Source: Bradyrhizobium sp. CB2312 (GTDB lineage: Bacteria > Pseudomonadota > Alphaproteobacteria > Rhizobiales > Xanthobacteraceae). Taken from it: 64,000 nt of DNA. The stretch spans positions 496,001 to 560,000 of the forward strand of contig NZ_CP121668.1 of assembly GCF_029714425.1 (NCBI RefSeq), written 5' to 3'. The position numbers and the translations under genes are program-made. Shown one piece after another: positions 1 to 64,000 of the stretch (position 1 is its first letter; the number at the start of each line of letters is the position of its first letter). The notes beneath the pieces were generated by a model. The model had not been told where the DNA came from. It made no database searches and saw only the letters and a list, made by a program, of their open reading frames with translations.

Positions 1-755
1 CGCGCCTCGAAGAGCTGCCCGCCGACAAGATCGAGTTCTCCAACGGCCGCTACATGGTGCAGTACCGCGAGCAGCTGATGCCGCTGGTGGCGATGGAGAG
101 CGTCACCATCGCTTCGCAAGGCGCCCAGCCGATCCTGGTGTTCGCCGACGATGGCCGCTCCATGGGTCTCGTCGTCGACGAGATCATCGACATCGTCGAG
201 GAACGGCTCAACATCGAGGTCGGCGGCTCCTCCTCCGGCATTCTCGGCTCGGCCGTGATCAAGGGCCAGGCCACCGAGGTGATCGACGTCGGCCACTTCC
301 TGCCGATGGCGTTCGCCGACTGGTTCACCCGCAAGGAGATGAAGCCGTCGATGCACTCGCAGTCGGTGCTGCTGGTCGACGACAGCGCCTTCTTCCGCAA
401 CATGCTGGCGCCCGTCCTGAAAGCCGCCGGCTACCGCGTCCGCACCGCGCCGACCGCGCAGGAGGGCCTTGCGGCACTGCGCGCGCAAAGCTTCGACGTG
501 ATCCTGACCGACATCGAGATGCCCGACATGAACGGGTTCGAGTTCGCGGAAGTGATCCGCTCCGACAACAACCTTGCGGCAACGCCGATCATCGGTCTGT
601 CGGCGCTGGTGTCGCCGGCGGCGATCGAGCGCGGCCGGCAGGCCGGCTTCCACGATTATGTCGCCAAGTTCGACCGTCCCGGCCTGATCGCGGCGCTGAA
701 GGAGCAGACCGCGGGCGCGGCCGGCGCCTCCGAGCTGAGCCGGGCGGCGGCGTAA
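1..755 (+). CDS. cheA: CheA chemotaxis histidine kinase with C-terminal receiver, 3' part
   Basis: This is the end of a chemotaxis sensor kinase whose start lies outside the window; the frame is open from base 3. The visible ~250 residues begin in a CheW-like regulatory domain (residues RLEELPADKIEF onward), the part that docks on CheW and receptors. A receiver domain follows from about nt 350, with VDDS at its start, the phospho-acceptor Asp in TDIEMPDMNG and the Lys in YVAKFD. A CheA with a fused receiver is common in alphaproteobacteria, where the extra domain is thought to act as a phosphate sink. cheW starts 24 bp downstream, so the genes are probably cotranscribed. Confidence 0.93.
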   Translation, partial: RLEELPADKIEFSNGRYMVQYREQLMPLVAMESVTIASQGAQPILVFADDGRSMGLVVDEIIDIVEERLNIEVGGSSSGILGSAVIKGQATEVIDVGHFLPMAFADWFTRKEMKPSMHSQSVLLVDDSAFFRNMLAPVLKAAGYRVRTAPTAQEGLAALRAQSFDVILTDIEMPDMNGFEFAEVIRSDNNLAATPIIGLSALVSPAAIERGRQAGFHDYVAKFDRPGLIAALKEQTAGAAGASELSRAAA

Positions 756-779
756 GACGGCGGATCAGGAGATACGCAG

Positions 780-1253
780 ATGAGCAAGAAGACGCAAATT
801 GGCGAAGGCGCCATGGTCGAATACGTCACCGCGATGATCGGCGGCCAGCTGTTCGGCCTGCCGATCTCGCGCGTCCAGGACGTGTTCATGCCCGAGCGCG
901 TCACCCGCGTGCCGCTGGCCTCGCGCGAGATCGCCGGCGTGTTGAACCTGCGCGGCCGCATCGTCACCGTGATCGACATGCGCGCCCGTCTCGGTCTGCC
1001 CAAGGTCGAGGACGGCAAGGCGCCGATGGCGGTCGGCGTCGACCTTCGCGGCGAATCCTATGGCCTCCTGATCGACCAGATCGGCGAGGTGCTGCGCCTG
1101 CCCGAGGACGGCAAGGAGGAAAACCCCGTCAACCTCGATCCCCGCATGGCCAAGCTCGCCGGCGGCGTCCACCGTCTCGACGGCCAACTCATGGTCGTCC
1201 TCGATGTTGACCGCGTGCTCGAATTGAAGATCGAAGTGCAGATGGCTGCGTGA
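780..1253 (+). CDS. cheW: CheW coupling protein
   Basis: This 157-residue protein is a single CheW domain. Hallmarks are the opening strand EYVTAMIGGQLFGLPI, the segment VPLASREIAGVLNLRGRIVTVID and the later GLLIDQIGEVLRL stretch. CheW bridges chemoreceptors and CheA at the cell pole. An AGGAG sequence lies about 8 bp before the ATG. It sits between cheA and cheY in the same orientation with short gaps, as in a chemotaxis operon. The residues before EYVT form a short unstructured lead. Nothing looks truncated. Confidence 0.95.
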   Translation: MSKKTQIGEGAMVEYVTAMIGGQLFGLPISRVQDVFMPERVTRVPLASREIAGVLNLRGRIVTVIDMRARLGLPKVEDGKAPMAVGVDLRGESYGLLIDQIGEVLRLPEDGKEENPVNLDPRMAKLAGGVHRLDGQLMVVLDVDRVLELKIEVQMAA

Positions 1254-1284
1254 ACCAACGAAACATCGAAGCCGGAGAACCAAA

Positions 1285-1671
1285 ATGAAAACCTGTTTGG
1301 TGGTCGATGATTCCAGCGTCGTGCGCAAGATCGCGCGCCGGATCCTCGAGGGCCTGGAATTCCAAGTCACCGAGGCCGAGGACGGCTCCAAGGCGCTCGA
1401 GATCTGCCAGAAGCAGCTGCCCGATGCGGTGCTGCTCGACTGGAACATGCCCGTGATGGACGGCTTCGAGTTCATGGGCCACATGCGCCGCCTGCCCGGC
1501 GGCGACCAGCCCAAGGTGGTGTTCTGCACCACCGAGAACAACGTGGCTCATATTGCCCAGGCGCTCAGCGGCGGCGCCAACGAGTACATCATGAAGCCCT
1601 TCGACAAAGACATCATCGCCGACAAGTTCGCTGAAGTTGGTTTGATCCCGGTCGGACAAGCCATGGTCTGA
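1285..1671 (+). CDS. cheY: CheY-type single-domain response regulator
   Basis: This 128-residue stand-alone receiver starts with CLVVDDSSVVRK (acidic pair). It carries the phospho-Asp in LLDWNMPVMDG, the Thr in FCTTEN and the conserved Lys in YIMKPFD. It would accept phosphate from CheA and act on the flagellar switch, or serve as a phosphate sink. A GGAG sequence precedes the ATG. It follows cheW by 31 bp and precedes cheR by 60 bp. Assignment as CheY rests on size, motifs and neighbours. Confidence 0.93.
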   Translation: MKTCLVVDDSSVVRKIARRILEGLEFQVTEAEDGSKALEICQKQLPDAVLLDWNMPVMDGFEFMGHMRRLPGGDQPKVVFCTTENNVAHIAQALSGGANEYIMKPFDKDIIADKFAEVGLIPVGQAMV

Positions 1672-1731
1672 GTGTGTCTGGCCTGACGTTCGGGCCAGAG
1701 TGTTCCCAGTACAGCTTCGAAGAGGCTATCC

Positions 1732-2610
1732 GTGACCCCGACCGAGTACGAGTATCTGCGTAAGTTCCTGAAGGACAATTCGGGTCTCGACCTGTCCGCA
1801 GACAAGCAATATTTGATCGAAAGCCGCCTGCTGCCGCTCGCCCGCAAGGTGGGGCTGTCCGGCATCGCCGACCTCGTGCAGAAGCTGCAAGCCGGCTCAC
1901 GCCAGCTGATCACCGACGTGGTCGAAGCCATGACCACCAACGAGACCTTCTTCTTCCGCGACAAGGTCCCGTTCGATCATTTCCGCGACACCATCATGCC
2001 CGAGATCATCAAGGCGCGCGCCGGCAAGCGCAGCGTGCGCATCTGGTGCGCCGCCGGCTCGACCGGGCAGGAGCCGTATTCGCTGGCGATGTGCCTGAAG
2101 GAAATGGGCGCGGCCCTCACCGGCTGGCGTATCGAGATCATCGCGACCGACCTGTCGCAGGAGGTGCTGGAGAAGGCCAAGGCCGGCATCTACAGCCAGT
2201 TCGAGGTGCAGCGCGGCCTGCCGATCCAGATGCTGGTGAAATATTTCAAGCAGACCGGCGAGACCTGGCAGATCAATCCCGAGCTGCGGGCGATGATCCA
2301 GCACCGCCAGCTCAATTTGCTGCACGACTTCGCCCAGCTCGGCACCTTTGACGTCATCTTCTGCCGCAACGTGCTGATCTATTTCGACCAGGACACCAAG
2401 ATCAACATCTTCAACCGCCTGGCGCGCCAGATCGAGCCCGACGGCTTCCTGGTGCTCGGTGCGGCCGAGACCGTGGTCGGACTGACCGATACGTTCAGGC
2501 CGATCCCGGAGCGGCGCGGCCTCTACAAGCCGAACGATCCGCGTGCCGCAGTTGCCAAGCCAGTGCTCCCCGGTGCGGCGCCGCGCATGGCGGTCATGGC
2601 AGGACGATAG
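1732..2610 (+). CDS. cheR: CheR chemoreceptor glutamate methyltransferase
   Basis: CheR uses S-adenosylmethionine to methylate glutamates on chemoreceptors for adaptation. The 292-residue protein has the small N-terminal helical domain (about 1-75) and a Rossmann methyltransferase domain. Visible motifs are NETFFFRD, the SAM-binding RIWCAAGSTGQEPYS and FDVIFCRNVLIYFD. The start is GTG, supported by AGAGG about 7 bp upstream. The C-terminal tail is Ala/Pro-rich and probably disordered. The opposing methylesterase CheB is not next to it, which is unusual for a che operon of this type. Confidence 0.94.
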   Translation: MTPTEYEYLRKFLKDNSGLDLSADKQYLIESRLLPLARKVGLSGIADLVQKLQAGSRQLITDVVEAMTTNETFFFRDKVPFDHFRDTIMPEIIKARAGKRSVRIWCAAGSTGQEPYSLAMCLKEMGAALTGWRIEIIATDLSQEVLEKAKAGIYSQFEVQRGLPIQMLVKYFKQTGETWQINPELRAMIQHRQLNLLHDFAQLGTFDVIFCRNVLIYFDQDTKINIFNRLARQIEPDGFLVLGAAETVVGLTDTFRPIPERRGLYKPNDPRAAVAKPVLPGAAPRMAVMAGR

Positions 2611-2612
2611 GC

Positions 2613-2930
2613 ATGGCCGAGGATGGCAAGGGCACCGAACGCGTGACGTTCAGTCGCGGCTATGATGTCTGCATCATGGCCATCGACGGCACCTGGCGCC
2701 GCGACTGCAAGCTCAATGCGATCTCCGACACCGACGCCATCCTCACGGTGGAAGGCTCGATCCAGGGATTGAACCTGAAGGAGTTCTTCCTGCTGCTGTC
2801 GTCCACCGGCCTTGCCTACCGCCGCTGCGAGCTGGTGCGGGTCAACGGCGCCGAGATGGACATCCAGTTCCTGCGCGGCAAGAACCGGAAGAAGCGCGGC
2901 GCCGCCGGCGGCCACGACGCGGCGGCCTGA
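2613..2930 (+). CDS. Small PilZ-like domain protein
   Basis: This 105-residue cytoplasmic protein follows the cheR stop by 2 bp and so is translated from the same transcript; AGGA precedes the ATG. Its order of strands (RVTFSRGYDVCIMAIDGTWRR, then ILTVEG, then RRCELVRVNGAEMDIQFL) resembles short alphaproteobacterial PilZ-domain proteins. The canonical RxxxR and DxSxxG c-di-GMP motifs are not clear, so it may not bind the nucleotide. The tail is basic then Gly/Ala-rich. Its position suggests a motility role. The family call is by pattern only. Confidence 0.6.
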   Translation: MAEDGKGTERVTFSRGYDVCIMAIDGTWRRDCKLNAISDTDAILTVEGSIQGLNLKEFFLLLSSTGLAYRRCELVRVNGAEMDIQFLRGKNRKKRGAAGGHDAAA

Positions 2931-3078
2931 TCGGCAGCGCGCCTGCGCAGGACTGCGCGCTTTCCGCGACGTTGCTTTATATTTGCTGAAACATCCGGAA
3001 GAATTTGCCGCGGCGGTTTTACGTCGCCTAAGCGCGAACCGTGTATCCATTGCCGGTCTCAATCTCAGGAATACGGCA

Positions 3079-3582
3079 ATGCCCAGAAGTTCCCTCTCCC
3101 CTGTCACGTCCAACCTGCCCGACGTCGCCGAGCGGCGTGCGCTCCAGCTGCTGGTGGTCGACGACGACGCCACGCAGCGCAGCCTGATCACGGTCGCGGC
3201 CAAGCAGGCCGGCCACGAAGTCACCGTGGCGCCGTCCGTGGCGGAAGCCATCGAGAAGCTCCGCGCCGCGCGCTTCGACTGCGTGACGCTCGACCTCGTG
3301 CTGGAGGACGGCGACGGCATCGACGTGCTGCGCGAGATGGCGGAGGCGAAATTCGCCGGTGCCGTGATCGTCATCAGCGGCATGGACGGCAAGCGCCGCA
3401 GCGCCGCCCGCAGCTTCGCCCGCTCCGTGGGGATCGAGCTCCAGAGCCTGCCAAAGCCGCTGGACCTCGCGGCCCTGCGCATCAGCCTCGCCAATCTCGG
3501 CAAGACCGCGATGGGCCTGCCGGCGATTCACACTTGGGGTGGTGTCGCCACCGACGCGATCGTGGAACGGCACCGCGCCTGA
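3079..3582 (+). CDS. Single-domain response regulator with N- and C-terminal extensions
   Basis: This 167-residue protein has a receiver at about residues 20-140: LLVVDDDATQRS, the phospho-Asp in CVTLDLVLEDGDG, the switch Ser in VISG and the Lys in LPKPLD. No output domain follows, only about 30 residues ending VERHRA. The ATG at 3079 has AGGA at good spacing, so it is preferred to earlier in-frame codons. It lies 148 bp after the PilZ-like gene on the same strand, so it may be the last gene of the che transcript or have its own promoter. Its partner kinase is not evident. Confidence 0.85.
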   Translation: MPRSSLSPVTSNLPDVAERRALQLLVVDDDATQRSLITVAAKQAGHEVTVAPSVAEAIEKLRAARFDCVTLDLVLEDGDGIDVLREMAEAKFAGAVIVISGMDGKRRSAARSFARSVGIELQSLPKPLDLAALRISLANLGKTAMGLPAIHTWGGVATDAIVERHRA

Positions 3583-3601
3583 GGCGCGGAGCTGCCATGC
3601 G

Positions 3602-3630
3602 ATCAGCCGCGGCAGGTCAGCCGCGCTGAT
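3602..3630. terminator. Possible bidirectional terminator hairpin
   Basis: An inverted repeat (ATCAG and CGCGG pairing with CCGCG and CTGAT around an 8-base loop) lies between the convergent genes ending at 3582 and 3637. There is no clear T run, so the call rests on the hairpin and its convergent position. Confidence 0.4.
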
Positions 3631-3636
3631 TGCGAC

Positions 3637-3927
3637 TTACGCTGCGCCGCCAGATTCCGACAATTGCTGCAGGGCGTGGCTGAGCTCCGCCCGGCAGGCG
3701 TTGAGGGCGGCGCTCGCGGTGGCATAACGCGGCGTCACGTCGTCGAGCACGACGATCTCGGTGGAACCCGCGGTAGCGCTATCGTCTTCGTCCTCCATCG
3801 CCGCGTCGATCAGACGCATGCTGATCTCGATGCGCGCGATCAGAGAGCGAAGTTCGGCTGCGATCAACTGACGGCTGTCAGTATCGGCCATCGCGGCGAG
3901 CGGGGGTATGCCGGCGTAATTTAGCAT
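3637..3927 (-). CDS. Small conserved-looking protein of unknown function
   Basis: This 96-residue protein is mostly helical, with a heptad-like stretch (ELRSLIARIEISMRLIDAAM), an acidic patch and a second helix ending in HALQQLSESG. No enzyme motif or signal peptide is visible. The ATG at 3927 is chosen because GGAGA lies about 7 bp upstream; an earlier in-frame ATG lacks such a site. It converges with the response regulator gene ending at 3582. It could be a small coiled-coil partner, but no function can be assigned. Confidence 0.6.
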   Translation of the reverse strand: MLNYAGIPPLAAMADTDSRQLIAAELRSLIARIEISMRLIDAAMEDEDDSATAGSTEIVVLDDVTPRYATASAALNACRAELSHALQQLSESGGAA

Positions 3928-4077
3928 GGATATTCTCCGTACCCCGCAATTAGACACCCTGCCGCTACTTGTGCGTTAAGTCCATGTCCCGTACAAATAC
4001 GGGTGGGCCGAATCCGCGCCGAACGCCATAACGGGATGGCGCGGACGCGAGTCCTTCATGCCAACTGGATGTGGCAC

Positions 4078-4713
4078 ATGGCCGAACAAAGCTCTCGCGG
4101 TGAAATCTTCGTGGTCGACGATGACCCTGCCGTTCGCGACACCTTGTCGATGGTGTTGAAGGCGGCGGGCTATGAGGTGATCTGTTTTGCGGACGGCGCT
4201 GCTCTGCTCTCCGTCGCGCGAACCCGCACACCGGCTGCGATCCTGCTCGACGTGCACATTCCCGGAAAGTCGGGTCTCGACATCCTGAAGGAGCTGCATG
4301 GCGAGGACTATCCGGCACCGATCTTCATGATCTCCGGGCAGGGCGACATCACCATGGCGGTGGGCGCCATCAAGAGCGGCGCGCTCGACTTCATCGAGAA
4401 GCCGTTCCGCGGCAGCGAGATCGTCGGCCGGCTCGACGAGGCGATCGGGGCCTATGCGCGCAGGCAGGCGGAAAACGCCTCGCCGAAATTCGGCTCGCTG
4501 CATTTCCCCGGACGCGAGCCGTTGACGCGCAGGGAGCGCGAGGTGCTGGAGCAGTTCGCCTCCGGTGCGTCCAACAAGGAAGCCGGCCGCACGCTCGGCA
4601 TCAGCCCGCGCACCATCGAGGACCATCGCGCCAACATCATGAAGAAGCTCGGCGCGCGCAACGCCGCCGACCTGATCCGCATCGTGATGACCGCGGCCCA
4701 GCGCGCGTCGTAG
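4078..4713 (+). CDS. FixJ/NarL-like response regulator
   Basis: The receiver (about residues 8-120) shows IFVVDDDPAVRD, the phospho-Asp in ILLDVHIPGKSG, the Ser in MISGQGD and the Lys in FIEKPF. A LuxR-type helix-turn-helix follows (LTRREREVLEQFASG, then KEAGRTLGISPRTIEDHRANIMKKL). This FixJ-like layout marks a DNA-binding transcription factor activated by phosphorylation. The start is uncertain: in-frame ATGs lie at 4003 (minimal context), 4036, 4069 and 4078, and I take the last because the receiver starts just after it. The hybrid kinase encoded downstream on the other strand is a possible but unproven partner. Confidence 0.87.
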   Translation: MAEQSSRGEIFVVDDDPAVRDTLSMVLKAAGYEVICFADGAALLSVARTRTPAAILLDVHIPGKSGLDILKELHGEDYPAPIFMISGQGDITMAVGAIKSGALDFIEKPFRGSEIVGRLDEAIGAYARRQAENASPKFGSLHFPGREPLTRREREVLEQFASGASNKEAGRTLGISPRTIEDHRANIMKKLGARNAADLIRIVMTAAQRAS

Positions 4714-4719
4714 AATGGT

Positions 4720-4856
4720 CTCGTGCCCCGGACGCGGTGCATCATGAAATGATGCACCGCTGAGCCGGGGCCCATCTCTCCGATCTCCGCGCTGGATCGT
4801 TCTGGGTCCCGGCTCTGCACGGCAGCGCTGCGCGCTCAGTGCGTCCGGGACACGAG
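4720..4856. repeat. Palindromic intergenic repeat, family R6
   Basis: The element is bounded by near-perfect 15-base inverted arms (CTCGTGCCCCGGACG and its complement near 4842-4856, 14 of 15 pairing), with a second inner hairpin around GGTGCATCATGAAATGATGC. It fills the gap between convergent genes and may act as a terminator or RNA hairpin. Only one copy was recognised here. Confidence 0.7.
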
Positions 4857-4865
4857 AGCGTGGCA

Positions 4866-7800
4866 TCACCCGTTCAGCGCCTTGCGGATCATCCGCGCGA
4901 GGTCCGATTTGCGGTAGGGCTTCGCCAGCAGCAGCACGCCCAAATCCAGCCGGCCGTGATGGATGATCGCGTTCTCGGTATAGCCTGATGTGTAGACCAC
5001 TTTCAGATCGGGACGCGTCTTCGTCAGCTCGTCGGCGAGCTGCCGTCCGTTCATCTTGCCGGGCATGATGACGTCGGTGAAGAGCAGATCGAACGGCTTG
5101 CCGGCGGCGACGATCGCGAGCGCCTCGGCGGCATTCGCGGCCTGCAGGGTGACGTAACCCAGCGAATGCAGCTGCGCCAGCACGTAGTCGCGCACCAGCC
5201 GGTCGTCCTCAACCACGAGGATCGTCTCGTGTCCGCCCTCGATCGTCGCCGGCGTCACACCCTCGCCGACCACCGTCGGCGTCTTGCCGGGCGGCAGGTA
5301 CATCTTGATCGTGGTGCCGTGGCCTTCCTCGCTGTAGATCTTGATGTGTCCCGCGGACTGCTTGATGAAGCCGTAGACCATCGAAAGCCCGAGCCCGGTG
5401 CCCTTGCCCGGTCCCTTCGAGGTGAAGAACGGGTCGAACACCTTCGCCAGCATGCTCGCCGGAATGCCGGTGCCGGTGTCGCTCACGGCGATCAGCACGT
5501 AATGCCCGGGCCTGACATCGTTGACGCTGCCATAGACCTCGTCGAGATAGGCGGCGCCCGTCTCCACGATCAGCTTGCCGCCGCCGGGCATGGCGTCGCG
5601 GGCGTTGAGCGCGAGGTTGAGGATCGCGGTGGTGAGCTGGTTGGGATCGACGATCGCGACGCAGTTCTCGTCCTCGAACACCGATTCGATCTGGATCTGC
5701 TCGCCCAGGGTCGGCCGCAACAGCTTTGCGGTGTCGATGATCAGCGAATTGATGTCGATCTCGCGCGGCTGCAGCGGCTGCTTGCGCGCGAAGGCGAGCA
5801 GATGCTGGGTCAGCTCGGCGCCACGCGCGGCGGCCTCGTCGATCATCTTGGTGATGGCCGCGAGCTGCGGCTCCTTCTCGACCGCCTCCGCCAGGATCTC
5901 GATCGTCCCGGTGATGACGGTGAGGATGTTGTTGAAGTCGTGCGCGACGCCGCCGGTGAGCTGGCCGACCGCCTCCATCTTGTCGGCGTGGCGGATGCGC
6001 TCCTCGGCCGCGATCTTGTCGGTGAGGTCGCGGTAGAACACGTTGAACAGCAGGCCCTCGCGGCGCTTCAGCGCGGTGACGCTCAGCTCGGCCTTGAATT
6101 CCTTGCCGTCGCGCCGCCGGCACATGAGCTCGCGGCGGCGGTTCAGCGTCCTGCCGTCTTCCTCTTCGAGGAAACGCTGCAGGCCGGCCCTGACCCGATC
6201 GCGTTCGCTCTCGGCCACGATCAGGTCGATCGTGCTCTTGCCGAGCACCTCGTCGCGACGCCAGCCGAACAGCTGTTCTGCCTGCGAGTTCCAGTTCAGG
6301 ATCCGGCCGGCGTCGTCGGTCTGGACGAAGGCATCGAGCGCGGTCTCGACGATGTTGCGGGCGAGCCGTTCGCTCTCCCGCAGGGATTCCTGCGCGAGCC
6401 TTGCCTCCGTCATGTCGCGCCCGACGAAGAAGAAGCGGTGCGCCTGCTCGGACCAGCTGCCGAGCCATGACAGCCAGACCTCGTGCCCGTTCTTGTGGAA
6501 GCAGCGGGTGTCGTCGAGCTTGGGGCGCTCGCCGCGCCGCAGCGCGCGCATCTGCGCGCGGGAATGCTCGAGATGATCAGGGTGAACGAAATCGGCGCCG
6601 CTGCGGCCGATCATCTCGCCCGGCCGGTAGCCGAGAATGGTCTCGCTGCTCGGGCTGATCTGCGCGACATGGCCGTGTGCGTCCATGATCATGATCAGAT
6701 CCTGCGAGGTGTCGAAGATCTGGCGGCGCTCCTCGAGCTGTTGCTGGAGCACCCGCTCGGCCCGCCGCGCCTCGGTGAGGCTGCGCGCACTCCCGGAGGC
6801 GCCGACGATCTCGCCCGAAGGTCCCCTGATCGGCGAGAGGCCGAGCGAGATCTCGACCGGCGTGCCGTCCTTGCGCAGGCGCACCGTCTCGAAGCGCTCG
6901 ATCGGCTCGCCGCTCGCGATCCGCCGCAGATAGTCCTTGCCTTGCTCGCGGCGGTCGGGCGGGACAATGATGGAGGTGGGCTGGCCGATCGCCTCGTCCG
7001 CCGAATAGCCATAGAGGCGTTCTGCCGCCGGATTCCAGCCGGTGATGATGGCCGCGAGCGTCTGCATCACGATCGCATCGTCGGACGATTCGACCGCGGC
7101 GCTGAACAATTGCTCGCGCGCCGCATGATGGCTGCGTGCGGCCTCGGTACGGCGATGCTCGCGGACCTCGCGCTCGAGCGCGGCTGTTTTCGCCCTGGTC
7201 TCCTCGACCATCTGGGCAAAGGCGCGCGCCAGCACGCCGGTCTCGCCGCTGGCGTCGACCGGAATGTCCGCCGGCCGTCCGCTGCCGATGGCCTCCACCG
7301 CCGCGGTCAGGCGGCCGATCGGGCGGGTCAATGACCGCGCCAGCAGCACCGCGAGTGCAGCCGCGGCGAGGACGGCGAGCAGGCCGACGAGCAGGGACGT
7401 TTTTTGAATGGCGGCCGGCACGCGGCCGAACACGGCCGGGGGAACGGTCACGATGATTGCGATCCACTCCTTGCCTGCAAGCAGCGCCGGCGCGAGCGCC
7501 GCGCCGCTTGGCCGGCCCGCTGCGTTGGTCGTGAGGTGCGTCGACACGTCAGGCGTGCCGGCCGCGGTCGAAAAAAACGGAAAATCATTGCGCCAGTTGG
7601 TGGGATGGCCATGCAACGAGCCGAACTCCCGCGTGCGATCGGGATGGACGAGATAGTCGCCACGCGAATTCACGACATAGATTTCCCCTCCCGAGCTCGT
7701 CGTCGCGCGGACGCGCTCGAGTGCCGGACGCATGTCGATATTGGCGACGATGATACCGAACGGCTTGCCCTCCGGCGTGAACAGCGGTGTCGCGACCCGC

Positions 7801-8462
7801 AGGGTCGGAATGTGCAGGTCCGTGGTCCCGCCCTGACGGGTCGCGAGGTCAATCGGCGACACGTAAATCTCGCCCGGCGCGAGCTTGATCGTTTCCTGGA
7901 AGTAGGCTCGGTCGGTCTTGTGCGCCAGCTCGCTGTCGGGGACGATCCGTGCTGCGCCATTCGGGCCCGAGCGATCGACCCGGACCAGCTCGCGCTGGTC
8001 GTCGTCAAGGCCGATGATTCGAAACTGGCCGTAGCTGGGCTTGGCCTCGATCTCGGCCACGAGCCGCGTCGCGATGCGCTCGCGCCAGATCTGCTCCGAG
8101 ACGCCGTCAAATGCATCAGTTCCGCCGCCGATATGCGCGCGGATCAGACCGTTGATTGCCGCGGCGGAGCGATAGCCGATCAGATCGCCGCGAACGCCGG
8201 AAACGTAGGATTCGAGATTGGTCGCCAGCAGGCGCGACTGGGCTTCGACCCGCTCCAGCACGCGCGGAATGACGGCTTGCGTGATGTTGCGATAGCCGAG
8301 CCAGCCGACTGCGGCCACCGTCACCGCCACCAGCAGGATCATCGTGATGGCCAGCCGCGTCGCCAGCGTCATGGGGATGTTCGCTGGACTTCCCGTTTGG
8401 CGGCGCTTGTTCTGGACTGGAGCCGAGGAGGCGCCCTCGTCATCGCTGGCCGGAGCTGACAT
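4866..8462 (-). CDS. Hybrid sensor histidine kinase: Cache-HAMP-PAS3-HisKA-HATPase-REC
   Basis: This is a 1198-residue membrane sensor kinase. In order: TM1 (about 33-55), a periplasmic double-Cache-like sensor (about 60-345), TM2 (about 355-377), HAMP (378-430), three PAS domains (about 450-565, 575-690, 695-815), HisKA with the phospho-His at H841 in GGVAHDFNN, an HATPase_c domain with GTGIPASML and GKGTGLGLSMVYG, and a C-terminal receiver with FTDVIMPG. The HDFNN H-box and attached receiver are typical of orphan alphaproteobacterial hybrid kinases. AGAGG precedes the ATG. The gene start overlaps the end of the upstream response regulator by 23 bp, so the two are translationally linked and probably partners. 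The ligand is unknown. Confidence 0.93.
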   Translation of the reverse strand: MSAPASDDEGASSAPVQNKRRQTGSPANIPMTLATRLAITMILLVAVTVAAVGWLGYRNITQAVIPRVLERVEAQSRLLATNLESYVSGVRGDLIGYRSAAAINGLIRAHIGGGTDAFDGVSEQIWRERIATRLVAEIEAKPSYGQFRIIGLDDDQRELVRVDRSGPNGAARIVPDSELAHKTDRAYFQETIKLAPGEIYVSPIDLATRQGGTTDLHIPTLRVATPLFTPEGKPFGIIVANIDMRPALERVRATTSSGGEIYVVNSRGDYLVHPDRTREFGSLHGHPTNWRNDFPFFSTAAGTPDVSTHLTTNAAGRPSGAALAPALLAGKEWIAIIVTVPPAVFGRVPAAIQKTSLLVGLLAVLAAAALAVLLARSLTRPIGRLTAAVEAIGSGRPADIPVDASGETGVLARAFAQMVEETRAKTAALEREVREHRRTEAARSHHAAREQLFSAAVESSDDAIVMQTLAAIITGWNPAAERLYGYSADEAIGQPTSIIVPPDRREQGKDYLRRIASGEPIERFETVRLRKDGTPVEISLGLSPIRGPSGEIVGASGSARSLTEARRAERVLQQQLEERRQIFDTSQDLIMIMDAHGHVAQISPSSETILGYRPGEMIGRSGADFVHPDHLEHSRAQMRALRRGERPKLDDTRCFHKNGHEVWLSWLGSWSEQAHRFFFVGRDMTEARLAQESLRESERLARNIVETALDAFVQTDDAGRILNWNSQAEQLFGWRRDEVLGKSTIDLIVAESERDRVRAGLQRFLEEEDGRTLNRRRELMCRRRDGKEFKAELSVTALKRREGLLFNVFYRDLTDKIAAEERIRHADKMEAVGQLTGGVAHDFNNILTVITGTIEILAEAVEKEPQLAAITKMIDEAAARGAELTQHLLAFARKQPLQPREIDINSLIIDTAKLLRPTLGEQIQIESVFEDENCVAIVDPNQLTTAILNLALNARDAMPGGGKLIVETGAAYLDEVYGSVNDVRPGHYVLIAVSDTGTGIPASMLAKVFDPFFTSKGPGKGTGLGLSMVYGFIKQSAGHIKIYSEEGHGTTIKMYLPPGKTPTVVGEGVTPATIEGGHETILVVEDDRLVRDYVLAQLHSLGYVTLQAANAAEALAIVAAGKPFDLLFTDVIMPGKMNGRQLADELTKTRPDLKVVYTSGYTENAIIHHGRLDLGVLLLAKPYRKSDLARMIRKALNG

Positions 8463-8859
8463 CGGACCTCTCCGGCAGAGCCGCCTTCAGGCAGCCATCG
8501 ACCGCGGCGAGCAGGGCGCCGGGCCCGAACGGCTTTTGCAGGCTCGCCGCCGCGCCGAGCTTGATCGCCATCTTCAGGAAATCCGGCTCCGCATAGGCGT
8601 CCGGCGTGGCGGAACGGCCGGAGATCACGATGATCGGAACGGCCCGCCGCTGTGCCCGGATGTGGCGCATCGTCTCCAGCCCGTCCATCCCGGGCATGAA
8701 GATGTCCAGAAACAGCAGGTCGAATGCACTGGCTCCGAATAGGGAAAGCCCCTTGCGGCCGTCGCCGGCGACCGTCACGTGATGCCCGGCCCTCTCCAGG
8801 AGCAGCCGGATTGTGATCTGCACGGCGGGGTCGTCATCCACGATCAGGATGTTGGCCAC
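8440..8859 (-). CDS. Single-domain response regulator
   Basis: This 139-residue receiver-only protein has ILIVDDDPAV, the phospho-Asp in LLFLDIFMPGMDG, the Ser in VISGRS and the Lys in SLQKPFG. The start is GTG, supported by GGAGG about 9 bp upstream. It overlaps the hybrid kinase gene by 23 bp and comes first in that two-gene operon, so it is the best candidate to exchange phosphate with that kinase. The last ten residues look disordered. Confidence 0.9.
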   Translation of the reverse strand: MANILIVDDDPAVQITIRLLLERAGHHVTVAGDGRKGLSLFGASAFDLLFLDIFMPGMDGLETMRHIRAQRRAVPIIVISGRSATPDAYAEPDFLKMAIKLGAAASLQKPFGPGALLAAVDGCLKAALPERSDVSSGQR

Positions 8860-9103
8860 GTCTGAAATCCTCCGGGGCGGAGGGGATCGTCCAGCGCCCC
8901 CAAATCAAACCATCAAATATGAAATTGTTGCGCGGATTCCGCCCAGCCTGCAAGCACTTCGCGACGATGCGACGGTTTCCCGGCGCGCCTCGTCCTGGTG
9001 CCGCCATTATGCACGCTTTCGTGCACATGACCTCGCCGAATTGGTGATTGAGGCGGTGGAACTGTCCTTCGCGCCGGCCGCGGGAGAGCGCGGCCAATCG
9101 CAG

Positions 9104-9808
9104 CTAGTCGGTCAGGTACTCAGGATAGCGGGCCCGGATCTTGTCTAGCTCGCTCAGGGTGCCCGACAGGTGCTTGCGCAGGTGCTGCTGCGCGGCATCG
9201 AAGTCGCCGGCCTCGATCGCGCGCGTGATCAGCTTGTGATGGCGGACGATGTTCTGGGCCTTGCCGGGTGAGGGCAGATGCAGCCGGCGCAGCCGGTCGA
9301 TATGTCCGCTGCGGCTGCGCACCAGCGACCAGAGGTCCTGCTTGCCGGCGGCGGCATAAAGCTGCGCGTGAAAATCATTGTCGCCGGCGATGAAGCTCTC
9401 GAAATCTCCGGCCTTGGCGAATTGCTGCTGCAGCGCGATCGCGTGGTCGAGCCGCATCACCAGGGCCGCGTCATGCTCTTCCGCGAGCAGCCGGACGATT
9501 TCGAGCTCCAGCGCCTGGCGCAGGAAATGGGCCTGCTCGGCGCGGCCGACATCGACCCGGCTGACCACGGTCGCGTGCTGCGGAAACACCTCGACCAGCC
9601 CTTCTTCCTCCAGCCGCATCAGGGCGTCGCGGATCGGTGTCGAGCTGACACCGAATTGCGCGGCAAGCTCTGTGCGCGACAGCGGCGCGCCTGGCGGCAG
9701 TTCGAGCGCGAGAATGGCGTTGCGCAGCCGCTCGAACACCTGCGGCGCGGCCTGCCGGGCCCGGTCGAGGCGGGCGGCCGCGCGGGGCGCGGTATGGACG
9801 GTTTCCAT
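9104..9808 (-). CDS. GntR-family (FCD domain) transcription regulator
   Basis: The 234-residue protein has an N-terminal winged helix (PLSRTELAAQFGVSSTPIRDALMRLEEEGLVEVFP in pieces) and a C-terminal all-helical FCD ligand domain with the expected metal-type residues (NDFHAQLYAAA; HHKLITRAIEAGD). FadR-subfamily GntR proteins are usually repressors released by a carboxylic or sugar acid. It is divergent from the ABC transporter/dehydratase operon, and the 95-bp promoter gap holds a 26-bp perfect palindrome, so it very likely controls that operon and itself. GGAG precedes the ATG. Confidence 0.92.
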   Translation of the reverse strand: METVHTAPRAAARLDRARQAAPQVFERLRNAILALELPPGAPLSRTELAAQFGVSSTPIRDALMRLEEEGLVEVFPQHATVVSRVDVGRAEQAHFLRQALELEIVRLLAEEHDAALVMRLDHAIALQQQFAKAGDFESFIAGDNDFHAQLYAAAGKQDLWSLVRSRSGHIDRLRRLHLPSPGKAQNIVRHHKLITRAIEAGDFDAAQQHLRKHLSGTLSELDKIRARYPEYLTD

Positions 9809-9834
9809 GGTGATGGCTCCGGCAGGCTTGCCTT

Positions 9835-9860
9835 TGATGCACTAATGCATTAGTGCATCA
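9835..9860. promoter_or_regulatory. 26-bp perfect palindromic operator (GntR site)
   Basis: A perfect inverted repeat is centred on ATGCAT: the half TGATGCACTAATG is followed by its exact complement. It lies 27 bp before the GntR start codon and 43 bp before the substrate-binding protein start, where it could repress both promoters. FCD-type GntR proteins bind palindromes of this kind. Confidence 0.8.
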
Positions 9861-9902
9861 GTAAGCTCGCACGTCAATGGCGGCCGGAGGAAACGAACAA
9901 CA

Positions 9903-10919
9903 ATGATGAAGCAATTGCAGCGTGGCCTGGCGGCCATGGCCCTAATCGCCGCCGCCCTTTTCGCGCCCGCGGCGCAGGCGCAGCAGAAATCCGAGATCGC
10001 GCTGTCGCGCCAGCCCGGCATCTTCTACATGCCGAGCCACATCATGGAGAAGCTGAAGCTGATCGAGAAGCATGCCGGCGCTCTCGGCGTTTCCGGCGTC
10101 ACCACCAAATGGATCACCTTCTCCGGCGGCGGCGCGCAGACCGATGCGCTGCTCGCGGGCGGCGTCGACATCCTCAACACCGGCACCGGCAATCTGCTCC
10201 TCTTGTGGGACCGCACCCGCGGCGGCGTGAAGGGCATCGTCGCGACCTCGGCGCAGCCGATGACGCTGATCAGCCGCGACGACAACATCAAGTCGATCAG
10301 GGATTTCGGCCCCGCCGACAAGATCGCGGTGCCGACGGTGAAGGTGTCCACGCAGGCGATCGTGCTTCAGATCGCCGCCGCCGAAGCGTTCGGCGCCGAC
10401 CAATGGTCGAAGCTCGATGCCAACACCGTGCAGCTCGGCCACCCCGACGCCTATGCGGCGCTGTCCAATCCGAAGCACGAGGTGCACACCCACTTCTCGA
10501 TCCCGCCCTTCACCTTCCTGGAGCTGAAGAACGTGCCGGGCGCGCATGTCGTGCTGAACTCGCCCGACGTGATGGGCGGCCCGCTCAGCCAGGCGCAGTT
10601 CTTCACCACGACCAGGTTTGCCGAGGCCAATCCGAAGATCATCCAGGCGGTGCGCGATGCCACCAAGGAAGCGCAGGATCTGATCCGCAGCGACACCAGG
10701 CAGGCGGTCGAGATCTACAAGGAAATCACCGGCGACAAGACCTCGGTGGAAGAGCTGCTCGATCTCCTCAAGCAGCCCGGCATGATGGAGTGGAATCTCG
10801 AGCCGCAGGGCACGATGAAGTTCGCCGCGCATCTCTACAAGACCGGGACGCTGAAGACCCAGCCCAAGGCCTGGACCGACTACTATCTTCCCGTCGCGCA
10901 TGACCTGAAGGGCAGCTGA
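9903..10919 (+). CDS. ABC transporter substrate-binding protein, SsuA/TauA/NMT1-like
   Basis: The 338-residue protein starts with a Sec signal peptide ending in PAAQAQ (about residue 27), so it is periplasmic. The body has the bilobed NMT1/SsuA layout: an early lobe with the GGGAQTDALLAGGVDI segment and GTGNLLLLWD, then KIAVPTVKVSTQAIVLQ and the hinge. It captures a small organic acid or related ligand for the permease downstream. The fold family is mostly linked to sulfonates, nitrate and pyrimidine precursors, but the neighbours here process sugar-type acids, so the ligand is probably one of these. The stop overlaps the next start (TGATG). Confidence 0.87.
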   Translation: MMKQLQRGLAAMALIAAALFAPAAQAQQKSEIALSRQPGIFYMPSHIMEKLKLIEKHAGALGVSGVTTKWITFSGGGAQTDALLAGGVDILNTGTGNLLLLWDRTRGGVKGIVATSAQPMTLISRDDNIKSIRDFGPADKIAVPTVKVSTQAIVLQIAAAEAFGADQWSKLDANTVQLGHPDAYAALSNPKHEVHTHFSIPPFTFLELKNVPGAHVVLNSPDVMGGPLSQAQFFTTTRFAEANPKIIQAVRDATKEAQDLIRSDTRQAVEIYKEITGDKTSVEELLDLLKQPGMMEWNLEPQGTMKFAAHLYKTGTLKTQPKAWTDYYLPVAHDLKGS

Positions 10920-11680
10920 TGGCGCTGCTCGACGTCAACGGAGTGACGCTGCGCTACAAGACATCCAGCGCCGTCGTCACCGCCACCGAGAGGGTGAGTT
11001 TCACGGTCGACAAGTCCGACCGCTTCGTGCTGCTCGGGCCGTCCGGCTGCGGCAAGTCCACCTTGCTCAAGGCCGTCGGCGGCTACATGTCGCCGAGCGA
11101 AGGCCGCATGAGCATCAGTGGCCGCGAGATCCACGGCCCCGGCGCCGACCGCATGATGATCTTCCAGGAGTTCGACCAGCTCCTGCCGTGGAAGAGCGTG
11201 CTCGCCAATGTGATGTTCCCGCTGCTGACCGCGCGAAAGCTCTCGCGCAAGGACGCCGAGGCGAAGGCGCGGGCCTATATCGAGAAGGTCGGCCTCACCC
11301 GCGTGGTCGATGCCTATCCGCACACGCTGTCCGGCGGCATGAAGCAGCGTGTCGCGATTGCGCGCGGCATGGCGATGGAGCCGGACATCCTGCTGATGGA
11401 CGAGCCGTTCGCCGCGCTCGACGCGCTGACGCGCCGGACCTGCCAGGACGAGCTGCTCCAGCTCTGGAGCGAGACCAAATTCACCGTGCTGTTCGTGACG
11501 CATTCGATCGCCGAGGCGATCCGCATCGGCAACCGCATCCTGCTGCTGTCGCCGCATCCCGGCCGGGTCAAGGCCGAGGTGGTCGACGTCGACAAGGTCT
11601 CGAACGAGAACGGCAGTGCCGGCCGGCTGGAGAAGGAGATCCACGATCTCCTGTTCGCCGGCGAAGCAACGGCGCACTAA
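10919..11680 (+). CDS. ABC transporter ATPase subunit
   Basis: The 253-residue cytoplasmic ATPase powers import with the SBP and permease around it. Walker A GPSGCGKST, Q-loop FQEFDQLLPW, signature LSGGMKQR, Walker B ILLMDEPFAALD and the H-loop VTHS are all intact. The sequence matches the SsuB/TauB/NrtD branch. It starts at the ATG overlapping the SBP stop codon, a sign of coupled translation. Confidence 0.93.
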   Translation: MALLDVNGVTLRYKTSSAVVTATERVSFTVDKSDRFVLLGPSGCGKSTLLKAVGGYMSPSEGRMSISGREIHGPGADRMMIFQEFDQLLPWKSVLANVMFPLLTARKLSRKDAEAKARAYIEKVGLTRVVDAYPHTLSGGMKQRVAIARGMAMEPDILLMDEPFAALDALTRRTCQDELLQLWSETKFTVLFVTHSIAEAIRIGNRILLLSPHPGRVKAEVVDVDKVSNENGSAGRLEKEIHDLLFAGEATAH

Positions 11681-11691
11681 GGGAGCCGCGT

Positions 11692-12548
11692 ATGGGCGAA
11701 GCGAGAATATTACTGCGTGACGCGCAGGTCGCCGTCACCGGCGCAGGCGAGGTCGAGCGCAAGCTGAGTGTGGCCGAGCTGCTCTGGAACGACGGCTTTG
11801 TGCGCAAGACCGTGATCATCCTGTTCCTCGCGGCGGTCTGGGAGGCCTACGGCGTCTATCTCGACAATCCCCTGCTGTTTCCGACGCTGCACGACACCAT
11901 TGTGACGCTGTACGACCGCGTGAAAGACGGCACCATTCCGATGCGGGCCTGGACCTCGCTAAAAGTGCTGTTCATGGGCTATTCCGCCGGCATCGTGCTC
12001 GCCGCGATCTTCACGATCCTCGCGATCTCCACCCGGATCGGCACCGACTTCCTTGAGACGGTCACGGCCATGTTCAACCCGCTGCCGGCGATCGCGCTCC
12101 TGCCGCTGGCGCTGATCTGGTTCGGGCTCGGCAATGGCAGCCTGGTCTTCGTGCTGATCCATTCGGTGCTGTGGCCGGTCGCGCTCAACACCCATTCCGG
12201 CTTCAAGAGCGTGTCCAACACGCTGCGCATGGTCGGGCGCAATTACGGTCTGCGCGGATTGCCTTATGTGGCGAAAATCCTCATCCCCGCAGCGTTCGGC
12301 TCGATCCTCACCGGTCTCAAGATCGGTTGGGCCTTCGCCTGGCGCACCCTGATCGCGGCCGAGCTGGTGTTCGGCGTGTCCTCTGGCCAGGGCGGGCTCG
12401 GCTGGTTCATCTTCGAGAACCGCAACCTCCTCGACATACCTGCGGTTTTCGCGGGCCTCTTGACGGTGATCATCATCGGGCTCTTTGTCGAGAACCTGAT
12501 CTTCCGCGCCATCGAGCGGAACACCGTCCAGAAATGGGGCACCCAATC

Positions 12549-12552
<4 letters not shown>
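11692..12552 (+). CDS. ABC transporter permease, SsuC/TauC-like
   Basis: This is a 286-residue integral membrane permease with about six hydrophobic segments (the first around residues 45-65) and the inner-membrane binding-protein coupling loop near NTLRMVGRNYGLRG. GGGAG lies upstream of the ATG at 11692. The stop overlaps the start of the dehydratase gene by 4 bp. A longer open frame running in from the ATPase region is just the same frame without a start and is not used. Together with the two preceding genes it forms one importer. Confidence 0.91.
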
Positions 12553-14288
<1,736 letters not shown>

Positions 14289-14293
14289 CCACC

Positions 14294-14394
14294 TGTCATT
14301 CCGGGGCGCCGCAAAGCGGCGAGCCCGGAATCCATAACCACGATCGTGAGTATGGATTCCGGGCCTGCGCCGTTCCGGCGCATCCCGGAATGAC
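14294..14394. repeat. Palindromic intergenic repeat, family R3, copy 1
   Basis: The element starts TGTCATTCCGGGGC and ends in the complementary CCCGGAATGAC, with an inner pair CCCGGAATCCATA / TATGGATTCCGGG. A second copy is at 56632-56754. It sits inside the operon between the dehydratase and the RraA-like gene, so it is probably transcribed. Confidence 0.85.
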
Positions 14395-14411
14395 GAAAAA
14401 GAGAGCATGAG

Positions 14412-15131
14412 ATGACAAAACTCAGCGAAGCCGCCCGCAACAAGCTCAAATCCGTCTCCACCGCCACCGTCGCCACCGCTTTGTTCAAGCGTGGCCTGCG
14501 CATCCAGATGATCCAGGATGTGCATCCCGTCGGCCCCGACCAGCCGACCATGGTCGGCGAGGCCTTCACGCTGCGCTACATGCCGGCGCGCGAGGATCTC
14601 AACACCATCGACGTCTTCAAGGACCGCTCGCATCCGCAGCGCAAGGCGGTGGAGGACTGCCCGCCCGGCGCCGTGCTGGTGATGGACAGCCGCAAGGACG
14701 CCCGCGCGGCCTCGGCCGGTGCGATCCTGGTGACGCGGCTGATGAAGCGCGGCGTGGCCGGCGTCGTCACCGACGGCGGTTTTCGCGATTCGGCCGAAAT
14801 TGCAAAACTCGGCATTCCCGCTTACCACCATCGCCCCTCGGCGCCGACCAACCTCACGCTGCACCAGGCGATCGAGATCAACGTTCCGATTGGCTGCGGC
14901 GATGCGCCGGTGTTTCCCGGCGATGTCATCCTCGGCGACGCCGACGGCGTCATCGTGATCCCCGCGCATCTCGCCGACGACATCGCCAACGAGACCTTCG
15001 AGATGACCGCGTTCGAGGATTTCGTCACCGAGGAAGTCGGCAAGGGCCGCGGCATTTTCGGTCTCTATCCCGCCACCGATCCGCAGACGCTCACCGATTT
15101 CGCGGAATGGCGGAAGAAGAACGGCCGCTGA
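14412..15131 (+). CDS. RraA-fold protein, probable class II pyruvate aldolase
   Basis: The 239-residue protein belongs to the RraA/HMG-aldolase fold. It shows GVVTDGGFRDSAEI, which contains the RD-x2-E signature of metal-dependent HMG/CHA-type aldolases, and GDVILGDADGVIVIP near the C-terminus. The signature favours an aldolase that splits a 2-keto acid, releasing pyruvate, over the RNase E inhibitor that gave the family its name. The upstream dehydratase would make just such a substrate. It lies 123 bp after the dehydratase, with a palindromic repeat in between. Confidence 0.8.
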   Translation: MTKLSEAARNKLKSVSTATVATALFKRGLRIQMIQDVHPVGPDQPTMVGEAFTLRYMPAREDLNTIDVFKDRSHPQRKAVEDCPPGAVLVMDSRKDARAASAGAILVTRLMKRGVAGVVTDGGFRDSAEIAKLGIPAYHHRPSAPTNLTLHQAIEINVPIGCGDAPVFPGDVILGDADGVIVIPAHLADDIANETFEMTAFEDFVTEEVGKGRGIFGLYPATDPQTLTDFAEWRKKNGR

Positions 15132-15158
15132 AACCAAGACTCAGCCACATCAAGAAAC

Positions 15159-15187
15159 AGGCCGGCCGCATCAAGCGCCGGCCTTTT
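15159..15187 (+). terminator. Rho-independent-type terminator
   Basis: An 8-bp stem AGGCCGGC/GCCGGCCT with a 10-base loop is followed at once by TTTT. It lies after the aldolase-like gene and just ahead of the ribosome-binding site of the lactonase gene, so it may end or attenuate the operon. Confidence 0.65.
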
Positions 15188-15207
15188 AACAAGCAGGGAG
15201 GACTTAT

Positions 15208-16299
15208 ATGAACTTCACGCGACGTAACCTCATGGCCGGCGCTGCCGCGGCGGCAGCTTCGACACTTCTCGCCCGCGCCGCCGGTGCCCAGGCGTTCGCG
15301 TTCACGCCGAACCAACGCTATCCCGATCCCGCCGTCCAGGTCCTCGATCCGAGCTTTGGCAAATACCGGCTCTATTCCTCGACGGTCGAGCAGGTCGCGA
15401 CCGGCATGCGCTGGGCCGAAGGGCCCGCCTATTTCCCCGAGGGCGGTTATCTCCTGTTCTCCGACATTCCCAACAACCGGATCATGAAGTTCGACGAGAA
15501 GACCGGGCAGACCAGCGTGTTCCGGGCCAATGCCAATTACGCCAACGGCAATGCGCGCGACCGCCAGGGCCGCCTCGTCACCTGCGAGCACTCCGTCACC
15601 CGCCGCATCACCCGCACCGAGAAGGACGGCAAGATCACCGTGCTCGCCGACAAGTTCGAGGGCAAGCGGCTGAACGCGCCGAACGACATCGTGGTGAAGT
15701 CGGACGACAGCATCTGGTTCACCGATCCCCTGTTCGGCATCAACGGCGAGTGGGAAGGCAAGAAGGAGAAGGCCGAGCAGGCCACCACCAACGTCTACCG
15801 CATCGCCAAGGACGGCAAGCTCAGCGCCGTCCTCACCGACCTCGTCAATCCGAACGGCCTTGCCTTCTCGCCGGACGAGAAGAAGCTCTACATCGTCGAA
15901 TGGAAGGGCACGCCCAACCGCAGCATCTGGAGCTACAATGTCGGCGACGACGGCTCGCTCAGCGGCAAGACCAAGCTGATCGATGCCGCCGACCAGGGCT
16001 CGCTCGACGGTTTTCGAGTCGACCGCGACGGCAATCTCTGGTGCGGCTGGGGCTCCAACGGCGCGCTGCAACCCGAGCCAACCGACATCGGCGGCCGCAA
16101 GGTGTTTCAGCTCAAGGGCAAGCCGGAGGATCTCGACGGCGTGATGGTGTTCAATCCGGACGGCAAGCCGCTCGCCTTCATCAAGCTGCCCGAGCGTTGC
16201 GCCAATCTCTGCTTCGGCGGGCCGAAGAACAACCGGCTCTACATGGCGAGCAGCCATTCGGTTTATGCGCTGTATGTCGAGGCGCACGGGGCGGTGTGA
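15208..16299 (+). CDS. Tat-exported SMP-30/gluconolactonase-family lactonase
   Basis: The 363-residue protein opens with a twin-arginine signal (FTRRNLMAGA followed by an Ala-rich core, cleavage near GAQA), so it folds in the cytoplasm and is exported to the periplasm. The body is a six-bladed SMP-30 propeller: WAEGPAYFPEGGYLLFSDI, LNAPNDIVVKSDDSIWFTDP and NPNGLAFSPDEKKLY carry the metal ligands and repeats. It should hydrolyse a sugar lactone. GGGAGG lies upstream of the ATG. It follows the transporter/dehydratase operon and supplies its logical first step. Confidence 0.88.
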   Translation: MNFTRRNLMAGAAAAAASTLLARAAGAQAFAFTPNQRYPDPAVQVLDPSFGKYRLYSSTVEQVATGMRWAEGPAYFPEGGYLLFSDIPNNRIMKFDEKTGQTSVFRANANYANGNARDRQGRLVTCEHSVTRRITRTEKDGKITVLADKFEGKRLNAPNDIVVKSDDSIWFTDPLFGINGEWEGKKEKAEQATTNVYRIAKDGKLSAVLTDLVNPNGLAFSPDEKKLYIVEWKGTPNRSIWSYNVGDDGSLSGKTKLIDAADQGSLDGFRVDRDGNLWCGWGSNGALQPEPTDIGGRKVFQLKGKPEDLDGVMVFNPDGKPLAFIKLPERCANLCFGGPKNNRLYMASSHSVYALYVEAHGAV

Positions 16300-16306
16300 A
16301 CTTTCG

Positions 16307-16452
16307 CCTCTCCCCGCTTGCGGGGAGAGGCCGGAATTTGCGACAGCAAATTACGGGTGAGGGGGAGTCTCCGCGAGTCTCTATGCCACCGTCCTTGCGG
16401 AAGCTGCCCCTCACCCCCAGCCCTCTCCCCGTAAGAACGGGGAGAGGGAGAA
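16307..16452. repeat. Palindromic intergenic repeat, family R2, copy 1
   Basis: The element is flanked by complementary CTCTCCCCGCTTGCGGGGAG and CCCCGTAAGAACGGGGAGAG hairpins, with a GGGTGAGGGG core facing CCCCTCACCC. It fills the gap between convergent genes. Other copies are at 18597, 21446 and 62561. Confidence 0.85.
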
Positions 16453-16454
16453 GA

Positions 16455-18569
16455 TCAGGCCTCCGCCATCCCCGCTGCCCACAGCGCGAACGCATACACG
16501 ATCGCCACCTCATCGAGCCGGTCGAACCGTCCCGACGCGCCGCCATGGCCGGCGCCCATGTTGGTGCGCAGCAGGACCGGGCCGCCGCCGCTCATGGTGG
16601 CGCGCAAGCGCGCGATCCACTTTGCGGGCTCCCAATAGGTGACGCGCGGATCGGTCAATCCGCCCATCGCCAAAATCGCCGGGTACTCCTTCGCCGCGAC
16701 ATTGTCGTAGGGCGAGTACGACAGAATGGTCCGAAAGTCCTTCTCGCTCTCGATCGGGTTGCCCCATTCCGGCCATTCCGGCGGCGTCAGCGGCAGCGTG
16801 TCGTCGAGCATGGTGTTGAGCACGTCGACGAACGGCACCTCCGCGACGATGCCGGCGAACAACTCGCCGGCGCGGTTCGCCACGGCACCCATCAGCATGC
16901 CGCCGGCCGAGCCGCCATGACCGACGATACGCTTGGCGCTGGTGTATTTCGCGGCGATCAGCGCGCGGGCGCTGGCGGCAAAGTCGTCGAACGAGTTCGT
17001 CTTCTTCTCGCGCTTGCCGTCGAGATACCAGCCCCAGCCCTTGTCGGCGCCGCCGCGGATATGGGCGATGGCGTAGACGAAGCCGCGATCGACCAGCGAC
17101 AGGCGGTTGGCGCTGAACGAGGCCGGCATCGCCATCCCGTAGGAGCCGTAACCGTAGAGCAATAGCGGCGCCGTGCCGTCGAGCTTGAGCCCGTGGCGAT
17201 AAAGGATCGACACCGGCACCTCGGCGCCGTCATGCGCCTTCGCCATGATGCGCGTGGTGACGTAGTCGGCCGCATTATGGCCGGACGGGATTTCCTGGCG
17301 CTTGCGCAACGCGCGCGTGCGCTTGACCATGTCGTAGTCATAGACTTCCGACGGCGTCGTCATCGACGAATAGGAGAAGCGCAAGTTGGTCGTCTCGAAC
17401 TCGTAGGAGCCCATCGTATCGAGCGAATAGGCGGCCTCGTCGAAGGCGATGGCGTGCTCGTCCCCGCCGGCGAGATCGCGGATCACGATCGACGGCAGCG
17501 CGTTGGCGCGCTCCAGCCGCACCAGATGGCCGGCATAGAGATCGAGGTCGATGATGTAGATGCCGGGACGATACGGGATCAGGTCGCGCCAGTTCTTGCG
17601 CTCGGGCGACGCGAGCGGCGCGGTGACGATCTTGAAGTCGATGGCGTCGTCGGCATTGGTGAGGATGAACAGCTCGTCGCCACGGTCGGCGAGCGAATAT
17701 TGCACACCCTCCTCGCGCGCCGCGACCAGGCGTGGCGGCGATTCGGGGTTGGCGAGGTCGATCAGCCGCTGCTCCGAGGTTTCGTGATCGCCGCCCGCGA
17801 TCACGCAGAAGCGGCCGCTGGTGCTTTCGTGCAGATGGGTGAACCAGCCGGAATCCTGCTCCTCATAGACCAGCGTGTCGTCGGCCTGTTTGGTGCCGAG
17901 CCTGTGCCGCCACACCTGCATCGGCCGATGATTGTCGTCGAGCTTCACATAGAAGAAGCTCTTGCAGTCGGCGGCCCAGACCACGCCGCCATCGGTCTCC
18001 TCGACGAGATCGCCGAGATCCTTCCCCGTCGCCCAGTCGCGCACGCGGATCGAAAAATATTCCGAGCCCTTGGTGTCGGCGCTCCAGGCCTGCAGCTTGT
18101 GATCGTATGAGTGCCGGCTGCCGCCGAACTTGAAATATTTGTGGTCTTTGGCGAGCGCGTCGCCGTCGAGTACGATATGCTCGTTTCCGCCGTTGCGCGG
18201 CATGCGGCCGAACAGCTCGTGCTGCCCGCCCTCTCGGAATCTGCGGAAATAGGCGAAAGGCCCGTCCGGCGACGGCACGCTGGAATCGTCCTCCTTGATC
18301 CGTCCGCGCATCTCGCGCACCAGCGTCTTCTGCAAGGACGAGGTGTGGCCGAGCAGGCTCTCGGTGTAGACGTTCTCTTCATCCAGATATTTGCGGATAT
18401 CAGGGTCGATCACCCCGGGCTCGCGCAGCACCTCCTGCCAGTTCGCATCCTTCAGCCAGGCATAGTCGTCGGTCACGGTGATGCCGTGCCGCGTGAAGGA
18501 ATGCGGCCGGCGCGGGGCGACGGGGGGCTGGGAAGGGGTCTTGGCGTGGGTCACTCGGTCCTCATTCAA
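16455..18569 (-). CDS. ptrB: Oligopeptidase B-like S9 serine peptidase
   Basis: The 704-residue protein has the size and order of S9A peptidases: an N-terminal part with DDYAWLKD, a seven-bladed propeller (about 80-410), then the alpha/beta-hydrolase domain. The catalytic triad is visible as S554 in GHGGSAGG, D640 in LTDPRV and H675 in GAGHGG. Such enzymes cut short peptides, often after basic residues; no signal peptide is seen, so it is probably cytoplasmic. Palindromic repeats flank it on both sides, and it appears to be a single-gene unit. Confidence 0.92.
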   Translation of the reverse strand: MNEDRVTHAKTPSQPPVAPRRPHSFTRHGITVTDDYAWLKDANWQEVLREPGVIDPDIRKYLDEENVYTESLLGHTSSLQKTLVREMRGRIKEDDSSVPSPDGPFAYFRRFREGGQHELFGRMPRNGGNEHIVLDGDALAKDHKYFKFGGSRHSYDHKLQAWSADTKGSEYFSIRVRDWATGKDLGDLVEETDGGVVWAADCKSFFYVKLDDNHRPMQVWRHRLGTKQADDTLVYEEQDSGWFTHLHESTSGRFCVIAGGDHETSEQRLIDLANPESPPRLVAAREEGVQYSLADRGDELFILTNADDAIDFKIVTAPLASPERKNWRDLIPYRPGIYIIDLDLYAGHLVRLERANALPSIVIRDLAGGDEHAIAFDEAAYSLDTMGSYEFETTNLRFSYSSMTTPSEVYDYDMVKRTRALRKRQEIPSGHNAADYVTTRIMAKAHDGAEVPVSILYRHGLKLDGTAPLLLYGYGSYGMAMPASFSANRLSLVDRGFVYAIAHIRGGADKGWGWYLDGKREKKTNSFDDFAASARALIAAKYTSAKRIVGHGGSAGGMLMGAVANRAGELFAGIVAEVPFVDVLNTMLDDTLPLTPPEWPEWGNPIESEKDFRTILSYSPYDNVAAKEYPAILAMGGLTDPRVTYWEPAKWIARLRATMSGGGPVLLRTNMGAGHGGASGRFDRLDEVAIVYAFALWAAGMAEA

Positions 18570-18596
18570 CTACGTGTCGCGGTATCGCCGTTCCCT

Positions 18597-18759
18597 AACC
18601 TCTCCCCGCTTGCGGGGAGAGGTCGGATCGCTCTTGCGATCCGGGTGAGGGGGTACAGGTGCCTCCACCATCTCATTCGCGGAGAGAGGCCCCTCACCCC
18701 AACCCTCTCAGGGCGAGCGTAGCTCGTCCCGGCCCCGTAAGAACGGAGAGAGGGAGAGG
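18597..18759. repeat. Palindromic intergenic repeat, family R2, copy 2
   Basis: This copy begins AACCTCTCCCCGCTTGCGGG and ends GAACGGAGAGAGGGAGAGG, with the GGGTGAGGGGG / CCCCTCACCCC core. It carries an extra GGGCGAGCGTAGCTCGTCC hairpin. It lies in the 334-bp promoter gap between divergent genes; the rest of that gap shows nothing further. Confidence 0.82.
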
Positions 18760-18903
18760 CACGCACCGTGTTCCACCTTATATCGTTCCGATTTCACGGA
18801 ATGCCAGCGCCGCTGCGCCAAAGGACTGCGCCAAGTCGCCGGGTTGTTGATCCGTCCCTTGTATGCTTTGACGGGCCATACCCCCCGCCGCTGGTCCAGC
18901 CTG

Positions 18904-20340
18904 ATGCTGTTCAACTCCTATCCTTTCATCCTGCTGTTCCTCCCCGCTGTGCTCGCCGGCTATTTCTGGCTGGGGCGGCGCAGCAATCTGGCCCCGGCGA
19001 TCTGGCTGGCGCTGGCCTCGCTCACCTTCTATGCGATCGGAAGCTGGCAATTCGTGGCCCTGCTGCTGCTCTCGATCGCGTTCAATTATGGCATCGGCCA
19101 TCTCCTCATCGTGGCGGAGCTCGCCCCAACGCAACGCAAGGCCACGCTCGCGCTCGGCGTTGCCGGCGATCTCCTCGTGCTCGGCATCTTCAAATATGCC
19201 GGCTTTGCCACTGAGAACATCAACGCTTTGCTCGGCACGCATCTTGCGATTCACATCCTGCTGCCGGTCGGCATCTCCTTCTACACCTTCACGCAGATCG
19301 CGTTCCTGGTGGACGCGTATCGCGGCCAGGTCGCAGCTTATGCGCTACCGCATTACGCCCTCTTCGTGACCTATTTTCCGCATCTGATCGCGGGGCCGAT
19401 CCTTCACCACAAGGACATGATCCCGCAATTCGCTCGCGAGGAGACCAAGCATCCCGACGCGCATCTCATGCTCTGCGGCGTCATCATCTTCGCCATCGGC
19501 CTGTTCAAGAAGACCTGCCTTGCCGACGGCATCCAGCCGCTGGTTGCGCTTGCCTTCGAGGCGCGCTCGCCGAGCTTCGACCAGGCCTGGTGTGGCGCGC
19601 TCGCCTACACGTTCCAGCTCTATTTCGACTTCTCCGGCTACTCCGACATGGCGATCGGGATCTCGCTGATGTTCGGCATCTTCCTGCCGGTCAATTTCAA
19701 CTCGCCCTACAAGGCCACCAGCATCGTCGATTTCTGGCGGCGCTGGCACATGACGCTGTCGCAGTTCCTGCGCGACTATCTCTACATCCCGCTCGGCGGT
19801 AACAGGCGCGGCCGCGTGCTGCGCTACGTCAACCTGCTGGTCACGATGCTGCTCGGCGGCCTCTGGCACGGCGCGGCCTGGACTTTTGTCGTGTGGGGCG
19901 CGCTGCACGGCGCCTATCTCTGCGTCAACCATGCCTTCAACGCGCTGGTGCCTGATGTTCCGGCATTGTTTGCGCGCCCGGCTCGCATCGCCGGGGCCGT
20001 GCTGACCTTTCTCGCTGTCGTCGTCGCCTGGGTGTTCTTCCGCGCCGAGAGCGTCGCATGGGCGCTGCGGATCCTCCACGCCATGGCCGATCCAGCGAAT
20101 ATCGTGTTCGGCCGCGAGGAGATCGCGGCGCTGGTGATGATTGCGGTCTACGCGGCGCTGGTCTGGCTGGCGCCCAACACGCAGGACATCATGGGCTATG
20201 ATCACGGCAACCGCCGGGTCGGCGAGCCCTTGCGGGCCGGGCGCATGCGGCCGCTGGTCCTCTATGCGGCATCGCTGGTGCTCGCCTTCGGCGTGCTGGG
20301 CATCCAGAGCCACAGCGAATTCATCTATTTCCGGTTCTGA
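18904..20340 (+). CDS. MBOAT-family O-acyltransferase, AlgI-like
   Basis: This 478-residue polytopic membrane protein has about ten or more hydrophobic segments. It opens with MLFNSYPFILLFLP, the usual start of AlgI/PatA/DltB-type MBOAT proteins, which is why the ATG at 18904 is preferred to upstream TTG codons. Signature features are DFSGYSDMAIGI, the segment FWRRWHMTLSQFLRDYLYIPLGG and the invariant His in GGLWHGAAW. MBOATs move acyl groups across or onto membrane-exposed glycans. The stop overlaps the next gene, so the two act as a pair. The acceptor is unknown. Confidence 0.92.
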   Translation: MLFNSYPFILLFLPAVLAGYFWLGRRSNLAPAIWLALASLTFYAIGSWQFVALLLLSIAFNYGIGHLLIVAELAPTQRKATLALGVAGDLLVLGIFKYAGFATENINALLGTHLAIHILLPVGISFYTFTQIAFLVDAYRGQVAAYALPHYALFVTYFPHLIAGPILHHKDMIPQFAREETKHPDAHLMLCGVIIFAIGLFKKTCLADGIQPLVALAFEARSPSFDQAWCGALAYTFQLYFDFSGYSDMAIGISLMFGIFLPVNFNSPYKATSIVDFWRRWHMTLSQFLRDYLYIPLGGNRRGRVLRYVNLLVTMLLGGLWHGAAWTFVVWGALHGAYLCVNHAFNALVPDVPALFARPARIAGAVLTFLAVVVAWVFFRAESVAWALRILHAMADPANIVFGREEIAALVMIAVYAALVWLAPNTQDIMGYDHGNRRVGEPLRAGRMRPLVLYAASLVLAFGVLGIQSHSEFIYFRF

Positions 20341-21440
20341 TGCGCAGGCCGTTCACGCATCTGAAGCGTCTTCTGCTCGCGAGCGTCCTGTGCGTGCTCG
20401 GCGCAGCCGCGCTCGTCTATGTGGTCGATCCCCTGCAGCTGTTCCGCACCTCGCATCTCGCCTTCTATTCCGACGATACGCGGGTGCAGAACGCCGGGCT
20501 GATCCGCAGCCAGTCGTTCGACACCGCCTTCATGGGCACCTCGCTCGCGATTCATTTCCGCCAGAGCGACATCGACCGCGCGCTTCGTGTACGTTCGCTC
20601 AAGCTGGCGATGACCGGCTCCAACTCGCGCCAGCAGGCTTTTGTGCTGGAGCAGGCGATCGACCGCGGCGCAAGGCGCGTGATCTGGGAGATGGACGACT
20701 TTATTTTCGTCGATGCCGCGGGCATCGAGGCCGACCCCTATCTTTCCGTCGATCTCTACCGCAGGACGGCCAAGGGCATCGCGTCCTATCTGTTCAGCGC
20801 CGCGATGGCGAAGGAGTCCTTGTTCGCCTTGCTGCGGTCGATCCCTCCTCTGCGAGAGCCGCTGACCCGGGCGGCGCCTTATCTGCCCGTCAAGTTTGCG
20901 CTGGCTGACGTCGATGACATCTATGCGTCGCCGCGGGATGTTGACCTCGCGCGCGATTACAATGCGAAGAAGACGCTCGCCTCTTTCGCCCACATCACCG
21001 CGCCTGCGCGCATCCGCTTTCTCGGCGAAGGCTACGATTATGATGCGATGGTGCGGCATTTCGAGCAGGACGCCATCGGCCTGATCACGCGCCATCCGGA
21101 CGTGACCTTCGACGTCTACTTCCCGCCCTATTCGATCCTGCAATTCGTCGCGATGCGCGATGCCTCGCCGGAGACGCTGAAGATCGTGATGGATCTCACG
21201 GCGGTGATCGCGCAGCGATTGACCCAGCTCCCCAATGTGCGCCTGCACGATTTACGCGCGATCAAGGCCGTGACGCACGATCTCAATAACTACGGCGACG
21301 TCATCCATCATTCGCCTGAGGTGGACGCGATGGTGCTGAAATGGCTGGCGAGCGGGGAGCATCGCGTCGATCCGAAGAAGCCGACGGCGTCGCTGGATGA
21401 GCTGAAAGCGCAGGTCGAAGCGTATCGCGTCGAGTACTGA
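20340..21440 (+). CDS. SGNH/DltD-like partner of the MBOAT acyltransferase
   Basis: The 366-residue protein has one N-terminal membrane anchor (about residues 11-30) and a large outer domain. A GxS block (FMGTSLAIHF, Ser nucleophile position) occurs early, and DVIHHSPEVDAMV near the C-terminus has the Asp/His spacing of SGNH enzymes. This resembles the DltD/AlgX/AlgJ partners that complete acyl transfer outside the membrane. The start overlaps the MBOAT stop (TGATG). Homology to a named family is inferred from this pattern and context. Confidence 0.72.
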   Translation: MRRPFTHLKRLLLASVLCVLGAAALVYVVDPLQLFRTSHLAFYSDDTRVQNAGLIRSQSFDTAFMGTSLAIHFRQSDIDRALRVRSLKLAMTGSNSRQQAFVLEQAIDRGARRVIWEMDDFIFVDAAGIEADPYLSVDLYRRTAKGIASYLFSAAMAKESLFALLRSIPPLREPLTRAAPYLPVKFALADVDDIYASPRDVDLARDYNAKKTLASFAHITAPARIRFLGEGYDYDAMVRHFEQDAIGLITRHPDVTFDVYFPPYSILQFVAMRDASPETLKIVMDLTAVIAQRLTQLPNVRLHDLRAIKAVTHDLNNYGDVIHHSPEVDAMVLKWLASGEHRVDPKKPTASLDELKAQVEAYRVEY

Positions 21441-21445
21441 TCTTT

Positions 21446-21593
21446 CCCTCTCCCCTTGTGGGAGAGGGTGGCTCGCCGCGGAGCGGCGAGACGGGTGAGG
21501 GGTACCTATCCGCGCGCGAAGCCGCCTGTTGAGCCCGCGGAAGCAACCCCTCATCCGGCGCTTCGCGCCACCTTCTCCCACAAGGGGAGAAGG
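21446..21593. repeat. Palindromic intergenic repeat, family R2, copy 3
   Basis: The arms CCCTCTCCCCTTGTGGGAGA and TTCTCCCACAAGGGGAGAAG enclose GGCTCGCCGCGGAGCGGCGAG and GGCGCTTCGCGCC hairpins. It is nearly the same as the copy at 62561-62712 and lies between convergent genes, where it may terminate both. Confidence 0.88.
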
Positions 21594-21631
21594 AAGAAAG
21601 AAGAGGCGTTCGCAGGGACGACGGCGGCTTG

Positions 21632-22819
21632 TTACGCCGCCACCTCTTCACCGAGATACGACACCGCCGCTTCCAGCCCGCCCTTGCCGTGGGGGATCTT
21701 CAGTGCGTTCAGGGCGATCTCGACCACCCCGAGCGTGCCGAGCAGCATCGGCGCGTTGACATGGCCCATATGGGCGATGCGGAAGGCTTGTCCGGAGAGA
21801 TCGCCGATGCCGGTGCCGAGCACCACGCCGCATTTGTCCTTGCAATAGCGTTGCAGCACCGCCGGGTCATGGCCGTTGCTCATGGTCACCGTCGTCACGG
21901 TGTTGGAGCGCTCGTTCGCCTCCGCGACGTTGAAGCCGAGCACCTGGCCTTCGGCCCAGACCGAAACCGCGCGGCGCGCGGCCTCGCCGAGCAGGCTGTG
22001 GCGGCGGAAGGCGTTCTCAAGCCCTTCGGCGTGCAGCATGTCGATCGCCTGGCGCAGCGCGAACAACAGATGCACCGGCGCGGTGCCGGCATATTTGCGA
22101 TAGTTCTCGGTGCCCTCGCGCTCGCTCCAGCTCCAATAGGGTGTCGACAGATTGGCCTTCTTGTGCACCTCGAGCGCGCGGGCATTGGCGGCGACGAAGC
22201 CGAGGCCGGGCGGCGTCATCAGGCCCTTCTGCGAACCGGACATCGCGACGTCGACGCCCCATTTGTCCATCTCGAACGGCATGCAGCCGAGCGAGGCGAC
22301 AGTATCGACCATGTACAGCGCGGGATGGCCGGCCGCCTTGATCGCCTTGCCGATCGCCTCGATGTCGTTCTGCACGCCCGAAGCCGTGTCGACCTGGACG
22401 ACCACGACGGCCTTGATGCTGTGCTCCTTGTCGCGGCGCAGGCGCTCCTCGACCTCGTGCGGACGGACCGCACGGCGCCAGTCGCCCTTGAGCACCTCGA
22501 CCTCGGCGCCCATCAAGGCTGCCGCATTGCCCCAGCCGATCGCGAAGCGTCCGCTCTCCAGCACCAGCACCTTGTCGCCGCGCGACAGCACGTTGCTGAG
22601 CGCGGCTTCCCAGGCGCCGTGACCGTTGGCGATGTAGATGTAGGACTTGCCCTTGGTCGCAAACAGGTTCGAGATGTCGCCGAGCAGGCTGTCGGTCAGA
22701 TCGTGCATCTCCTTGGAGTAGATGTCGATCGCCGGGCGGTGCATCGCCCGCAGCACCTCGTCGGGCATCGTGGTGGGCCCGGGGATGGCCAGAAATTCCC
22801 GGCCCGCGCGAACGGTCAT
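21632..22819 (-). CDS. Serine-glyoxylate / alanine-glyoxylate-type aminotransferase
   Basis: This 395-residue class V aminotransferase uses PLP. Visible are IPGPTTMPDEVLRAM, NGHGAWEAAL (cofactor phosphate), the Asp in ALYMVDTVASLGC and the Schiff-base Lys in SGSQKGLMTPPG, then NYRKYAGTAPVHLLFALRQA. The order and length match bacterial serine-glyoxylate aminotransferases, which make hydroxypyruvate and glycine from serine and glyoxylate; alanine as donor is also possible. AAGGA precedes the ATG. It stands alone, with no serine-cycle or photorespiration gene in the window. Confidence 0.87.
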   Translation of the reverse strand: MTVRAGREFLAIPGPTTMPDEVLRAMHRPAIDIYSKEMHDLTDSLLGDISNLFATKGKSYIYIANGHGAWEAALSNVLSRGDKVLVLESGRFAIGWGNAAALMGAEVEVLKGDWRRAVRPHEVEERLRRDKEHSIKAVVVVQVDTASGVQNDIEAIGKAIKAAGHPALYMVDTVASLGCMPFEMDKWGVDVAMSGSQKGLMTPPGLGFVAANARALEVHKKANLSTPYWSWSEREGTENYRKYAGTAPVHLLFALRQAIDMLHAEGLENAFRRHSLLGEAARRAVSVWAEGQVLGFNVAEANERSNTVTTVTMSNGHDPAVLQRYCKDKCGVVLGTGIGDLSGQAFRIAHMGHVNAPMLLGTLGVVEIALNALKIPHGKGGLEAAVSYLGEEVAA

Positions 22820-22926
22820 TGCTGTTGGTCCTTGTTGTTGGAGGACAGGCTGGTAGGTCGCTGATTCCTACTTTTACGCGGCGCTGGAGCCTGAGAAAAG
22901 CGCCGAAAATGCAGGCCTGAAGTGGG

Positions 22927-23649
22927 TTATCTCTTAGTCTCCCGGCAGCCGGCCGCTTCCGCCTCTTCCACCGAGCAGAACCAGCGGGTGCCCTTGCTGA
23001 TCTTCATCTTGATCTGCGTGTACCAGCGGCTGGTCGGCTGGTGATAGATGCACTCGCCCGATGTGTTGACGTTGCCCTTGATGGTGCAGTCCGGCGAGGG
23101 CGCGACGGGGCCCGAGGCGGACGCGAGCAGCACTGCATGCGCGCCCTCCGGCGGCTTGGTCGCGCCCAGGATCGGGGTCTTCTTGTTGCGCACCCGCCAG
23201 TCCCAGGGTGCGATGAAGGCGCCCTGCCACATCCCGGCTTTTGCCTCACGCGCGGCAACCTCATCTGGCTCGTAATCATGGGAGATGCGGGTATAGGCCA
23301 GCGCCCAGCCGCTGCGCACCAGCCATTTCTGGATGTCCTCGCCGCCGACGTCGCAGCGCGCCACGGTGCGGCCACGCCGATCGATCGATCGGGCATGGCA
23401 GACCCAGGTCTTGCCCTCGGTGTATTTGGCGAGCTCGTCGCGGGCGGCGACGCCGCAGGTCCAGCGCTCGCCCTTGGTGTTGAGGCAGAGCTGGTCGGAC
23501 GACGGCGCGTCGACGCCGCCGAGCCGGATCCGCGTGTTGCCGATCACAACGGAATCGCCGTCGCGGATCTTCGCCGTGCCGGTGATGTCGGCGGCCTCGG
23601 CCAGCGACGGGACGAGGAAACACAGCGCAATCAGGAATTTTCGCAACAT
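22927..23649 (-). CDS. Exported SNase-fold (thermonuclease-like) protein lacking catalytic Glu
   Basis: The 240-residue protein has a signal peptide (MLRKFLIALCFLVPSLAEA), so the ATG at 23649 is preferred to an upstream start. An SNase-like OB domain covers about residues 22-150. The block IRLGGVDAPSSDQLC keeps R42 and D47, but the position of the catalytic Glu (Glu43 of staphylococcal nuclease, in VDTPE) is Ser50. The later Arg is present in SIDRRGRTVARC. The C-terminal ~70 residues form an extra Cys-containing module. It may be a weak nuclease or a binding protein. Confidence 0.78.
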   Translation of the reverse strand: MLRKFLIALCFLVPSLAEAADITGTAKIRDGDSVVIGNTRIRLGGVDAPSSDQLCLNTKGERWTCGVAARDELAKYTEGKTWVCHARSIDRRGRTVARCDVGGEDIQKWLVRSGWALAYTRISHDYEPDEVAAREAKAGMWQGAFIAPWDWRVRNKKTPILGATKPPEGAHAVLLASASGPVAPSPDCTIKGNVNTSGECIYHQPTSRWYTQIKMKISKGTRWFCSVEEAEAAGCRETKR

Positions 23650-23793
23650 GCCGGTCCGCGTGTGATGAAAATCTCGATAGAGGCGTGCAATTGTCGTCGG
23701 CTTTTGGCCTCGCGGCCAGCTTATGCCTAACGGATAGGCTTTCAACTTCCTGTCATCTTAAAGGGGTGGGGTGATCTCTCCACTCGGGCAGAC

Positions 23794-23889
23794 TCGTAGG
23801 GTGGGCAAAGGCGCGCTCTTCGCGCCGTGCCCACGATCTCTTTGTGGCGCAAGACGTGGTGGGCACGCTTCGCTTTGCCCACCCTACGA
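23794..23889. repeat. Palindromic intergenic repeat, family R1, copy 1
   Basis: The arms TCGTAGGGTGGGCAAAG and CTTTGCCCACCCTACGA are exact complements, with an inner GGCGCGCTCTTCGCGCC hairpin and a GTGCCCAC/GTGGGCAC pair. Copies recur at 26945, 32581 and 37229. It lies between two genes on the minus strand. Confidence 0.92.
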
Positions 23890-23917
23890 GACCTGCGTCC
23901 GGGGCACGAGACCGGAG

Positions 23918-25645
23918 TCACCCCCGCGCCATCGTCCTTTTCGCCACGGCCAGACCCATCAACACGAACGCTGACGTCACCTCCGGCCCGCCGACCAAAA
24001 TCCGCGTCGGCGTCTTCATCTTGTTCCATTCGTAGGCGCGGAACGGGCCGCGGCGGCCGCCTTCGCCGAGCCCGGAGACGATCACGTTCAGCGCCGGCGC
24101 GAAGGCGCGCGGATCGGCGCCGAGATGGCCGAGCGCGATCAGCGCCAGCGCGGCGTCGAACACGTTCATCTCCGCGGCCATCAGCTCGCCCTTGACATAG
24201 GACAGCACGCGGTGGCGGATGAAATCGAAATCGCCGTTGGGATCGATCAGAGCCTGCGCCGCCAGCGGCAGCGTCAGGAACGCCGCATAGCAGCGGCCGA
24301 AATAGGCGCTGTAGAGCTCAGGCAGATAATAGATGTGCGAGCGCGGATTGGCGAAGGCGCCGCTGGCGGCGAGACGCTTCTGGAAGCCGATGATCCGGTG
24401 CACGGTGGCGAGCCGCGCCGGCGTCTCCAGGATCTTCCAGCGCGCGAGGTTGCGAAAGCTCACCTCGAGAATGTCGAGATTGAGCGTGGGATCGAGATCG
24501 TTGCCGTAGGGCCGCTCGCCCTTCAGGTTGTCGATCCAGGTCGCAACGCCGCCCTCATAGTCGATATTGTCGTTGAGCGGCACGGTCACGCGTGGTTCGT
24601 TGATCCCGGCGCGTACCTGATAGCCGGCATAGAAATCCAGCAGCGGCTGGTCGATGATCGCATCAAGGCAGCCGGCCTGCGTCGCCGCCGAGATCGAGCA
24701 CGCGGTGGTGTCGCAATCCGGCACGTAGACGCCGAAGCCGAGGTCCTGTTTGATCTGCGCGAAATAGCGCGAGAAGCGCGGATGCGGCGGAGGTGCCAGC
24801 GCGGTGATGACGTTGAACCGCGCGCCGTCGACGCCCTCGACCTCCTCGCGGCTGATATTGACGCAGAAATCCACCATGTCGGCGATCGCGCGCTCGGCTG
24901 CCGTCTTGTCCGCGGGCGAAGCCAGCCCGGTCTCGACATAGCTCAGCAGCGCCTCGATGAAGAAGGCGTCGTAATAGGCCGAGCGGTGACGGATCTGCAC
25001 CGGCTCCCACATCGGCTCGGCGATGCCCTTCCAGGGTGGATTGACCACGGCGGCTGCGTGCGAGCGCGCGATGAAGACGCGGGCGAGGTTGAACAGCAGC
25101 GATGAGTTCTTGTAGCCGCGCGCGTTCAGGCCCGTCAGCGCCATGATCAGCTCGCGTCCGCGGAAGTCGGGATCGCCGATCAGGTTGAAGGCGGCATAGG
25201 TCGGCAGGAAACCGTTCTTGCGATACGAGCCGAGGAGATGCTGCGCGCAGTCGCGGATCACGCCGTCGATCTGCGATTGCTGCGGCAGCGCCGCGGTGAA
25301 CGCCGCTGGCGGCGGCTTGGGATGATCGAGGGCCATGCAGTCGACGAGATCGGCGACGGGCTGGCCGACCGCGGCCCAGTCCGGCTCGGCATCGTCGCGG
25401 GCGCGGGCGAGCGCCTCGCGCAGCCGGGTCAGCTTCGCCTCCTCGCGCAGCTCGGGCAGGCCGGCGCGACGGAGCAGCAGGCGCAACGCGGGATTGCCGA
25501 GCGCGGTCTTGTAAAACTTGGCCAGATGCGGATCGCCGCCGGTGGTCACCGCCAACACGGGATCGCACACGTCATAAAGAGAAGGGCCATCCTTGCGCGC
25601 TGTCAGCGCCCGGCAGGCGGCACCGGCGAAATAATGAAAGCTCAT
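23918..25645 (-). CDS. Large protein of unknown function, helical-repeat style
   Basis: This 575-residue soluble protein has no signal peptide, membrane segment or recognised catalytic motif. It is rich in helices of 15-25 residues with recurring patterns (for example FNLARVFIARSH, DAFFIEALLSYVE, DAALALIALGHLG), which suggests an alpha/alpha-toroid or helical-repeat fold; that is inference. The ATG at 25645 (MSFHYFAG) has AGG about 7 bp upstream and is preferred to a start 63 bp earlier. Several Cys residues lie in the middle (CDTTACSISAATQAGC). No neighbour explains its role. Confidence 0.7.
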   Translation of the reverse strand: MSFHYFAGAACRALTARKDGPSLYDVCDPVLAVTTGGDPHLAKFYKTALGNPALRLLLRRAGLPELREEAKLTRLREALARARDDAEPDWAAVGQPVADLVDCMALDHPKPPPAAFTAALPQQSQIDGVIRDCAQHLLGSYRKNGFLPTYAAFNLIGDPDFRGRELIMALTGLNARGYKNSSLLFNLARVFIARSHAAAVVNPPWKGIAEPMWEPVQIRHRSAYYDAFFIEALLSYVETGLASPADKTAAERAIADMVDFCVNISREEVEGVDGARFNVITALAPPPHPRFSRYFAQIKQDLGFGVYVPDCDTTACSISAATQAGCLDAIIDQPLLDFYAGYQVRAGINEPRVTVPLNDNIDYEGGVATWIDNLKGERPYGNDLDPTLNLDILEVSFRNLARWKILETPARLATVHRIIGFQKRLAASGAFANPRSHIYYLPELYSAYFGRCYAAFLTLPLAAQALIDPNGDFDFIRHRVLSYVKGELMAAEMNVFDAALALIALGHLGADPRAFAPALNVIVSGLGEGGRRGPFRAYEWNKMKTPTRILVGGPEVTSAFVLMGLAVAKRTMARG

Positions 25646-26072
25646 GAAATACCTGGTCGCGGGGGCCTTGGTCAGGAGCGGCCCGGCACGCTCCCATCCG
25701 CGCGCCACCCCCTCGCCAAGTCTTTGAAAAAGCTACCCGGATTCGCGGGAAAAACAAATGTGACGATGGTCACGGAAAAAACCGGCACGGAGGCTGCATG
25801 ATGAGGCTGCGGAAGGCCACGGGGACGCAAAAAATCCACATATTGGGCCGGGAGAATTAGTTAACACATTCAGTGTCTTAGCTCAAATTTAGGGCAATCT
25901 ATTGCCCCGCGGGCGATATCCGGTTAAGGGTTTGTTTGGTACGGCGCCGCAAATTGCGCGCAATTCGGGGGCACATCCCCGGCCAATCCCTCAAACCTAA
26001 AGCCGCTATCGCGCTACTCAAACTGTGTGCGCGCGCTTGGCTGGTCTTTGGCACTGACAGGAATGAAGCGAG
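25646..26072. promoter_or_regulatory. Relatively AT-rich divergent promoter region with 14-bp palindrome
   Basis: This 427-bp gap lies between divergent genes. From about 25860 to 25935 it is clearly more AT-rich than the rest of the window, as expected for promoters. A perfect palindrome AATTGCGCGCAATT lies at 25952-25965, about 108 bp before the pseudo-caspase start, and could be a regulator site. No coding potential was seen. Confidence 0.45.
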
Positions 26073-26924
26073 ATGAATTTAAGGCAGCTCGACATTTCCC
26101 GACGCACGATCGCAGTCGCCGCAGCCCTCATCGGCACAGTCTCGCTTGTGATCGGCGCCCATGCTGCCCTCAACATGCGTGCGCTCGATGCCGCCAAGGC
26201 CGTCTCGACCGACCAGGTCACCGGCTCGATCGGCCAGACCTCGCGCCTCGCCCTCGTCATCGGCAATGGACATTACCCCGACGCCAGCGCGCCGCTGACG
26301 CAGTCGATCAACGACGCCCGCGCGCTGTCCTCGAGCCTGCGCAAGAGCGGCTTTGACGTCGACATGGTGGAAGACGCGACCAAGGACGACATGATCCGCG
26401 CCGTCAACCGCCTGAAGTCGCGGATCAAGCCCGACACCGTCGTCATGCTGTTCTTCGGCGGCTTCGGTGTGCAGGCCGGCCGCGAGAGCTACATGCTGCC
26501 GGTCGATGCCGTGATCTGGAAGGAAAGCGACGTCCGACGCCATGGCGTGTCCATCGAGGGCGTGCTCGACATGATGAAGCAGCAGGGCGCCAAGGCCAAG
26601 CTGGTCGTCGTCGACGCCTCCCGCCGCAATCCCTATGAGCGCCGCTTCCGCTCCTACAGCCACGGTCTTGCGCCGATCAGCGCGCCCGACAATGCGCTGA
26701 TCCTGTCCTCGGCCTCGCCCGGCAAGGTCGTCGATGACGGCAAGGGCGAGCACAGCGTGCTGATCAGTGAGCTGCTCGGCAATCTCAATGCGCAGAGCAG
26801 CAGCGCCGAAGCCGTCTTCAACAAGACCCGCGTCGCCATCTCCCGCGCCTCCGAAGGCGACCAGGTCCCGACCGTGTCGTCCTCGCTGCTCGAAGACGTG
26901 CAGTTCGATCAGGCCGGCGGCTAG
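26073..26924 (+). CDS. Exported caspase-fold protein with both catalytic residues replaced
   Basis: The 283-residue protein has an N-terminal signal or anchor (about residues 12-33) and a caspase/metacaspase p20-like domain from about 58 (RLALVIGNGHYPDA) to 275. At the catalytic His position the usual SGHG reads GGFG (F131). At the catalytic Cys position the usual DACR reads DASR (S183). The surrounding pattern (YMLPVDA; RRNPYERRFR) is kept. It should therefore be proteolytically dead and perhaps a periplasmic binding or scaffold protein. A longer homologue with the same changes is at 53891-55432. Confidence 0.85.
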   Translation: MNLRQLDISRRTIAVAAALIGTVSLVIGAHAALNMRALDAAKAVSTDQVTGSIGQTSRLALVIGNGHYPDASAPLTQSINDARALSSSLRKSGFDVDMVEDATKDDMIRAVNRLKSRIKPDTVVMLFFGGFGVQAGRESYMLPVDAVIWKESDVRRHGVSIEGVLDMMKQQGAKAKLVVVDASRRNPYERRFRSYSHGLAPISAPDNALILSSASPGKVVDDGKGEHSVLISELLGNLNAQSSSAEAVFNKTRVAISRASEGDQVPTVSSSLLEDVQFDQAGG

Positions 26925-26944
26925 TTCGCGGCAATCGCAGCTCT

Positions 26945-27047
26945 TGTAGGGTGGGCAAAGGCGCAAAGCGCCGTGCCCACCATCTTTTACGTTTCGATAG
27001 AAAGACGTCGAAGGACGTGGGCACGCTCCGCTTTGCCCACCCTACGA
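26945..27047. repeat. Palindromic intergenic repeat, family R1, copy 2
   Basis: TGTAGGGTGGGCAAAG pairs with CTTTGCCCACCCTACGA across an interior that is longer and more AT-rich (TTTTACGTTTCGATAGAAAG) than in the other copies. It lies just after the pseudo-caspase stop. Confidence 0.9.
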
Positions 27048-27081
27048 TAGCCGTGCCTTAGCGCACGTCTGCCTCTCCACC

Positions 27082-27166
27082 GTCATTGCGAGGAGCTCTT
27101 GCGACGAAGCAATCCAGGATCCCTCCGCGGAGAGATTCTGGATTGCGTCGCTTCGCTCGCAATGAC
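27082..27166. repeat. Palindromic intergenic repeat, family R4
   Basis: The element runs from GTCATTGCGAGGAGC to GCTCGCAATGAC, with inner GCAATCCAG / CTGGATTGC arms. This layout is widely seen in proteobacterial intergenic DNA. It ends 9 bp before the stop codon of the gene at 27175. Confidence 0.85.
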
Positions 27167-27174
27167 GGCTGAGA

Positions 27175-28062
27175 CTACTTCGCCGCTTCCGCGGCCATCG
27201 CCGGGCGTACCGGATCGCCTTCGCGCAAGAGCGCGCCAGCGCGGGCGATGACGATGTCGCCTTCGTTGAGGCCGTCGCGGACCTCGATATTGCCGCCCGA
27301 CATCAAGCCGATCTCGACGCGCTTGGTCTCGACGCGGTTGCGGCGGATCACCTGCACCACGGTGCCGGCGGAGGAATATTGCACGGCGGTAAGCGGTACC
27401 GCGACGTTGCAGCTCTGCCCGGTCTTGATCAGCGCGCGCCCGCTCGCGTTCAGCAAGAGCCGCTTCTGCGAGGAGATGCCGATATAGACCATGCCCTGCT
27501 GGATGTTCGGCTCGACGGTCGGCCCGATGCGGCGCACCTTGCCGTCGAGATCGCCGGCGCCGGCGATGCGCACCGTCGCCTGCTGGCCAACCGCGAGCTT
27601 GCCGATATCGGTGGTCGCGACCAGGCCGACGAGGTCGTATTCGCTGCGCGCCACGATCGTGAACAGGGCTTCGCCCTTGGCCGAGGCGAAATTGCCGATC
27701 TGCGCCGTCGAGGTCGCGATCACGCCTGCCACCGGCGCGGTGACCTGAAGCGTGCCGCCTTCGGGCAGCGCCAGCCGCGCCAGCACCTGGCCGGCCGTAA
27801 TGGTGTCGCCGGCTTCCGCCAGCACCTCCGTCACCTTCAGGCCGGGACGCTCGGGCCGCACCGAGGTTTCTTCGCGCGCGATGATCGTGCCCGTCGCCTC
27901 GACGATGTCGGAGAAGCAGGATTTTGCCGCCTTCAGCACCGTGACCGCCGGCCCCTTCGGCGCCTCGTCTTCGGCGGCGCGCGCGAATGGAGCGGACAGC
28001 AGCAATAGTCCGGTGAGCGCAACGAGATGTCTGGAGAGGAAACGCGCAGGCAATGGACGCAT
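27175..28062 (-). CDS. Orphan RND/HlyD-type periplasmic adaptor (membrane-fusion protein)
   Basis: The 295-residue protein starts with a signal peptide (LVALTGLLLLSAPFARAA). It has the MFP order: barrel strand, lipoyl half-motif (VTEVLAEAGDTITAGQVLARL), a very short hairpin, the second lipoyl half (VTAPVAGVIATSTAQIGNFA), then beta-barrel and membrane-proximal domains. No pump or outer-membrane gene is adjacent. It shares CFSD-(I/L)-V-x2-TG and a Cys before VAVP with the adaptor at 51981-52910, so the two are paralogues. It may work with a pump encoded elsewhere. Confidence 0.82.
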   Translation of the reverse strand: MRPLPARFLSRHLVALTGLLLLSAPFARAAEDEAPKGPAVTVLKAAKSCFSDIVEATGTIIAREETSVRPERPGLKVTEVLAEAGDTITAGQVLARLALPEGGTLQVTAPVAGVIATSTAQIGNFASAKGEALFTIVARSEYDLVGLVATTDIGKLAVGQQATVRIAGAGDLDGKVRRIGPTVEPNIQQGMVYIGISSQKRLLLNASGRALIKTGQSCNVAVPLTAVQYSSAGTVVQVIRRNRVETKRVEIGLMSGGNIEVRDGLNEGDIVIARAGALLREGDPVRPAMAAEAAK

Positions 28063-28229
28063 CGGTCATTCCGGTTGGGGCCTTGACGGCCTCATCGATA
28101 GCAGAAGCAACCGCGGCGGGCCATGGGCCGGCCGGATGAGAATGCCGCAGCGCAGGCGGCGCGATGCCGCTTGTTGAATTAGTCTGCGGGAATGGAGGTA
28201 AGGTTCGCGGGTAGTTGTCCCGCAAACTC

Positions 28230-28350
28230 GTCATGGCCGGGCATAGCCGTCCGAAGGACGGCGTCGCTTCGCTCGCCTATGTCCCGGCCATCCACGTCTT
28301 GGCCACGTGGAACGAAGAACGTGGATGCCCGGGACAAGCCCGGGCATGAC
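28230..28350. repeat. Palindromic intergenic repeat, family R5
   Basis: The element runs from GTCATGGCCGGGCATAGCCG to GCCCGGGCATGAC, with inner CGTCCGAAGGACG and CCACGTCTTGGCCACGTGG hairpins. It occupies part of a 332-bp gap between two minus-strand genes. Nothing else was recognised in that gap. Confidence 0.8.
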
Positions 28351-28394
28351 GGCCTCCTATGATGTTGCGCGAGGAGGGGAGGTAGGAGCAGCCA

Positions 28395-29522
28395 TCACGG
28401 CAGGCTCAAGAACTCCACCCAGTTCGGCTTCTTTCCGGTCGGATAGGATTTCAGTTTCCCCAGCGCGCCGCTCGACTGGTCGATCGCATAGACCGTCATG
28501 CTGTCGGAGAGCTCGCCGACCGCGGCGAGATAGCGGCTGGAGGGATCGATGTGGAAGCCGCGCGGCTGCTTCTCGGTCGGCACGCTGCCGATCGTGGTCA
28601 GCTTGCCGCTGGTCGCATCGACCTTGTAGGCGGCGATCGTGCTGGTGGTGCGCTCGGAGGCGTAGAGGAAGCGGCCGTCGGGCGTGATGTGGATGTCGGC
28701 GGCCCAGGGCTTCTTACCAGACTCCTTGCCGGTGAATCCTTCCGGCAATGCGGTGGTGCGCTGGATCTCGTCCCATGCGCCGCTCTTGGCCTCATAGGTG
28801 AAGGCGGCGACATCGCCGTTCAGCTCGTGGATCATGTACACGAACTTGCCGTTGGGATGGAACACGAAGTGTCGCGGCCCCGATTTGTCCGGCACCTTGT
28901 AGGCCGGCGGATCGTTCGGCGTCAGCGTGCCGGCGGTGGCATCGAATGCAAAGCCCAGCACCTGGTCCGAGCCGAGATTGGTCGCGAACGCGAAACGGTT
29001 GTCGGGCGAGGGCAGGAAGGCGTGCGCGTTGAGGCCGGTCGGAATCACCTGCTTCGGCTCACCAACGACGCCGTTGGCAGCAAGCGGATTGAGCGCGACC
29101 TTGTTGCCGCCATAGGAGGCGCTGAACAGGAATTTGCCGCCGTGGTCGACGGCGATGTTCGCCATGCTGTCGGCGAGCGGCCCGTTGCCGATGTGGCTGA
29201 GCTGTCCTGTCTTGGGGTCGATCGCAAAGCTCACCGCGAGGAACGGCTGCGAGCGCACGCCGGCGATCAGCACGCGGTGGTCGGGCGTGATCGCGAGCGG
29301 CGTCGAGGAGCCGGGCTTCTCGACGCCGGTGAAGGCGGCGGTCTGCACCGCCGTCATCTCGCCGTTGTCGGCGAGCTTGAACACGCTGATGTCGTTGCTG
29401 TCGGCGTTGCCGACATAAGCGAAGGTCTCGGCCATGCCGGGGCGGACTCCAGGGATGAGGGCGAAGAAAGCGAGAGTGGCGATCGCAGCGCGCGATGCGC
29501 TGCGGCGTATCGGTCTCAACAT
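28395..29522 (-). CDS. Exported lactonase-family seven-bladed beta-propeller protein
   Basis: The 375-residue protein has a Sec signal (AAIATLAFFALIPGVRPGMA) and repeats typical of the YbhE/3-carboxymuconate cyclase-like lactonase family: TFAYVGNADSNDISVF, NAHAFLPSPDNRFAFATNLGSD (in pieces), GPRHFVFHPNGKFVYMIHEL and PRGFHIDPSSRYLAA. Family members hydrolyse lactones such as 6-phosphogluconolactone, but a periplasmic form is unlikely to act on a phosphorylated cytoplasmic compound. The ATG at 29522 is chosen because GGAGG lies 5 bp before it; a longer frame upstream has no start support. Confidence 0.85.
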   Translation of the reverse strand: MLRPIRRSASRAAIATLAFFALIPGVRPGMAETFAYVGNADSNDISVFKLADNGEMTAVQTAAFTGVEKPGSSTPLAITPDHRVLIAGVRSQPFLAVSFAIDPKTGQLSHIGNGPLADSMANIAVDHGGKFLFSASYGGNKVALNPLAANGVVGEPKQVIPTGLNAHAFLPSPDNRFAFATNLGSDQVLGFAFDATAGTLTPNDPPAYKVPDKSGPRHFVFHPNGKFVYMIHELNGDVAAFTYEAKSGAWDEIQRTTALPEGFTGKESGKKPWAADIHITPDGRFLYASERTTSTIAAYKVDATSGKLTTIGSVPTEKQPRGFHIDPSSRYLAAVGELSDSMTVYAIDQSSGALGKLKSYPTGKKPNWVEFLSLP

Positions 29523-29647
29523 GGGCTCCTCCATCAAGCCGGTGCGGCTTGGTTCTTTTGCCCTGGAGGATAGCGGGAGCCGCGCCGCCGCACCAAATTC
29601 CAATTGAGATCGATCGATGCCGAAATCGTATCGGTCGTGCGGGACGG

Positions 29648-29785
29648 CTAGCGCACCGCCGCCGTCAGGCTGCGGGAGGGCAAATGCGGGCCGGCCGCAT
29701 AGTCGGGTGCTCCGAGCACGCCCCACACCGCGACCGCAACCAGCGCGCAGGTCAAGATCGTCCAGACCACGAGTCGTTTCCGCAT
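29648..29785 (-). CDS. Possible 45-residue membrane peptide
   Basis: The frame encodes a basic start MRKRL, one hydrophobic helix (VVWTILTCALVAVAVWGVLG) and a short polar tail. That is a typical layout for small inner-membrane or exported peptides. The ribosome-binding site is weak. It lies 125 bp upstream of the beta-propeller gene on the same strand. The call rests on composition only. Confidence 0.4.
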   Translation of the reverse strand: MRKRLVVWTILTCALVAVAVWGVLGAPDYAAGPHLPSRSLTAAVR

Positions 29786-29917
29786 CAGGCCAGATCCATC
29801 ATTCGTTCGATACCCCCATCGCCGCCAGCGATCGTGCACTGCAAACGGCGACGATCCTATGAACTCATTCACAGGCGAACCCAGCGAACCAATGTCGCGC
29901 CCGCGCATTGACCCGTC

Positions 29918-30094
29918 ATGCCCCGCGAAAACGATCTCGAAGGCAAGCCCGACATGGGCGGCAAGCACGGCGGTCAGGCCGGCCAGCCGAAGCCGCCGCC
30001 GCGCCCGCGCCAGGGCCCGCGCGATGAGGACGTCGTGGCAAAGCGCCACACCGGCCAAACCGATCGCACGCCACCGCCGACCAAACCAAAATAG
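29918..30094 (+). CDS. Small Pro/Gly-rich disordered protein
   Basis: This 58-codon frame opens MPRENDLEGKPDMGGKHGGQ, continues with a Pro/Arg-rich centre (QPKPPPRPRQGPRDEDV) and ends TPPPTKPK. Third positions are mostly G or C and the composition is low-complexity but not random, which supports coding. No strong ribosome-binding site is seen. No function can be assigned. It could be cotranscribed with the small membrane protein that starts 97 bp downstream. Confidence 0.42.
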   Translation: MPRENDLEGKPDMGGKHGGQAGQPKPPPRPRQGPRDEDVVAKRHTGQTDRTPPPTKPK

Positions 30095-30190
30095 CGCCTC
30101 GCCCACGCCGCACTTTCATTGGGAACAGCGGTCTCATCTTGCCGTTACCCTGATCCCGCGGGCGGAGGAGAGCGAAAGGGAGGCTGGCAC

Positions 30191-30313
30191 GTGTTTTGGA
30201 TCTATTGGGACACCGCCTGGTCGCTGATCATCAGCGGCATCTGGGTCGCCACCATCATCAGCCATCCCGACGCCGAGTTCGTCGAAATCCAGGCCGCCCG
30301 CGAGGCGAAGTGA
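30191..30313 (+). CDS. 40-residue small membrane protein
   Basis: The GTG at 30191 is preceded by AGGGAGG at ideal spacing (7 bp). The protein reads MFWIYWDTAWSLIISGIWVA and continues TIISHPDAEFVEIQ and a charged tail. It has one membrane-embedded aromatic/aliphatic segment and a cytoplasmic-looking acidic end. The strong Shine-Dalgarno sequence and clean frame make translation likely. Function unknown; it is 158 bp upstream of a chemoreceptor gene. Confidence 0.6.
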   Translation: MFWIYWDTAWSLIISGIWVATIISHPDAEFVEIQAAREAK

Positions 30314-30471
30314 GCCGGCGCCGCCCGCGGCCCTGATTTCCGTAGTTCAACCGACCGGAATTTAACGGAGTCCCGGGCTCGCATGCCCGCGCCCCCACGC
30401 ATTTGGTGAACCAAATCTTAGGAGCCGCCCGGTATTTTTCTGCATCTTTTCCGCAAGGCCCGGCGCTCACT

Positions 30472-32571
30472 ATGGCATTGTTCGGCAATCCCTCCATTCG
30501 CTCCGTTCTCGGCGCGATCATCGGCGTTCTTGGCGCGTTCCTGATCGGGCAGCTCGCGACCGGGCTCCTTGCCGCCGTCGAGCGCAACAGCGCGGCGCAG
30601 AAGGTCGAGCGCTTCGCCAGCACCGACCAGCAGCTGTTCGCGACCCTGCTCGGCTTCCGGCTCGAGCGCGGCACCTTCCTGTCGGCGCTCGTTGCAGACG
30701 CCCCGGCCAATGCCAATGCCGACAGCCGCATCGCCACCAACCGGCAGTTGTCGGAAGCGGCTTACAAGAGCGTGCTCGAGCGTCTCGATGGCGTGTCCGA
30801 TTCGCGGCTTGCCGGCGCCCTCGGCAAGCTGGTTGCAGTCCACGATGCACTGATGCCGCTGCGGCCCAGGGCGGAAGCCGCCATTCACCAGGCGAAGGCC
30901 GAGCGCGATCCGAAGGTCGGCGACGAGTTTCGGAAAGTAGCCCAGGACTATCTCGATGCGATCCTGGCGCTGACCAGCGAGCTCGAGAACGCGCTCAAGC
31001 TCACCGATCCCGTGGTCGATCATCTGCTCAGCGTCAAGCAGTCGGCCTGGGCCGCACGCAATTTTGGCGGCCTCGTCGCCATCCGTCTGGAAGCTGCGGC
31101 CGCGAGCGGCAAGCCCTGGAGCGCCGCCGACATGGTCGGTGCCGCCGAGGACACCGGCCGCGCAAAGCAGGCCTGGAGCCAGGTGTTGGATGTAGCCAGC
31201 CGCGCGGATGCACCCGCCAGCCTCACCGACGTGGTCGCGCGCTCGAAGCAGGGCGAGGCCGCCGCCATGGCCGAGCGCCAGCAGGGCTTCATCAAGGCGC
31301 TGAGCAACAACCAGACCATCGACATCAAGATCGAGGACCTGTCGAAGCTCAACACCGCCATCCTCAACTCCAGCGTCGAAGCCGGCCAGGCCGCGCTCGC
31401 CGAAATGGTCGCCCGCGCCGGGCAGCAGATGACATCGGCGAAATGGAGCCTCGCGCTCAACGGTGCGATGATGCTGGTCGCGCTTGCCATCACCTTGTCC
31501 GGCTTCATCCTGGTGCGCCGCCGCGTCAGCGCGCCGATCCGTCAGATGACGCAGGCGATGCGCTCGCTTGCCGAGCGCGACTATGCGATCGAGCTCGCAG
31601 GCATCGCGCGCGGCGACGAGATCGGCGAAATGTCGCGCGCGGTCGCCGTGTTCAAGGAGAACATGATGACCGGCGACCGTCTCGCCGAGGAGCGGGCCGC
31701 CGAGCAGGCGAAGAAGGAGCGGCGCCAGCTCGCCGTCGAGCGGCTGATTGGAGAGTTCGAGCGGACCGTCACGGAATCGCTGCACACGCTCGCCTCGGCC
31801 TCCGGCGAGCTGAACGGCACTGCGCAATCGATGTCGTCGACCGCCGAGCAGGGCTCCTCCAAGGCCGCCTCGGTCGCGACCCTGTCGGGCGATGCCTCCT
31901 CCAACGTGCAGACGGTTGCCGCCGCCACCGAAGAGCTCTCGGCCTCGATCAGCGAGATCAGCCGCCAGGTCGCGGAATCCTCCAGCATTGCCGGCGCCGC
32001 CGCGAGCGAGGCCGCGCGCACCAACGGCGAGGTACAGGCGCTGGCGGATGCCGCCCAGCGCATCGGCGACGTCGTCGCGCTGATCACGGGCATTGCCGAG
32101 CAGACCAATCTGCTCGCGCTCAACGCCACCATCGAGGCCGCGCGCGCCGGCGAGGCCGGGCGCGGCTTCGCGGTGGTCGCATCCGAGGTGAAGAACCTCG
32201 CCACGCAGACCGCCAAGGCGACCGAGGAGATCACCGGCCAAGTCGCCGCGATCCAGGGCGCGACCCAGTCGTCGGTGACTGCGATCCAGTCGATCGGCAC
32301 CACCATCCAGCGCGTCAACGAGATCGCAGCGGCGATCGCGGCTGCCGTCGAGCAGCAGGGCGCCGCGACGCGCGAGATTGCGCGGAATGTGCAGCAGGCC
32401 TCGCAAGGCACGAATGAAGTCTCGCGCCACATCTCCGGCGTCTCGCAAGCCGCCGGTCAAACGGGCGCCGCCGCCGGCGAGGTGCTGGAGTCCGCCAAGA
32501 TGCTGGCGCGTCTGTCCGACGATCTGAAGCGCGACGTCGACCGGTTCGTCGGCGACCTCCGCGCCGCGTAG
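30472..32571 (+). CDS. Methyl-accepting chemotaxis protein
   Basis: This 699-residue membrane chemoreceptor has TM1 (about 8-32), a helical periplasmic domain of about 300 residues ([12 protein letters not shown] hints at a NIT-like four-helix sensor), TM2 (about 327-346), HAMP (about 347-400) and the long signalling hairpin. The hairpin tip is intact: [32 protein letters not shown] in pieces. It would signal to a CheA-CheW array such as the one at the start of the window. The ATG at 30472 sits just before TM1; a longer frame upstream is not supported. Confidence 0.93.
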
Positions 32572-32580
32572 CCTTGATGT

Positions 32581-32670
32581 CGTAGGGTGGGCAAAGGCGC
32601 ACTTCGCGCCGTGCCCACCATCTCTCGCGGATGGAGGATTGGTGGGCACGCTGCGCTTTGCCCACCCTAC
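32581..32670. repeat. Palindromic intergenic repeat, family R1, copy 3
   Basis: CGTAGGGTGGGCAAAGGCGC pairs with GCGCTTTGCCCACCCTAC, with inner GTGCCCACCA / TGGTGGGCAC arms. It starts 9 bp after the chemoreceptor stop, between convergent genes. Confidence 0.92.
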
Positions 32671-32685
32671 AAGAATTCCAGACGC

Positions 32686-33045
32686 TCAGATCATGCTGCC
32701 GGGCATGAAGCAGCGGATCATGGCGCGGCCGTTGACGTAATAGGGCCAGACCATGGTGCGGCCGACGCGGTTCGGCTCGGTGATCACCGCGTCGTCGGGC
32801 ACCGCGATCCAGGCGCCCTGCAGCCTCACGCGATAATGTCCGTCGCGCGTGTCCCAGTCGACATCGTCGAGCGCGGTGCCGTCGGCATCGGCGCAGCAGG
32901 GGCCGCCGGCCTTGCTGTGCAGGCTCTCGAACCAGCCCTTGAGCGGCGAGTTGGCGTAGCGGCCATCGTCGCGGGCTTGCGCGGGCAGGCCGATCATGGC
33001 GATCGCCGCCAGAAGAGGGATCATCCTGAAAGTCACGACCGCCAT
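32686..33045 (-). CDS. Small exported protein with CC motif, unknown function
   Basis: The 119-residue protein has a signal peptide (FRMIPLLAAIAMIGLPAQA) and a mature part of about 95 residues. Notable are SKAGGPCCADADG with a Cys pair, a third Cys near the end (MIRCFMPGS) and several Trp. The Cys residues may form a disulfide in the periplasm. The ATG at 33045 is backed by GAGG just upstream. I do not recognise a family, and its convergent neighbour is a chemoreceptor. Confidence 0.65.
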   Translation of the reverse strand: MAVVTFRMIPLLAAIAMIGLPAQARDDGRYANSPLKGWFESLHSKAGGPCCADADGTALDDVDWDTRDGHYRVRLQGAWIAVPDDAVITEPNRVGRTMVWPYYVNGRAMIRCFMPGSMI

Positions 33046-33405
33046 GTCGCCTCGCTCGATCCGCGCACGCGCGAACGCGCAGACGCGGCGCCTGCTGCGA
33101 TGCGCGTGATGCATGTTGGCTGCCGTCCGCCGGCCGGAGTTCCGGCCGTCTCGGCAGCGCGATAACCGCAAGGCCCCAGGTTTGATCCTATTTTTTGCGG
33201 GGCCGTGAGCGGGGCGATCTCCGCCGTCCGTCAAAGGCACCTGAACGATCGAAAGAACGAGTCCTTAACCCTTCGTACAGTAAGTGTGGCCTCGACTGCC
33301 CGCATTCACACGGTGATCGTCATTGCCCGCGTCAGGTGCCGGTGTTTCCGCGGTCGAGCCCGCGCCTCGTCCGAACTCACTCCGTCGTTTCTGGTCGATC
33401 GCCGC
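33046..33405. promoter_or_regulatory. Divergent promoter region, 360 bp
   Basis: The gap separates a minus-strand exported protein from the plus-strand PAP2 gene. No repeat-family copy, convincing open frame or clear operator was found. A modest AT-rich patch near 33180-33200 and the stretch around 33260-33290 (CCTTAACCCTTCGTACAGTA) are the likeliest promoter positions. Confidence 0.3.
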
Positions 33406-34404
33406 ATGACCCAACGTCTCCACCTTGATCGGTTGAAGTACGCCGATCGTGTCGTCTGGATCGTGATTGCGGTCATGGCCGGTCTGGTGTTGAGCGCATC
33501 GATGCTCGGGCCGTTCCAGATCGAATGGATGACATTCTGGAAACCAGGGCTCGTCGCCTCTCTGCTGGTGCTGGGAAGCTGGTTCTACTCGACGGTCAGA
33601 AAAGACGCGGCTCTCGCCGACGCGCTGGTCAGTGCCGCCCAGATCATCGCCTTTGCGGCGGTGGCTGCGCCCGTGTCGTATGTCTCGGCAAGCGCGGCCT
33701 TTCCGCTATGGGACAGTGAGCTCATGGCGCTCGACCGGCGCATGGGCTTCGACTGGATGTCGTGGCTCGATGCCATGAACGCAGCGCCGCTGCTGCACCG
33801 GATCCTGGCGCTTGCCTATGCGAGCTTCGCCGTGCAGGCGACGGCCATCGTCGTTGTCCTCGCCGCGGCAGGGCATTCACTGCGATTGCGCGTGTTCATG
33901 CTCAGCTTCGCGCTGACGACGCTGGTGACGATCGGCGTCTCGACATTGATGCCGGCCCAGGGCGTCTGGGGTCATCTGCATCTGTCCGCGGTCAATTCTC
34001 CCGCCATCGTGCCGGTGACGCGGGATCTGCCTCTTCCCGTATTCTTCGGATTGCGCGATGGCACGTTCGTCCATCTGGTCGCCGAGGGCGCCGAGGGCAT
34101 CATCAGCTTCCCGAGCCTGCATGCCGCGCTCGGGCTTCTCTTCCTGCTGGCGCTGTGGCGCGTCAAATATGTCGGCTGGATCGCAACCATGCTCAACGTC
34201 GCGATGATCGCGGCAACGCCGGTGGACGGAAGTCATTACTTCTCCGACGTCGCCGCGGGTCTGGCCATCGCGCTTTTGAGCTGGGTTGCGGTCCGGCACG
34301 CGCTCACCCGCATGACGGGTGAACGGATGGAAGCCGGTGGCGAGCTGTATCTGCCCCCGGTCGGCGCGTACGAAAAGGCCGAGGCGCTTCGCCGGGCGTC
34401 GTAG
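33406..34404 (+). CDS. PAP2/Aur1-like membrane phosphatase or phosphotransferase
   Basis: This 332-residue protein has about seven hydrophobic segments. The PAP2 active-site blocks are SFPSLHAALG (catalytic His) and DGSHYFSDVAAG (His/Asp). The N-terminal KxxxRP motif is not obvious, and the second block matches the Aur1/inositol-phosphotransferase type more than classic PAP2. The middle segment MALDRRMGFDWMSWLDAM is also typical of that subfamily. It may remove or transfer lipid-linked phosphate groups at the outer face of the inner membrane. A longer upstream frame has no start support. Confidence 0.82.
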   Translation: MTQRLHLDRLKYADRVVWIVIAVMAGLVLSASMLGPFQIEWMTFWKPGLVASLLVLGSWFYSTVRKDAALADALVSAAQIIAFAAVAAPVSYVSASAAFPLWDSELMALDRRMGFDWMSWLDAMNAAPLLHRILALAYASFAVQATAIVVVLAAAGHSLRLRVFMLSFALTTLVTIGVSTLMPAQGVWGHLHLSAVNSPAIVPVTRDLPLPVFFGLRDGTFVHLVAEGAEGIISFPSLHAALGLLFLLALWRVKYVGWIATMLNVAMIAATPVDGSHYFSDVAAGLAIALLSWVAVRHALTRMTGERMEAGGELYLPPVGAYEKAEALRRAS

Positions 34405-34448
34405 CGCAGTCGAAGCGGCACCTTGCGTCCACTTCCGGACATTAATAG

Positions 34449-37112
34449 CTAAGCCGCCGCCGCCTGCTTCGACAGCAGCTGCTTCAGCTTCGCCGCGGGC
34501 ACGGCCGGGCTGAACAGCCAGCCCTGCATCTGGCTGCATCCGAGCTGGCGCAGCACCTCGCGCTGGGCCTCGGTCTCGACGCCTTCGGCCGTCGTCGCCA
34601 TGCGGCGCGCGGCGGCCATGTGCACCACGGCCTGCACGATCGGCGAGGAGTCCTCGGATTGACCGATGTCGCTGATGAAGCTGCGATCGATCTTGATCTT
34701 GTCGAAGGGGAAGCGATGCAGATAGCTCAGCGACGAATAGCCGGTGCCGAAATCGTCGAGCGCGATGCGCACGCCGAGCTCGCGCAGCTGCTGCAGGATG
34801 GTGAGCGCCTCCTCGTCGTCGCGGATCAGCACGGTCTCGGTGACCTCGAGCTCGAGCCGGTCCGGTGAGAGCCCCGACTCCGCGAGCGCCGCGGCGACTT
34901 TCAGTGCCAGCGTCCGCGAGCGGAACTGCACCGGCGAGACGTTGACGGCGATGTGGATATCGCCGGGCCAGCTTGCCGCCTCGGTGCAGGCCTGCCGCAA
35001 GACCCATTCGCCGATCTCGCCGATCAGCCCGGTGTCTTCCGCGACCGGGATGAAATCGGCGGGCGAGACCATGCCGCGTTCGGGATGGCGCCAGCGCAGC
35101 AACGCCTCGCAGCCGGTGACGACATTGGCGGCAAGATCGACCAGCGGCTGGTAGTGCACCTCGAATTCGCCGCGGGTCAGCGCCTGGCGCAGATCGAGCT
35201 CGAGCTGGCGGCGCTGCCGCGCCTTGGCGTCGTATTCGGGGATGAAGATGCGGAAGGTGCCGCGGCCCTCGGTCTTGGCCGCATACATCGCAAGATCGGC
35301 GCGCTTGAGCAGATCGTCGAGATTGTCGCCATGGTCGGGCGCGATCGCGATGCCGATGCTGGCATCGGTCGGGATCTCCTGGCCCTTGCAGTTCACCGGC
35401 GTGCGCAGCGCTGTCAGGATATTGTCCGCCAGATTTGTCAGTTCGGCCTCGTCGCAGGTCCCGGCCTTGATGATGGCGAACTCGTCGCCGCCGAGGCGCG
35501 CGACCAGGTCGTTGCCGCTGACGCAGGCGCGCAGACGGTTCGCCACCTGGCGCAGCAGCTCGTCGCCGACCTCGTGTCCCAGCGAATCGTTGACGCCCTT
35601 GAACTCGTCGACGTCGATATAGAGGATCGCAAACGGCTTGCCCTGGGCGAGCTCGGCGATGCGGCGCTCCAGGTGGCCGCGCATCAGCACGCGGTTGGGC
35701 AGGTCGGTCAGCGCGTCGTAATGCGCCATATGCGCGATGCGCTCGTCGGCGCGGATGCGCTCGCTGACGTCGTCATGGGTGGCAAGCCAGCCGCCGGCTG
35801 CACCAGGCTGGTTCTTGACCTCGATCAGGCGGCCGTCGGCGGTCTCGACGATGGCGCTTTGGGTGCGGCCGACATTGTCCAGGATGTCGTCGCAATAGGC
35901 ATCGACGTCGCCGTGGAACGAGCCGGTGTCGTAGCGGTGCTGGATCACGTCGCGGAAATAGGCGCCGGGCTTCACCACGCCCGTGGAGAGGCCGTACATC
36001 TCGATGTAGCGGCGGTTGCAGACGATCAGCCGCTGGTCCTGATCGAACATCAGAAGGCCCTGGGTCATGGTGTTCATCGCGGTGTCGAGCCGCTGCTTCT
36101 CCACCGAGAGGCGGTTCGTCATCTGGCGGAAGATCAGGAACAGCGTGAGCACGAGCAGGCCGATCGACAGCACGGCCACGAAGACGAAGAATTTCGTCTG
36201 CGTGCGCCAGGTGGCGAGCGTCGCGTCCAGCGACTTGGTCGCGACCACGACCAGCGGCTCGCCGGTCAGGAGGCGCGAGGCGACGATACGGTCCTTGCCA
36301 TCGATCGGGCTTGCGAGCTGCGTGGTGACGAAGGTGCGTTCGAACACCGCCCGCTGTTCCGGCGTGCCGTTGCGGAAATTCTCCCCGATCATGGCATCGA
36401 CATGCGGAATGCGCGCGAGCAACTGGCCGTTCTGGTGATGCATCGCGATCGAGGATTCCTCGCCGAGCCCGCTCGAGGCGAAGAAGGATTCGAGCTGGTC
36501 CGGCGTGATCGCGCGCGAGACCATTCCGAGGAATTCGCCGTGCGGGCCGGAGACGCGCCGCGCGAACACGATGGCGGGACCGTTGCCGAGCCGGCCGGGA
36601 ACGACCTCGATCTCCTCCTGCGTGGCCGGATCGTTCCTGAGGCGGTTGAAATAGTCGCGGTCGGCGACCGAGATGTCGGCGACGGGCCAGCGCCGCGACG
36701 AGTTGATCAGAACGCCGCCAGCATCGAACACGTTGGCGCCGGCGACGTCGGACCAGCCGCTGGCTTTCGCGCGCAGCACCTCGTGCATGGCGAGGGTGGC
36801 CATCTCGCTGCGGAACACGTCGGCGGATTCGATGCCGTGGCTTTCGAGCTCGGCGATGACGCTCTTCTGCAGCACCGCAAAGTCGGCGAATTCGCGATCG
36901 AAATGCCGGGCCAGCAGCCGCACGGAGTTTTCCAGGCTGTCGCGGCCGCTTTCGATCGCATTCTGGCGAAAGCGGTCGACGGTGAGCGCGGTGCCGATGG
37001 CCATTGCGACCATCAGCACGAAGCCGCCGACGATCAGCCATGTCAGCGGCGCTCCCTGCCAACGGCGCAGCAACGCGCGCATCCGCGCGGTCCATCGGAT
37101 TGATGTGCCCAT
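34449..37112 (-). CDS. Cache-PAS-GGDEF-EAL cyclic-di-GMP enzyme
   Basis: The 887-residue membrane protein has TM1 (about 25-45), a double-Cache-like periplasmic sensor (about 50-300), TM2 (about 305-325), PAS (about 335-450), GGDEF (about 455-620) and EAL (about 635-880). The cyclase motif LGGDEFA is intact, but the RxxD inhibition site reads SGND, so product inhibition is probably absent. The phosphodiesterase motifs CEALLRW, DDFGTGYSSL and EGVE are intact, so it could make or degrade c-di-GMP. GGGAGG precedes the ATG. It probably affects the motility/attachment switch. Confidence 0.93.
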   Translation of the reverse strand: MGTSIRWTARMRALLRRWQGAPLTWLIVGGFVLMVAMAIGTALTVDRFRQNAIESGRDSLENSVRLLARHFDREFADFAVLQKSVIAELESHGIESADVFRSEMATLAMHEVLRAKASGWSDVAGANVFDAGGVLINSSRRWPVADISVADRDYFNRLRNDPATQEEIEVVPGRLGNGPAIVFARRVSGPHGEFLGMVSRAITPDQLESFFASSGLGEESSIAMHHQNGQLLARIPHVDAMIGENFRNGTPEQRAVFERTFVTTQLASPIDGKDRIVASRLLTGEPLVVVATKSLDATLATWRTQTKFFVFVAVLSIGLLVLTLFLIFRQMTNRLSVEKQRLDTAMNTMTQGLLMFDQDQRLIVCNRRYIEMYGLSTGVVKPGAYFRDVIQHRYDTGSFHGDVDAYCDDILDNVGRTQSAIVETADGRLIEVKNQPGAAGGWLATHDDVSERIRADERIAHMAHYDALTDLPNRVLMRGHLERRIAELAQGKPFAILYIDVDEFKGVNDSLGHEVGDELLRQVANRLRACVSGNDLVARLGGDEFAIIKAGTCDEAELTNLADNILTALRTPVNCKGQEIPTDASIGIAIAPDHGDNLDDLLKRADLAMYAAKTEGRGTFRIFIPEYDAKARQRRQLELDLRQALTRGEFEVHYQPLVDLAANVVTGCEALLRWRHPERGMVSPADFIPVAEDTGLIGEIGEWVLRQACTEAASWPGDIHIAVNVSPVQFRSRTLALKVAAALAESGLSPDRLELEVTETVLIRDDEEALTILQQLRELGVRIALDDFGTGYSSLSYLHRFPFDKIKIDRSFISDIGQSEDSSPIVQAVVHMAAARRMATTAEGVETEAQREVLRQLGCSQMQGWLFSPAVPAAKLKQLLSKQAAAA

Positions 37113-37228
37113 CCAGCCCTCCCGTGGGATGCAAGATGCAGCAAAACCGACAAGACCCCGTTACCAGTAACGGTTACGAAAACATGAATCGGAATGGAAT
37201 CAGAGGGTTGGGTTCCCCTCGCGGGGGC

Positions 37229-37321
37229 CGTAGGGTGGGCAAAGGCGCCCTTGCGCCGTGCCCACCACCTCTTCGTGGCCGCAAAAAGCGCGTGGGCACG
37301 CTTCGCTTTGCCCACCCTACG
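37229..37321. repeat. Palindromic intergenic repeat, family R1, copy 4
   Basis: CGTAGGGTGGGCAAAGGCGC pairs with GCTTTGCCCACCCTACG, with an inner GTGCCCAC / GTGGGCAC pair and a short TCGTGGCCGCAAAAAGCG middle. It lies between two minus-strand genes. Confidence 0.92.
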
Positions 37322-37337
37322 AAGTCACGAAACGGCC

Positions 37338-38033
37338 CTACCGCTTGATCTCCCACTCCAGCGCCTCCGCGTTGCCCTTGGCGAACATCTGCGGCACATC
37401 GAACTTGCCGGTCTTGAGGTCATAGCGGCATGTCCAATCCGCCAGTCCCTTCACGGCGACGTTCTTCGGATGCTTGTCCATCGCGCCCGACAGCGAGATC
37501 AGGAGGTAACGGTTGTTGGGCCAGTCGACGCCAAGCCAGCGATAGCCATCTTCGGTGCCTTTCATCAGATTGGCCGAGATGTGGTAGTCGAGCTTCATGT
37601 TCTTGGTGTCGCGCCGGCTGTGAAAATAGGCCCAGGCGAGATCGCTGAGCGACTTCTTCGTCGCGTTGACGAAGGCGCCGTTCTCGACATGGTAGAGGAA
37701 CAGATCCTGCGAGCCCGAGCCGGTCTTCTGCATCCGCACCAGCCATTGCGAATCGGCGGTGAAGCGGAAGCCGGCACCATAGCCCTGCTCGGGCTTCAGC
37801 TCCGTCATCTGCTCGCCGCGTCGCGCCCAGACCTGCCATTTCACGCCGAACAGGTCTTCACTGTCCTTCATGTACTGCTCGAGCTTGGTGGCGCCGTCGG
37901 GCGAGGTGAAGGCGAGATCGGCATTGTCGGTGAGGACGAATCCCGGCGGCGGCCCGGATGCGGCGAGCGCGGGGGAGGCGGCGAGGAACAGGGCAAGCGC
38001 CAGCCATGGCGCGGGGCGGCAAAATCTGGTCAC
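37338..38033 (-). CDS. Exported protein of unknown function
   Basis: The 231-residue protein starts at a GTG and has a clear Sec signal peptide (LALALFLAASPALA). The mature part is beta-rich, with WLVRMQKTGSGSQDLFLYHV, YRWLGVDWPNNRYLLISLSG and a C-terminal WTCRYDLKTGKFDVP. The last block resembles a tail seen in inhibitor- or propeller-like periplasmic proteins, but I recognise no family. No strong ribosome-binding site is visible, so the start could shift slightly. The preceding gene on this strand is far away. Confidence 0.65.
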   Translation of the reverse strand: MTRFCRPAPWLALALFLAASPALAASGPPPGFVLTDNADLAFTSPDGATKLEQYMKDSEDLFGVKWQVWARRGEQMTELKPEQGYGAGFRFTADSQWLVRMQKTGSGSQDLFLYHVENGAFVNATKKSLSDLAWAYFHSRRDTKNMKLDYHISANLMKGTEDGYRWLGVDWPNNRYLLISLSGAMDKHPKNVAVKGLADWTCRYDLKTGKFDVPQMFAKGNAEALEWEIKR

Positions 38034-38203
38034 GGAAGAAATCCCTAAAATAAATGCCGCGCTGCGGCCTTGCGCATTGGACTCCGGCGGGGCCGTGCCG
38101 GTTCATCCGAAAGAGTGATCATCCCATCGACCGTCTTGCTGCCGCAGCGAAATCGGCGCAATTTGCTGCCATCGGCTGATTTGCGATCCAAGGTTCTGCA
38201 TCG

Positions 38204-39232
38204 ATGATGACCGCGTCCAAGGCCTTCATTGCGTTCTGTCTGCTCGCACTGGGTGGCACCGTGCTGGTGATCGGCCCCACCGAGCTGCGCCGGCTGCTGC
38301 CGGGCGGCGCGAAGACCGAGGTCGCCGTCGCCGCCAAGCCTGAGGTCAAGGCTGAATCCAAGGTCGAGCCCAAAGCCGAAGCCAGGCCGGATGAGTCCAA
38401 GCTTGCCGCGACGCAGCCTGCACCATCGGCGTCCCCGGAACCGGTCGTCCCGCCGAAAGCGGCGGCGCCGCTCGCCGAGACGCAGAAGCAGATTGCGGCA
38501 CTCGGCGAACTCGCCCCGGCCAAGCCGCCGGCGGCCGCGGCCGATGCCGGCCCCCGGTTCGACGTCGCGCGCGTCGACGATCACGGCGAGGCTGCGGTGA
38601 TCGCGGGGCAGGCCACACCGGGTGCCAAGGTCGAGCTGCTGCGCGACGGCAAGCCGCTCGATACCGTGACGGCCGATGCGTCGGGCCAATTCGTGATGAC
38701 TCCGCCCCAGCTTCCGGCCGGCTCCTATGAACTGACCCTGCGCGCGACAGCGTCCAACGGCACCGTCACGCAGTCCGCGCGCACCATGCCGGTGACCATC
38801 GCCGAAGCCGCGCCGCCGCCGGCACGCCCGGCACCCGCCGCGCGTCAGGAGGCCAGGCAGGCCGAGAAGCCCGACGACAAGTCGGATGTCGTGGCGTCGC
38901 TGCCGTCAGCTGCGCCGCACCTGGCCTCCGCGCCGGAGAGGTCAGCGGCCCGGCCGAGGCTGATGGGGACGCCGAAGCCGAAGGTCCTAGCGCGCGCGCC
39001 GGCCGCCAATGCGGTCGCATCGGCCTCGCCGGCGGAGGTCTTCAACGCTGCGCCGGCCGAAGCGGGCGGCAGCCGCGTGATCTCGCGTGGCGACAGCTTG
39101 TGGGCGCTCAGCCGTCTGGCTTACGGCGACGGCTCCCGCTATGCGGTGATCTTCAACGCCAACCGCGACAAGATCCACAATCCGAACCTGATCTATCCTG
39201 GCCAGACTTTTGTGCTGCCGAAGGCGCACTGA
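38204..39232 (+). CDS. LysM-domain envelope protein with Ala/Pro-rich linker
   Basis: The 342-residue protein has one N-terminal membrane helix (about residues 7-26), a low-complexity Ala/Lys/Pro/Glu region, an Ig-like domain (about 120-210: AAVIAGQATPGAKVELLRDG), a second linker and a C-terminal LysM (about 285-340: SRVISRGDSLWALSRLAYGD ... IYPGQTFVLP). LysM binds peptidoglycan, so this is probably an anchored envelope protein that spans toward the cell wall. It is divergent from the exported protein at 37338. Confidence 0.88.
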   Translation: MMTASKAFIAFCLLALGGTVLVIGPTELRRLLPGGAKTEVAVAAKPEVKAESKVEPKAEARPDESKLAATQPAPSASPEPVVPPKAAAPLAETQKQIAALGELAPAKPPAAAADAGPRFDVARVDDHGEAAVIAGQATPGAKVELLRDGKPLDTVTADASGQFVMTPPQLPAGSYELTLRATASNGTVTQSARTMPVTIAEAAPPPARPAPAARQEARQAEKPDDKSDVVASLPSAAPHLASAPERSAARPRLMGTPKPKVLARAPAANAVASASPAEVFNAAPAEAGGSRVISRGDSLWALSRLAYGDGSRYAVIFNANRDKIHNPNLIYPGQTFVLPKAH

Positions 39233-39338
39233 GGATTTCTGCGACGCTTTGACCGCCGACGCGCGGGAACCTTTGGTTCCGCTCTGAGTCATCCCCTTGC
39301 GGCGCGATACGCGCTTGGCACTGGAGGAGGGCCAAGAC

Positions 39339-40655
39339 GTGTTCAAGCAAGACGTGTTCAACTCAGTGGTCAGTTCGATGGTCATGTCGAGATCGCGCAT
39401 TGGACCGGCGCTCGCGGGTGCACTCCTCGCGATTCTGGTAGTGCTGCTGCCTGGTAGAGCCGAGGCGCAGTTCGGGTTGCGCGGCGGTCCGCTCGGCGTC
39501 GCGCGCTTCGCCGTCGGCCACATGATCGGCATGTCGCGGCTGCGCCACTCCCGCATGGCGGTGCGGGGCAGCCGATACCGCTCCGCCGCGCTGAGATCGC
39601 AGGATCCGCGCGGCGCCGAGCGCGGTCAGCCGCCCAATCCCTACATCCTGCGTGCCGCGCTCACGGCGCAAGCTGCGCTGTCCGGCTGGCGTGGCGGCCG
39701 CCGTCCGCAGGGCTGGTGGCGCCATCCCGACGGCAGCTATGGCTGGGCCGGCCCGGTGTTCTGGCCGTTCGCGCAGGACGATCTCGCCAATGCCGTCATC
39801 CTTGGCGATATGACCAGCCTCTCGCTCTATGGTTATGGCGACATCTATGCCGCGATCTTCGCGCCCTATGCCGCGACTGAGCTCGCCGCCTATACCGCGC
39901 CGCAAGGCCGGCGCACGCGCAGGGTTCCGTCGGCGCAGAACGTCTGTGATGCCAGCGATCCCGCTGGTTTTCCAATGGATCGCATCGTCGCCGCCGTGCA
40001 GCCGAACGAAGAACAGCGCATGGCGCTCGACGATTTCGGTGCCGCCTGGCTGGCGGCCCGCGACAGCATTCGCGCGGCCTGCCCGGCAGGAGTGCCCGCG
40101 ACCGCAGCGGAGCGCCTCGGCCTGATGCACGAGCGCGTCGCGGCGATGATCAAGGCGACCGACGCGGTCGCAGCGCCGCTGGCAAAGTTCGAGGGCCTGC
40201 TCGACGACGGCCAGAAGAAAAAGCTCGATGCGCTCGGCCAGGAGCGTCGCGCCGCGCTCGCGGCCGGCCAGAAGAAGGACTCGCAGGCGGCAAGCGCCTG
40301 CGAGGCCGACAACGATCCGCGCTATGATGTGCAGATGCAGCGCCAGTACGAGCAGCTCGTGCAGCAGCAATGGCCCGCCGCCGACATCGGCTCGACGCTC
40401 AAGCTCGACGACACCGGCCGCGCACGCTTTGAGGTGCTTCAGGACACCACGCTGCGCACCATGGAGACGCTGAGCCCGTGCACGACGAAATCCGCAGCGA
40501 CCCCGCAAGCCCGCCTCGCTGCGGTGAAGGCGCGGCTCGGCGCGATGCTGGAGGCAGTCAACGCCGTCGGCGATGCGCTCGATGATTTCGAGGCAGACTT
40601 GACCGACGAGCAGAAGGCCGCCTTCGAGGCGATCGGTCCGAAGCGGGGGGTGTGA
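39339..40655 (+). CDS. Exported LTxxQ-motif (Spy/CpxP-like) protein
   Basis: The 438-residue protein has a signal-like hydrophobic segment (ALAGALLAILVVLLPGRAEA). The N-terminal half is Gly/Tyr-rich. The C-terminal half has two similar helical repeats, each with a Cys-containing start and the pattern L-x-D-x-Q-K (DDGQKKKLDALG; LTDEQKAAFEAIG), as in Spy-type periplasmic chaperones. The GTG at 39339 follows GGAGGAGG and is chosen over an earlier TTG. Its last 75 bp occur again, decayed, at 41367-41440 beyond the vapBC genes. Confidence 0.75.
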   Translation: MFKQDVFNSVVSSMVMSRSRIGPALAGALLAILVVLLPGRAEAQFGLRGGPLGVARFAVGHMIGMSRLRHSRMAVRGSRYRSAALRSQDPRGAERGQPPNPYILRAALTAQAALSGWRGGRRPQGWWRHPDGSYGWAGPVFWPFAQDDLANAVILGDMTSLSLYGYGDIYAAIFAPYAATELAAYTAPQGRRTRRVPSAQNVCDASDPAGFPMDRIVAAVQPNEEQRMALDDFGAAWLAARDSIRAACPAGVPATAAERLGLMHERVAAMIKATDAVAAPLAKFEGLLDDGQKKKLDALGQERRAALAAGQKKDSQAASACEADNDPRYDVQMQRQYEQLVQQQWPAADIGSTLKLDDTGRARFEVLQDTTLRTMETLSPCTTKSAATPQARLAAVKARLGAMLEAVNAVGDALDDFEADLTDEQKAAFEAIGPKRGV

Positions 40656-40692
40656 GCATCCTCTCGACTTGAAGCGGGAGAATATCCAGTCT

Positions 40693-40720
40693 ATGATATA
40701 CAGTAATTAATGTATATCAT
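40693..40720. promoter_or_regulatory. Inverted-repeat operator over the vapB start
   Basis: Arms ATGATATACA and TGTATATCAT (10 of 10 pairing) flank an 8-base spacer and cover the ATG codons of the antitoxin gene. VapBC and MazEF operons are usually autorepressed through such palindromes. The local AT content is far above the surroundings. Confidence 0.75.
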
Positions 40721-40961
40721 GGAGTTTTCGGTGCTGGTTTCCAAGTGGGGAAATAGCTTGGCGGTTCGGCTGCCCAAGGCACTCGTTGAGGCTCTGAAGC
40801 TTTCACCGGGCGACGAGCTCAATGTGGTGGAAGCCTCGAAGGGCCGGCTCGCAGTGGAGAAGGTTGACAAGCGCGCGGAATTTCTCCGGCAGGTCGAGCA
40901 GTTCCAGTTTCCGTTGCCTGAAGACTACAAATTCGACCGCGACGAAGCGAACGAGCGGTGA
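40710..40961 (+). CDS. vapB: AbrB/MazE-fold antitoxin (VapB)
   Basis: The 83-residue protein has an N-terminal SpoVT/AbrB swapped-hairpin DNA-binding domain (VSKWGNSLAVRLPKALVEAL, then PGDELNVVE) and a C-terminal tail that would wrap the toxin. It may begin at 40710 or at the in-frame ATG at 40719 (80 residues); both codons fall inside the operator palindrome. It overlaps the toxin start by 4 bp. Role: bind and neutralise the PIN toxin and repress the operon. Confidence 0.88.
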   Translation: MYIMEFSVLVSKWGNSLAVRLPKALVEALKLSPGDELNVVEASKGRLAVEKVDKRAEFLRQVEQFQFPLPEDYKFDRDEANER

Positions 40962-41359
40962 GTGCTTTCTTCGACAGCAATATCCTGATCTACGCCTACT
41001 CAACGGACACAAGGCGGCAGCGGGCGCTGACGACGATTGCCGGCGGTGGCATCATCAGCGCGCAGGTGCTGAACGAGTTCACCAACGTGCTGCGCAAGAA
41101 GCAAAGGCAGGATTGGCCGGTGATCGAGGCGGCCGTGCAGTCTCTGCGCTTCCGCTTTCCAGACATCGTGCCGCTGACGTCGGACACGCACACTGCGGCG
41201 CTTGCGCTCGCGCGCGACCACACGCTCGCCTTCTATGACGCCCTGATCGTCGCCGCCGCGATCGAGGCCGGCTGCGACACGCTCTACAGCGAAGACCTGC
41301 AACACAGCCGCAGCTTCAGTGGGCTCACCATCGTCAATCCGTTTCTTGGCAGCACGTGA
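40958..41359 (+). CDS. vapC: PIN-domain RNase toxin (VapC)
   Basis: The 133-residue protein is a single PIN domain. Acidic residues expected to hold the metal are in FFDSNILIYAY, VLNEFTNVL and FYDALIVAAA, with a final Asp in TLYSEDLQH. VapC toxins cut tRNA or rRNA when released from VapB. Translation starts at a GTG inside the vapB stop region (GTGA), so the two are coupled. All key residues look intact. Confidence 0.88.
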   Translation: MSAFFDSNILIYAYSTDTRRQRALTTIAGGGIISAQVLNEFTNVLRKKQRQDWPVIEAAVQSLRFRFPDIVPLTSDTHTAALALARDHTLAFYDALIVAAAIEAGCDTLYSEDLQHSRSFSGLTIVNPFLGST

Positions 41360-41366
41360 TCCGTCC

Positions 41367-41440
41367 GATGACTTCAAGACGAATCTGACCGACCAGCAGA
41401 TGGCGCCCTCGAGGCGATCGGTCCGAAACGGGGAGTGTGA
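41367..41440 (+). pseudogene. Decayed copy of the 3' end of the LTxxQ gene
   Basis: These 74 bp align with the last 75 bp of the gene ending at 40655: I count 61 matches of 75, one 1-base gap, and 32 of 35 in the final part. The copy encodes DDFKTNLTDQQMA, then loses the frame at the gap. It lies 7 bp after the vapC stop and runs up to the stop codon of the next, convergent gene. Confidence 0.85.
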
Positions 41441-42268
41441 TCACCCACACGCCCAGTCGAACTTCATATCCCTGAAGTCGAGCTGCGCATTGCCGCCGCC
41501 GAAATTGTAGCCGCCGAAATATTCCTCGAACTCGACGTAGAACGGGCTCATCTCCGGCACTGCCTGGCACGGCCGCATGGTGCCGCCGAGATGGTTGTGG
41601 GCGTGGTCCTTGCTCCAGTCGTGCAGGCGGAAATTGTCGCGGCCAGGGACGCCGCCGACATAGTAGTAATAGGGCTGATAGCCGGTCGGCGGGTTTTCCT
41701 TGGTGTACTCGTCCTGCGGCCCCTTGCCGGCGTTTGGATCCATCGCGCGCGGACTCAGGGCGATGGCGCGGGTCTCGCTGAGATCGGCGCGCGGCGACGC
41801 TGAAAACATCTTCTTCGCGTAAGGCGCGGCAGCCTCGAAGAACGCGCAGGCGCCGCCGACATCGAGCCAGCGCGGCCGGTCGGCCGTCGCCAGCGCAAGC
41901 GGCTCCGGCGGCGTTGTGAATGCGCCTTCGTACTCATTCTTGGTCAGCAGCAGCGCCGCATATTCGTAGTCGAGAATATCGGTCATGCGCGACAGCCGCG
42001 GATGCGAGGAGCGCGCCATCACCGCCTCGCGGATTTCAGGATCATCGGGCGCGCCGCCGTCATTGTGATCGGGCGCAGTGGCAAAGAACGACACCGCGAC
42101 GATGTCCGCGCCATGCACGCGATAATCCTCCGGCAGCAGCAGCGTAAAACCGTGCATCAGCGGATAGCCGGTGACGGGATCGAGCGGCCATTGCTCGCTA
42201 CTGATGCCCGGCGGCAGTCCATAAACCCAGCCCTGGTCGCGCGCCCGCTCAGTGGGACGGTCCAGCAT
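41441..42268 (-). CDS. Protein of unknown function (about 275 residues)
   Basis: No signal peptide or membrane segment is seen. The protein is rich in aromatic residues and prolines, with blocks YPLMHGFTLLLPEDYR, VSFFATAPDHNDGG and, at the C-terminus, FDWACG. A DH-rich segment (LHDWSKDHAHNHLGG) could bind metal. The start is uncertain: ATGs exist at 42268 and 42406 and neither has a good ribosome-binding site; the shorter is taken because the extra N-terminal part looks like non-coding composition. Its 3' end abuts the decayed LTxxQ fragment. Confidence 0.6.
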   Translation of the reverse strand: MLDRPTERARDQGWVYGLPPGISSEQWPLDPVTGYPLMHGFTLLLPEDYRVHGADIVAVSFFATAPDHNDGGAPDDPEIREAVMARSSHPRLSRMTDILDYEYAALLLTKNEYEGAFTTPPEPLALATADRPRWLDVGGACAFFEAAAPYAKKMFSASPRADLSETRAIALSPRAMDPNAGKGPQDEYTKENPPTGYQPYYYYVGGVPGRDNFRLHDWSKDHAHNHLGGTMRPCQAVPEMSPFYVEFEEYFGGYNFGGGNAQLDFRDMKFDWACG

Positions 42269-42533
42269 CTGCAAATCATACGCGCGCGAAGGCAAGGCAA
42301 ACGCCACAGGCCGTCTCCCATCGGAATTGAGCCTCGACGCCGAGGCGATGGTTAGTCGCGACGAGGCGAGATGTGGTTCGGGATGGGAAGAACGGATTGA
42401 TGCCATTCTGCCGGTGTTTTGCCCGACGTGTCAAAGGCAATTTCGTAAAATCCGCAGAGTCGGCGAAAAGTTGCTGTGCTGCCAGCGCCTTGGCTACTGT
42501 GCATGGGGTTGTTTTCGAATTTATTGTCGGCGG

Positions 42534-44981
42534 CTACCCGCGCCGGCGCGCGACTGATGCGTCCACGACGTTCTCCACCTCCTCGCGCCAGCTCAGAATC
42601 TCCATCGCCAGCACCGGGTGGTTAAAACCCTTGAGCTGGAGATCGTCGAGCGCGCGCGCTTCGACCCAGGGCTCGACCATGCCGTAGACGCGGCGGCTCA
42701 CCACGATCTGGTTGGGCTTGGCCTCGCTGCAGAGGCGCGAGGCGAGGTTGGTGACGCTGCCGATCGCGGCATATTCCAGCCGCTGCTCGAAGCCGACCTG
42801 GCCGAGCGTGGCATAGCCGAGCGCGATGCCGATGCCGAAGCCGAGGCTGTGCCCGCGGTTGCGCCAGCGCTCGGTCAGCGGGCCGATGGTGTCGCGCATC
42901 TCGACCGCCATCTTCACGGCGCGCTTGGTGTGGTCCTCGAACTGGATCGGCGCGTTGAACAGGATCATCACGCCATCGCCGGCATATTTGTCGAGCGTGC
43001 CCTCATACTTGAAGATGAGCTGGCCCAGCGCCGCGTGATATTCGCGCAGCACGTTCATCGCCTCTTCCGGCTCAGTCGCTTCCGTGAACGCGGTGAAGCC
43101 ACGCAGGTCGCAGAACACCACGGTCACCTCGCGGCGCTGGCTGGTGAGCAGCCCCTCGGGACTGTCGGAGGAGGCGATCAGCTGCGCCACCTGCGGCGCC
43201 AGGAAGCGCTCGAGCTTGCGGATCCGCTCGATCTCGCCGAGCTGGGTCCTGACGCGCTCCTCCAGCGACTTGTTCCAGTCCTTGAGCTGCTCGGTCTGCA
43301 CGCGCAGCTTGTCGGCCTGGGCGCGCACGGTCTCGTTCGCCGTCTCCAGCGCATGGCTCTTGTGGTCGACCTCGGTGAACAGCCGCGCATTGCGCATCGC
43401 CAGCACCGCCTGGTTGGCGAAGGTGCGCATCAGGCCGATGATGCTGGCGGCGAACGCGCCGCTGGCGCGGCGCAGCAGCACCAGCGAGCCGAGCGTGCCC
43501 TGCTGATCCACCAGCGGCACCACCAGCACCGAGTGGAAGCCAGCTTCGATCGCGGCGTCGCGCAACGGTTGCTCGGCGGCCTCGTCGAGATCGGCAATCG
43601 CGATCGGCTCGCCGCTCTCGGCGGCATCGCTCAGGATGTTCTGGCCCTCGTCGATGATGACATGCGCGCCTTCGGCCGATCGATCGATGCCGCCCGCCTC
43701 GACCAGGTTGAAGCGGCGCTGTTCGGCGTCATAGCCGTAGATCAGCACCGCGTCGGCATGGGTGATCTCGATCGCGCGGGCGGCAATGGTCGGCAGCACG
43801 GCGTTGAGATCGAGCGAGGAGGCCACGGCGCGCCCAACCTCTTCCAGCACCTTGAGCTCGTGGTTCGATTGAGCAAGGTCGCGGGTGCGCTCCTCGACCT
43901 TGGTCTCCAGGTTCGAATAGGTCTCCTGGAGCTGGGTGGCCATGCGATTGAACTGGCCGGCGAGGTCTTCGAGCTCGTCCGAGGTGTGCACGTCGATGCG
44001 GTGGCTGAAATCGCCCTCGCCGAGCCTGTGCGCGCCGTCGCGCAGCGCGGTGATCGGAATGATCATGCGGCGGGCGAGCAGCGTGCCAGCGAGGATCGCC
44101 ACCATCAGGCCCATGCCGATCAAAAGCGCGATGCGCACCAGCTGGTCGCGGATCGGCGTCAAGGCCTGCGTGGTCGGCTGCTCGAACAGCACGCTCCAGC
44201 CGAGCTTCGGAACGGTGCTCGCGGCGCTCATCACCGAATGGCCGTTGAAGTCGGTGCCCGATGTTTCGGATTCGCGCCCGGGCGCGATCGCAGCCGCCAC
44301 CTGCGGCAGCTTCGACAGGTCCTTGCCGAGGTCGGGCCCCTTCGACGACGTCGCCAGCACCCGGCCGCGCGGATCGACGACATAGGCGAAGGCGGCCTTG
44401 CCGACCTGCGCGTCGGACAGGAAGTCGGAGAGGAAGCTGAGATCGATCTCGGCAACCGTGACGCCGGCATTGAAGCCGGAATGCGCTACCGAGATCGACA
44501 TGATTGGCCGCTGGTCGACGAAATAGGCCGGCGAATAGCTGACACCGCGGGCGACGGTGTCGGTGAAGCGCATGTCGCGGGAGAGGTCGGCATTGCCACC
44601 GGTCGTGGCCGACTGGCGCGAGACGCGCAGCACCTCGCGGCCCTCGCCGTTGAGCTGGAACAGCTGATTGACGACCGAGACCTGGTGCAGCAGCTGGGAG
44701 TAGTCGGCGCGGCGCTTATCGAGCGTGTCCTGGCTCGCCCGCGTCACCCAGCTGATCTGGCGCTCGAGCTCGGAGATCGACTGTTCCATGCGCCGGGCGA
44801 CGGCCTGCGCCCTGTCCTCGAGCCCGTCGGTCAGTGATGTCTTGGTGGCGCGGTAGGAGATCCAGGTCTCCATCGCGCCGTTGACGGCGAGGACGAACAC
44901 GACGAGGCCGACGAGGGAGACGACATATTTGGCGAACAGGCCCTCGCGCAGAAACCGTGTCTTGTCGTTCGCCCCTGCCAT
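42534..44981 (-). CDS. Membrane class III adenylate/guanylate cyclase with Cache, HAMP and GAF
   Basis: The 815-residue protein has TM1 (about 20-40), a double-Cache-like periplasmic domain (45-285), TM2 (about 290-312), HAMP (to about 365), GAF (about 390-530), a coiled coil (about 535-600) and a C-terminal cyclase domain (about 625-800). The metal Asp residues are in VVFCDLRGFTAFTE and KYAGDGVMILFNAP, and the YAAIGSVTNLASRL block carries the Asn/Arg transition-state residues. It should make cAMP in response to a periplasmic ligand. A Crp-like regulator is encoded 2.5 kb away. Confidence 0.92.
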   Translation of the reverse strand: MAGANDKTRFLREGLFAKYVVSLVGLVVFVLAVNGAMETWISYRATKTSLTDGLEDRAQAVARRMEQSISELERQISWVTRASQDTLDKRRADYSQLLHQVSVVNQLFQLNGEGREVLRVSRQSATTGGNADLSRDMRFTDTVARGVSYSPAYFVDQRPIMSISVAHSGFNAGVTVAEIDLSFLSDFLSDAQVGKAAFAYVVDPRGRVLATSSKGPDLGKDLSKLPQVAAAIAPGRESETSGTDFNGHSVMSAASTVPKLGWSVLFEQPTTQALTPIRDQLVRIALLIGMGLMVAILAGTLLARRMIIPITALRDGAHRLGEGDFSHRIDVHTSDELEDLAGQFNRMATQLQETYSNLETKVEERTRDLAQSNHELKVLEEVGRAVASSLDLNAVLPTIAARAIEITHADAVLIYGYDAEQRRFNLVEAGGIDRSAEGAHVIIDEGQNILSDAAESGEPIAIADLDEAAEQPLRDAAIEAGFHSVLVVPLVDQQGTLGSLVLLRRASGAFAASIIGLMRTFANQAVLAMRNARLFTEVDHKSHALETANETVRAQADKLRVQTEQLKDWNKSLEERVRTQLGEIERIRKLERFLAPQVAQLIASSDSPEGLLTSQRREVTVVFCDLRGFTAFTEATEPEEAMNVLREYHAALGQLIFKYEGTLDKYAGDGVMILFNAPIQFEDHTKRAVKMAVEMRDTIGPLTERWRNRGHSLGFGIGIALGYATLGQVGFEQRLEYAAIGSVTNLASRLCSEAKPNQIVVSRRVYGMVEPWVEARALDDLQLKGFNHPVLAMEILSWREEVENVVDASVARRRG

Positions 44982-45235
44982 CCCGATCCTCTTGCGCCGC
45001 CATCGACGCCGGCGCTACGGGCCGTACCAGCCCCGGCAGCCTTCTACCATAATTTGGGCCAAGGGATCGTTCCGTGGCCGTCCCGGCACCGGCCGAGCAG
45101 CAGGTGTGGTTACCGTTGTGGACGGCGGGGCTGCTCGAACGGCGGTGAAATGTCGCAGCCTCATCCGTTCGGAGGAAGCCGCGGATGGCGGGCTCGGGTA
45201 AGGGGGGACGTGGAGTCCCGTCCTTGGTCCGCCAA

Positions 45236-47308
45236 TCACCGATTGAAGAGCTGCCGCAGCACATCGTTCATGGGCTGGCTGTCCTGCTGCGCCGCCGGCG
45301 GGTCTTCCAGGGCCGGGGGTGCGGGCGAGGCCTGCGGTGCCGGCGTGGACGGTGTTGTCGGCAGGCTGCGGCTGCGGCCGGTGCCCGTCGCCGTACCCGT
45401 TCCGGCACCGCTGGAAAGCCCCTGCTGGATCAGGCTGCCGATCGCCTCGCCCAAGGGGCCGCCGAGCAGATTGTTCTGCCCAGGCTGCTGGGTTTGCGGA
45501 TTGGCATTTCCGGCTGCATTGCCGCCACCCGGCGCGGTCGCGCCGCCGAGGCCGAGGCTGCCCAGGATATTGCCGAGCCCGGCGCCATCGGGGCCGAACA
45601 GGCCCTTGCCCATCTCGCGCAGCTTGGCATAGGCGGCTTCGGGATTGTCGAGCATGCCGGCCATGTCAGGATAGATCTTCGGCTGCGACCAGCTGCCCTG
45701 GATCATCACGGGGATGCCGAAGCCGACCGGCTCGTTGGTTCGGCCCTGGCCTTCGGTCGTCATCACCAGCTTCGGCTCGACGCGAAAACCCATCATCTTG
45801 GTGTCGAGTGCGATCGTGCCGGCGCCGGTCACGCGGACGAGCGGCCCGATCAGATTGAGGTCGGTCGTCACCGCCTGGCCCTTGTCGACGCGGAAGGAGG
45901 CCGAGAGCTGCGACAGGTCCGTGCTCTGCTCCTGGCTGCTGTTCTGGTTGCTGTTCTGGTTGTCTTGCCAGCCGGACAGCGTGCCCGATGTCAGCGAGCG
46001 GATCATCTGCGCGACGTTGATGCCGCGGATGGCGCCGTCCTGGAAATTGACGAAGGCCGTGCCCTGCATGTTCGCCATCAGCGCACGCTGGCTGGTGCCA
46101 GCGCTGCGCAGCGCGAGCTTGGCCTGCAGCTTGCCGTCGATGCGGTCGAATTCGGCAAGGCCCTGGAGCAGCGGCAGCGCGCGCACGCCGACGAGGTCGG
46201 AATGCATGGCAAAGCTCGGCGCGCCGGTGGTCGCATCCAGGATCACCTCGCCCGAGACCTGGCCGCCATAGGCGCCGAGATTGGCGGTGCCCGCCTTCAG
46301 CACGCCGCCGGCGAGCTTTGCATCGAGCGCCAGCGGCGCGAGGCGGGCATCGCCGATCACGGCCTCGTTCGCGGAGAGCCTGATTTGCGCATCGACGTAG
46401 TTGAGCCCGGAGACGTCGATCGGTGCATCGCTCCAGGGTCGCCCGGACGCGCCGTCAGGCGATTTCGCCAGCGGAATCGCCAGCCGCTGGAAGTCGAGAT
46501 CGAGCTTGACCAGCGGCTTGCTCGCGATGTCGACGGAAGCCCAGCCGTTGAAAGCGCCGTCGCCGAGTTTGCCGCTCACGCCGTTGATCATCACGATGTC
46601 GCCGTTCAGCCGCATCTCGGCATGGCCGGCGAGCTGGGACTTCAGCACGTCGGGCATGTCGATGGCGAAATCGACCGGAATGGTTGGCCGCTCGGCCGGC
46701 GGCGCCGGCGTCGTCGCCTTGATGTCGAACCGGGTCGGATGCTCGCCGACGCGCGCGGTGCCGGTGATGTTGACCTTGCGGTCGCGATCGACGACGGCAT
46801 CGGCGTTGATGGCGCTGATACGACCCTCGACGCGATCGCGCAGCCGCGAGAACGCGACTTCACCATCGGTGACCTTGACGCGGTCGATGGTGGCGCCGCC
46901 CGTGTCGAGCGCGAGCGGCTTCGGCGAGGCGCCGGCATTCGGCAGGCGCTCACGCAGCAGCGGCTGATAGAGCACGGGATGGGTGACGACGAGCTCGCTG
47001 ATCTTCGGACGGCCCGACCATACGCTGGCCAGCGACATGTCGGCCTGCATGCTATCCACCGTCAGGCGCGTGATGCCGCTGCGGTCCTTGGGATCGTGGA
47101 GCGTAAGGTCGTTCAGCGTGACGTTCAGCGTCGGCCAAACGCTGATCTTCGTAGTGCCGTCGATCGACAGGCGATAGCCGGTCGCGCTCTCGACCCGCGA
47201 GGCAATCGTCGAGGTCAGGAAGCCGGAGGGAACCCCGACCACCAGCAGAAGTGCGATCACGATGATGACGGCGGCCACCGCCGCGCCGGCGAATTTCACA
47301 GCTCTCAT
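45236..47308 (-). CDS. AsmA-family envelope protein
   Basis: The 690-residue protein has an N-terminal membrane anchor (about 5-27) and a large periplasmic region. AsmA features are the start ...YRLSIDGTTKISVWPTLNVTL (in part), the repeated G-x-A-x-hydrophobic beta segments and the C-terminal block GAIRGINVAQMIRSL. AsmA-like proteins are proposed to move phospholipids between membranes. The C-terminal 120 residues are Gly/Gln/Pro-rich and disordered. The ATG at 47308 has GGAAAG nearby; one 24 bp earlier is also possible. Confidence 0.88.
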   Translation of the reverse strand: MRAVKFAGAAVAAVIIVIALLLVVGVPSGFLTSTIASRVESATGYRLSIDGTTKISVWPTLNVTLNDLTLHDPKDRSGITRLTVDSMQADMSLASVWSGRPKISELVVTHPVLYQPLLRERLPNAGASPKPLALDTGGATIDRVKVTDGEVAFSRLRDRVEGRISAINADAVVDRDRKVNITGTARVGEHPTRFDIKATTPAPPAERPTIPVDFAIDMPDVLKSQLAGHAEMRLNGDIVMINGVSGKLGDGAFNGWASVDIASKPLVKLDLDFQRLAIPLAKSPDGASGRPWSDAPIDVSGLNYVDAQIRLSANEAVIGDARLAPLALDAKLAGGVLKAGTANLGAYGGQVSGEVILDATTGAPSFAMHSDLVGVRALPLLQGLAEFDRIDGKLQAKLALRSAGTSQRALMANMQGTAFVNFQDGAIRGINVAQMIRSLTSGTLSGWQDNQNSNQNSSQEQSTDLSQLSASFRVDKGQAVTTDLNLIGPLVRVTGAGTIALDTKMMGFRVEPKLVMTTEGQGRTNEPVGFGIPVMIQGSWSQPKIYPDMAGMLDNPEAAYAKLREMGKGLFGPDGAGLGNILGSLGLGGATAPGGGNAAGNANPQTQQPGQNNLLGGPLGEAIGSLIQQGLSSGAGTGTATGTGRSRSLPTTPSTPAPQASPAPPALEDPPAAQQDSQPMNDVLRQLFNR

Positions 47309-47436
47309 GTCGACTTTCCAGCGGCGGACCATCGGCGTCGAAATCTGCCACCGATCCGTCCTTTGCGCCTGAGTTTATCCCGGGACGGGAAGCGGCTCCA
47401 AGCGGTCAAAAATAGTCTGGGGGAGCTGCAAAGTTA

Positions 47437-47452
47437 TGTGACTTATGACACA
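47437..47452. promoter_or_regulatory. Possible Crp-like half-palindrome upstream of the crp gene
   Basis: TGTGACTTATGACACA has TGTG and CACA outer halves at the spacing of a Crp site, but is imperfect. It lies 80 bp before the start codon of the Crp-family regulator and could serve autoregulation. Confidence 0.35.
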
Positions 47453-47531
47453 CTTCCTCGGCGCGGTTTTACGCGATCCTGATGTTGATGGTTCCAAGCG
47501 ATTTGCCAAAAAGATTCACAAGGACATTGAA

Positions 47532-48206
47532 ATGAGCAAGCAGGCCGAATTTGCGGTCATCCTGAAGATGAACGCGATGTTCGCCGACCTCGGCGCGGAC
47601 GAGCTCCAGCGGCTGTCCAATCTCTGCCACACCCAGCATCTGGACAACGGCGAGGTGCTGTTCCAGAAGGGCGATCCCGGCGATGCGCTGTTCGGCGTGC
47701 GCCGCGGCCAGGTCCGTATCGAGACCGGCGCATCCGACGGCAGCCGGCTGACGCTGAATTTCATGGGGCCGGGCGATCTGTTCGGCGAGGTCGCGGTGCT
47801 GGACGGCCAGAGCCGCACGGCGGACGCGACCGCGGGCGAGGCCAGCGAATTGTTCGTGCTGCGGCGCGAGGATTTCCTCGGCTTCCTCGAGCGCGAGCCC
47901 AAGGTCGCGATCAAGATCATCGCGCTCTTGTGCCAGCGCATTCGCTGGCAGAGCGAGCGCATGGAGGAATCCATGTTGCAGCCGCTGCCGGTACGGCTGG
48001 CACGGCGGCTCTGCGCCCTCGCCGCTGATTTCGGCTCCGAGGTGCACATCTCGCAGGAGCAGCTCGGCGTCTTCGTCGGCGCCGCCCGCGAGAGCGTCAA
48101 TCGCCAGCTCCAGGCCTGGCGCAAGGAAGCGATCCTCGATCTCCAGCGCGGACGGATCTTGCTGAGGAACATGACCAAGCTGACGGCGATCGCGCGGAAC
48201 GAGTAG
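47532..48206 (+). CDS. Crp/Fnr-family transcription regulator (Crp-like)
   Basis: The 224-residue protein has an N-terminal cyclic-nucleotide-binding domain with the phosphate-binding cassette FGEVAVLDGQSRTADA, a dimer helix and a C-terminal winged helix (ISQEQLGVFVGAARESVNRQLQAW). It lacks the N-terminal Cys cluster of FNR/FixK oxygen sensors, so cAMP or a similar ligand is likelier. The ATG at 47532 has AAGGA about 8 bp upstream, so an upstream in-frame start is not used. A cyclase gene lies nearby and a perfect Crp-type site occurs at 55681. Confidence 0.9.
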   Translation: MSKQAEFAVILKMNAMFADLGADELQRLSNLCHTQHLDNGEVLFQKGDPGDALFGVRRGQVRIETGASDGSRLTLNFMGPGDLFGEVAVLDGQSRTADATAGEASELFVLRREDFLGFLEREPKVAIKIIALLCQRIRWQSERMEESMLQPLPVRLARRLCALAADFGSEVHISQEQLGVFVGAARESVNRQLQAWRKEAILDLQRGRILLRNMTKLTAIARNE

Positions 48207-48211
48207 GGGCG

Positions 48212-48496
48212 CTAAGTGCGCTCCTCACGACCTTGCCAGAGCCGCGTGATGAGAATGTCGCCCGACTCGGCAATAATGACGTACCGCACGATGTAACCGG
48301 ATGAACCGAACCGGATAACAATTTGGCGGATGCTGTCCTCGTGCGTCGGCTTGCCAAGGGATGGAAACTCCGACAGCCGATCGATGGCCTTCCAGATCAA
48401 TTGCAAGGCACGTGTGGCCGCGTCGGGATTAACTGCGTCAAGGAAGCTTCGCAGCCGCTCGATATCCTCAAGAGCGGCCGGCGAAAGCAGGATCAT
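48212..48496 (-). CDS. RelE/ParE-family toxin
   Basis: The 94-residue protein has the ParE fold order: LSPAALEDIERLRSFL, a second helix RALQLIWKAIDRLSEFPSLGK, then strands IRQIVIRFGSSGYIVRYVI and ILITRLWQGRE. ParE/RelE toxins block gyrase or cleave mRNA at the ribosome. The start overlaps the stop of the preceding antitoxin gene by 4 bp (ATGA), which fixes the ATG at 48496. It converges on the crp gene with a 5-bp gap. Confidence 0.86.
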   Translation of the reverse strand: MILLSPAALEDIERLRSFLDAVNPDAATRALQLIWKAIDRLSEFPSLGKPTHEDSIRQIVIRFGSSGYIVRYVIIAESGDILITRLWQGREERT

Positions 48497-48780
48497 CTGA
48501 TCTTGCGCGGTTGTGGGCGAGGCAGCTCGTTCACGGAACCCCAGCTTGCCACCCATGCCTTGACGTCGTCGAGGGGGACGGCAAGTCCGGTGCGTTTGAA
48601 TTCCTCATAGCGTCCGCGATCCTCTGCGAGATCCGGGCCTGAAAGGTCGATAACCGAATCCAGCAACGCGACGGCCTCGGCGAGCACCGTTGCAACGTCC
48701 TTCCCGCGCTCAGAAGCAATCTCCCTGAGACGGGCGTCGGTATCGGCGTCGATTTCAAGAGTGCGGCTTACGAGGTTCAT
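48493..48780 (-). CDS. Ribbon-helix-helix antitoxin
   Basis: The 95-residue protein starts with a short strand and two helices (RTLEIDADTDARLREIASERGKDVATVLAEAVALL in parts), as in ParD/CopG RHH antitoxins. An acidic tail follows that would cover the toxin. The start is 48780, or 21 bp upstream if the earlier ATG is used. It precedes and overlaps the toxin gene, the usual order. It should also repress the operon. Confidence 0.84.
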   Translation of the reverse strand: MNLVSRTLEIDADTDARLREIASERGKDVATVLAEAVALLDSVIDLSGPDLAEDRGRYEEFKRTGLAVPLDDVKAWVASWGSVNELPRPQPRKIR

Positions 48781-48831
48781 CTTCTGAAGATAACACTTCA
48801 TCTGCGTGTGTCGAGCCCACGGGGAAACTAT

Positions 48832-51800
48832 CTACTCCGCCGCCGGGTGCACGATGTTCTTCGGCGCCGGCGCCGCATCCGCCGATGCGGCCCCGTGATG
48901 ATTATCCGTCTCGGCATCCTCGCTGTGCACGATCAGCCGTTTGCCGAAGCGCCAGATCAGCGCGCCGAGATCGTCCATCACCATGAACATCGCGGGCACG
49001 AACACCAGCGACAGGATGGTCGAGAAGATCAGGCCGCCGATCACCGCGAGCGCCATCGGCGAGCGGAACTCGCCGCCGGCGCCGACCGCGAGCGCGCTCG
49101 GCATCATGCCGGCGGCCATCGCGATCGTGGTCATCACGATCGGACGGGCGCGCTTCATGCCGGCGTCGATCATCGCCTCGTCGCGCGGCTTGCCGCCGTT
49201 GATCGCCTCGATCGCGAACTCCACCAGCATGATGGCGTTCTTGGTGACGATGCCCATCAGCATCAGGATGCCGATCCAGACCGGCGTCGTCAGCTGCTTG
49301 CCGGTGACGAGCAGGGCCGCGATCGCGCCGCCGATCGACAGCGGCAGCGAGAACAGGATGGTGATCGGTTGCAGGAAAGTGCCGAACAGCAGCACCAGCA
49401 CCGCGTAAACCATCATCAGGCCGGCCGTGATCGCGGTGGCAAAGCCGTCGGATAGTTCGTTGAGGCTTTCGGCATCGCCGGACGGTGAGACCTTCACGCC
49501 CTTCGGCAGGCTCTTCATCACCGGCAGTTCGTAGATCTTCTTGGTGGCATCGCCGAGCGCTGCGGAGCCGACGAGGTCGGCGGCGACGGTGGCCTGCCGC
49601 TCACGATCGTAGCGGTTGATGCTGGTCGGGCCCTGGTCGAGCTTGACGTCGGCGATCACCGAGAGCGGTACGCCGCCCTTCTCGCCGTGCTCGCCGAGCG
49701 GCACGCGCAACTGCTCCAGCGTCTTGAGATTGCCGCGCGCGGCGTCCTCGAGCTGTACGCGGATCGGCACCAGGCGGTCGCCGACGTCGAACTTGGCGAG
49801 TGCGGGTCCGACGTCGCCAATGGTGGCGACACGGATCGTCTGCGACAGGCTTTCCGTGGAGACGCCGAGACGCGCGGCGAGATCGGCGCGCGGCTCGATG
49901 CGCAACTCGGGCCGCTCCAGTGCGGTTTCCGAGATCACGTTGGAGATGGTCGGAATCCGCTTCATCTGCGTCGCAAGCTCGCTCGCGACGTTGTTGACGA
50001 TGTTGGCGTCGACGCCGGTCACGACCAGCGAGATCGCGCGCAGGCCGTTCTCGTCCAGGAACCAGAAGCGGATGTCGGGAACGTTCTCCAGCTCCTGGCT
50101 GATCGAGAATTCGAGCTCGCGCTGGGTGATGTCGCGGTCGTTCTTGGGCGTGTAGTTGATGATCAGGGCGGCGCGCCGGACTTCCTGGGTCCCCGGCGGC
50201 ACGCGGCCGCCGTCGACGAAGATGCTCTTCACCTCGGGCCGCTTGCGCAGGCGCGCGACGATGTCCTCGGTGACCTTTTCGGTGTAGGCGAGCTGGGTGC
50301 CAGGCGGCAGCTCGAGGGCAAGCAGCGAGCGCGCGCTGTCCTGCGCCGGCAGGAAGCCTTGCGGCAGCAGCGTGATGCTCCAGATCGAGGCGGCGAAGAT
50401 GCCGAAGCCGATCAGCACGGTGATGAAATAGTGCTTCACCGACCACGACACGATGCTGTGGTAGGTCCGCAGGATACGGCCGGGCGGCGGCTCGTTGTGC
50501 GCGTGATGCTTGAGGAAGTAGGCCGCCAGCATCGGCGTCACGAAACGCGCGGCGAGCAGCGAGAAGAACACCTGCACCGAGACGGTGATGCCGAACTGCT
50601 TGAAGAACTGTCCGGCGATGCCCGACATGAAGCTCGCAGGCGCGAAGATCGCGATGATGGTGAGCGAGATCGCGATCACGGCGAGGCCGATCTCGTCGGC
50701 GGCTTCCAGTGCGGCACGATAGGGCGACTTGCCCATGTTCATGTGCCGCACGATGTTCTCGATCTCGACGATGGCGTCGTCGACCAGGATACCTGTCGAC
50801 AGCGTGATGGCGAGGAAGCTGACGAGGTTGAGCGAGAAGCCGAGGATGTCCATCACCCAGAACGCCGGGAAGATCGACAGCGGCAGCGAGATCGCGGCGA
50901 TGATGGTCGCGCGCAAATCGCGCAGGAACAGCAGCACGATGACGACGGCGAGGATGGCGCCTTCGAACAGGGTCGAGATCGCCGCCTCGTAATTGCCCTT
51001 GGTGAATTCGACCGAGGTGTCGATCAGCTTGAGGTCGACCTCGGGATAGGCGGCCTTGAGCGCGTCGATGCGCTTCTGCACGGCGGCGGCGACCACCACG
51101 TCGCTGGCGCCCTTGGAGCGCTTGATGCCGAGTGCGACCACCGGCTCGCCGTTGAAGCGGGCGAAGGTGCGGCGGTCGGCGATGGTGTCGGTGACGGTGC
51201 CGAGATCGTCGAGCCGGACCTCGCCGCCGCCGAACAGCGGGATCATGGTGCCGGCGAGGTCGCTCAGAGTCTTGGCGCCGGCCAGGGTGCGGATCGCCTG
51301 GTCGTTCTTGCCGATCTCGGCGCGGCCGCCGGCGACGTCGACATTGGTGCCGCGCAGGCTCTGGCTGACATTGACGGCGGTGAGTCCCATCGCCTGGAGC
51401 CGGTCGGGATCGAGCGAAACCAGGATCTCGCGCTCGACACCGCCGATGCGCTCGACCTGGGCGACGCCGCGCACGCCTTGCAGCGCGCGCTTGACCACGT
51501 CGTCGACGAAATAAGACAGCTGCTCCGGCGTCTTGCCGGGTGCGATCGCGGCGTAGGTGACGATCGGCAGGCCGATCACGTCGACGCGCTGGATCAGCGG
51601 CTCGGTGACGTTCTGGGGCAGGTTGGAGCGCACGCGCGTCACTGCGTCCTTGACGTCGTTGAGAGCGCGGTCGGTGTTGGTCTCCAGCGCGAACTGGATC
51701 GTGGTCAGCGACAGGCCGTCGGTGATCGACGAGGTGATATGCCGCACGCCCTCGACGCCCGAGACCGCGTCTTCAATGGTCTTGGTGACCTGGGATTCGA

Positions 51801-51981
51801 GCTCGGCGGGCGCCGCCCCGAACTGCGAGACCGCAACCGAGATCACGGGAATGTCGGCCGAGGGCAGCCGCGTCACCGCGAGCTTGGTGAAGGAGACCCA
51901 GCCGAGAATCAGAAGGATGATCGAAAAGACCACCGACGGCAGCGGATTACGGATCGACCATGCCGAAATATTGAGAGCCAT
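48832..51981 (-). CDS. RND efflux pump inner-membrane transporter (HAE1 type)
   Basis: The 1049-residue protein has the duplicated RND layout with twelve membrane helices and two large periplasmic loops. Proton-relay residues are visible: the Asp pair in GILVDDAIVEIEN (TM4) and the Lys in VTKNAIMLVEFA (TM10). It exports drugs or other hydrophobic compounds with an adaptor and an outer-membrane channel. The adaptor gene lies directly upstream with a 1-bp stop/start overlap; no channel gene is in the window. The C-terminal tail is charged and disordered. Confidence 0.94.
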   Translation of the reverse strand: MALNISAWSIRNPLPSVVFSIILLILGWVSFTKLAVTRLPSADIPVISVAVSQFGAAPAELESQVTKTIEDAVSGVEGVRHITSSITDGLSLTTIQFALETNTDRALNDVKDAVTRVRSNLPQNVTEPLIQRVDVIGLPIVTYAAIAPGKTPEQLSYFVDDVVKRALQGVRGVAQVERIGGVEREILVSLDPDRLQAMGLTAVNVSQSLRGTNVDVAGGRAEIGKNDQAIRTLAGAKTLSDLAGTMIPLFGGGEVRLDDLGTVTDTIADRRTFARFNGEPVVALGIKRSKGASDVVVAAAVQKRIDALKAAYPEVDLKLIDTSVEFTKGNYEAAISTLFEGAILAVVIVLLFLRDLRATIIAAISLPLSIFPAFWVMDILGFSLNLVSFLAITLSTGILVDDAIVEIENIVRHMNMGKSPYRAALEAADEIGLAVIAISLTIIAIFAPASFMSGIAGQFFKQFGITVSVQVFFSLLAARFVTPMLAAYFLKHHAHNEPPPGRILRTYHSIVSWSVKHYFITVLIGFGIFAASIWSITLLPQGFLPAQDSARSLLALELPPGTQLAYTEKVTEDIVARLRKRPEVKSIFVDGGRVPPGTQEVRRAALIINYTPKNDRDITQRELEFSISQELENVPDIRFWFLDENGLRAISLVVTGVDANIVNNVASELATQMKRIPTISNVISETALERPELRIEPRADLAARLGVSTESLSQTIRVATIGDVGPALAKFDVGDRLVPIRVQLEDAARGNLKTLEQLRVPLGEHGEKGGVPLSVIADVKLDQGPTSINRYDRERQATVAADLVGSAALGDATKKIYELPVMKSLPKGVKVSPSGDAESLNELSDGFATAITAGLMMVYAVLVLLFGTFLQPITILFSLPLSIGGAIAALLVTGKQLTTPVWIGILMLMGIVTKNAIMLVEFAIEAINGGKPRDEAMIDAGMKRARPIVMTTIAMAAGMMPSALAVGAGGEFRSPMALAVIGGLIFSTILSLVFVPAMFMVMDDLGALIWRFGKRLIVHSEDAETDNHHGAASADAAPAPKNIVHPAAE

Positions 51982-52910
51982 CAGCGTACCCGCGTGCGAT
52001 CGAGTTCATCGGCGAACATGGTCTTGATCTGGTCGCCGTCATGCAGCGAAGAGCCGGCATCGGCCACGACGATCTCGCCGACCTCGAGACCTTCCAGGAT
52101 TTCCGTCGCGGTGTCGGACGTCAACCCGACCCGCACCTTGCGCGTCTCGACAATGTTGCCTTTGACGACCTGCACGGTGAGATGGTCGATCGCGGTCTTG
52201 GGAACCGCGACGCCGCAGCTTCGCTTGGCATCGATGGAGGCGCGGGCGAATACGCCGACCTTCAGCGAAGGATTGTTGGTGACGCTGATGCGGACGCGGC
52301 CAAGCTGGGTGGCGCGATCGATCTCGGGCGCAACCAGCCGGACCCGGCCGATCAGATCGGGCGCGTCGTCGCGGCTGATGCGCACCGTAGCGCCCGGGCT
52401 GAGCTTGGGCATGTGCACGGCCGGGACCTGCGCATCCAGTTCGATCTCGTTGTTGACGGCGATGCGGAACATCGGGCCGGCCTGCGGCGAGGCGGGCGCG
52501 CCGACGATGGTGCGGACCTCGGTGACGAGGCCCGGCGCGGGCGCCTTCAGCGAGATCGGGCCTTGCGGGCCAGGCCGCTGCGGTTGCCCCGGGATCTGCG
52601 GCGGCGGCGTCAGGCGGGCCAGCTCCTGGTTCTCGGTGACGACAGTGCCTTCGGTGACGAAGACGTCGGTGACCCTGGAGCCTTCCTGGTCGGCGACGAC
52701 CACGGCCTCGCGGCGCGGCACGAAGAAGCCGGTCACCCGCACGAGGTCGGAGAAGCAGGCATTGGTTGACTTCGTCACGATGACGAGCGCCTCGCCCGGG
52801 GTTTCCTTCGCCTCGGGGCGATGCCGATGCTCGAACAGATAATAGCCGACACCGAGCACGACGACGAACAACACGGTTCCGGCAGGTTTGAGATATTCGG
52901 AGACGTTCAT
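51981..52910 (-). CDS. RND periplasmic adaptor (membrane-fusion protein)
   Basis: The 309-residue protein has an N-terminal membrane helix (about 8-26) and MFP domains: CFSDLVRVTG opening strand, the lipoyl halves VTDVFVTEGTVVTENQELARL and LKAPAPGLVTEVRTIVGAP, then the barrel and membrane-proximal parts. A Pro-rich linker (QIPGQPQRPGPQG) replaces the usual long coiled-coil hairpin. It links the RND pump to an outer-membrane channel. The ATG at 52910 is taken because a longer frame lacks a site; AGGA is about 11 bp upstream. Confidence 0.88.
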   Translation of the reverse strand: MNVSEYLKPAGTVLFVVVLGVGYYLFEHRHRPEAKETPGEALVIVTKSTNACFSDLVRVTGFFVPRREAVVVADQEGSRVTDVFVTEGTVVTENQELARLTPPPQIPGQPQRPGPQGPISLKAPAPGLVTEVRTIVGAPASPQAGPMFRIAVNNEIELDAQVPAVHMPKLSPGATVRISRDDAPDLIGRVRLVAPEIDRATQLGRVRISVTNNPSLKVGVFARASIDAKRSCGVAVPKTAIDHLTVQVVKGNIVETRKVRVGLTSDTATEILEGLEVGEIVVADAGSSLHDGDQIKTMFADELDRTRVR

Positions 52911-53068
52911 CGCCGGATTGTCCTGGCCTGGCTCACGGCCATCCGCACGAGGCCTATGAAGAGCGTTTCCCTGAAATAAAGCGGCGTCCCGCAAGGCTGC
53001 GGGACGCGCTTCGGAAGCAAGACTTTACACCACATCACGACGGGTCTTTGCAAAGGATTGCGTCGTGC

Positions 53069-53743
53069 TCACTTCGATGCGGTGGCCTTGTTTTCCATGT
53101 TGACGACCTGCACGCGGCGGTTGACCTCCGCCATCGGCTGGCTCGGATCCTTCAGCTTGCTCTTGCCGTAGCCGACGGTGACGAGGTCGGTCGCGGAGAT
53201 GCTGTACTTTTCGATCAGGTAGCGCTTGATCGAGTCCGCGCGGCGCTCCGACAGGTCCTGGTTGTAGGCCTCGCTGCCGGCGGCGTCGGTGTGGCCGGCG
53301 ACCACGAAGGTCGAGCCCTTCAGGTCGGCGCTGGTCAGCGCGCGGCCGAGCGCCTGCACCGAAGGCAGCGACTTGGCACTGATATTGGCGGAGTTGTAAT
53401 CGAACGTGATCTCGAGATCGATGTTCGGCTTGTCCTTGGCGACCGAAGCGATTTCCTCGCGCTCGGTCGACGACAGCGAGCGGGTCGAGCGGCCGCGCAC
53501 GGACTGGATCAGCTTGGTCTCCGCCGCGTTCGGCGCGGGGTCTGCCTGCGGAGCGCCGATGGAGAGGCCGCGGGTCAGCGGCTTCTTCGGCGGCGGTGCC
53601 AGCGCGCGGACGATCTCGTCCTCGGTGACGTTCTTGCTGTTGCCGTCCTCGCCGGCGAACGCGGGTGCGGCCGGCAACGACATCGCGGCGCCGATCGCCA
53701 TAACCGACAGGATCGCGGTAAGTCCTTTTGCAGCAAATCTCAT
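53069..53743 (-). CDS. OmpA-C-domain envelope protein
   Basis: The 224-residue protein has a signal peptide (TAILSVMAIGAAMSLPAAPAFA), a linker of about 80 residues and an OmpA-like peptidoglycan-binding domain. That domain contains ITFDYNSANIS, VAGHTDAAGSEAYNQDLSERRA, VGYGKSKL and NRRVQVV. It should tie the outer membrane or a complex to the cell wall. GGAGGG lies 7 bp before the ATG at 53743. It lies between the RND operon and a caspase-TPR gene, all on the same strand, and could be part of one envelope-related group. Confidence 0.9.
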   Translation of the reverse strand: MRFAAKGLTAILSVMAIGAAMSLPAAPAFAGEDGNSKNVTEDEIVRALAPPPKKPLTRGLSIGAPQADPAPNAAETKLIQSVRGRSTRSLSSTEREEIASVAKDKPNIDLEITFDYNSANISAKSLPSVQALGRALTSADLKGSTFVVAGHTDAAGSEAYNQDLSERRADSIKRYLIEKYSISATDLVTVGYGKSKLKDPSQPMAEVNRRVQVVNMENKATASK

Positions 53744-53890
53744 TGCCAGTCCCTCCTGCGCAGCAGACCTGCGCGGTTCCAAAATTCCTTGCAATAAGCC
53801 CCCGGAAAGGCCCCCTTTGCGGCATCCGTTGTTTAGTCTTGCTTGGGCCGCCGAGGTTCGAGGCGTACGCTGCCCCAATTCAAAAAAATA

Positions 53891-55432
53891 CTAGCGTACT
53901 CCGTAGCTTGCGAATTCCTGAACGATGTTCGGGTCCATCGCCTTGGCATTGGCGATGTCGAGCGCGCCTTCCTGGGCCGAGCCGTTGCGCTGCTTGGCGA
54001 GCCCGCGGCCGTAGAGCGAGGAGGTCAGGCGCGGGTTGATCCGCAAGGCCGCATCGAAATCGGCGATGGCGTTCTTGACCGCGCCCGATTTGAGGTTGAC
54101 GAGCCCCCGGCTGTCCAGCGCATCGACGAAGTTCGGCCGCAGCCGCAGCGCCTCGTTGCAATCCTTCAGCGCGCCCTGGAGGTCGCCGACCACGGTGCGG
54201 GTCCAGCAGCGGTTGTTCAGCGCCTCGACGTCCTTCGAGTTGATCCGCAGCGTGTCGTCGAAATCCTTGATGGCGAGGTTGTAGGCGCCCTTGCTGGCAT
54301 AGACCTGGCCGCGCCGATACAGCGCGTTCACGTCGTCTGGGTTGGCCGCGATCTTGGCGGTCAGGCCCTTGATGGTGGGGTCCTCAGCCAGGGCGGCCGC
54401 GCTCGGCCCGCTATCCACGCTCGGGGCGGGGGTTGTCTCGGCCGGCTTCACCGGCGGTGGAGGCGGGGGCAGGGCGGCCTCGACCTGCGGCTTCGGCGAG
54501 GGGGCCGGTGCGGGCGCGGGGGGAGGCGCAGGAGCAGGCGCGGGCGCTGCAACCGTGTCGGCCGGCTTCGGCGGCGGAGGTGGTGAGGGCGGCGCGGGTG
54601 GTGCCGGCGGCGGGTTGTTGGCGACGACGGGCGGAGCGGGAGGCGCGGGCGGTGGCGTCGTTGTCGGACGCGAGCCGCCGGCGCCCGGAATGAACGAGAA
54701 GTCTTCGGCCAGGGAAGAGGATATCCACGGTACCTGCTCGCCGCGCGAGGCGCGGGTGACACCCATCTTGGTGCGGTTCAGCGTCTCCTCGGCCATCAGG
54801 TCGGGGACGCGGATCTCCTTGAGCAGTTCCTGCACGAACAGGCTGTGGTCGCCACCGGCGTCCGATACCACCGAAGCCAGCGCCGCCGAATACATCACCA
54901 GCGTGCCGTTCGGTGCGATGACGGGCGTGAGGCCAGCAGAGAAGCTGCGGAACCGGCGCTCGAACGGGTTGCGCCTGGAGGCATCGATCAGCGCGATCTT
55001 GACGCCGGCGCCGCGGGTGTTGAGCTCGCCTAGCACGGTCTCGAGGCTGAAACCGTCGCGGCGCACGTCGGATTCGGTCCAGATCTGCGCGTCAACCGGC
55101 AGCATGTAGCTCTGGCGCGCCGACTGGATGCCGAACCCGCTGAAGAACACCAGCGCCACCGACCCGGGCTTGATCTTGCCGTACAGCTTGTCGAAGGCGC
55201 GGCGCATGCCGTCGCCGGTCAGGTTCTCGCCGATCTCCACGGAAAAGCCGTCGCGCTTGAGCTCGTCGGCGACGTCGTGCGCATCGTTGATCGGTTCCTT
55301 CAGCGGGGCATCCGCATCCGGATATTTGGCGTTGCCGATGACCAGCGCGTAGCGGTCGCCGGCGGCCAGGGATGGCGTAGCCGGGACAAGCGAAATGAGG
55401 AGAGACAGAAGAACAAGAAAGCGAATTTTCAT
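53891..55432 (-). CDS. Exported pseudo-caspase with Pro-rich linker and TPR domain
   Basis: The 513-residue protein has a signal peptide (FLVLLSLLISLVPATPSLAA), a caspase-fold domain (about 27-245), a Pro/Ala-rich linker (about 255-350) and a TPR domain (about 355-505; for example NALYRRGQVYASKGAYNLAI). At the catalytic positions His is replaced by F100 (FFSGFGIQ) and Cys by S152 (IDASRRNP), the same changes as in the 283-residue homologue at 26073. It is probably not a protease but a binding or scaffold protein in the periplasm. The start is the first ATG; its ribosome-binding site is weak. Confidence 0.88.
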   Translation of the reverse strand: MKIRFLVLLSLLISLVPATPSLAAGDRYALVIGNAKYPDADAPLKEPINDAHDVADELKRDGFSVEIGENLTGDGMRRAFDKLYGKIKPGSVALVFFSGFGIQSARQSYMLPVDAQIWTESDVRRDGFSLETVLGELNTRGAGVKIALIDASRRNPFERRFRSFSAGLTPVIAPNGTLVMYSAALASVVSDAGGDHSLFVQELLKEIRVPDLMAEETLNRTKMGVTRASRGEQVPWISSSLAEDFSFIPGAGGSRPTTTPPPAPPAPPVVANNPPPAPPAPPSPPPPPKPADTVAAPAPAPAPPPAPAPAPSPKPQVEAALPPPPPPVKPAETTPAPSVDSGPSAAALAEDPTIKGLTAKIAANPDDVNALYRRGQVYASKGAYNLAIKDFDDTLRINSKDVEALNNRCWTRTVVGDLQGALKDCNEALRLRPNFVDALDSRGLVNLKSGAVKNAIADFDAALRINPRLTSSLYGRGLAKQRNGSAQEGALDIANAKAMDPNIVQEFASYGVR

Positions 55433-55815
55433 AATCAGCGCGGTCCAGCCAAAAAGGCGCCGTTCCCAGCTTGCGCCGCGGCGACCTTAACTTACGCTCC
55501 AGGCATTATCAAACCCGGGAAGGGGGGCGTCAACCGCTTGGAGATTCGGGGTAATCGCGACGATTGATCGCAACGCATGGGCGCGCCGGGAGGAGAATGA
55601 ACTGGCTGTCATGATTGCGGCTCGATGCGATCCGGTTCGACATTTACGGCTGCATGTTAGGGCAGGCGTGGCGAAGAGAATGTGATTGGCCTCACATCGC
55701 AGGCTCACATGGCAGGTTCGCGGTCACCGCAGCCTCCGGCGTTTGACCTTTCTTGCGGACAATGGCTTGGTGCGCCCGATCGTCCCGCAAGATCCAACGC
55801 AAGAAAAGCAAGACC
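55433..55815. promoter_or_regulatory. Promoter region of the lactonase gene, 383 bp
   Basis: This gap lies upstream of both divergent genes (pseudo-caspase minus, lactonase plus). It holds the Crp-type site at 55681-55696. No repeat-family copy is present, and I see no convincing small gene in it. Confidence 0.4.
55681..55696. promoter_or_regulatory. Perfect Crp-consensus site
   Basis: TGTGATTGGCCTCACA is TGTGA-N6-TCACA, matching the enterobacterial Crp half-sites exactly. It lies 120 bp upstream of the lactonase start. The window encodes a Crp-like factor and an adenylate cyclase, so binding is plausible but not shown. Confidence 0.55.
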
Positions 55816-56622
55816 ATGGGAAACGCCTACGAAATCTACGCGCTGCGCTATGCGACGATGTCGCCTCGCACCCCCAACATGAATTTTTTGGCGCCCGACC
55901 CGCATGACAGCGCGGCGCAGGACCTCGACTATTTCGTCTGGCTGATCCGGGGGCAGGGCCGCGACATCCTGGTTGATACCGGCTTCAATGCCGAGGAGGC
56001 GAGCGCGCGGGCGCGCAAGCTGACGCTGAATCCGGTCGATGCGCTGGAGCGCTTTGGTGTCGCTGCCTCAGCCATTCGCGACATCATCGTGACGCATCTG
56101 CATTACGATCACGCCGGCAATCTCGACCGCTTCCCGAACGCGCGCTTTCATCTCCAGGAGCGCGAGATGGCTTACGCGACCGGCCGCTGCATGTGCAACG
56201 GCCTGCTGCGACATCCGTTCACGGTCGAGCACGTCACGCAGATGGTGCGCCATGTCTATGGCGAGCGCGTCACGTTCTATTCCGGCGACGGCGAGGTTGC
56301 GCCCGGCGTCACCGTGCATCGTGTCGGCGGCCATTCGGACGGCTTGCAGGTGGTCAAGGTCGAGACCGCGCGCGGGCCGGTGGTGCTGGCGTCCGACGCC
56401 GCGCATTACTACGCCAATCTCCAGCGCCGGAGCCCGTTCCCGATCGTCTACAATGTCGGCGACATGGCGGCAGGCTGGGAAACGATCGAGCGTCTCGCCG
56501 GGCATCCTGATCGATTCATTCCCGGTCACGATCCGATCGTGACGGAAATCTATCCGCGCGCCAGCGACAAGGTCGATGCCTGGGCGCTGCATCTGCCGCC
56601 AACGCGGTCGTTTGCGAAATGA
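55816..56622 (+). CDS. MBL-fold lactonase, AHL-lactonase-like
   Basis: The 268-residue protein is a metallo-beta-lactamase-fold hydrolase with a complete two-metal site: THLHYDHAGN (H94, H96, D98, H99), the later His in VGGHSDGLQVV, Asp in LASDAAHYYAN and His in FIPGHDP. Length and order match AttM/AiiA-type N-acyl-homoserine lactonases, which open the lactone ring of quorum-sensing signals. Other lactones are possible. The start at 55816 (MGNAYEIYAL) fits family proteins; an earlier in-frame ATG gives a basic non-family lead. A Crp-type site lies upstream. Confidence 0.82.
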   Translation: MGNAYEIYALRYATMSPRTPNMNFLAPDPHDSAAQDLDYFVWLIRGQGRDILVDTGFNAEEASARARKLTLNPVDALERFGVAASAIRDIIVTHLHYDHAGNLDRFPNARFHLQEREMAYATGRCMCNGLLRHPFTVEHVTQMVRHVYGERVTFYSGDGEVAPGVTVHRVGGHSDGLQVVKVETARGPVVLASDAAHYYANLQRRSPFPIVYNVGDMAAGWETIERLAGHPDRFIPGHDPIVTEIYPRASDKVDAWALHLPPTRSFAK

Positions 56623-56631
56623 CGCGATAGC

Positions 56632-56754
56632 GTCATTCCGGGATGCGCCGAAGGCGCAGGCCCGGAATCCATAACCACGATCGGGCGTATGGATTCTCAG
56701 ATGCGCAATTTGCGCATCATAGCTCGCGCCCAAGAGGGCGCGCCCCGGAATGAC
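56632..56754. repeat. Palindromic intergenic repeat, family R3, copy 2
   Basis: It starts GTCATTCCGGGATGCGCC and ends GCCCCGGAATGAC, sharing CCCGGAATCCATAACCACGA with the copy at 14294. This copy has two additional inner hairpins (GATGCGCAATTTGCGCATC and GCGCCCAAGAGGGCGC). Confidence 0.87.
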
Positions 56755-56762
56755 AGCAGAGA

Positions 56763-56835
56763 CTAATACGCCTGCTTGGCGTCCGCTTCTTCGCTGGTCA
56801 GGGCTCGCTTCGATCTTGCCGAGCAGGATCGAGAG
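56763..56835 (-). pseudogene. Decayed copy of the marR 3' end
   Basis: Read on the plus strand, this stretch matches 57722 onward: 34 of 38 bases, then a deletion of about 11 bases, then 23 of 25 bases. On the coding strand it begins with LLGKIEAS (marR has LLGKIEES), loses frame at the deletion, and ends at the same TAG codon. The methyltransferase gene lies between this copy and the intact marR end. Confidence 0.85.
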
Positions 56836-56920
56836 CGCCGGTTTGAGTCTCAACCGGCAATTCCAGTCTGACCTTTTCTTCGGACGTGTGCAGTCTCCGA
56901 GACGGGCGGCCGGCGTGGTA

Positions 56921-57664
56921 TCAACGCGTGCCGGCAGGATCCGCGCAAGCAACGATATCGCGGGGAGATTTTCGCGCCGCTAGCTCCGGCGGAGAGAATA
57001 TCGCCAAATATCCTGCGTCCCTTGCGAGCTGATATGCGGCGACCTCGCGATAGCCGACGGCAGTCAATTCGCAGCGCAAGAGCTCGATTGGCGTGCCATG
57101 CTTCGATGTCGGAAGCTCAAGATCGACAATCCCGACCCGCGCACCCCGCTTCAAGGCAGGCGCGAGATTGTAGAGGAAGGCATAGGGTTGGGCTATCTCG
57201 TGATACATGTGCACGAGGATTGCGGCATCCAGCGAGGAAGCGGGCAGACGCGGGTCATGTGGTTCGCCGAGGGCGAATTGCACGTTCGTCAACTTCAGAA
57301 GTTCTGTTCGCCTTGCGAGTTCGATCAGGTACTCCCGCGTGACGTCCTGGGCAATGACAGAGCCGGCGGGTCCGACGAGGCGCGAGAGCCTCACCGTGTG
57401 GTACCCACTGCCTGCTCCAATGTCGCCGACCGTCATACCCGGTTTCAGTTCGAGAGCACGTGCGATCTGTCCGGCCTCATTGAGGGCGTCGCGGCGCTCT
57501 TCGGCGGCGCGGCGTGCGCTGACGATCTGTGCAACAGGGCGCTGCGGTGAGGGAAACTCGCTTGCAGCGACTCCGGGCGGAGCCAGATAACCTATGTCAG
57601 CGGCGTATGCGCGCGTTGCGGCAAATGCCACAAGTAGCACCGCGATATGAGCCAGTGCCTTCAC
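56921..57664 (-). CDS. Exported class I SAM methyltransferase-like protein
   Basis: The 247-residue protein has a Sec signal peptide (LAHIAVLLVAFAATRAYA) followed by a Rossmann methyltransferase domain: MTVGDIGAGSGYHTVRLS (SAM motif I), VIAQDVTREYL, and LDAAILVHMYHEIAQP. The arrangement resembles the COG4798-type predicted methyltransferases, which often carry signal peptides. SAM is not expected in the periplasm, so it could have another role. The GTG at 57664 is chosen (AGG nearby) over an upstream TTG. It lies 57 bp after marR, on the same strand. Confidence 0.78.
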   Translation of the reverse strand: MKALAHIAVLLVAFAATRAYAADIGYLAPPGVAASEFPSPQRPVAQIVSARRAAEERRDALNEAGQIARALELKPGMTVGDIGAGSGYHTVRLSRLVGPAGSVIAQDVTREYLIELARRTELLKLTNVQFALGEPHDPRLPASSLDAAILVHMYHEIAQPYAFLYNLAPALKRGARVGIVDLELPTSKHGTPIELLRCELTAVGYREVAAYQLARDAGYLAIFSPPELAARKSPRDIVACADPAGTR

Positions 57665-57721
57665 GAGCCTGCCACGCTTTCTCAATTGGTAGAGGCGTCT
57701 GCGCCTCTCTGCGTATACGCT

Positions 57722-58264
57722 CTAATACGCCTGCTTCGCGTCGGCCTCTTCGCTGGTCTGGATCAGGTCGAGGCTCTCCTCGATCTTGCCGAGCAGCGCA
57801 GAGAGCTGCTTGCGCTCCTGCGCGGAGAGGCAGGCGAGGATCTCGTCTTCCCGCCGCAAGAGTTGCGGGAACAGCTCTTCGTACAGCGCGCGGCCCTTCT
57901 TGGTCAGTTGCAGGCGGAATTCGCGGCGGTCGGCTTCGTTCTCGACGCGCTCGATCAGCTGTGCATTGAGCAGGGTGGTCACCGCGCGGCTGATGGTGGA
58001 TTTGTGCGTGCGGGTGCATTGCGAGATGTACTGCGCGCTGCAGGCATCGTTGCGGAAGCCGAGCGTGGCGATTACGCGCCAGGCTGGAATGTCGAGGCCG
58101 TGGCGTTCCTGATATTCGACCGCGAGCGCGGAACTCACCTCCGCCGCGAGCCGGTTGAGGCGGAACGGCACGAACTTGAACAGATCGAGGCGCGCCTTCG
58201 GCCGCAGTGAAGCCTCATCGGCTTGCCGCGTCTTCAGCGCGATGTCGCTGGATGTCCTCGCCAA
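57722..58264 (-). CDS. MarR-family transcription regulator
   Basis: The 180-residue protein is a MarR dimer-type regulator: helices FVPFRLNRLAAEVSSAL, the winged helix ISQCTRTHKSTISRAVTTLLNAQLIERVENEADRREFRLQLTKKG in parts, and the C-terminal dimer helices. No ATG is in a suitable place. A TTG at 58264 has GGAG 8 bp upstream and fits the domain boundary. It is divergent from the homogentisate operon and probably represses it until an aromatic acid binds. Its 3' end occurs a second time at 56763. Confidence 0.85.
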   Translation of the reverse strand: MARTSSDIALKTRQADEASLRPKARLDLFKFVPFRLNRLAAEVSSALAVEYQERHGLDIPAWRVIATLGFRNDACSAQYISQCTRTHKSTISRAVTTLLNAQLIERVENEADRREFRLQLTKKGRALYEELFPQLLRREDEILACLSAQERKQLSALLGKIEESLDLIQTSEEADAKQAY

Positions 58265-58312
58265 GGAGAGCGCTCCGAATTCCAGTTGACGGCCGGCCGG
58301 CTCCGGTCCAAA

Positions 58313-58332
58313 ATAGTTGCACGTGAGACTAT
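58313..58332. promoter_or_regulatory. Imperfect 20-bp palindrome, likely MarR operator
   Basis: ATAGTTGCACGTGAGACTAT has symmetric outer ATAGT/ACTAT and a central CACGTG, with 16 of 20 positions symmetric. It lies in the 110-bp divergent promoter gap between marR and the hydroxylase gene. Confidence 0.6.
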
Positions 58333-58374
58333 CTAGCAGATCAGTCCTCTCCTGACCAGAGCCGAGGTTAGCGA

Positions 58375-59994
58375 ATGGCGCCGGCCAATACGCGAAAGGC
58401 CAAGACCCAGTTCGGCTATCGCCGCCACCTCGACCAGGATCGCCCCAGCCCAAATCCGGCCGAGCATCCGGTGGTGGTTGTCGGCGCCGGCCCGGTCGGG
58501 CTGTCGCTGGCGATCGACCTCGCCCAGCGCGGTCAGCGCGTCGTCCTGCTGGATGATGCCGACCGCATCGGCGAAGGTTCGCGCGCAATCTGCTTCTCGA
58601 AGCGCTCGCTGGAATATTGGGACCGGCTCGGTGTCGGCGACCGCATGGTCGACAAGGGCGTGGTCTGGGGCGTCGGCCGCATCTTCCACGGCGAGTCGCA
58701 GCTCTATCAGTTCAACCTGCTGCCCGAGGACGGTCACAAGCGGCCGGCCTTCATCAACCTCCAGCAATATTACGCCGAGGCCTATCTGGTCGATCGCATC
58801 GGTGATCTGCCCGCGATCGACCTGCGCTGGCGCAACAAGGTGACGGCGGTGGAGAGTCGCAACGATTCCGTGGTGCTGACGATCGACACGCCGGAGGGCC
58901 CCTATCGCCTCCACGCGCAATATGTCATCGCCTGCGACGGGGCGCGCTCCTCGCTGCGCCAGATGGTCGGCGCCGACTTTGCCGGACAGGTGTTCGAGGA
59001 CCAGTTCCTGATCGCCGACGTCAAGATGACGGCGGAATTCCCGACCGAGCGCTGGTTCTGGTTCGATCCGCCGTTCCATGCGGGACGCTCGGCGCTGCTG
59101 CACCGGCAGCCCGACGATGTCTGGCGCATCGACCTCCAGCTCAACCGCTATGCCGATCCCGTGGTCGAGAAGAAGCCTGAGAACGTACGGCCGCGGATCG
59201 CGCGCATGCTCGGCCACGACCAGTTCGAGTTCGAGTGGATCTCGCTCTACAAATTCCAGTGCCGCCGGATGGACCGCTTCATCCATGGCCGCGTGATCTT
59301 TGCCGGCGATTCAGCGCACCAGGTCTCGCCGTTCGGCGCACGCGGCGCGAACTCGGGGCTCGAGGATGCCGAGAATCTCTCCTGGAAGCTCGACCGCGTG
59401 CTCCGTGGCACGTCGCCGGCGAGCCTGCTCGAAAGCTACCATGTCGAGCGGAGCTTCGCGGCCGACGAGAACATCCGCGAATCCACCCGTTCGACCGATT
59501 TCATGGCGCCGAACTCGCACCAGGAAGCGCGGCTGCGCAAGGCAGTGCTGTCGCTCGCCAAGGAAACCGAGTTCGGCAAGCGCATGGTCAATGGCGGCCG
59601 GCTCTCGGTGCCGTGCAGCTATGACTCGCCGCTGTCATCGCTTGATACAGATGAGTGGCGCGCTGGCCCTTCTCCCGGCTGTTCCATGCTCGACGCTCCT
59701 GTTGCCGGCGAGCAGGCCTATCTGACCGATGCGTTCCGCAAGGGTGGAACGGATTTTACCTTGATGTCGTTCAACAATGGCGCGGCGACCGACGTGCCGG
59801 AAGGGCTGAAGGATATCCGCATCGGCGGCGAGGATGGGCTTGCCGATCCCCAGGGCCTGGTCGCAAAGCGCTACGACGCCGGGCCGGGCGCAGCCTATTT
59901 GCTCAGGCCCGATGGCTATGTCGCAGCGCGCTTCCGCCATCCGACGCGCGAGGCGATTGCGGCGGCGCTGTCGCGCGCCATAGGCGTCAGTTGA
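58375..59994 (+). CDS. FAD-dependent aromatic-ring hydroxylase (MhaA/MhpA-like)
   Basis: The 539-residue protein is a group A flavoprotein monooxygenase: GxGxxG dinucleotide motif in VVVGAGPVGLSLA (about 35-47), DG motif in IACDGARSSLRQ and GD motif FAGDSAHQVSPFGARGANSG. The C-terminal thioredoxin-like domain is also expected from the length. It inserts oxygen into a phenolic acid using NAD(P)H. The next genes break down homogentisate, so a likely reaction is 3-hydroxyphenylacetate to homogentisate, as in the MhaAB system of Pseudomonas putida U. GAGG precedes the ATG. Confidence 0.85.
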   Translation: MAPANTRKAKTQFGYRRHLDQDRPSPNPAEHPVVVVGAGPVGLSLAIDLAQRGQRVVLLDDADRIGEGSRAICFSKRSLEYWDRLGVGDRMVDKGVVWGVGRIFHGESQLYQFNLLPEDGHKRPAFINLQQYYAEAYLVDRIGDLPAIDLRWRNKVTAVESRNDSVVLTIDTPEGPYRLHAQYVIACDGARSSLRQMVGADFAGQVFEDQFLIADVKMTAEFPTERWFWFDPPFHAGRSALLHRQPDDVWRIDLQLNRYADPVVEKKPENVRPRIARMLGHDQFEFEWISLYKFQCRRMDRFIHGRVIFAGDSAHQVSPFGARGANSGLEDAENLSWKLDRVLRGTSPASLLESYHVERSFAADENIRESTRSTDFMAPNSHQEARLRKAVLSLAKETEFGKRMVNGGRLSVPCSYDSPLSSLDTDEWRAGPSPGCSMLDAPVAGEQAYLTDAFRKGGTDFTLMSFNNGAATDVPEGLKDIRIGGEDGLADPQGLVAKRYDAGPGAAYLLRPDGYVAARFRHPTREAIAAALSRAIGVS

Positions 59995-60002
59995 GGTTTC
60001 GC

Positions 60003-60224
60003 ATGTCGCTTTCGACCAGCTCGAACTTCACACGGCCTGACGACGCCTTCCGCGCCATCGTCGAGGCGCATCGCGGTCTCACCGAGGAGCAGAGCGCCGA
60101 TTTCGACGCGGCGCTGGTGCTGATCCTCGCCAACCATATCGGCGACATCGACGTGCTGCGCGAGGCGATCGGGCTGGCCAAGCGCCGCATGATCGACGGC
60201 CAGCAGCAGCAGCAACAACAATAA
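60003..60224 (+). CDS. Small DUF2783-like protein with poly-Gln tail
   Basis: This 73-residue protein starts 8 bp after the hydroxylase stop, with GAGG about 6 bp before the ATG. The helical body (AFRAIVEAHRGLTEEQSADFDAALVLILANHIGD in parts) resembles small DUF2783 proteins found beside flavoprotein hydroxylases. By analogy with MhaB it may be a coupling partner of the hydroxylase; that is inference. The C-terminal run of seven Gln is encoded by CAG then CAA repeats and looks slippage-prone. Confidence 0.72.
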   Translation: MSLSTSSNFTRPDDAFRAIVEAHRGLTEEQSADFDAALVLILANHIGDIDVLREAIGLAKRRMIDGQQQQQQQ

Positions 60225-60246
60225 CCACTGACTTAAGGATGACCTG

Positions 60247-61203
60247 ATGGCGAAGAACTTCGCATCCACCGGCGATCTCTCCGAGAAGAAGATCACCTTC
60301 TCGGAGATCGGTACCGATCTCTACGCCTTCACCGCCGAGGGCGATCCGAACACCGCTGTTATCGTCGGCGATGACGGTTGCCTCGTGTTCGACGCGCAGG
60401 CGACGCCTGCAATGGCGAACAAGGTGATCGAGCGCGTCAAAGCCGTCACCGACAAGCCGATCAAATATGTCGTGCTGTCGCATTATCACGCCGTGCGCGT
60501 GCTTGGCGCCTCCGCCTACAAGGCGCAAGGAATCGTGGCTTCGCAGGAGACCCATCGGCTGATCGCCGAGCGCGGTCAGCAGGATTGGGATTCCGAGTAC
60601 GGCCGCTTCCCGCGCCTGTTCCAGGATGCGGCCAGCATTCCCGGCCTGACCTGGCCGACGCTGACGTTCGAAGGCGAGATGTCGATCTATCTGGGAAAAC
60701 GCGAGGTGCGGCTCATGCAGCTTGGCGCGGGTCACACTTCCGGCGACATCGTCGCCTGGGTGCCGGATGCCGAAGTGATGTTCTCCGGCGACCTCATTGA
60801 ATATCACTCCGCCTGCTATTGCGGCGATGCGCATTTGCGCGAATGGCCGCTGACGCTGAACGAGATCCGCAACTTCAATCCCAAGGCGATCGCACCGGGT
60901 CGCGGCGATGCACTGAAGGGCGTTGGCACGGTACGCGAGGCCATCGCAATGACGCGCGACTTCGTCACCTCGCTCTATGGCGCGGCCGAAATTTCGGTCG
61001 CCAAGGGGCGCACGCTGAAGGAATCGATGGCGGCGACGCGCGAGGTGATGGATCCGAAGTTCCACAGCTTCGCCATCTATGAGCACTGCCTGCCGTTCAA
61101 CGTCTCGCGTGCCTATGACGAGGCGTCGGGGATCGACGATCCCGTGATCTGGACCGACAAGCGCGACCAGGAAATGTGGGCCGCCCTGCAAGGAGGAGGA
61201 TAG
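60247..61203 (+). CDS. MBL-fold protein with Zn2-site ligands lost
   Basis: The 318-residue protein has the metallo-beta-lactamase fold. The usual HxHxDH block reads HYHAVR (H79, H81, V83, R84). The next ligands H163 (GAGHTSGD) and D182 (FSGDLIEY) are kept. The final His of PGHG is R219 (APGRGD). The Zn1 His triad is thus present, and all residues that bind only Zn2 are replaced. AAGGA precedes the ATG. It sits inside the homogentisate operon with 22- and 2-bp gaps, so it is probably functional there, perhaps as a mono-metal hydrolase or isomerase. Confidence 0.85.
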
Positions 61204-61205
61204 TC

Positions 61206-62552
61206 ATGAACATCAATACCTCGCCTGATCAGATCGTCCGCAGCTCGGCCCAGGTGACGCCGGGCTATATGTCCGGCTTCGGCAACAGCTTTGAGACCGA
61301 GGCGCTGCCGGGCGCGCTGCCAATCGGGCGCAACTCGCCGCAGCGCTGCGCCTACGGCCTTTACGCCGAGCAGCTCTCCGGCTCGCCCTTCACCGCGCCG
61401 CGCGGCACCAACGAGCGTTCCTGGCTCTACCGCATCCGTCCTTCGGTGAAGCATTCCGGCCGCTTCGAGAAAGTCGATGCCGGCCTGTGGCGCTCGGCGC
61501 CGTGCCATGAATACGACCTGCCGATCGCGCAGCTGCGCTGGGATCCGACGCCGCTTCCGAAGGAGGAGGTGACTTTCCTCCAGGGCGTGCAGACCATGAC
61601 CACCGCCGGTGATGTCAACACGCAGGCCGGCATGGCCGCGCATGTCTACCTCATCACCAAGTCGATGGTGGACCAGCATTTCTACAATGCCGACGGCGAG
61701 CTGATGTTCGTGCTCCAGCAGGGCAATCTGCGTCTCGTCACCGAGTTCGGCCGCATCGACGCCGAGCCCGGCGAGATCGTCGTGATACCGCGGGGCGTCA
61801 AATTCCGCGTCGAGATCACGAACGGGCCGGCGCGCGGCTATCTCTGCGAGAACTACGGCGGCGCCTTCACGCTGCCGGAGCGCGGCCCGATCGGCGCCAA
61901 TTGCCTCGCCAATGCGCGCGACTTCCTGACGCCGGTTGCGAGCTACGAGGACAAGGACACACCGACCGAGCTTTACGTCAAATGGGGCGGCTCGCTGTTC
62001 AAAACGACCCTGCCGCATTCGCCAATCGACGTCGTTGCCTGGCACGGCAATTACGCGCCCTACAAATACGATCTGCGCGCGTTCTCGCCGGTCGGCGCGA
62101 TCGGCTTCGACCATCCCGATCCCTCGATCTTCACGGTGCTGACCTCGCCGTCGGAGACCGCGGGCACGGCGAATATCGACTTCGTGATCTTCCCCGAGCG
62201 CTGGATGGTCGCCGACAACACCTTCCGGCCGCCCTGGTATCACATGAACATCATGAGCGAGTTCATGGGCCTGATCTACGGCGTCTACGACGCCAAGCCC
62301 CAAGGTTTTGTCCCGGGCGGCATCTCCTTGCACAATTGCATGCTGCCGCACGGCCCCGATCGCGACGCCTTCGAGCACGCCAGCAATGGCGAGCTGAAGC
62401 CGGTGAAGCTGACCGGCACCATGGCCTTCATGTTCGAGACCCGCTACCCGCAGCGCGTCACGGCGCACGCCGCGAAGTCGTCGACGCTCCAGGATGATTA
62501 CGCGGATTGCTGGAAGGGCCTGGAGAAGCGGTTCGATCCGAACAAGCCGTGA
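61206..62552 (+). CDS. hmgA: Homogentisate 1,2-dioxygenase
   Basis: The 448-residue protein matches the family length. It opens [25 protein letters not shown] in pieces and has the iron-binding pocket: [19 protein letters not shown] (His and Glu) and [10 protein letters not shown] (His residues). It opens the ring of homogentisate with O2 to 4-maleylacetoacetate. GGAGGAGG lies upstream of the ATG at 61206, inside the end of the preceding gene. The next step after this is isomerisation, for which no gene is visible, then fumarylacetoacetase. Confidence 0.97.
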
Positions 62553-62560
62553 CGTTCCTA

Positions 62561-62712
62561 CCCTCTCCCCTTGTGGGAGAGGGTGGCTCGCCGCGATAGC
62601 GGCGAGACGGGTGAGGGGTCTCTCTCCGCGAGCGACTCTCTTGCAATTGAGTTCGCTGATAGAGACCCCTCATCCGGCGCTTCGCGCCACCTTCTCCCAC
62701 AAGGGGAGAAGG
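62561..62712. repeat. Palindromic intergenic repeat, family R2, copy 4
   Basis: It carries CCCTCTCCCCTTGTGGGAGA / TTCTCCCACAAGGGGAGAAG arms and inner GGCTCGCCGCGATAGCGGCGAG and GGCGCTTCGCGCC hairpins, nearly the same as the copy at 21446. It lies inside the operon between hmgA and fahA, 21 bp before the latter start. Confidence 0.9.
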
Positions 62713-62732
62713 AAGAAAGAATCGAGCGAAAA

Positions 62733-64000
62733 GTGACAATTCACCCCAACGACCCCAGCCTCCGCTCCTTCATCGAAATCGATCCCACCTCCGATTTCCC
62801 GATCCAGAACCTGCCCTATGGCGTGTTCTCGACCGCGGCCAATCCGACGCCGCGGGTTGGCGTTGCAATCGGCAATTACGTGCTCGACCTCTGGGAGCTC
62901 GAGCAGGATTCGCGGCTCGACGTCGGCCCGCTTGGCGTGTTCTCCGGGCCTTCGCTCAATCCCTTCATGGCACTCGGACCAAAGGTCTGGACCAGGACGC
63001 GGGCGCGGATCAGCGAGCTGTTGCGCCACGATAATCCGGAGCTGCGCGACAACGAGGAGCTTCGCAAGCAGGTGCTGGTACCGATGCGCGATGCAAGACT
63101 CCATCTGCCCTTCGCGGTCTCCGGCTATACCGATTTCTATTCGTCCAAGGAGCACGCCACCAATGTCGGCGTGATGTTCCGCGGCAAGGACAATGCGCTG
63201 CAGCCGAACTGGCTGCATATGCCGATCGCCTATAACGGCCGCGCCTCCACCGTCGTGGTCTCCGGCACCAAGGTGAAGCGGCCGCGCGGGCAGCTGAAGC
63301 CGCCGAACGTCGATGTGCCGAGCTTCGGCCCGTGCAAGCGGCTCGACTTCGAGCTGGAGATGGGCGTCGTGATCGGCCAGCCCTCACCGATGGGCGGCAT
63401 GCTCAGCGAGAGCCAAGCCGAGGAGATGATCTTCGGCTTCGTGCTGCTCAACGACTGGAGCGCGCGCGACATCCAGCAATGGGAATATGTGCCGCTCGGG
63501 CCGTTCCTGGCGAAAGCGTTCGCGACCTCGATCAGCCCCTGGGTGGTGACGCGCGAGGCGCTGGAGCCGTTCCGTCAGAAGGGGCCGGAGCAGGAGCCGG
63601 TGCCGCTGGATTATCTCAAGCAGGCGAAGCCGCAGAACTATGATGTCGAGCTCGACGTCTCCTTGCGCGCTGCGGGTGCCAACGCGCCCGCCAGCATCAG
63701 CCGTACCAATTTCAAATACATGTATTGGTCCTCGGTGCAGCAGTTGATGCACCACGCCTCCTCCGGCTGCGCCATGAATGTCGGCGATCTCTTGGGGTCC
63801 GGCACCATCTCCGGCCCCGAGAAGAACCAGCGCGGCAGCCTGCTCGAGATCAGTTGGAACGGCACCGAGCCGGCCGAGCTGCCCGGCGGTGCCAAGCGTT
63901 CGTTCCTCGAAGACGGCGACAGCCTCGTGATGCGCGGCTGGTGCCAGGGCAACGGCTATCGCGTCGGGTTCGGCGAGGTCGAGGGGACGATATTGGCGGC
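62733..64000 (+). CDS. fahA: Fumarylacetoacetase, 3' end cut by window
   Basis: The frame starts at GTG (MTIHPNDPSLRSFIEID) and stays open to the window end, about 422 codons, near the family length. Motifs are YTDFYSSKEHATNVGVMF (active-site Asp and His), FGPCKRLDFELEMGVVIGQ (Glu ligands), NDWSARDIQQWEYVPLGPFL and the C-terminal GNGYRVGFGEVEGTI. The enzyme hydrolyses fumarylacetoacetate to fumarate and acetoacetate. It follows hmgA, so the two close the homogentisate pathway. Only the last few codons should be missing. Confidence 0.95.
   Translation, partial: MTIHPNDPSLRSFIEIDPTSDFPIQNLPYGVFSTAANPTPRVGVAIGNYVLDLWELEQDSRLDVGPLGVFSGPSLNPFMALGPKVWTRTRARISELLRHDNPELRDNEELRKQVLVPMRDARLHLPFAVSGYTDFYSSKEHATNVGVMFRGKDNALQPNWLHMPIAYNGRASTVVVSGTKVKRPRGQLKPPNVDVPSFGPCKRLDFELEMGVVIGQPSPMGGMLSESQAEEMIFGFVLLNDWSARDIQQWEYVPLGPFLAKAFATSISPWVVTREALEPFRQKGPEQEPVPLDYLKQAKPQNYDVELDVSLRAAGANAPASISRTNFKYMYWSSVQQLMHHASSGCAMNVGDLLGSGTISGPEKNQRGSLLEISWNGTEPAELPGGAKRSFLEDGDSLVMRGWCQGNGYRVGFGEVEGTILA

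Follow-up and report, generated by a model that had tools for sequence, protein, structure and literature searches.

In the window (the whole 64-kb stretch of DNA that was analysed), a methyltransferase gene stands between an intact marR-family regulator gene and a worn second copy of the 3' end of that gene. The reading that we favour, with moderate confidence, is that a cassette with IS5-type ends and a YTAR target carried the methyltransferase as its passenger, and that the marR repeat came from a later recombination anchored in marR. Taken as a whole, the route seems to combine known kinds of process in a new way.

The features of the site are listed below; here and throughout, G-numbers label genomes and L-numbers label fetched loci.

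58375..59994, plus strand: FAD-dependent monooxygenase-like gene, left neighbour of the site (Pfam FAD_binding_3)
57722..58324, minus strand: intact marR-family regulator gene (Pfam MarR_2)
57722-57725, minus strand: TTAG (minus-strand reading) holding the marR stop codon, the YTAR target
57682..57721, minus strand: degenerate left cassette end directly after the marR stop (from its position and by-eye alignment to relatives)
56921..57685, minus strand: cargo, class I SAM methyltransferase (Pfam PCMT, Methyltransf_31, Methyltransf_25)
56837..56920, no strand: right cassette part 3' of the methyltransferase, right inverted repeat missing (from comparison with G047 and G171, which retain it)
56763..56836, minus strand: displaced, decayed marR 3' end, marR positions about 519-603
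56631..56762, no strand: native flank on the downstream side, containing a dispersed REP-like palindrome; flank of a similar kind lies directly after marR in empty genomes
55753..56622, plus strand: metallo-beta-lactamase-fold (MBL) gene, right neighbour of the site (Pfam Lactamase_B)

The gene-end repeat in the window

When the window was compared with itself, positions 56763-56826 aligned to 57722-57796, the last 75 bases of marR on the minus strand, with 59 identities in 75 columns and two gaps amounting to 11 bases (65 bits, E 1.7e-10); a repeat search at the same pair gave 90% over 40 nt and 80% over 41 nt. The E value rules out a chance origin and bears out the earlier note, which had described a decayed marR 3' end recurring at 56763-56835. 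The same note had held that the 886 bp separating the two copies contain nothing but the methyltransferase, and the ORF list and Pfam agree, the spacer holding the ORF at 56921-57685 on the minus strand and no transposase. The methyltransferase has relatives at 91% identity in protein matches, and its N-terminus looks by eye like a signal peptide, which is odd for an enzyme requiring SAM.

As a background, fourteen evenly spaced 20-kb stretches of the same chromosome were scanned for pairs of 40-500 nt lying 400-5000 bp apart (E 1e-6). Two pairs were obtained in total, the first distant from any stop codon and the second touching an ORF end, but between two similar adjacent genes. Because neither of them is a case of the gene-end-repeat pattern, that pattern is not common background in the stretches scanned.

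Repeats of other kinds also occur in the window. The REP-like palindromic repeat at 56631-56758 has dozens of chromosomal relatives, and similar repeats stand directly after marR in many empty genomes. Four copies of a repeat of ~95-105 bp, 74-87% identical, lie within 14 kb (23794-23891, 26943-27047, 32580-32674 and 37229-37322), and a dispersed 160-bp repeat at 21446-21602 and 62561-62721 is 88% identical, with a further match in inverted orientation at 70%.

Empty and occupied marR loci in the genus

For comparison, 195 genomes of the genus were searched for the methyltransferase and for marR, and marR loci were fetched from the 97 genomes, including the window's own, that had near-full-length marR matches among the matches listed. 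Fifty-eight of these loci are empty, the match to the neighbouring gene starting 4 to 341 bp past the marR stop, and 39 are occupied by inserts of 0.6 to 7.7 kb carrying varied cargo before the next gene, counts that refer to the matches listed and are not corrected for relatedness of the genomes. The methyltransferase adjoins marR in 24 of the 195 genomes searched. Inspected by eye, the ORF lists of 28 inserts hold at least 15 unrelated kinds of cargo, among which, besides the methyltransferase, are single genes that by their look encode a substrate-binding protein, an O-methyltransferase and a cytochrome-like protein. Some loci hold arrays, one with three displaced marR ends in G117 and others in G136 and G079. 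As judged from these sequences, the marR site is one that accepts many different cassettes across related bacteria. The earlier note had claimed an insertion at marR and had suggested comparing occupied with empty loci in genomes of the genus; the claim stands, since both states were found, and the cargo proved to be mostly short and varied.

The remaining marR matches listed are partial and form a more distant group, 20 of which were inspected. One of them (G023) has an insertion of its own, an apparent cyclase-TPR gene, with a displaced marR end. A marR gene of this distant clade was also considered as the source of the left end, and was not seen as such in the 20 loci.

Of the 24 methyltransferase loci, 14 were found to have a second marR 3' end, whose length ranges from about 65 to 180 nt. 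The flank after the second copy is in 11 of them, including the window's own, by eye of the kind that directly follows marR in empty genomes, and foreign DNA directly follows the intact marR; in the other three (G068, G136 and G079) the displaced copy is followed by a second cassette or other sequence and not by native flank. Because its flank matches the post-marR flank of empty genomes, the worn copy is, on this comparison, the displaced native 3' end of marR. The earlier note had named as its refuting case an old tandem duplication of marR, the second copy being mostly deleted and the methyltransferase ending up between the two. Some displaced copies are indeed longer than that of the window, the one in G068 reaching about 180 nt and the one in G136 about 165 nt, as such a history would allow. 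However, no longer second marR was found in the downstream DNA fetched for any of the 97 loci (among the matches listed), and marR of the empty loci runs directly into the neighbouring flank, the same kind of flank that the displaced end adjoins. A tandem duplication is thus very improbable, and insertion stands.

The displaced ends also resemble one another. The haplotype ATCGAAGC occurs in 11 of 17 displaced copies, over different cargos, as against 0 of 58 empty marR genes and 4 of 39 intact marR genes of occupied loci. This suggests that the displaced ends are of common descent across cargos, the joint having arisen once and later spread into different native flanks. When similarity was compared half by half, the mean identity of the displaced copies was not above that of empty genes (0.839 vs 0.857 and 0.901 vs 0.929), so that a crossover mosaic lacks support beyond the short ATCGAAGC haplotype, and overall similarity did not mark either marR end as donor-derived.

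Cassette ends, units and transposase

In relatives, the cassettes have a left inverted repeat GGCGTGTACTCATAAA, a right one that is its inverse, and the target YTAR, which is that of the IS5 subgroup. Consistent end motifs, which the earlier note had proposed to look for, are therefore present in relatives. A pattern search placed the left-end motif at 67 positions in 54 of 195 genomes of the genus, with no hit for a reversed-pattern control. YTAR directly precedes the left end in 10 of 30 fetched places, marR included, several others being preceded by different bases; outside marR it does so in 6 of 26 fetched places, as against 0.08% of window positions. With a stricter pattern that includes YTAR, hits were obtained in 52 of 248 genomes of the family and 19 of 47 genera (control 0).

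The units that have GGCGTGTACTCATAAA at one end and its inverse at the other differ in the genes they hold, which are unrelated, and in two genomes the same flanks, by eye, enclose different cargo (L283 and L286). Of the 13 units of the set found with YTAR in the pattern, 7 have an identical 4-base YTAG on both sides, and in the set found without it 6 of the 9 rows that have a right repeat show YTAR on the right side. Inside one unit of a related genome, close to its end, is encoded a 272-aa protein that matches the NCBIfam IS5 transposase NF033580 at 1.3e-90, as well as Pfam DUF4096 and DDE_Tnp_1. ORF lists read by eye gave one full transposase and two units with transposase pieces among the 13 units of the YTAR pattern, and genes of other IS families in two of the 9 units found without YTAR. 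The window's own genome has pieces of the IS5 transposase at 57-81% identity, several of them with stops, and distant matches at 33-51%. From their ends, these units may be classed as IS5-type mobile insertion cassettes that mostly lack a transposase and would be moved in trans.

The end signals are faint at the window locus. The 16-base cassette end is absent from both strands of the 64-kb window at up to 4 mismatches, the left-end profile gave no score for its marR locus (E 0.05), and the right-end repeat has no match in its own genome at E 0.001. The window copy is probably a member of the cassette family, and its membership rests on relatives.

Some further observations concern the family at large. 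The same cassette left end follows the same host gene in L223 (at 9.36 Mb of G002) and L224 (at 9.28 Mb of G000), and at the corresponding site of the window's own genome an IS110-like gene, by eye, stands between the host gene and the left end. Some cassette units contain other IS genes. The right-end repeat of some cassettes seems by eye to include the end of an ABC_sub_bind gene, and isolated C-terminal matches to ABC_sub_bind occur in G000 (contig C1, positions 3161241, 3438381, 4070855 and 5729268); these are perhaps further displaced gene ends. The left-end element was also considered as a known RNA, and no relevant Rfam match was found in three loci.

The stop codon as target and the timing of the repeat

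YTAR stands at the marR stop in all 39 occupied loci (35 with TTAG) vs 34 of the 58 empty ones, among the matches listed (Fisher 4e-7, kinship uncorrected), and each of the 24 marR genes with a TGA stop belongs to an empty locus. An insertion into a YTAG that contains the stop codon does not truncate the gene, and this would account for the exact meeting of the intact copy and the cassette; alternatively, the TAG stop could come from the cassette itself. An insertion point at the marR stop, with marR kept whole, and the arrays described above would also suit site-specific integration, in which a tyrosine or serine recombinase would act on an attachment site at the marR 3' end and integrase-less islands would accrete in tandem. 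We consider this improbable, because by-eye reading of ORF lists from 28 inserts, the largest of 7.7 kb, revealed no recombinase gene, because many inserts have no detected marR repeat, so that an attachment repeat is not always present on both sides, and because the same cassette ends occur at many other places in the genomes.

The left-end profile scores directly after marR in 18 of the 39 occupied loci, two of which (G011 and G129) were in its training set. Ends on both sides of the insert, some of them weak, were seen at marR in G104, G123, G177, G129, G047, G018 and G171, and the profile scores five of these seven, missing G104 and G018. On the right, the decamer of the right repeat occurs near the MBL gene, with up to 2 mismatches, in 9 of 38 occupied loci vs 1 of 48 empty ones. 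No right-hand TTAG follows the right inverted repeat at marR, where the only YTAR is that on the left; a clean target duplication is thus not seen at this site.

Among the 24 methyltransferase loci, the right inverted repeat is retained beside the neighbouring gene in eight, and in seven of the 24 it is kept and no marR repeat was found. G068 is the only methyltransferase locus with both, and its right inverted repeat belongs to a second cassette. That case aside, no right inverted repeat appeared in our scans of the 14 loci with a marR repeat, the first of these scans having missed three of the eight positive loci. Three loci (G058, G060 and G188) show neither state, G188 with an 18-nt trace. 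In the 15 occupied loci with other cargo, the marR repeat is clear in G117 and left a 30-nt trace in G034. In five cargo contexts (G142, G011, G084 and two in G117), the joint falls by eye within the right-end repeat, at a short stretch that resembles marR. Since seven of the 24 loci keep the right inverted repeat without the marR repeat, the latter probably arose later than the insertion and was not made by the insertion itself.

No paired inverted repeats were found at 20 other loci of the methyltransferase gene that were inspected, which indicates that it travels by other routes too. A mobile unit defined by the methyltransferase was considered and set aside, as these 20 loci have no flanking direct repeats, with the exception of G012, where the repeats belong to apparent paralogous neighbours.

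Similar arrangements at other genes

The earlier note had reported the pattern at two loci of the window, and the same geometry is confirmed at a toxin-antitoxin locus, whose repeat pair (40572-40661 vs 41358-41446, 80% over 90 nt, E 7.6e-15 in the window self-comparison) is, we think, the partner case that it had in mind. The parts of this locus are the following.

40572..40661, plus strand: 3' end, including the stop, of the host gene at 39297-40655
40710..41359, plus strand: cargo, MazE-type antitoxin and PIN-domain toxin
41358..41446, plus strand: displaced native 3' end, followed by native flank as in empty relatives

In 30 loci compared, including the window's own, the stop is followed by native flank at a distance of at most 8 bp in eight others, and in G014 the toxin-antitoxin pair is present and no repeat was detected. 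The site is variable, 18 of the 30 loci (L302-L331) having other DNA after the stop of the host gene. Ends of the cassette family are absent from this locus in the window search at up to 4 mismatches. The toxin-antitoxin case would therefore have a recombination scar in common with marR, but no IS5-type element was seen there. The earlier note had proposed a shared, perhaps undescribed, route of '3'-end capture' for both loci. A single mechanism of this kind found no support, as relatives show IS5-type ends and insertions without the repeat at marR, and the toxin-antitoxin locus is without such ends.

Elsewhere in the genus, two host genes with a left-end motif at their stop have long gene-end repeats. 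In G017, 255 nt of the end of a TPR-like gene (by eye) are repeated at 94% after an arylsulfatase-like gene, and in G081, 119 nt of an exporter-like gene (by eye) are repeated at 91% after an RlpA-like gene. A second left end follows the repeat in G081, and in G017 merely its first 11 bases or so. The remaining left-end places inspected have no comparable gene-end repeat.

Long gene-end repeats at three host genes of the genus (marR and those of G017 and G081), and one at the toxin-antitoxin locus of the window, raise the question of whether the repeat was made in a single step, the cassette moving as a unit and duplicating some 85-255 bp of target on insertion, a process that has been put forward for restriction-modification genes. 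Insertion with a long target duplication is said to have been described for restriction-modification systems by Nobusato in 2000. For the cassettes at marR we find it rather unlikely. The seven methyltransferase loci with a right inverted repeat and no marR repeat stand against it, and so does the fact that in loci bearing the repeat no right inverted repeat was found before it (the second cassette of G068 aside). Furthermore, the joint falls inside the right-end repeat where that repeat is present, and the displaced ends have a common haplotype across cargos.

Proposed route and comparison with known systems

In the route that we propose instead, a cassette would first insert at the TTAG holding the marR stop and leave marR whole, a step supported by relatives. 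The filled locus would then enter empty strains through recombination anchored in marR. The incoming fragment would comprise a marR end and the cargo, and would probably be circularised, its right end joined to marR about 85-190 bp from the stop; a single crossover with the resident marR would leave a whole marR, the cargo, and a marR 3' end on the resident native flank. In a last step, the displaced end may act as a portable homology arm, by which cargo would spread and stack into arrays through ordinary recombination. In the window's own genome, the right inverted repeat would afterwards have been lost and the left one have degenerated, with the displaced end decaying.

There is a close precedent for the second step. 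In E. coli, DNA homologous to a gene end was integrated mainly via a single crossover after recircularisation, and part of the gene end was duplicated in 56 of 60 clones, the duplication measuring 109-950 bp in the 14 sequenced (PMC3240628). Such a crossover gives the order observed here, namely whole gene, cargo, truncated gene end and native flank. That homology-facilitated illegitimate recombination is alike in turning one-sided homology to a gene end into an insertion with partial duplication of the end, whereas for this genus we infer natural transfer. The arrays of orphan immunity genes of the T6SS in Vibrio cholerae (PMC5361080) are also alike, in their anchored one-sided entry (a putative mechanism according to the authors), in the displacement of the old 3' part downstream, and in the arrays themselves. 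There, however, the displaced part is an immunity gene, and no inverted-repeat element is mentioned in the available part of that report. By these E. coli and Vibrio precedents, the marR repeat of this genus probably originated by single crossover.

As for the cassettes, mobile insertion cassettes such as MIC231 of Bacillus cereus and mic-qnrD are alike in having a passenger gene between short inverted repeats and no transposase nearby; a related IS is believed to mobilise them in trans, and their cargo varies under the same ends (PMC3913671). The marR family differs from them in its IS5-type ends, YTAR target, many cargo types, recurrent stop-codon site and arrays, and the window locus in having one end lost and the other degenerate. 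The IS5 family (NF033580) is linked by the unit that has these ends and encodes a full-length transposase match, although most cassette units show no transposase in their ORF lists read by eye. Passenger genes have also been described in IS4-family elements (PMC2266710). The long target duplication of restriction-modification genes is similar in that direct repeats of around 100 bp enclose a short cargo (PMC3874152), but at marR there are insertions without the repeat, and the repeat is found at the position of a missing element end. The G117 array is similar in look to integron cassette arrays.

In the literature covered, the string GTGTACTCATAAA occurred in one unrelated paper only, and among the titles and abstracts covered on Bradyrhizobium, MITEs or mobile insertion cassettes none was seen to describe the cassette family; the coverage of these sources was limited, and absence from them proves little. 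What seems new is the combination of a passenger-cassette family in the genus with a recurrent stop-codon site at marR, the displaced ends possibly being homology arms. More tentatively, and with considerable doubt, Bradyrhizobium may have an integrase-free system in which IS5-ended single-gene cassettes use the stops of anchor genes, the 3' end of the anchor serving as a homology arm in the manner of an integron attachment site. A cassette would then pick up the 3' end of its anchor at the joint, and subsequently spread and stack between strains.

The striking anatomy of the site, in which an intact gene end and a worn one enclose a short cargo, would be explained by two ordinary and testable processes: one-sided recombination at gene ends, and a passenger-carrying IS5-type cassette able to hit stop codons. 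If displaced ends do act as portable arms, single accessory genes would spread among soil bacteria at fixed sites without integrase, plasmid or phage, and such sites could be found by searching for displaced gene ends.
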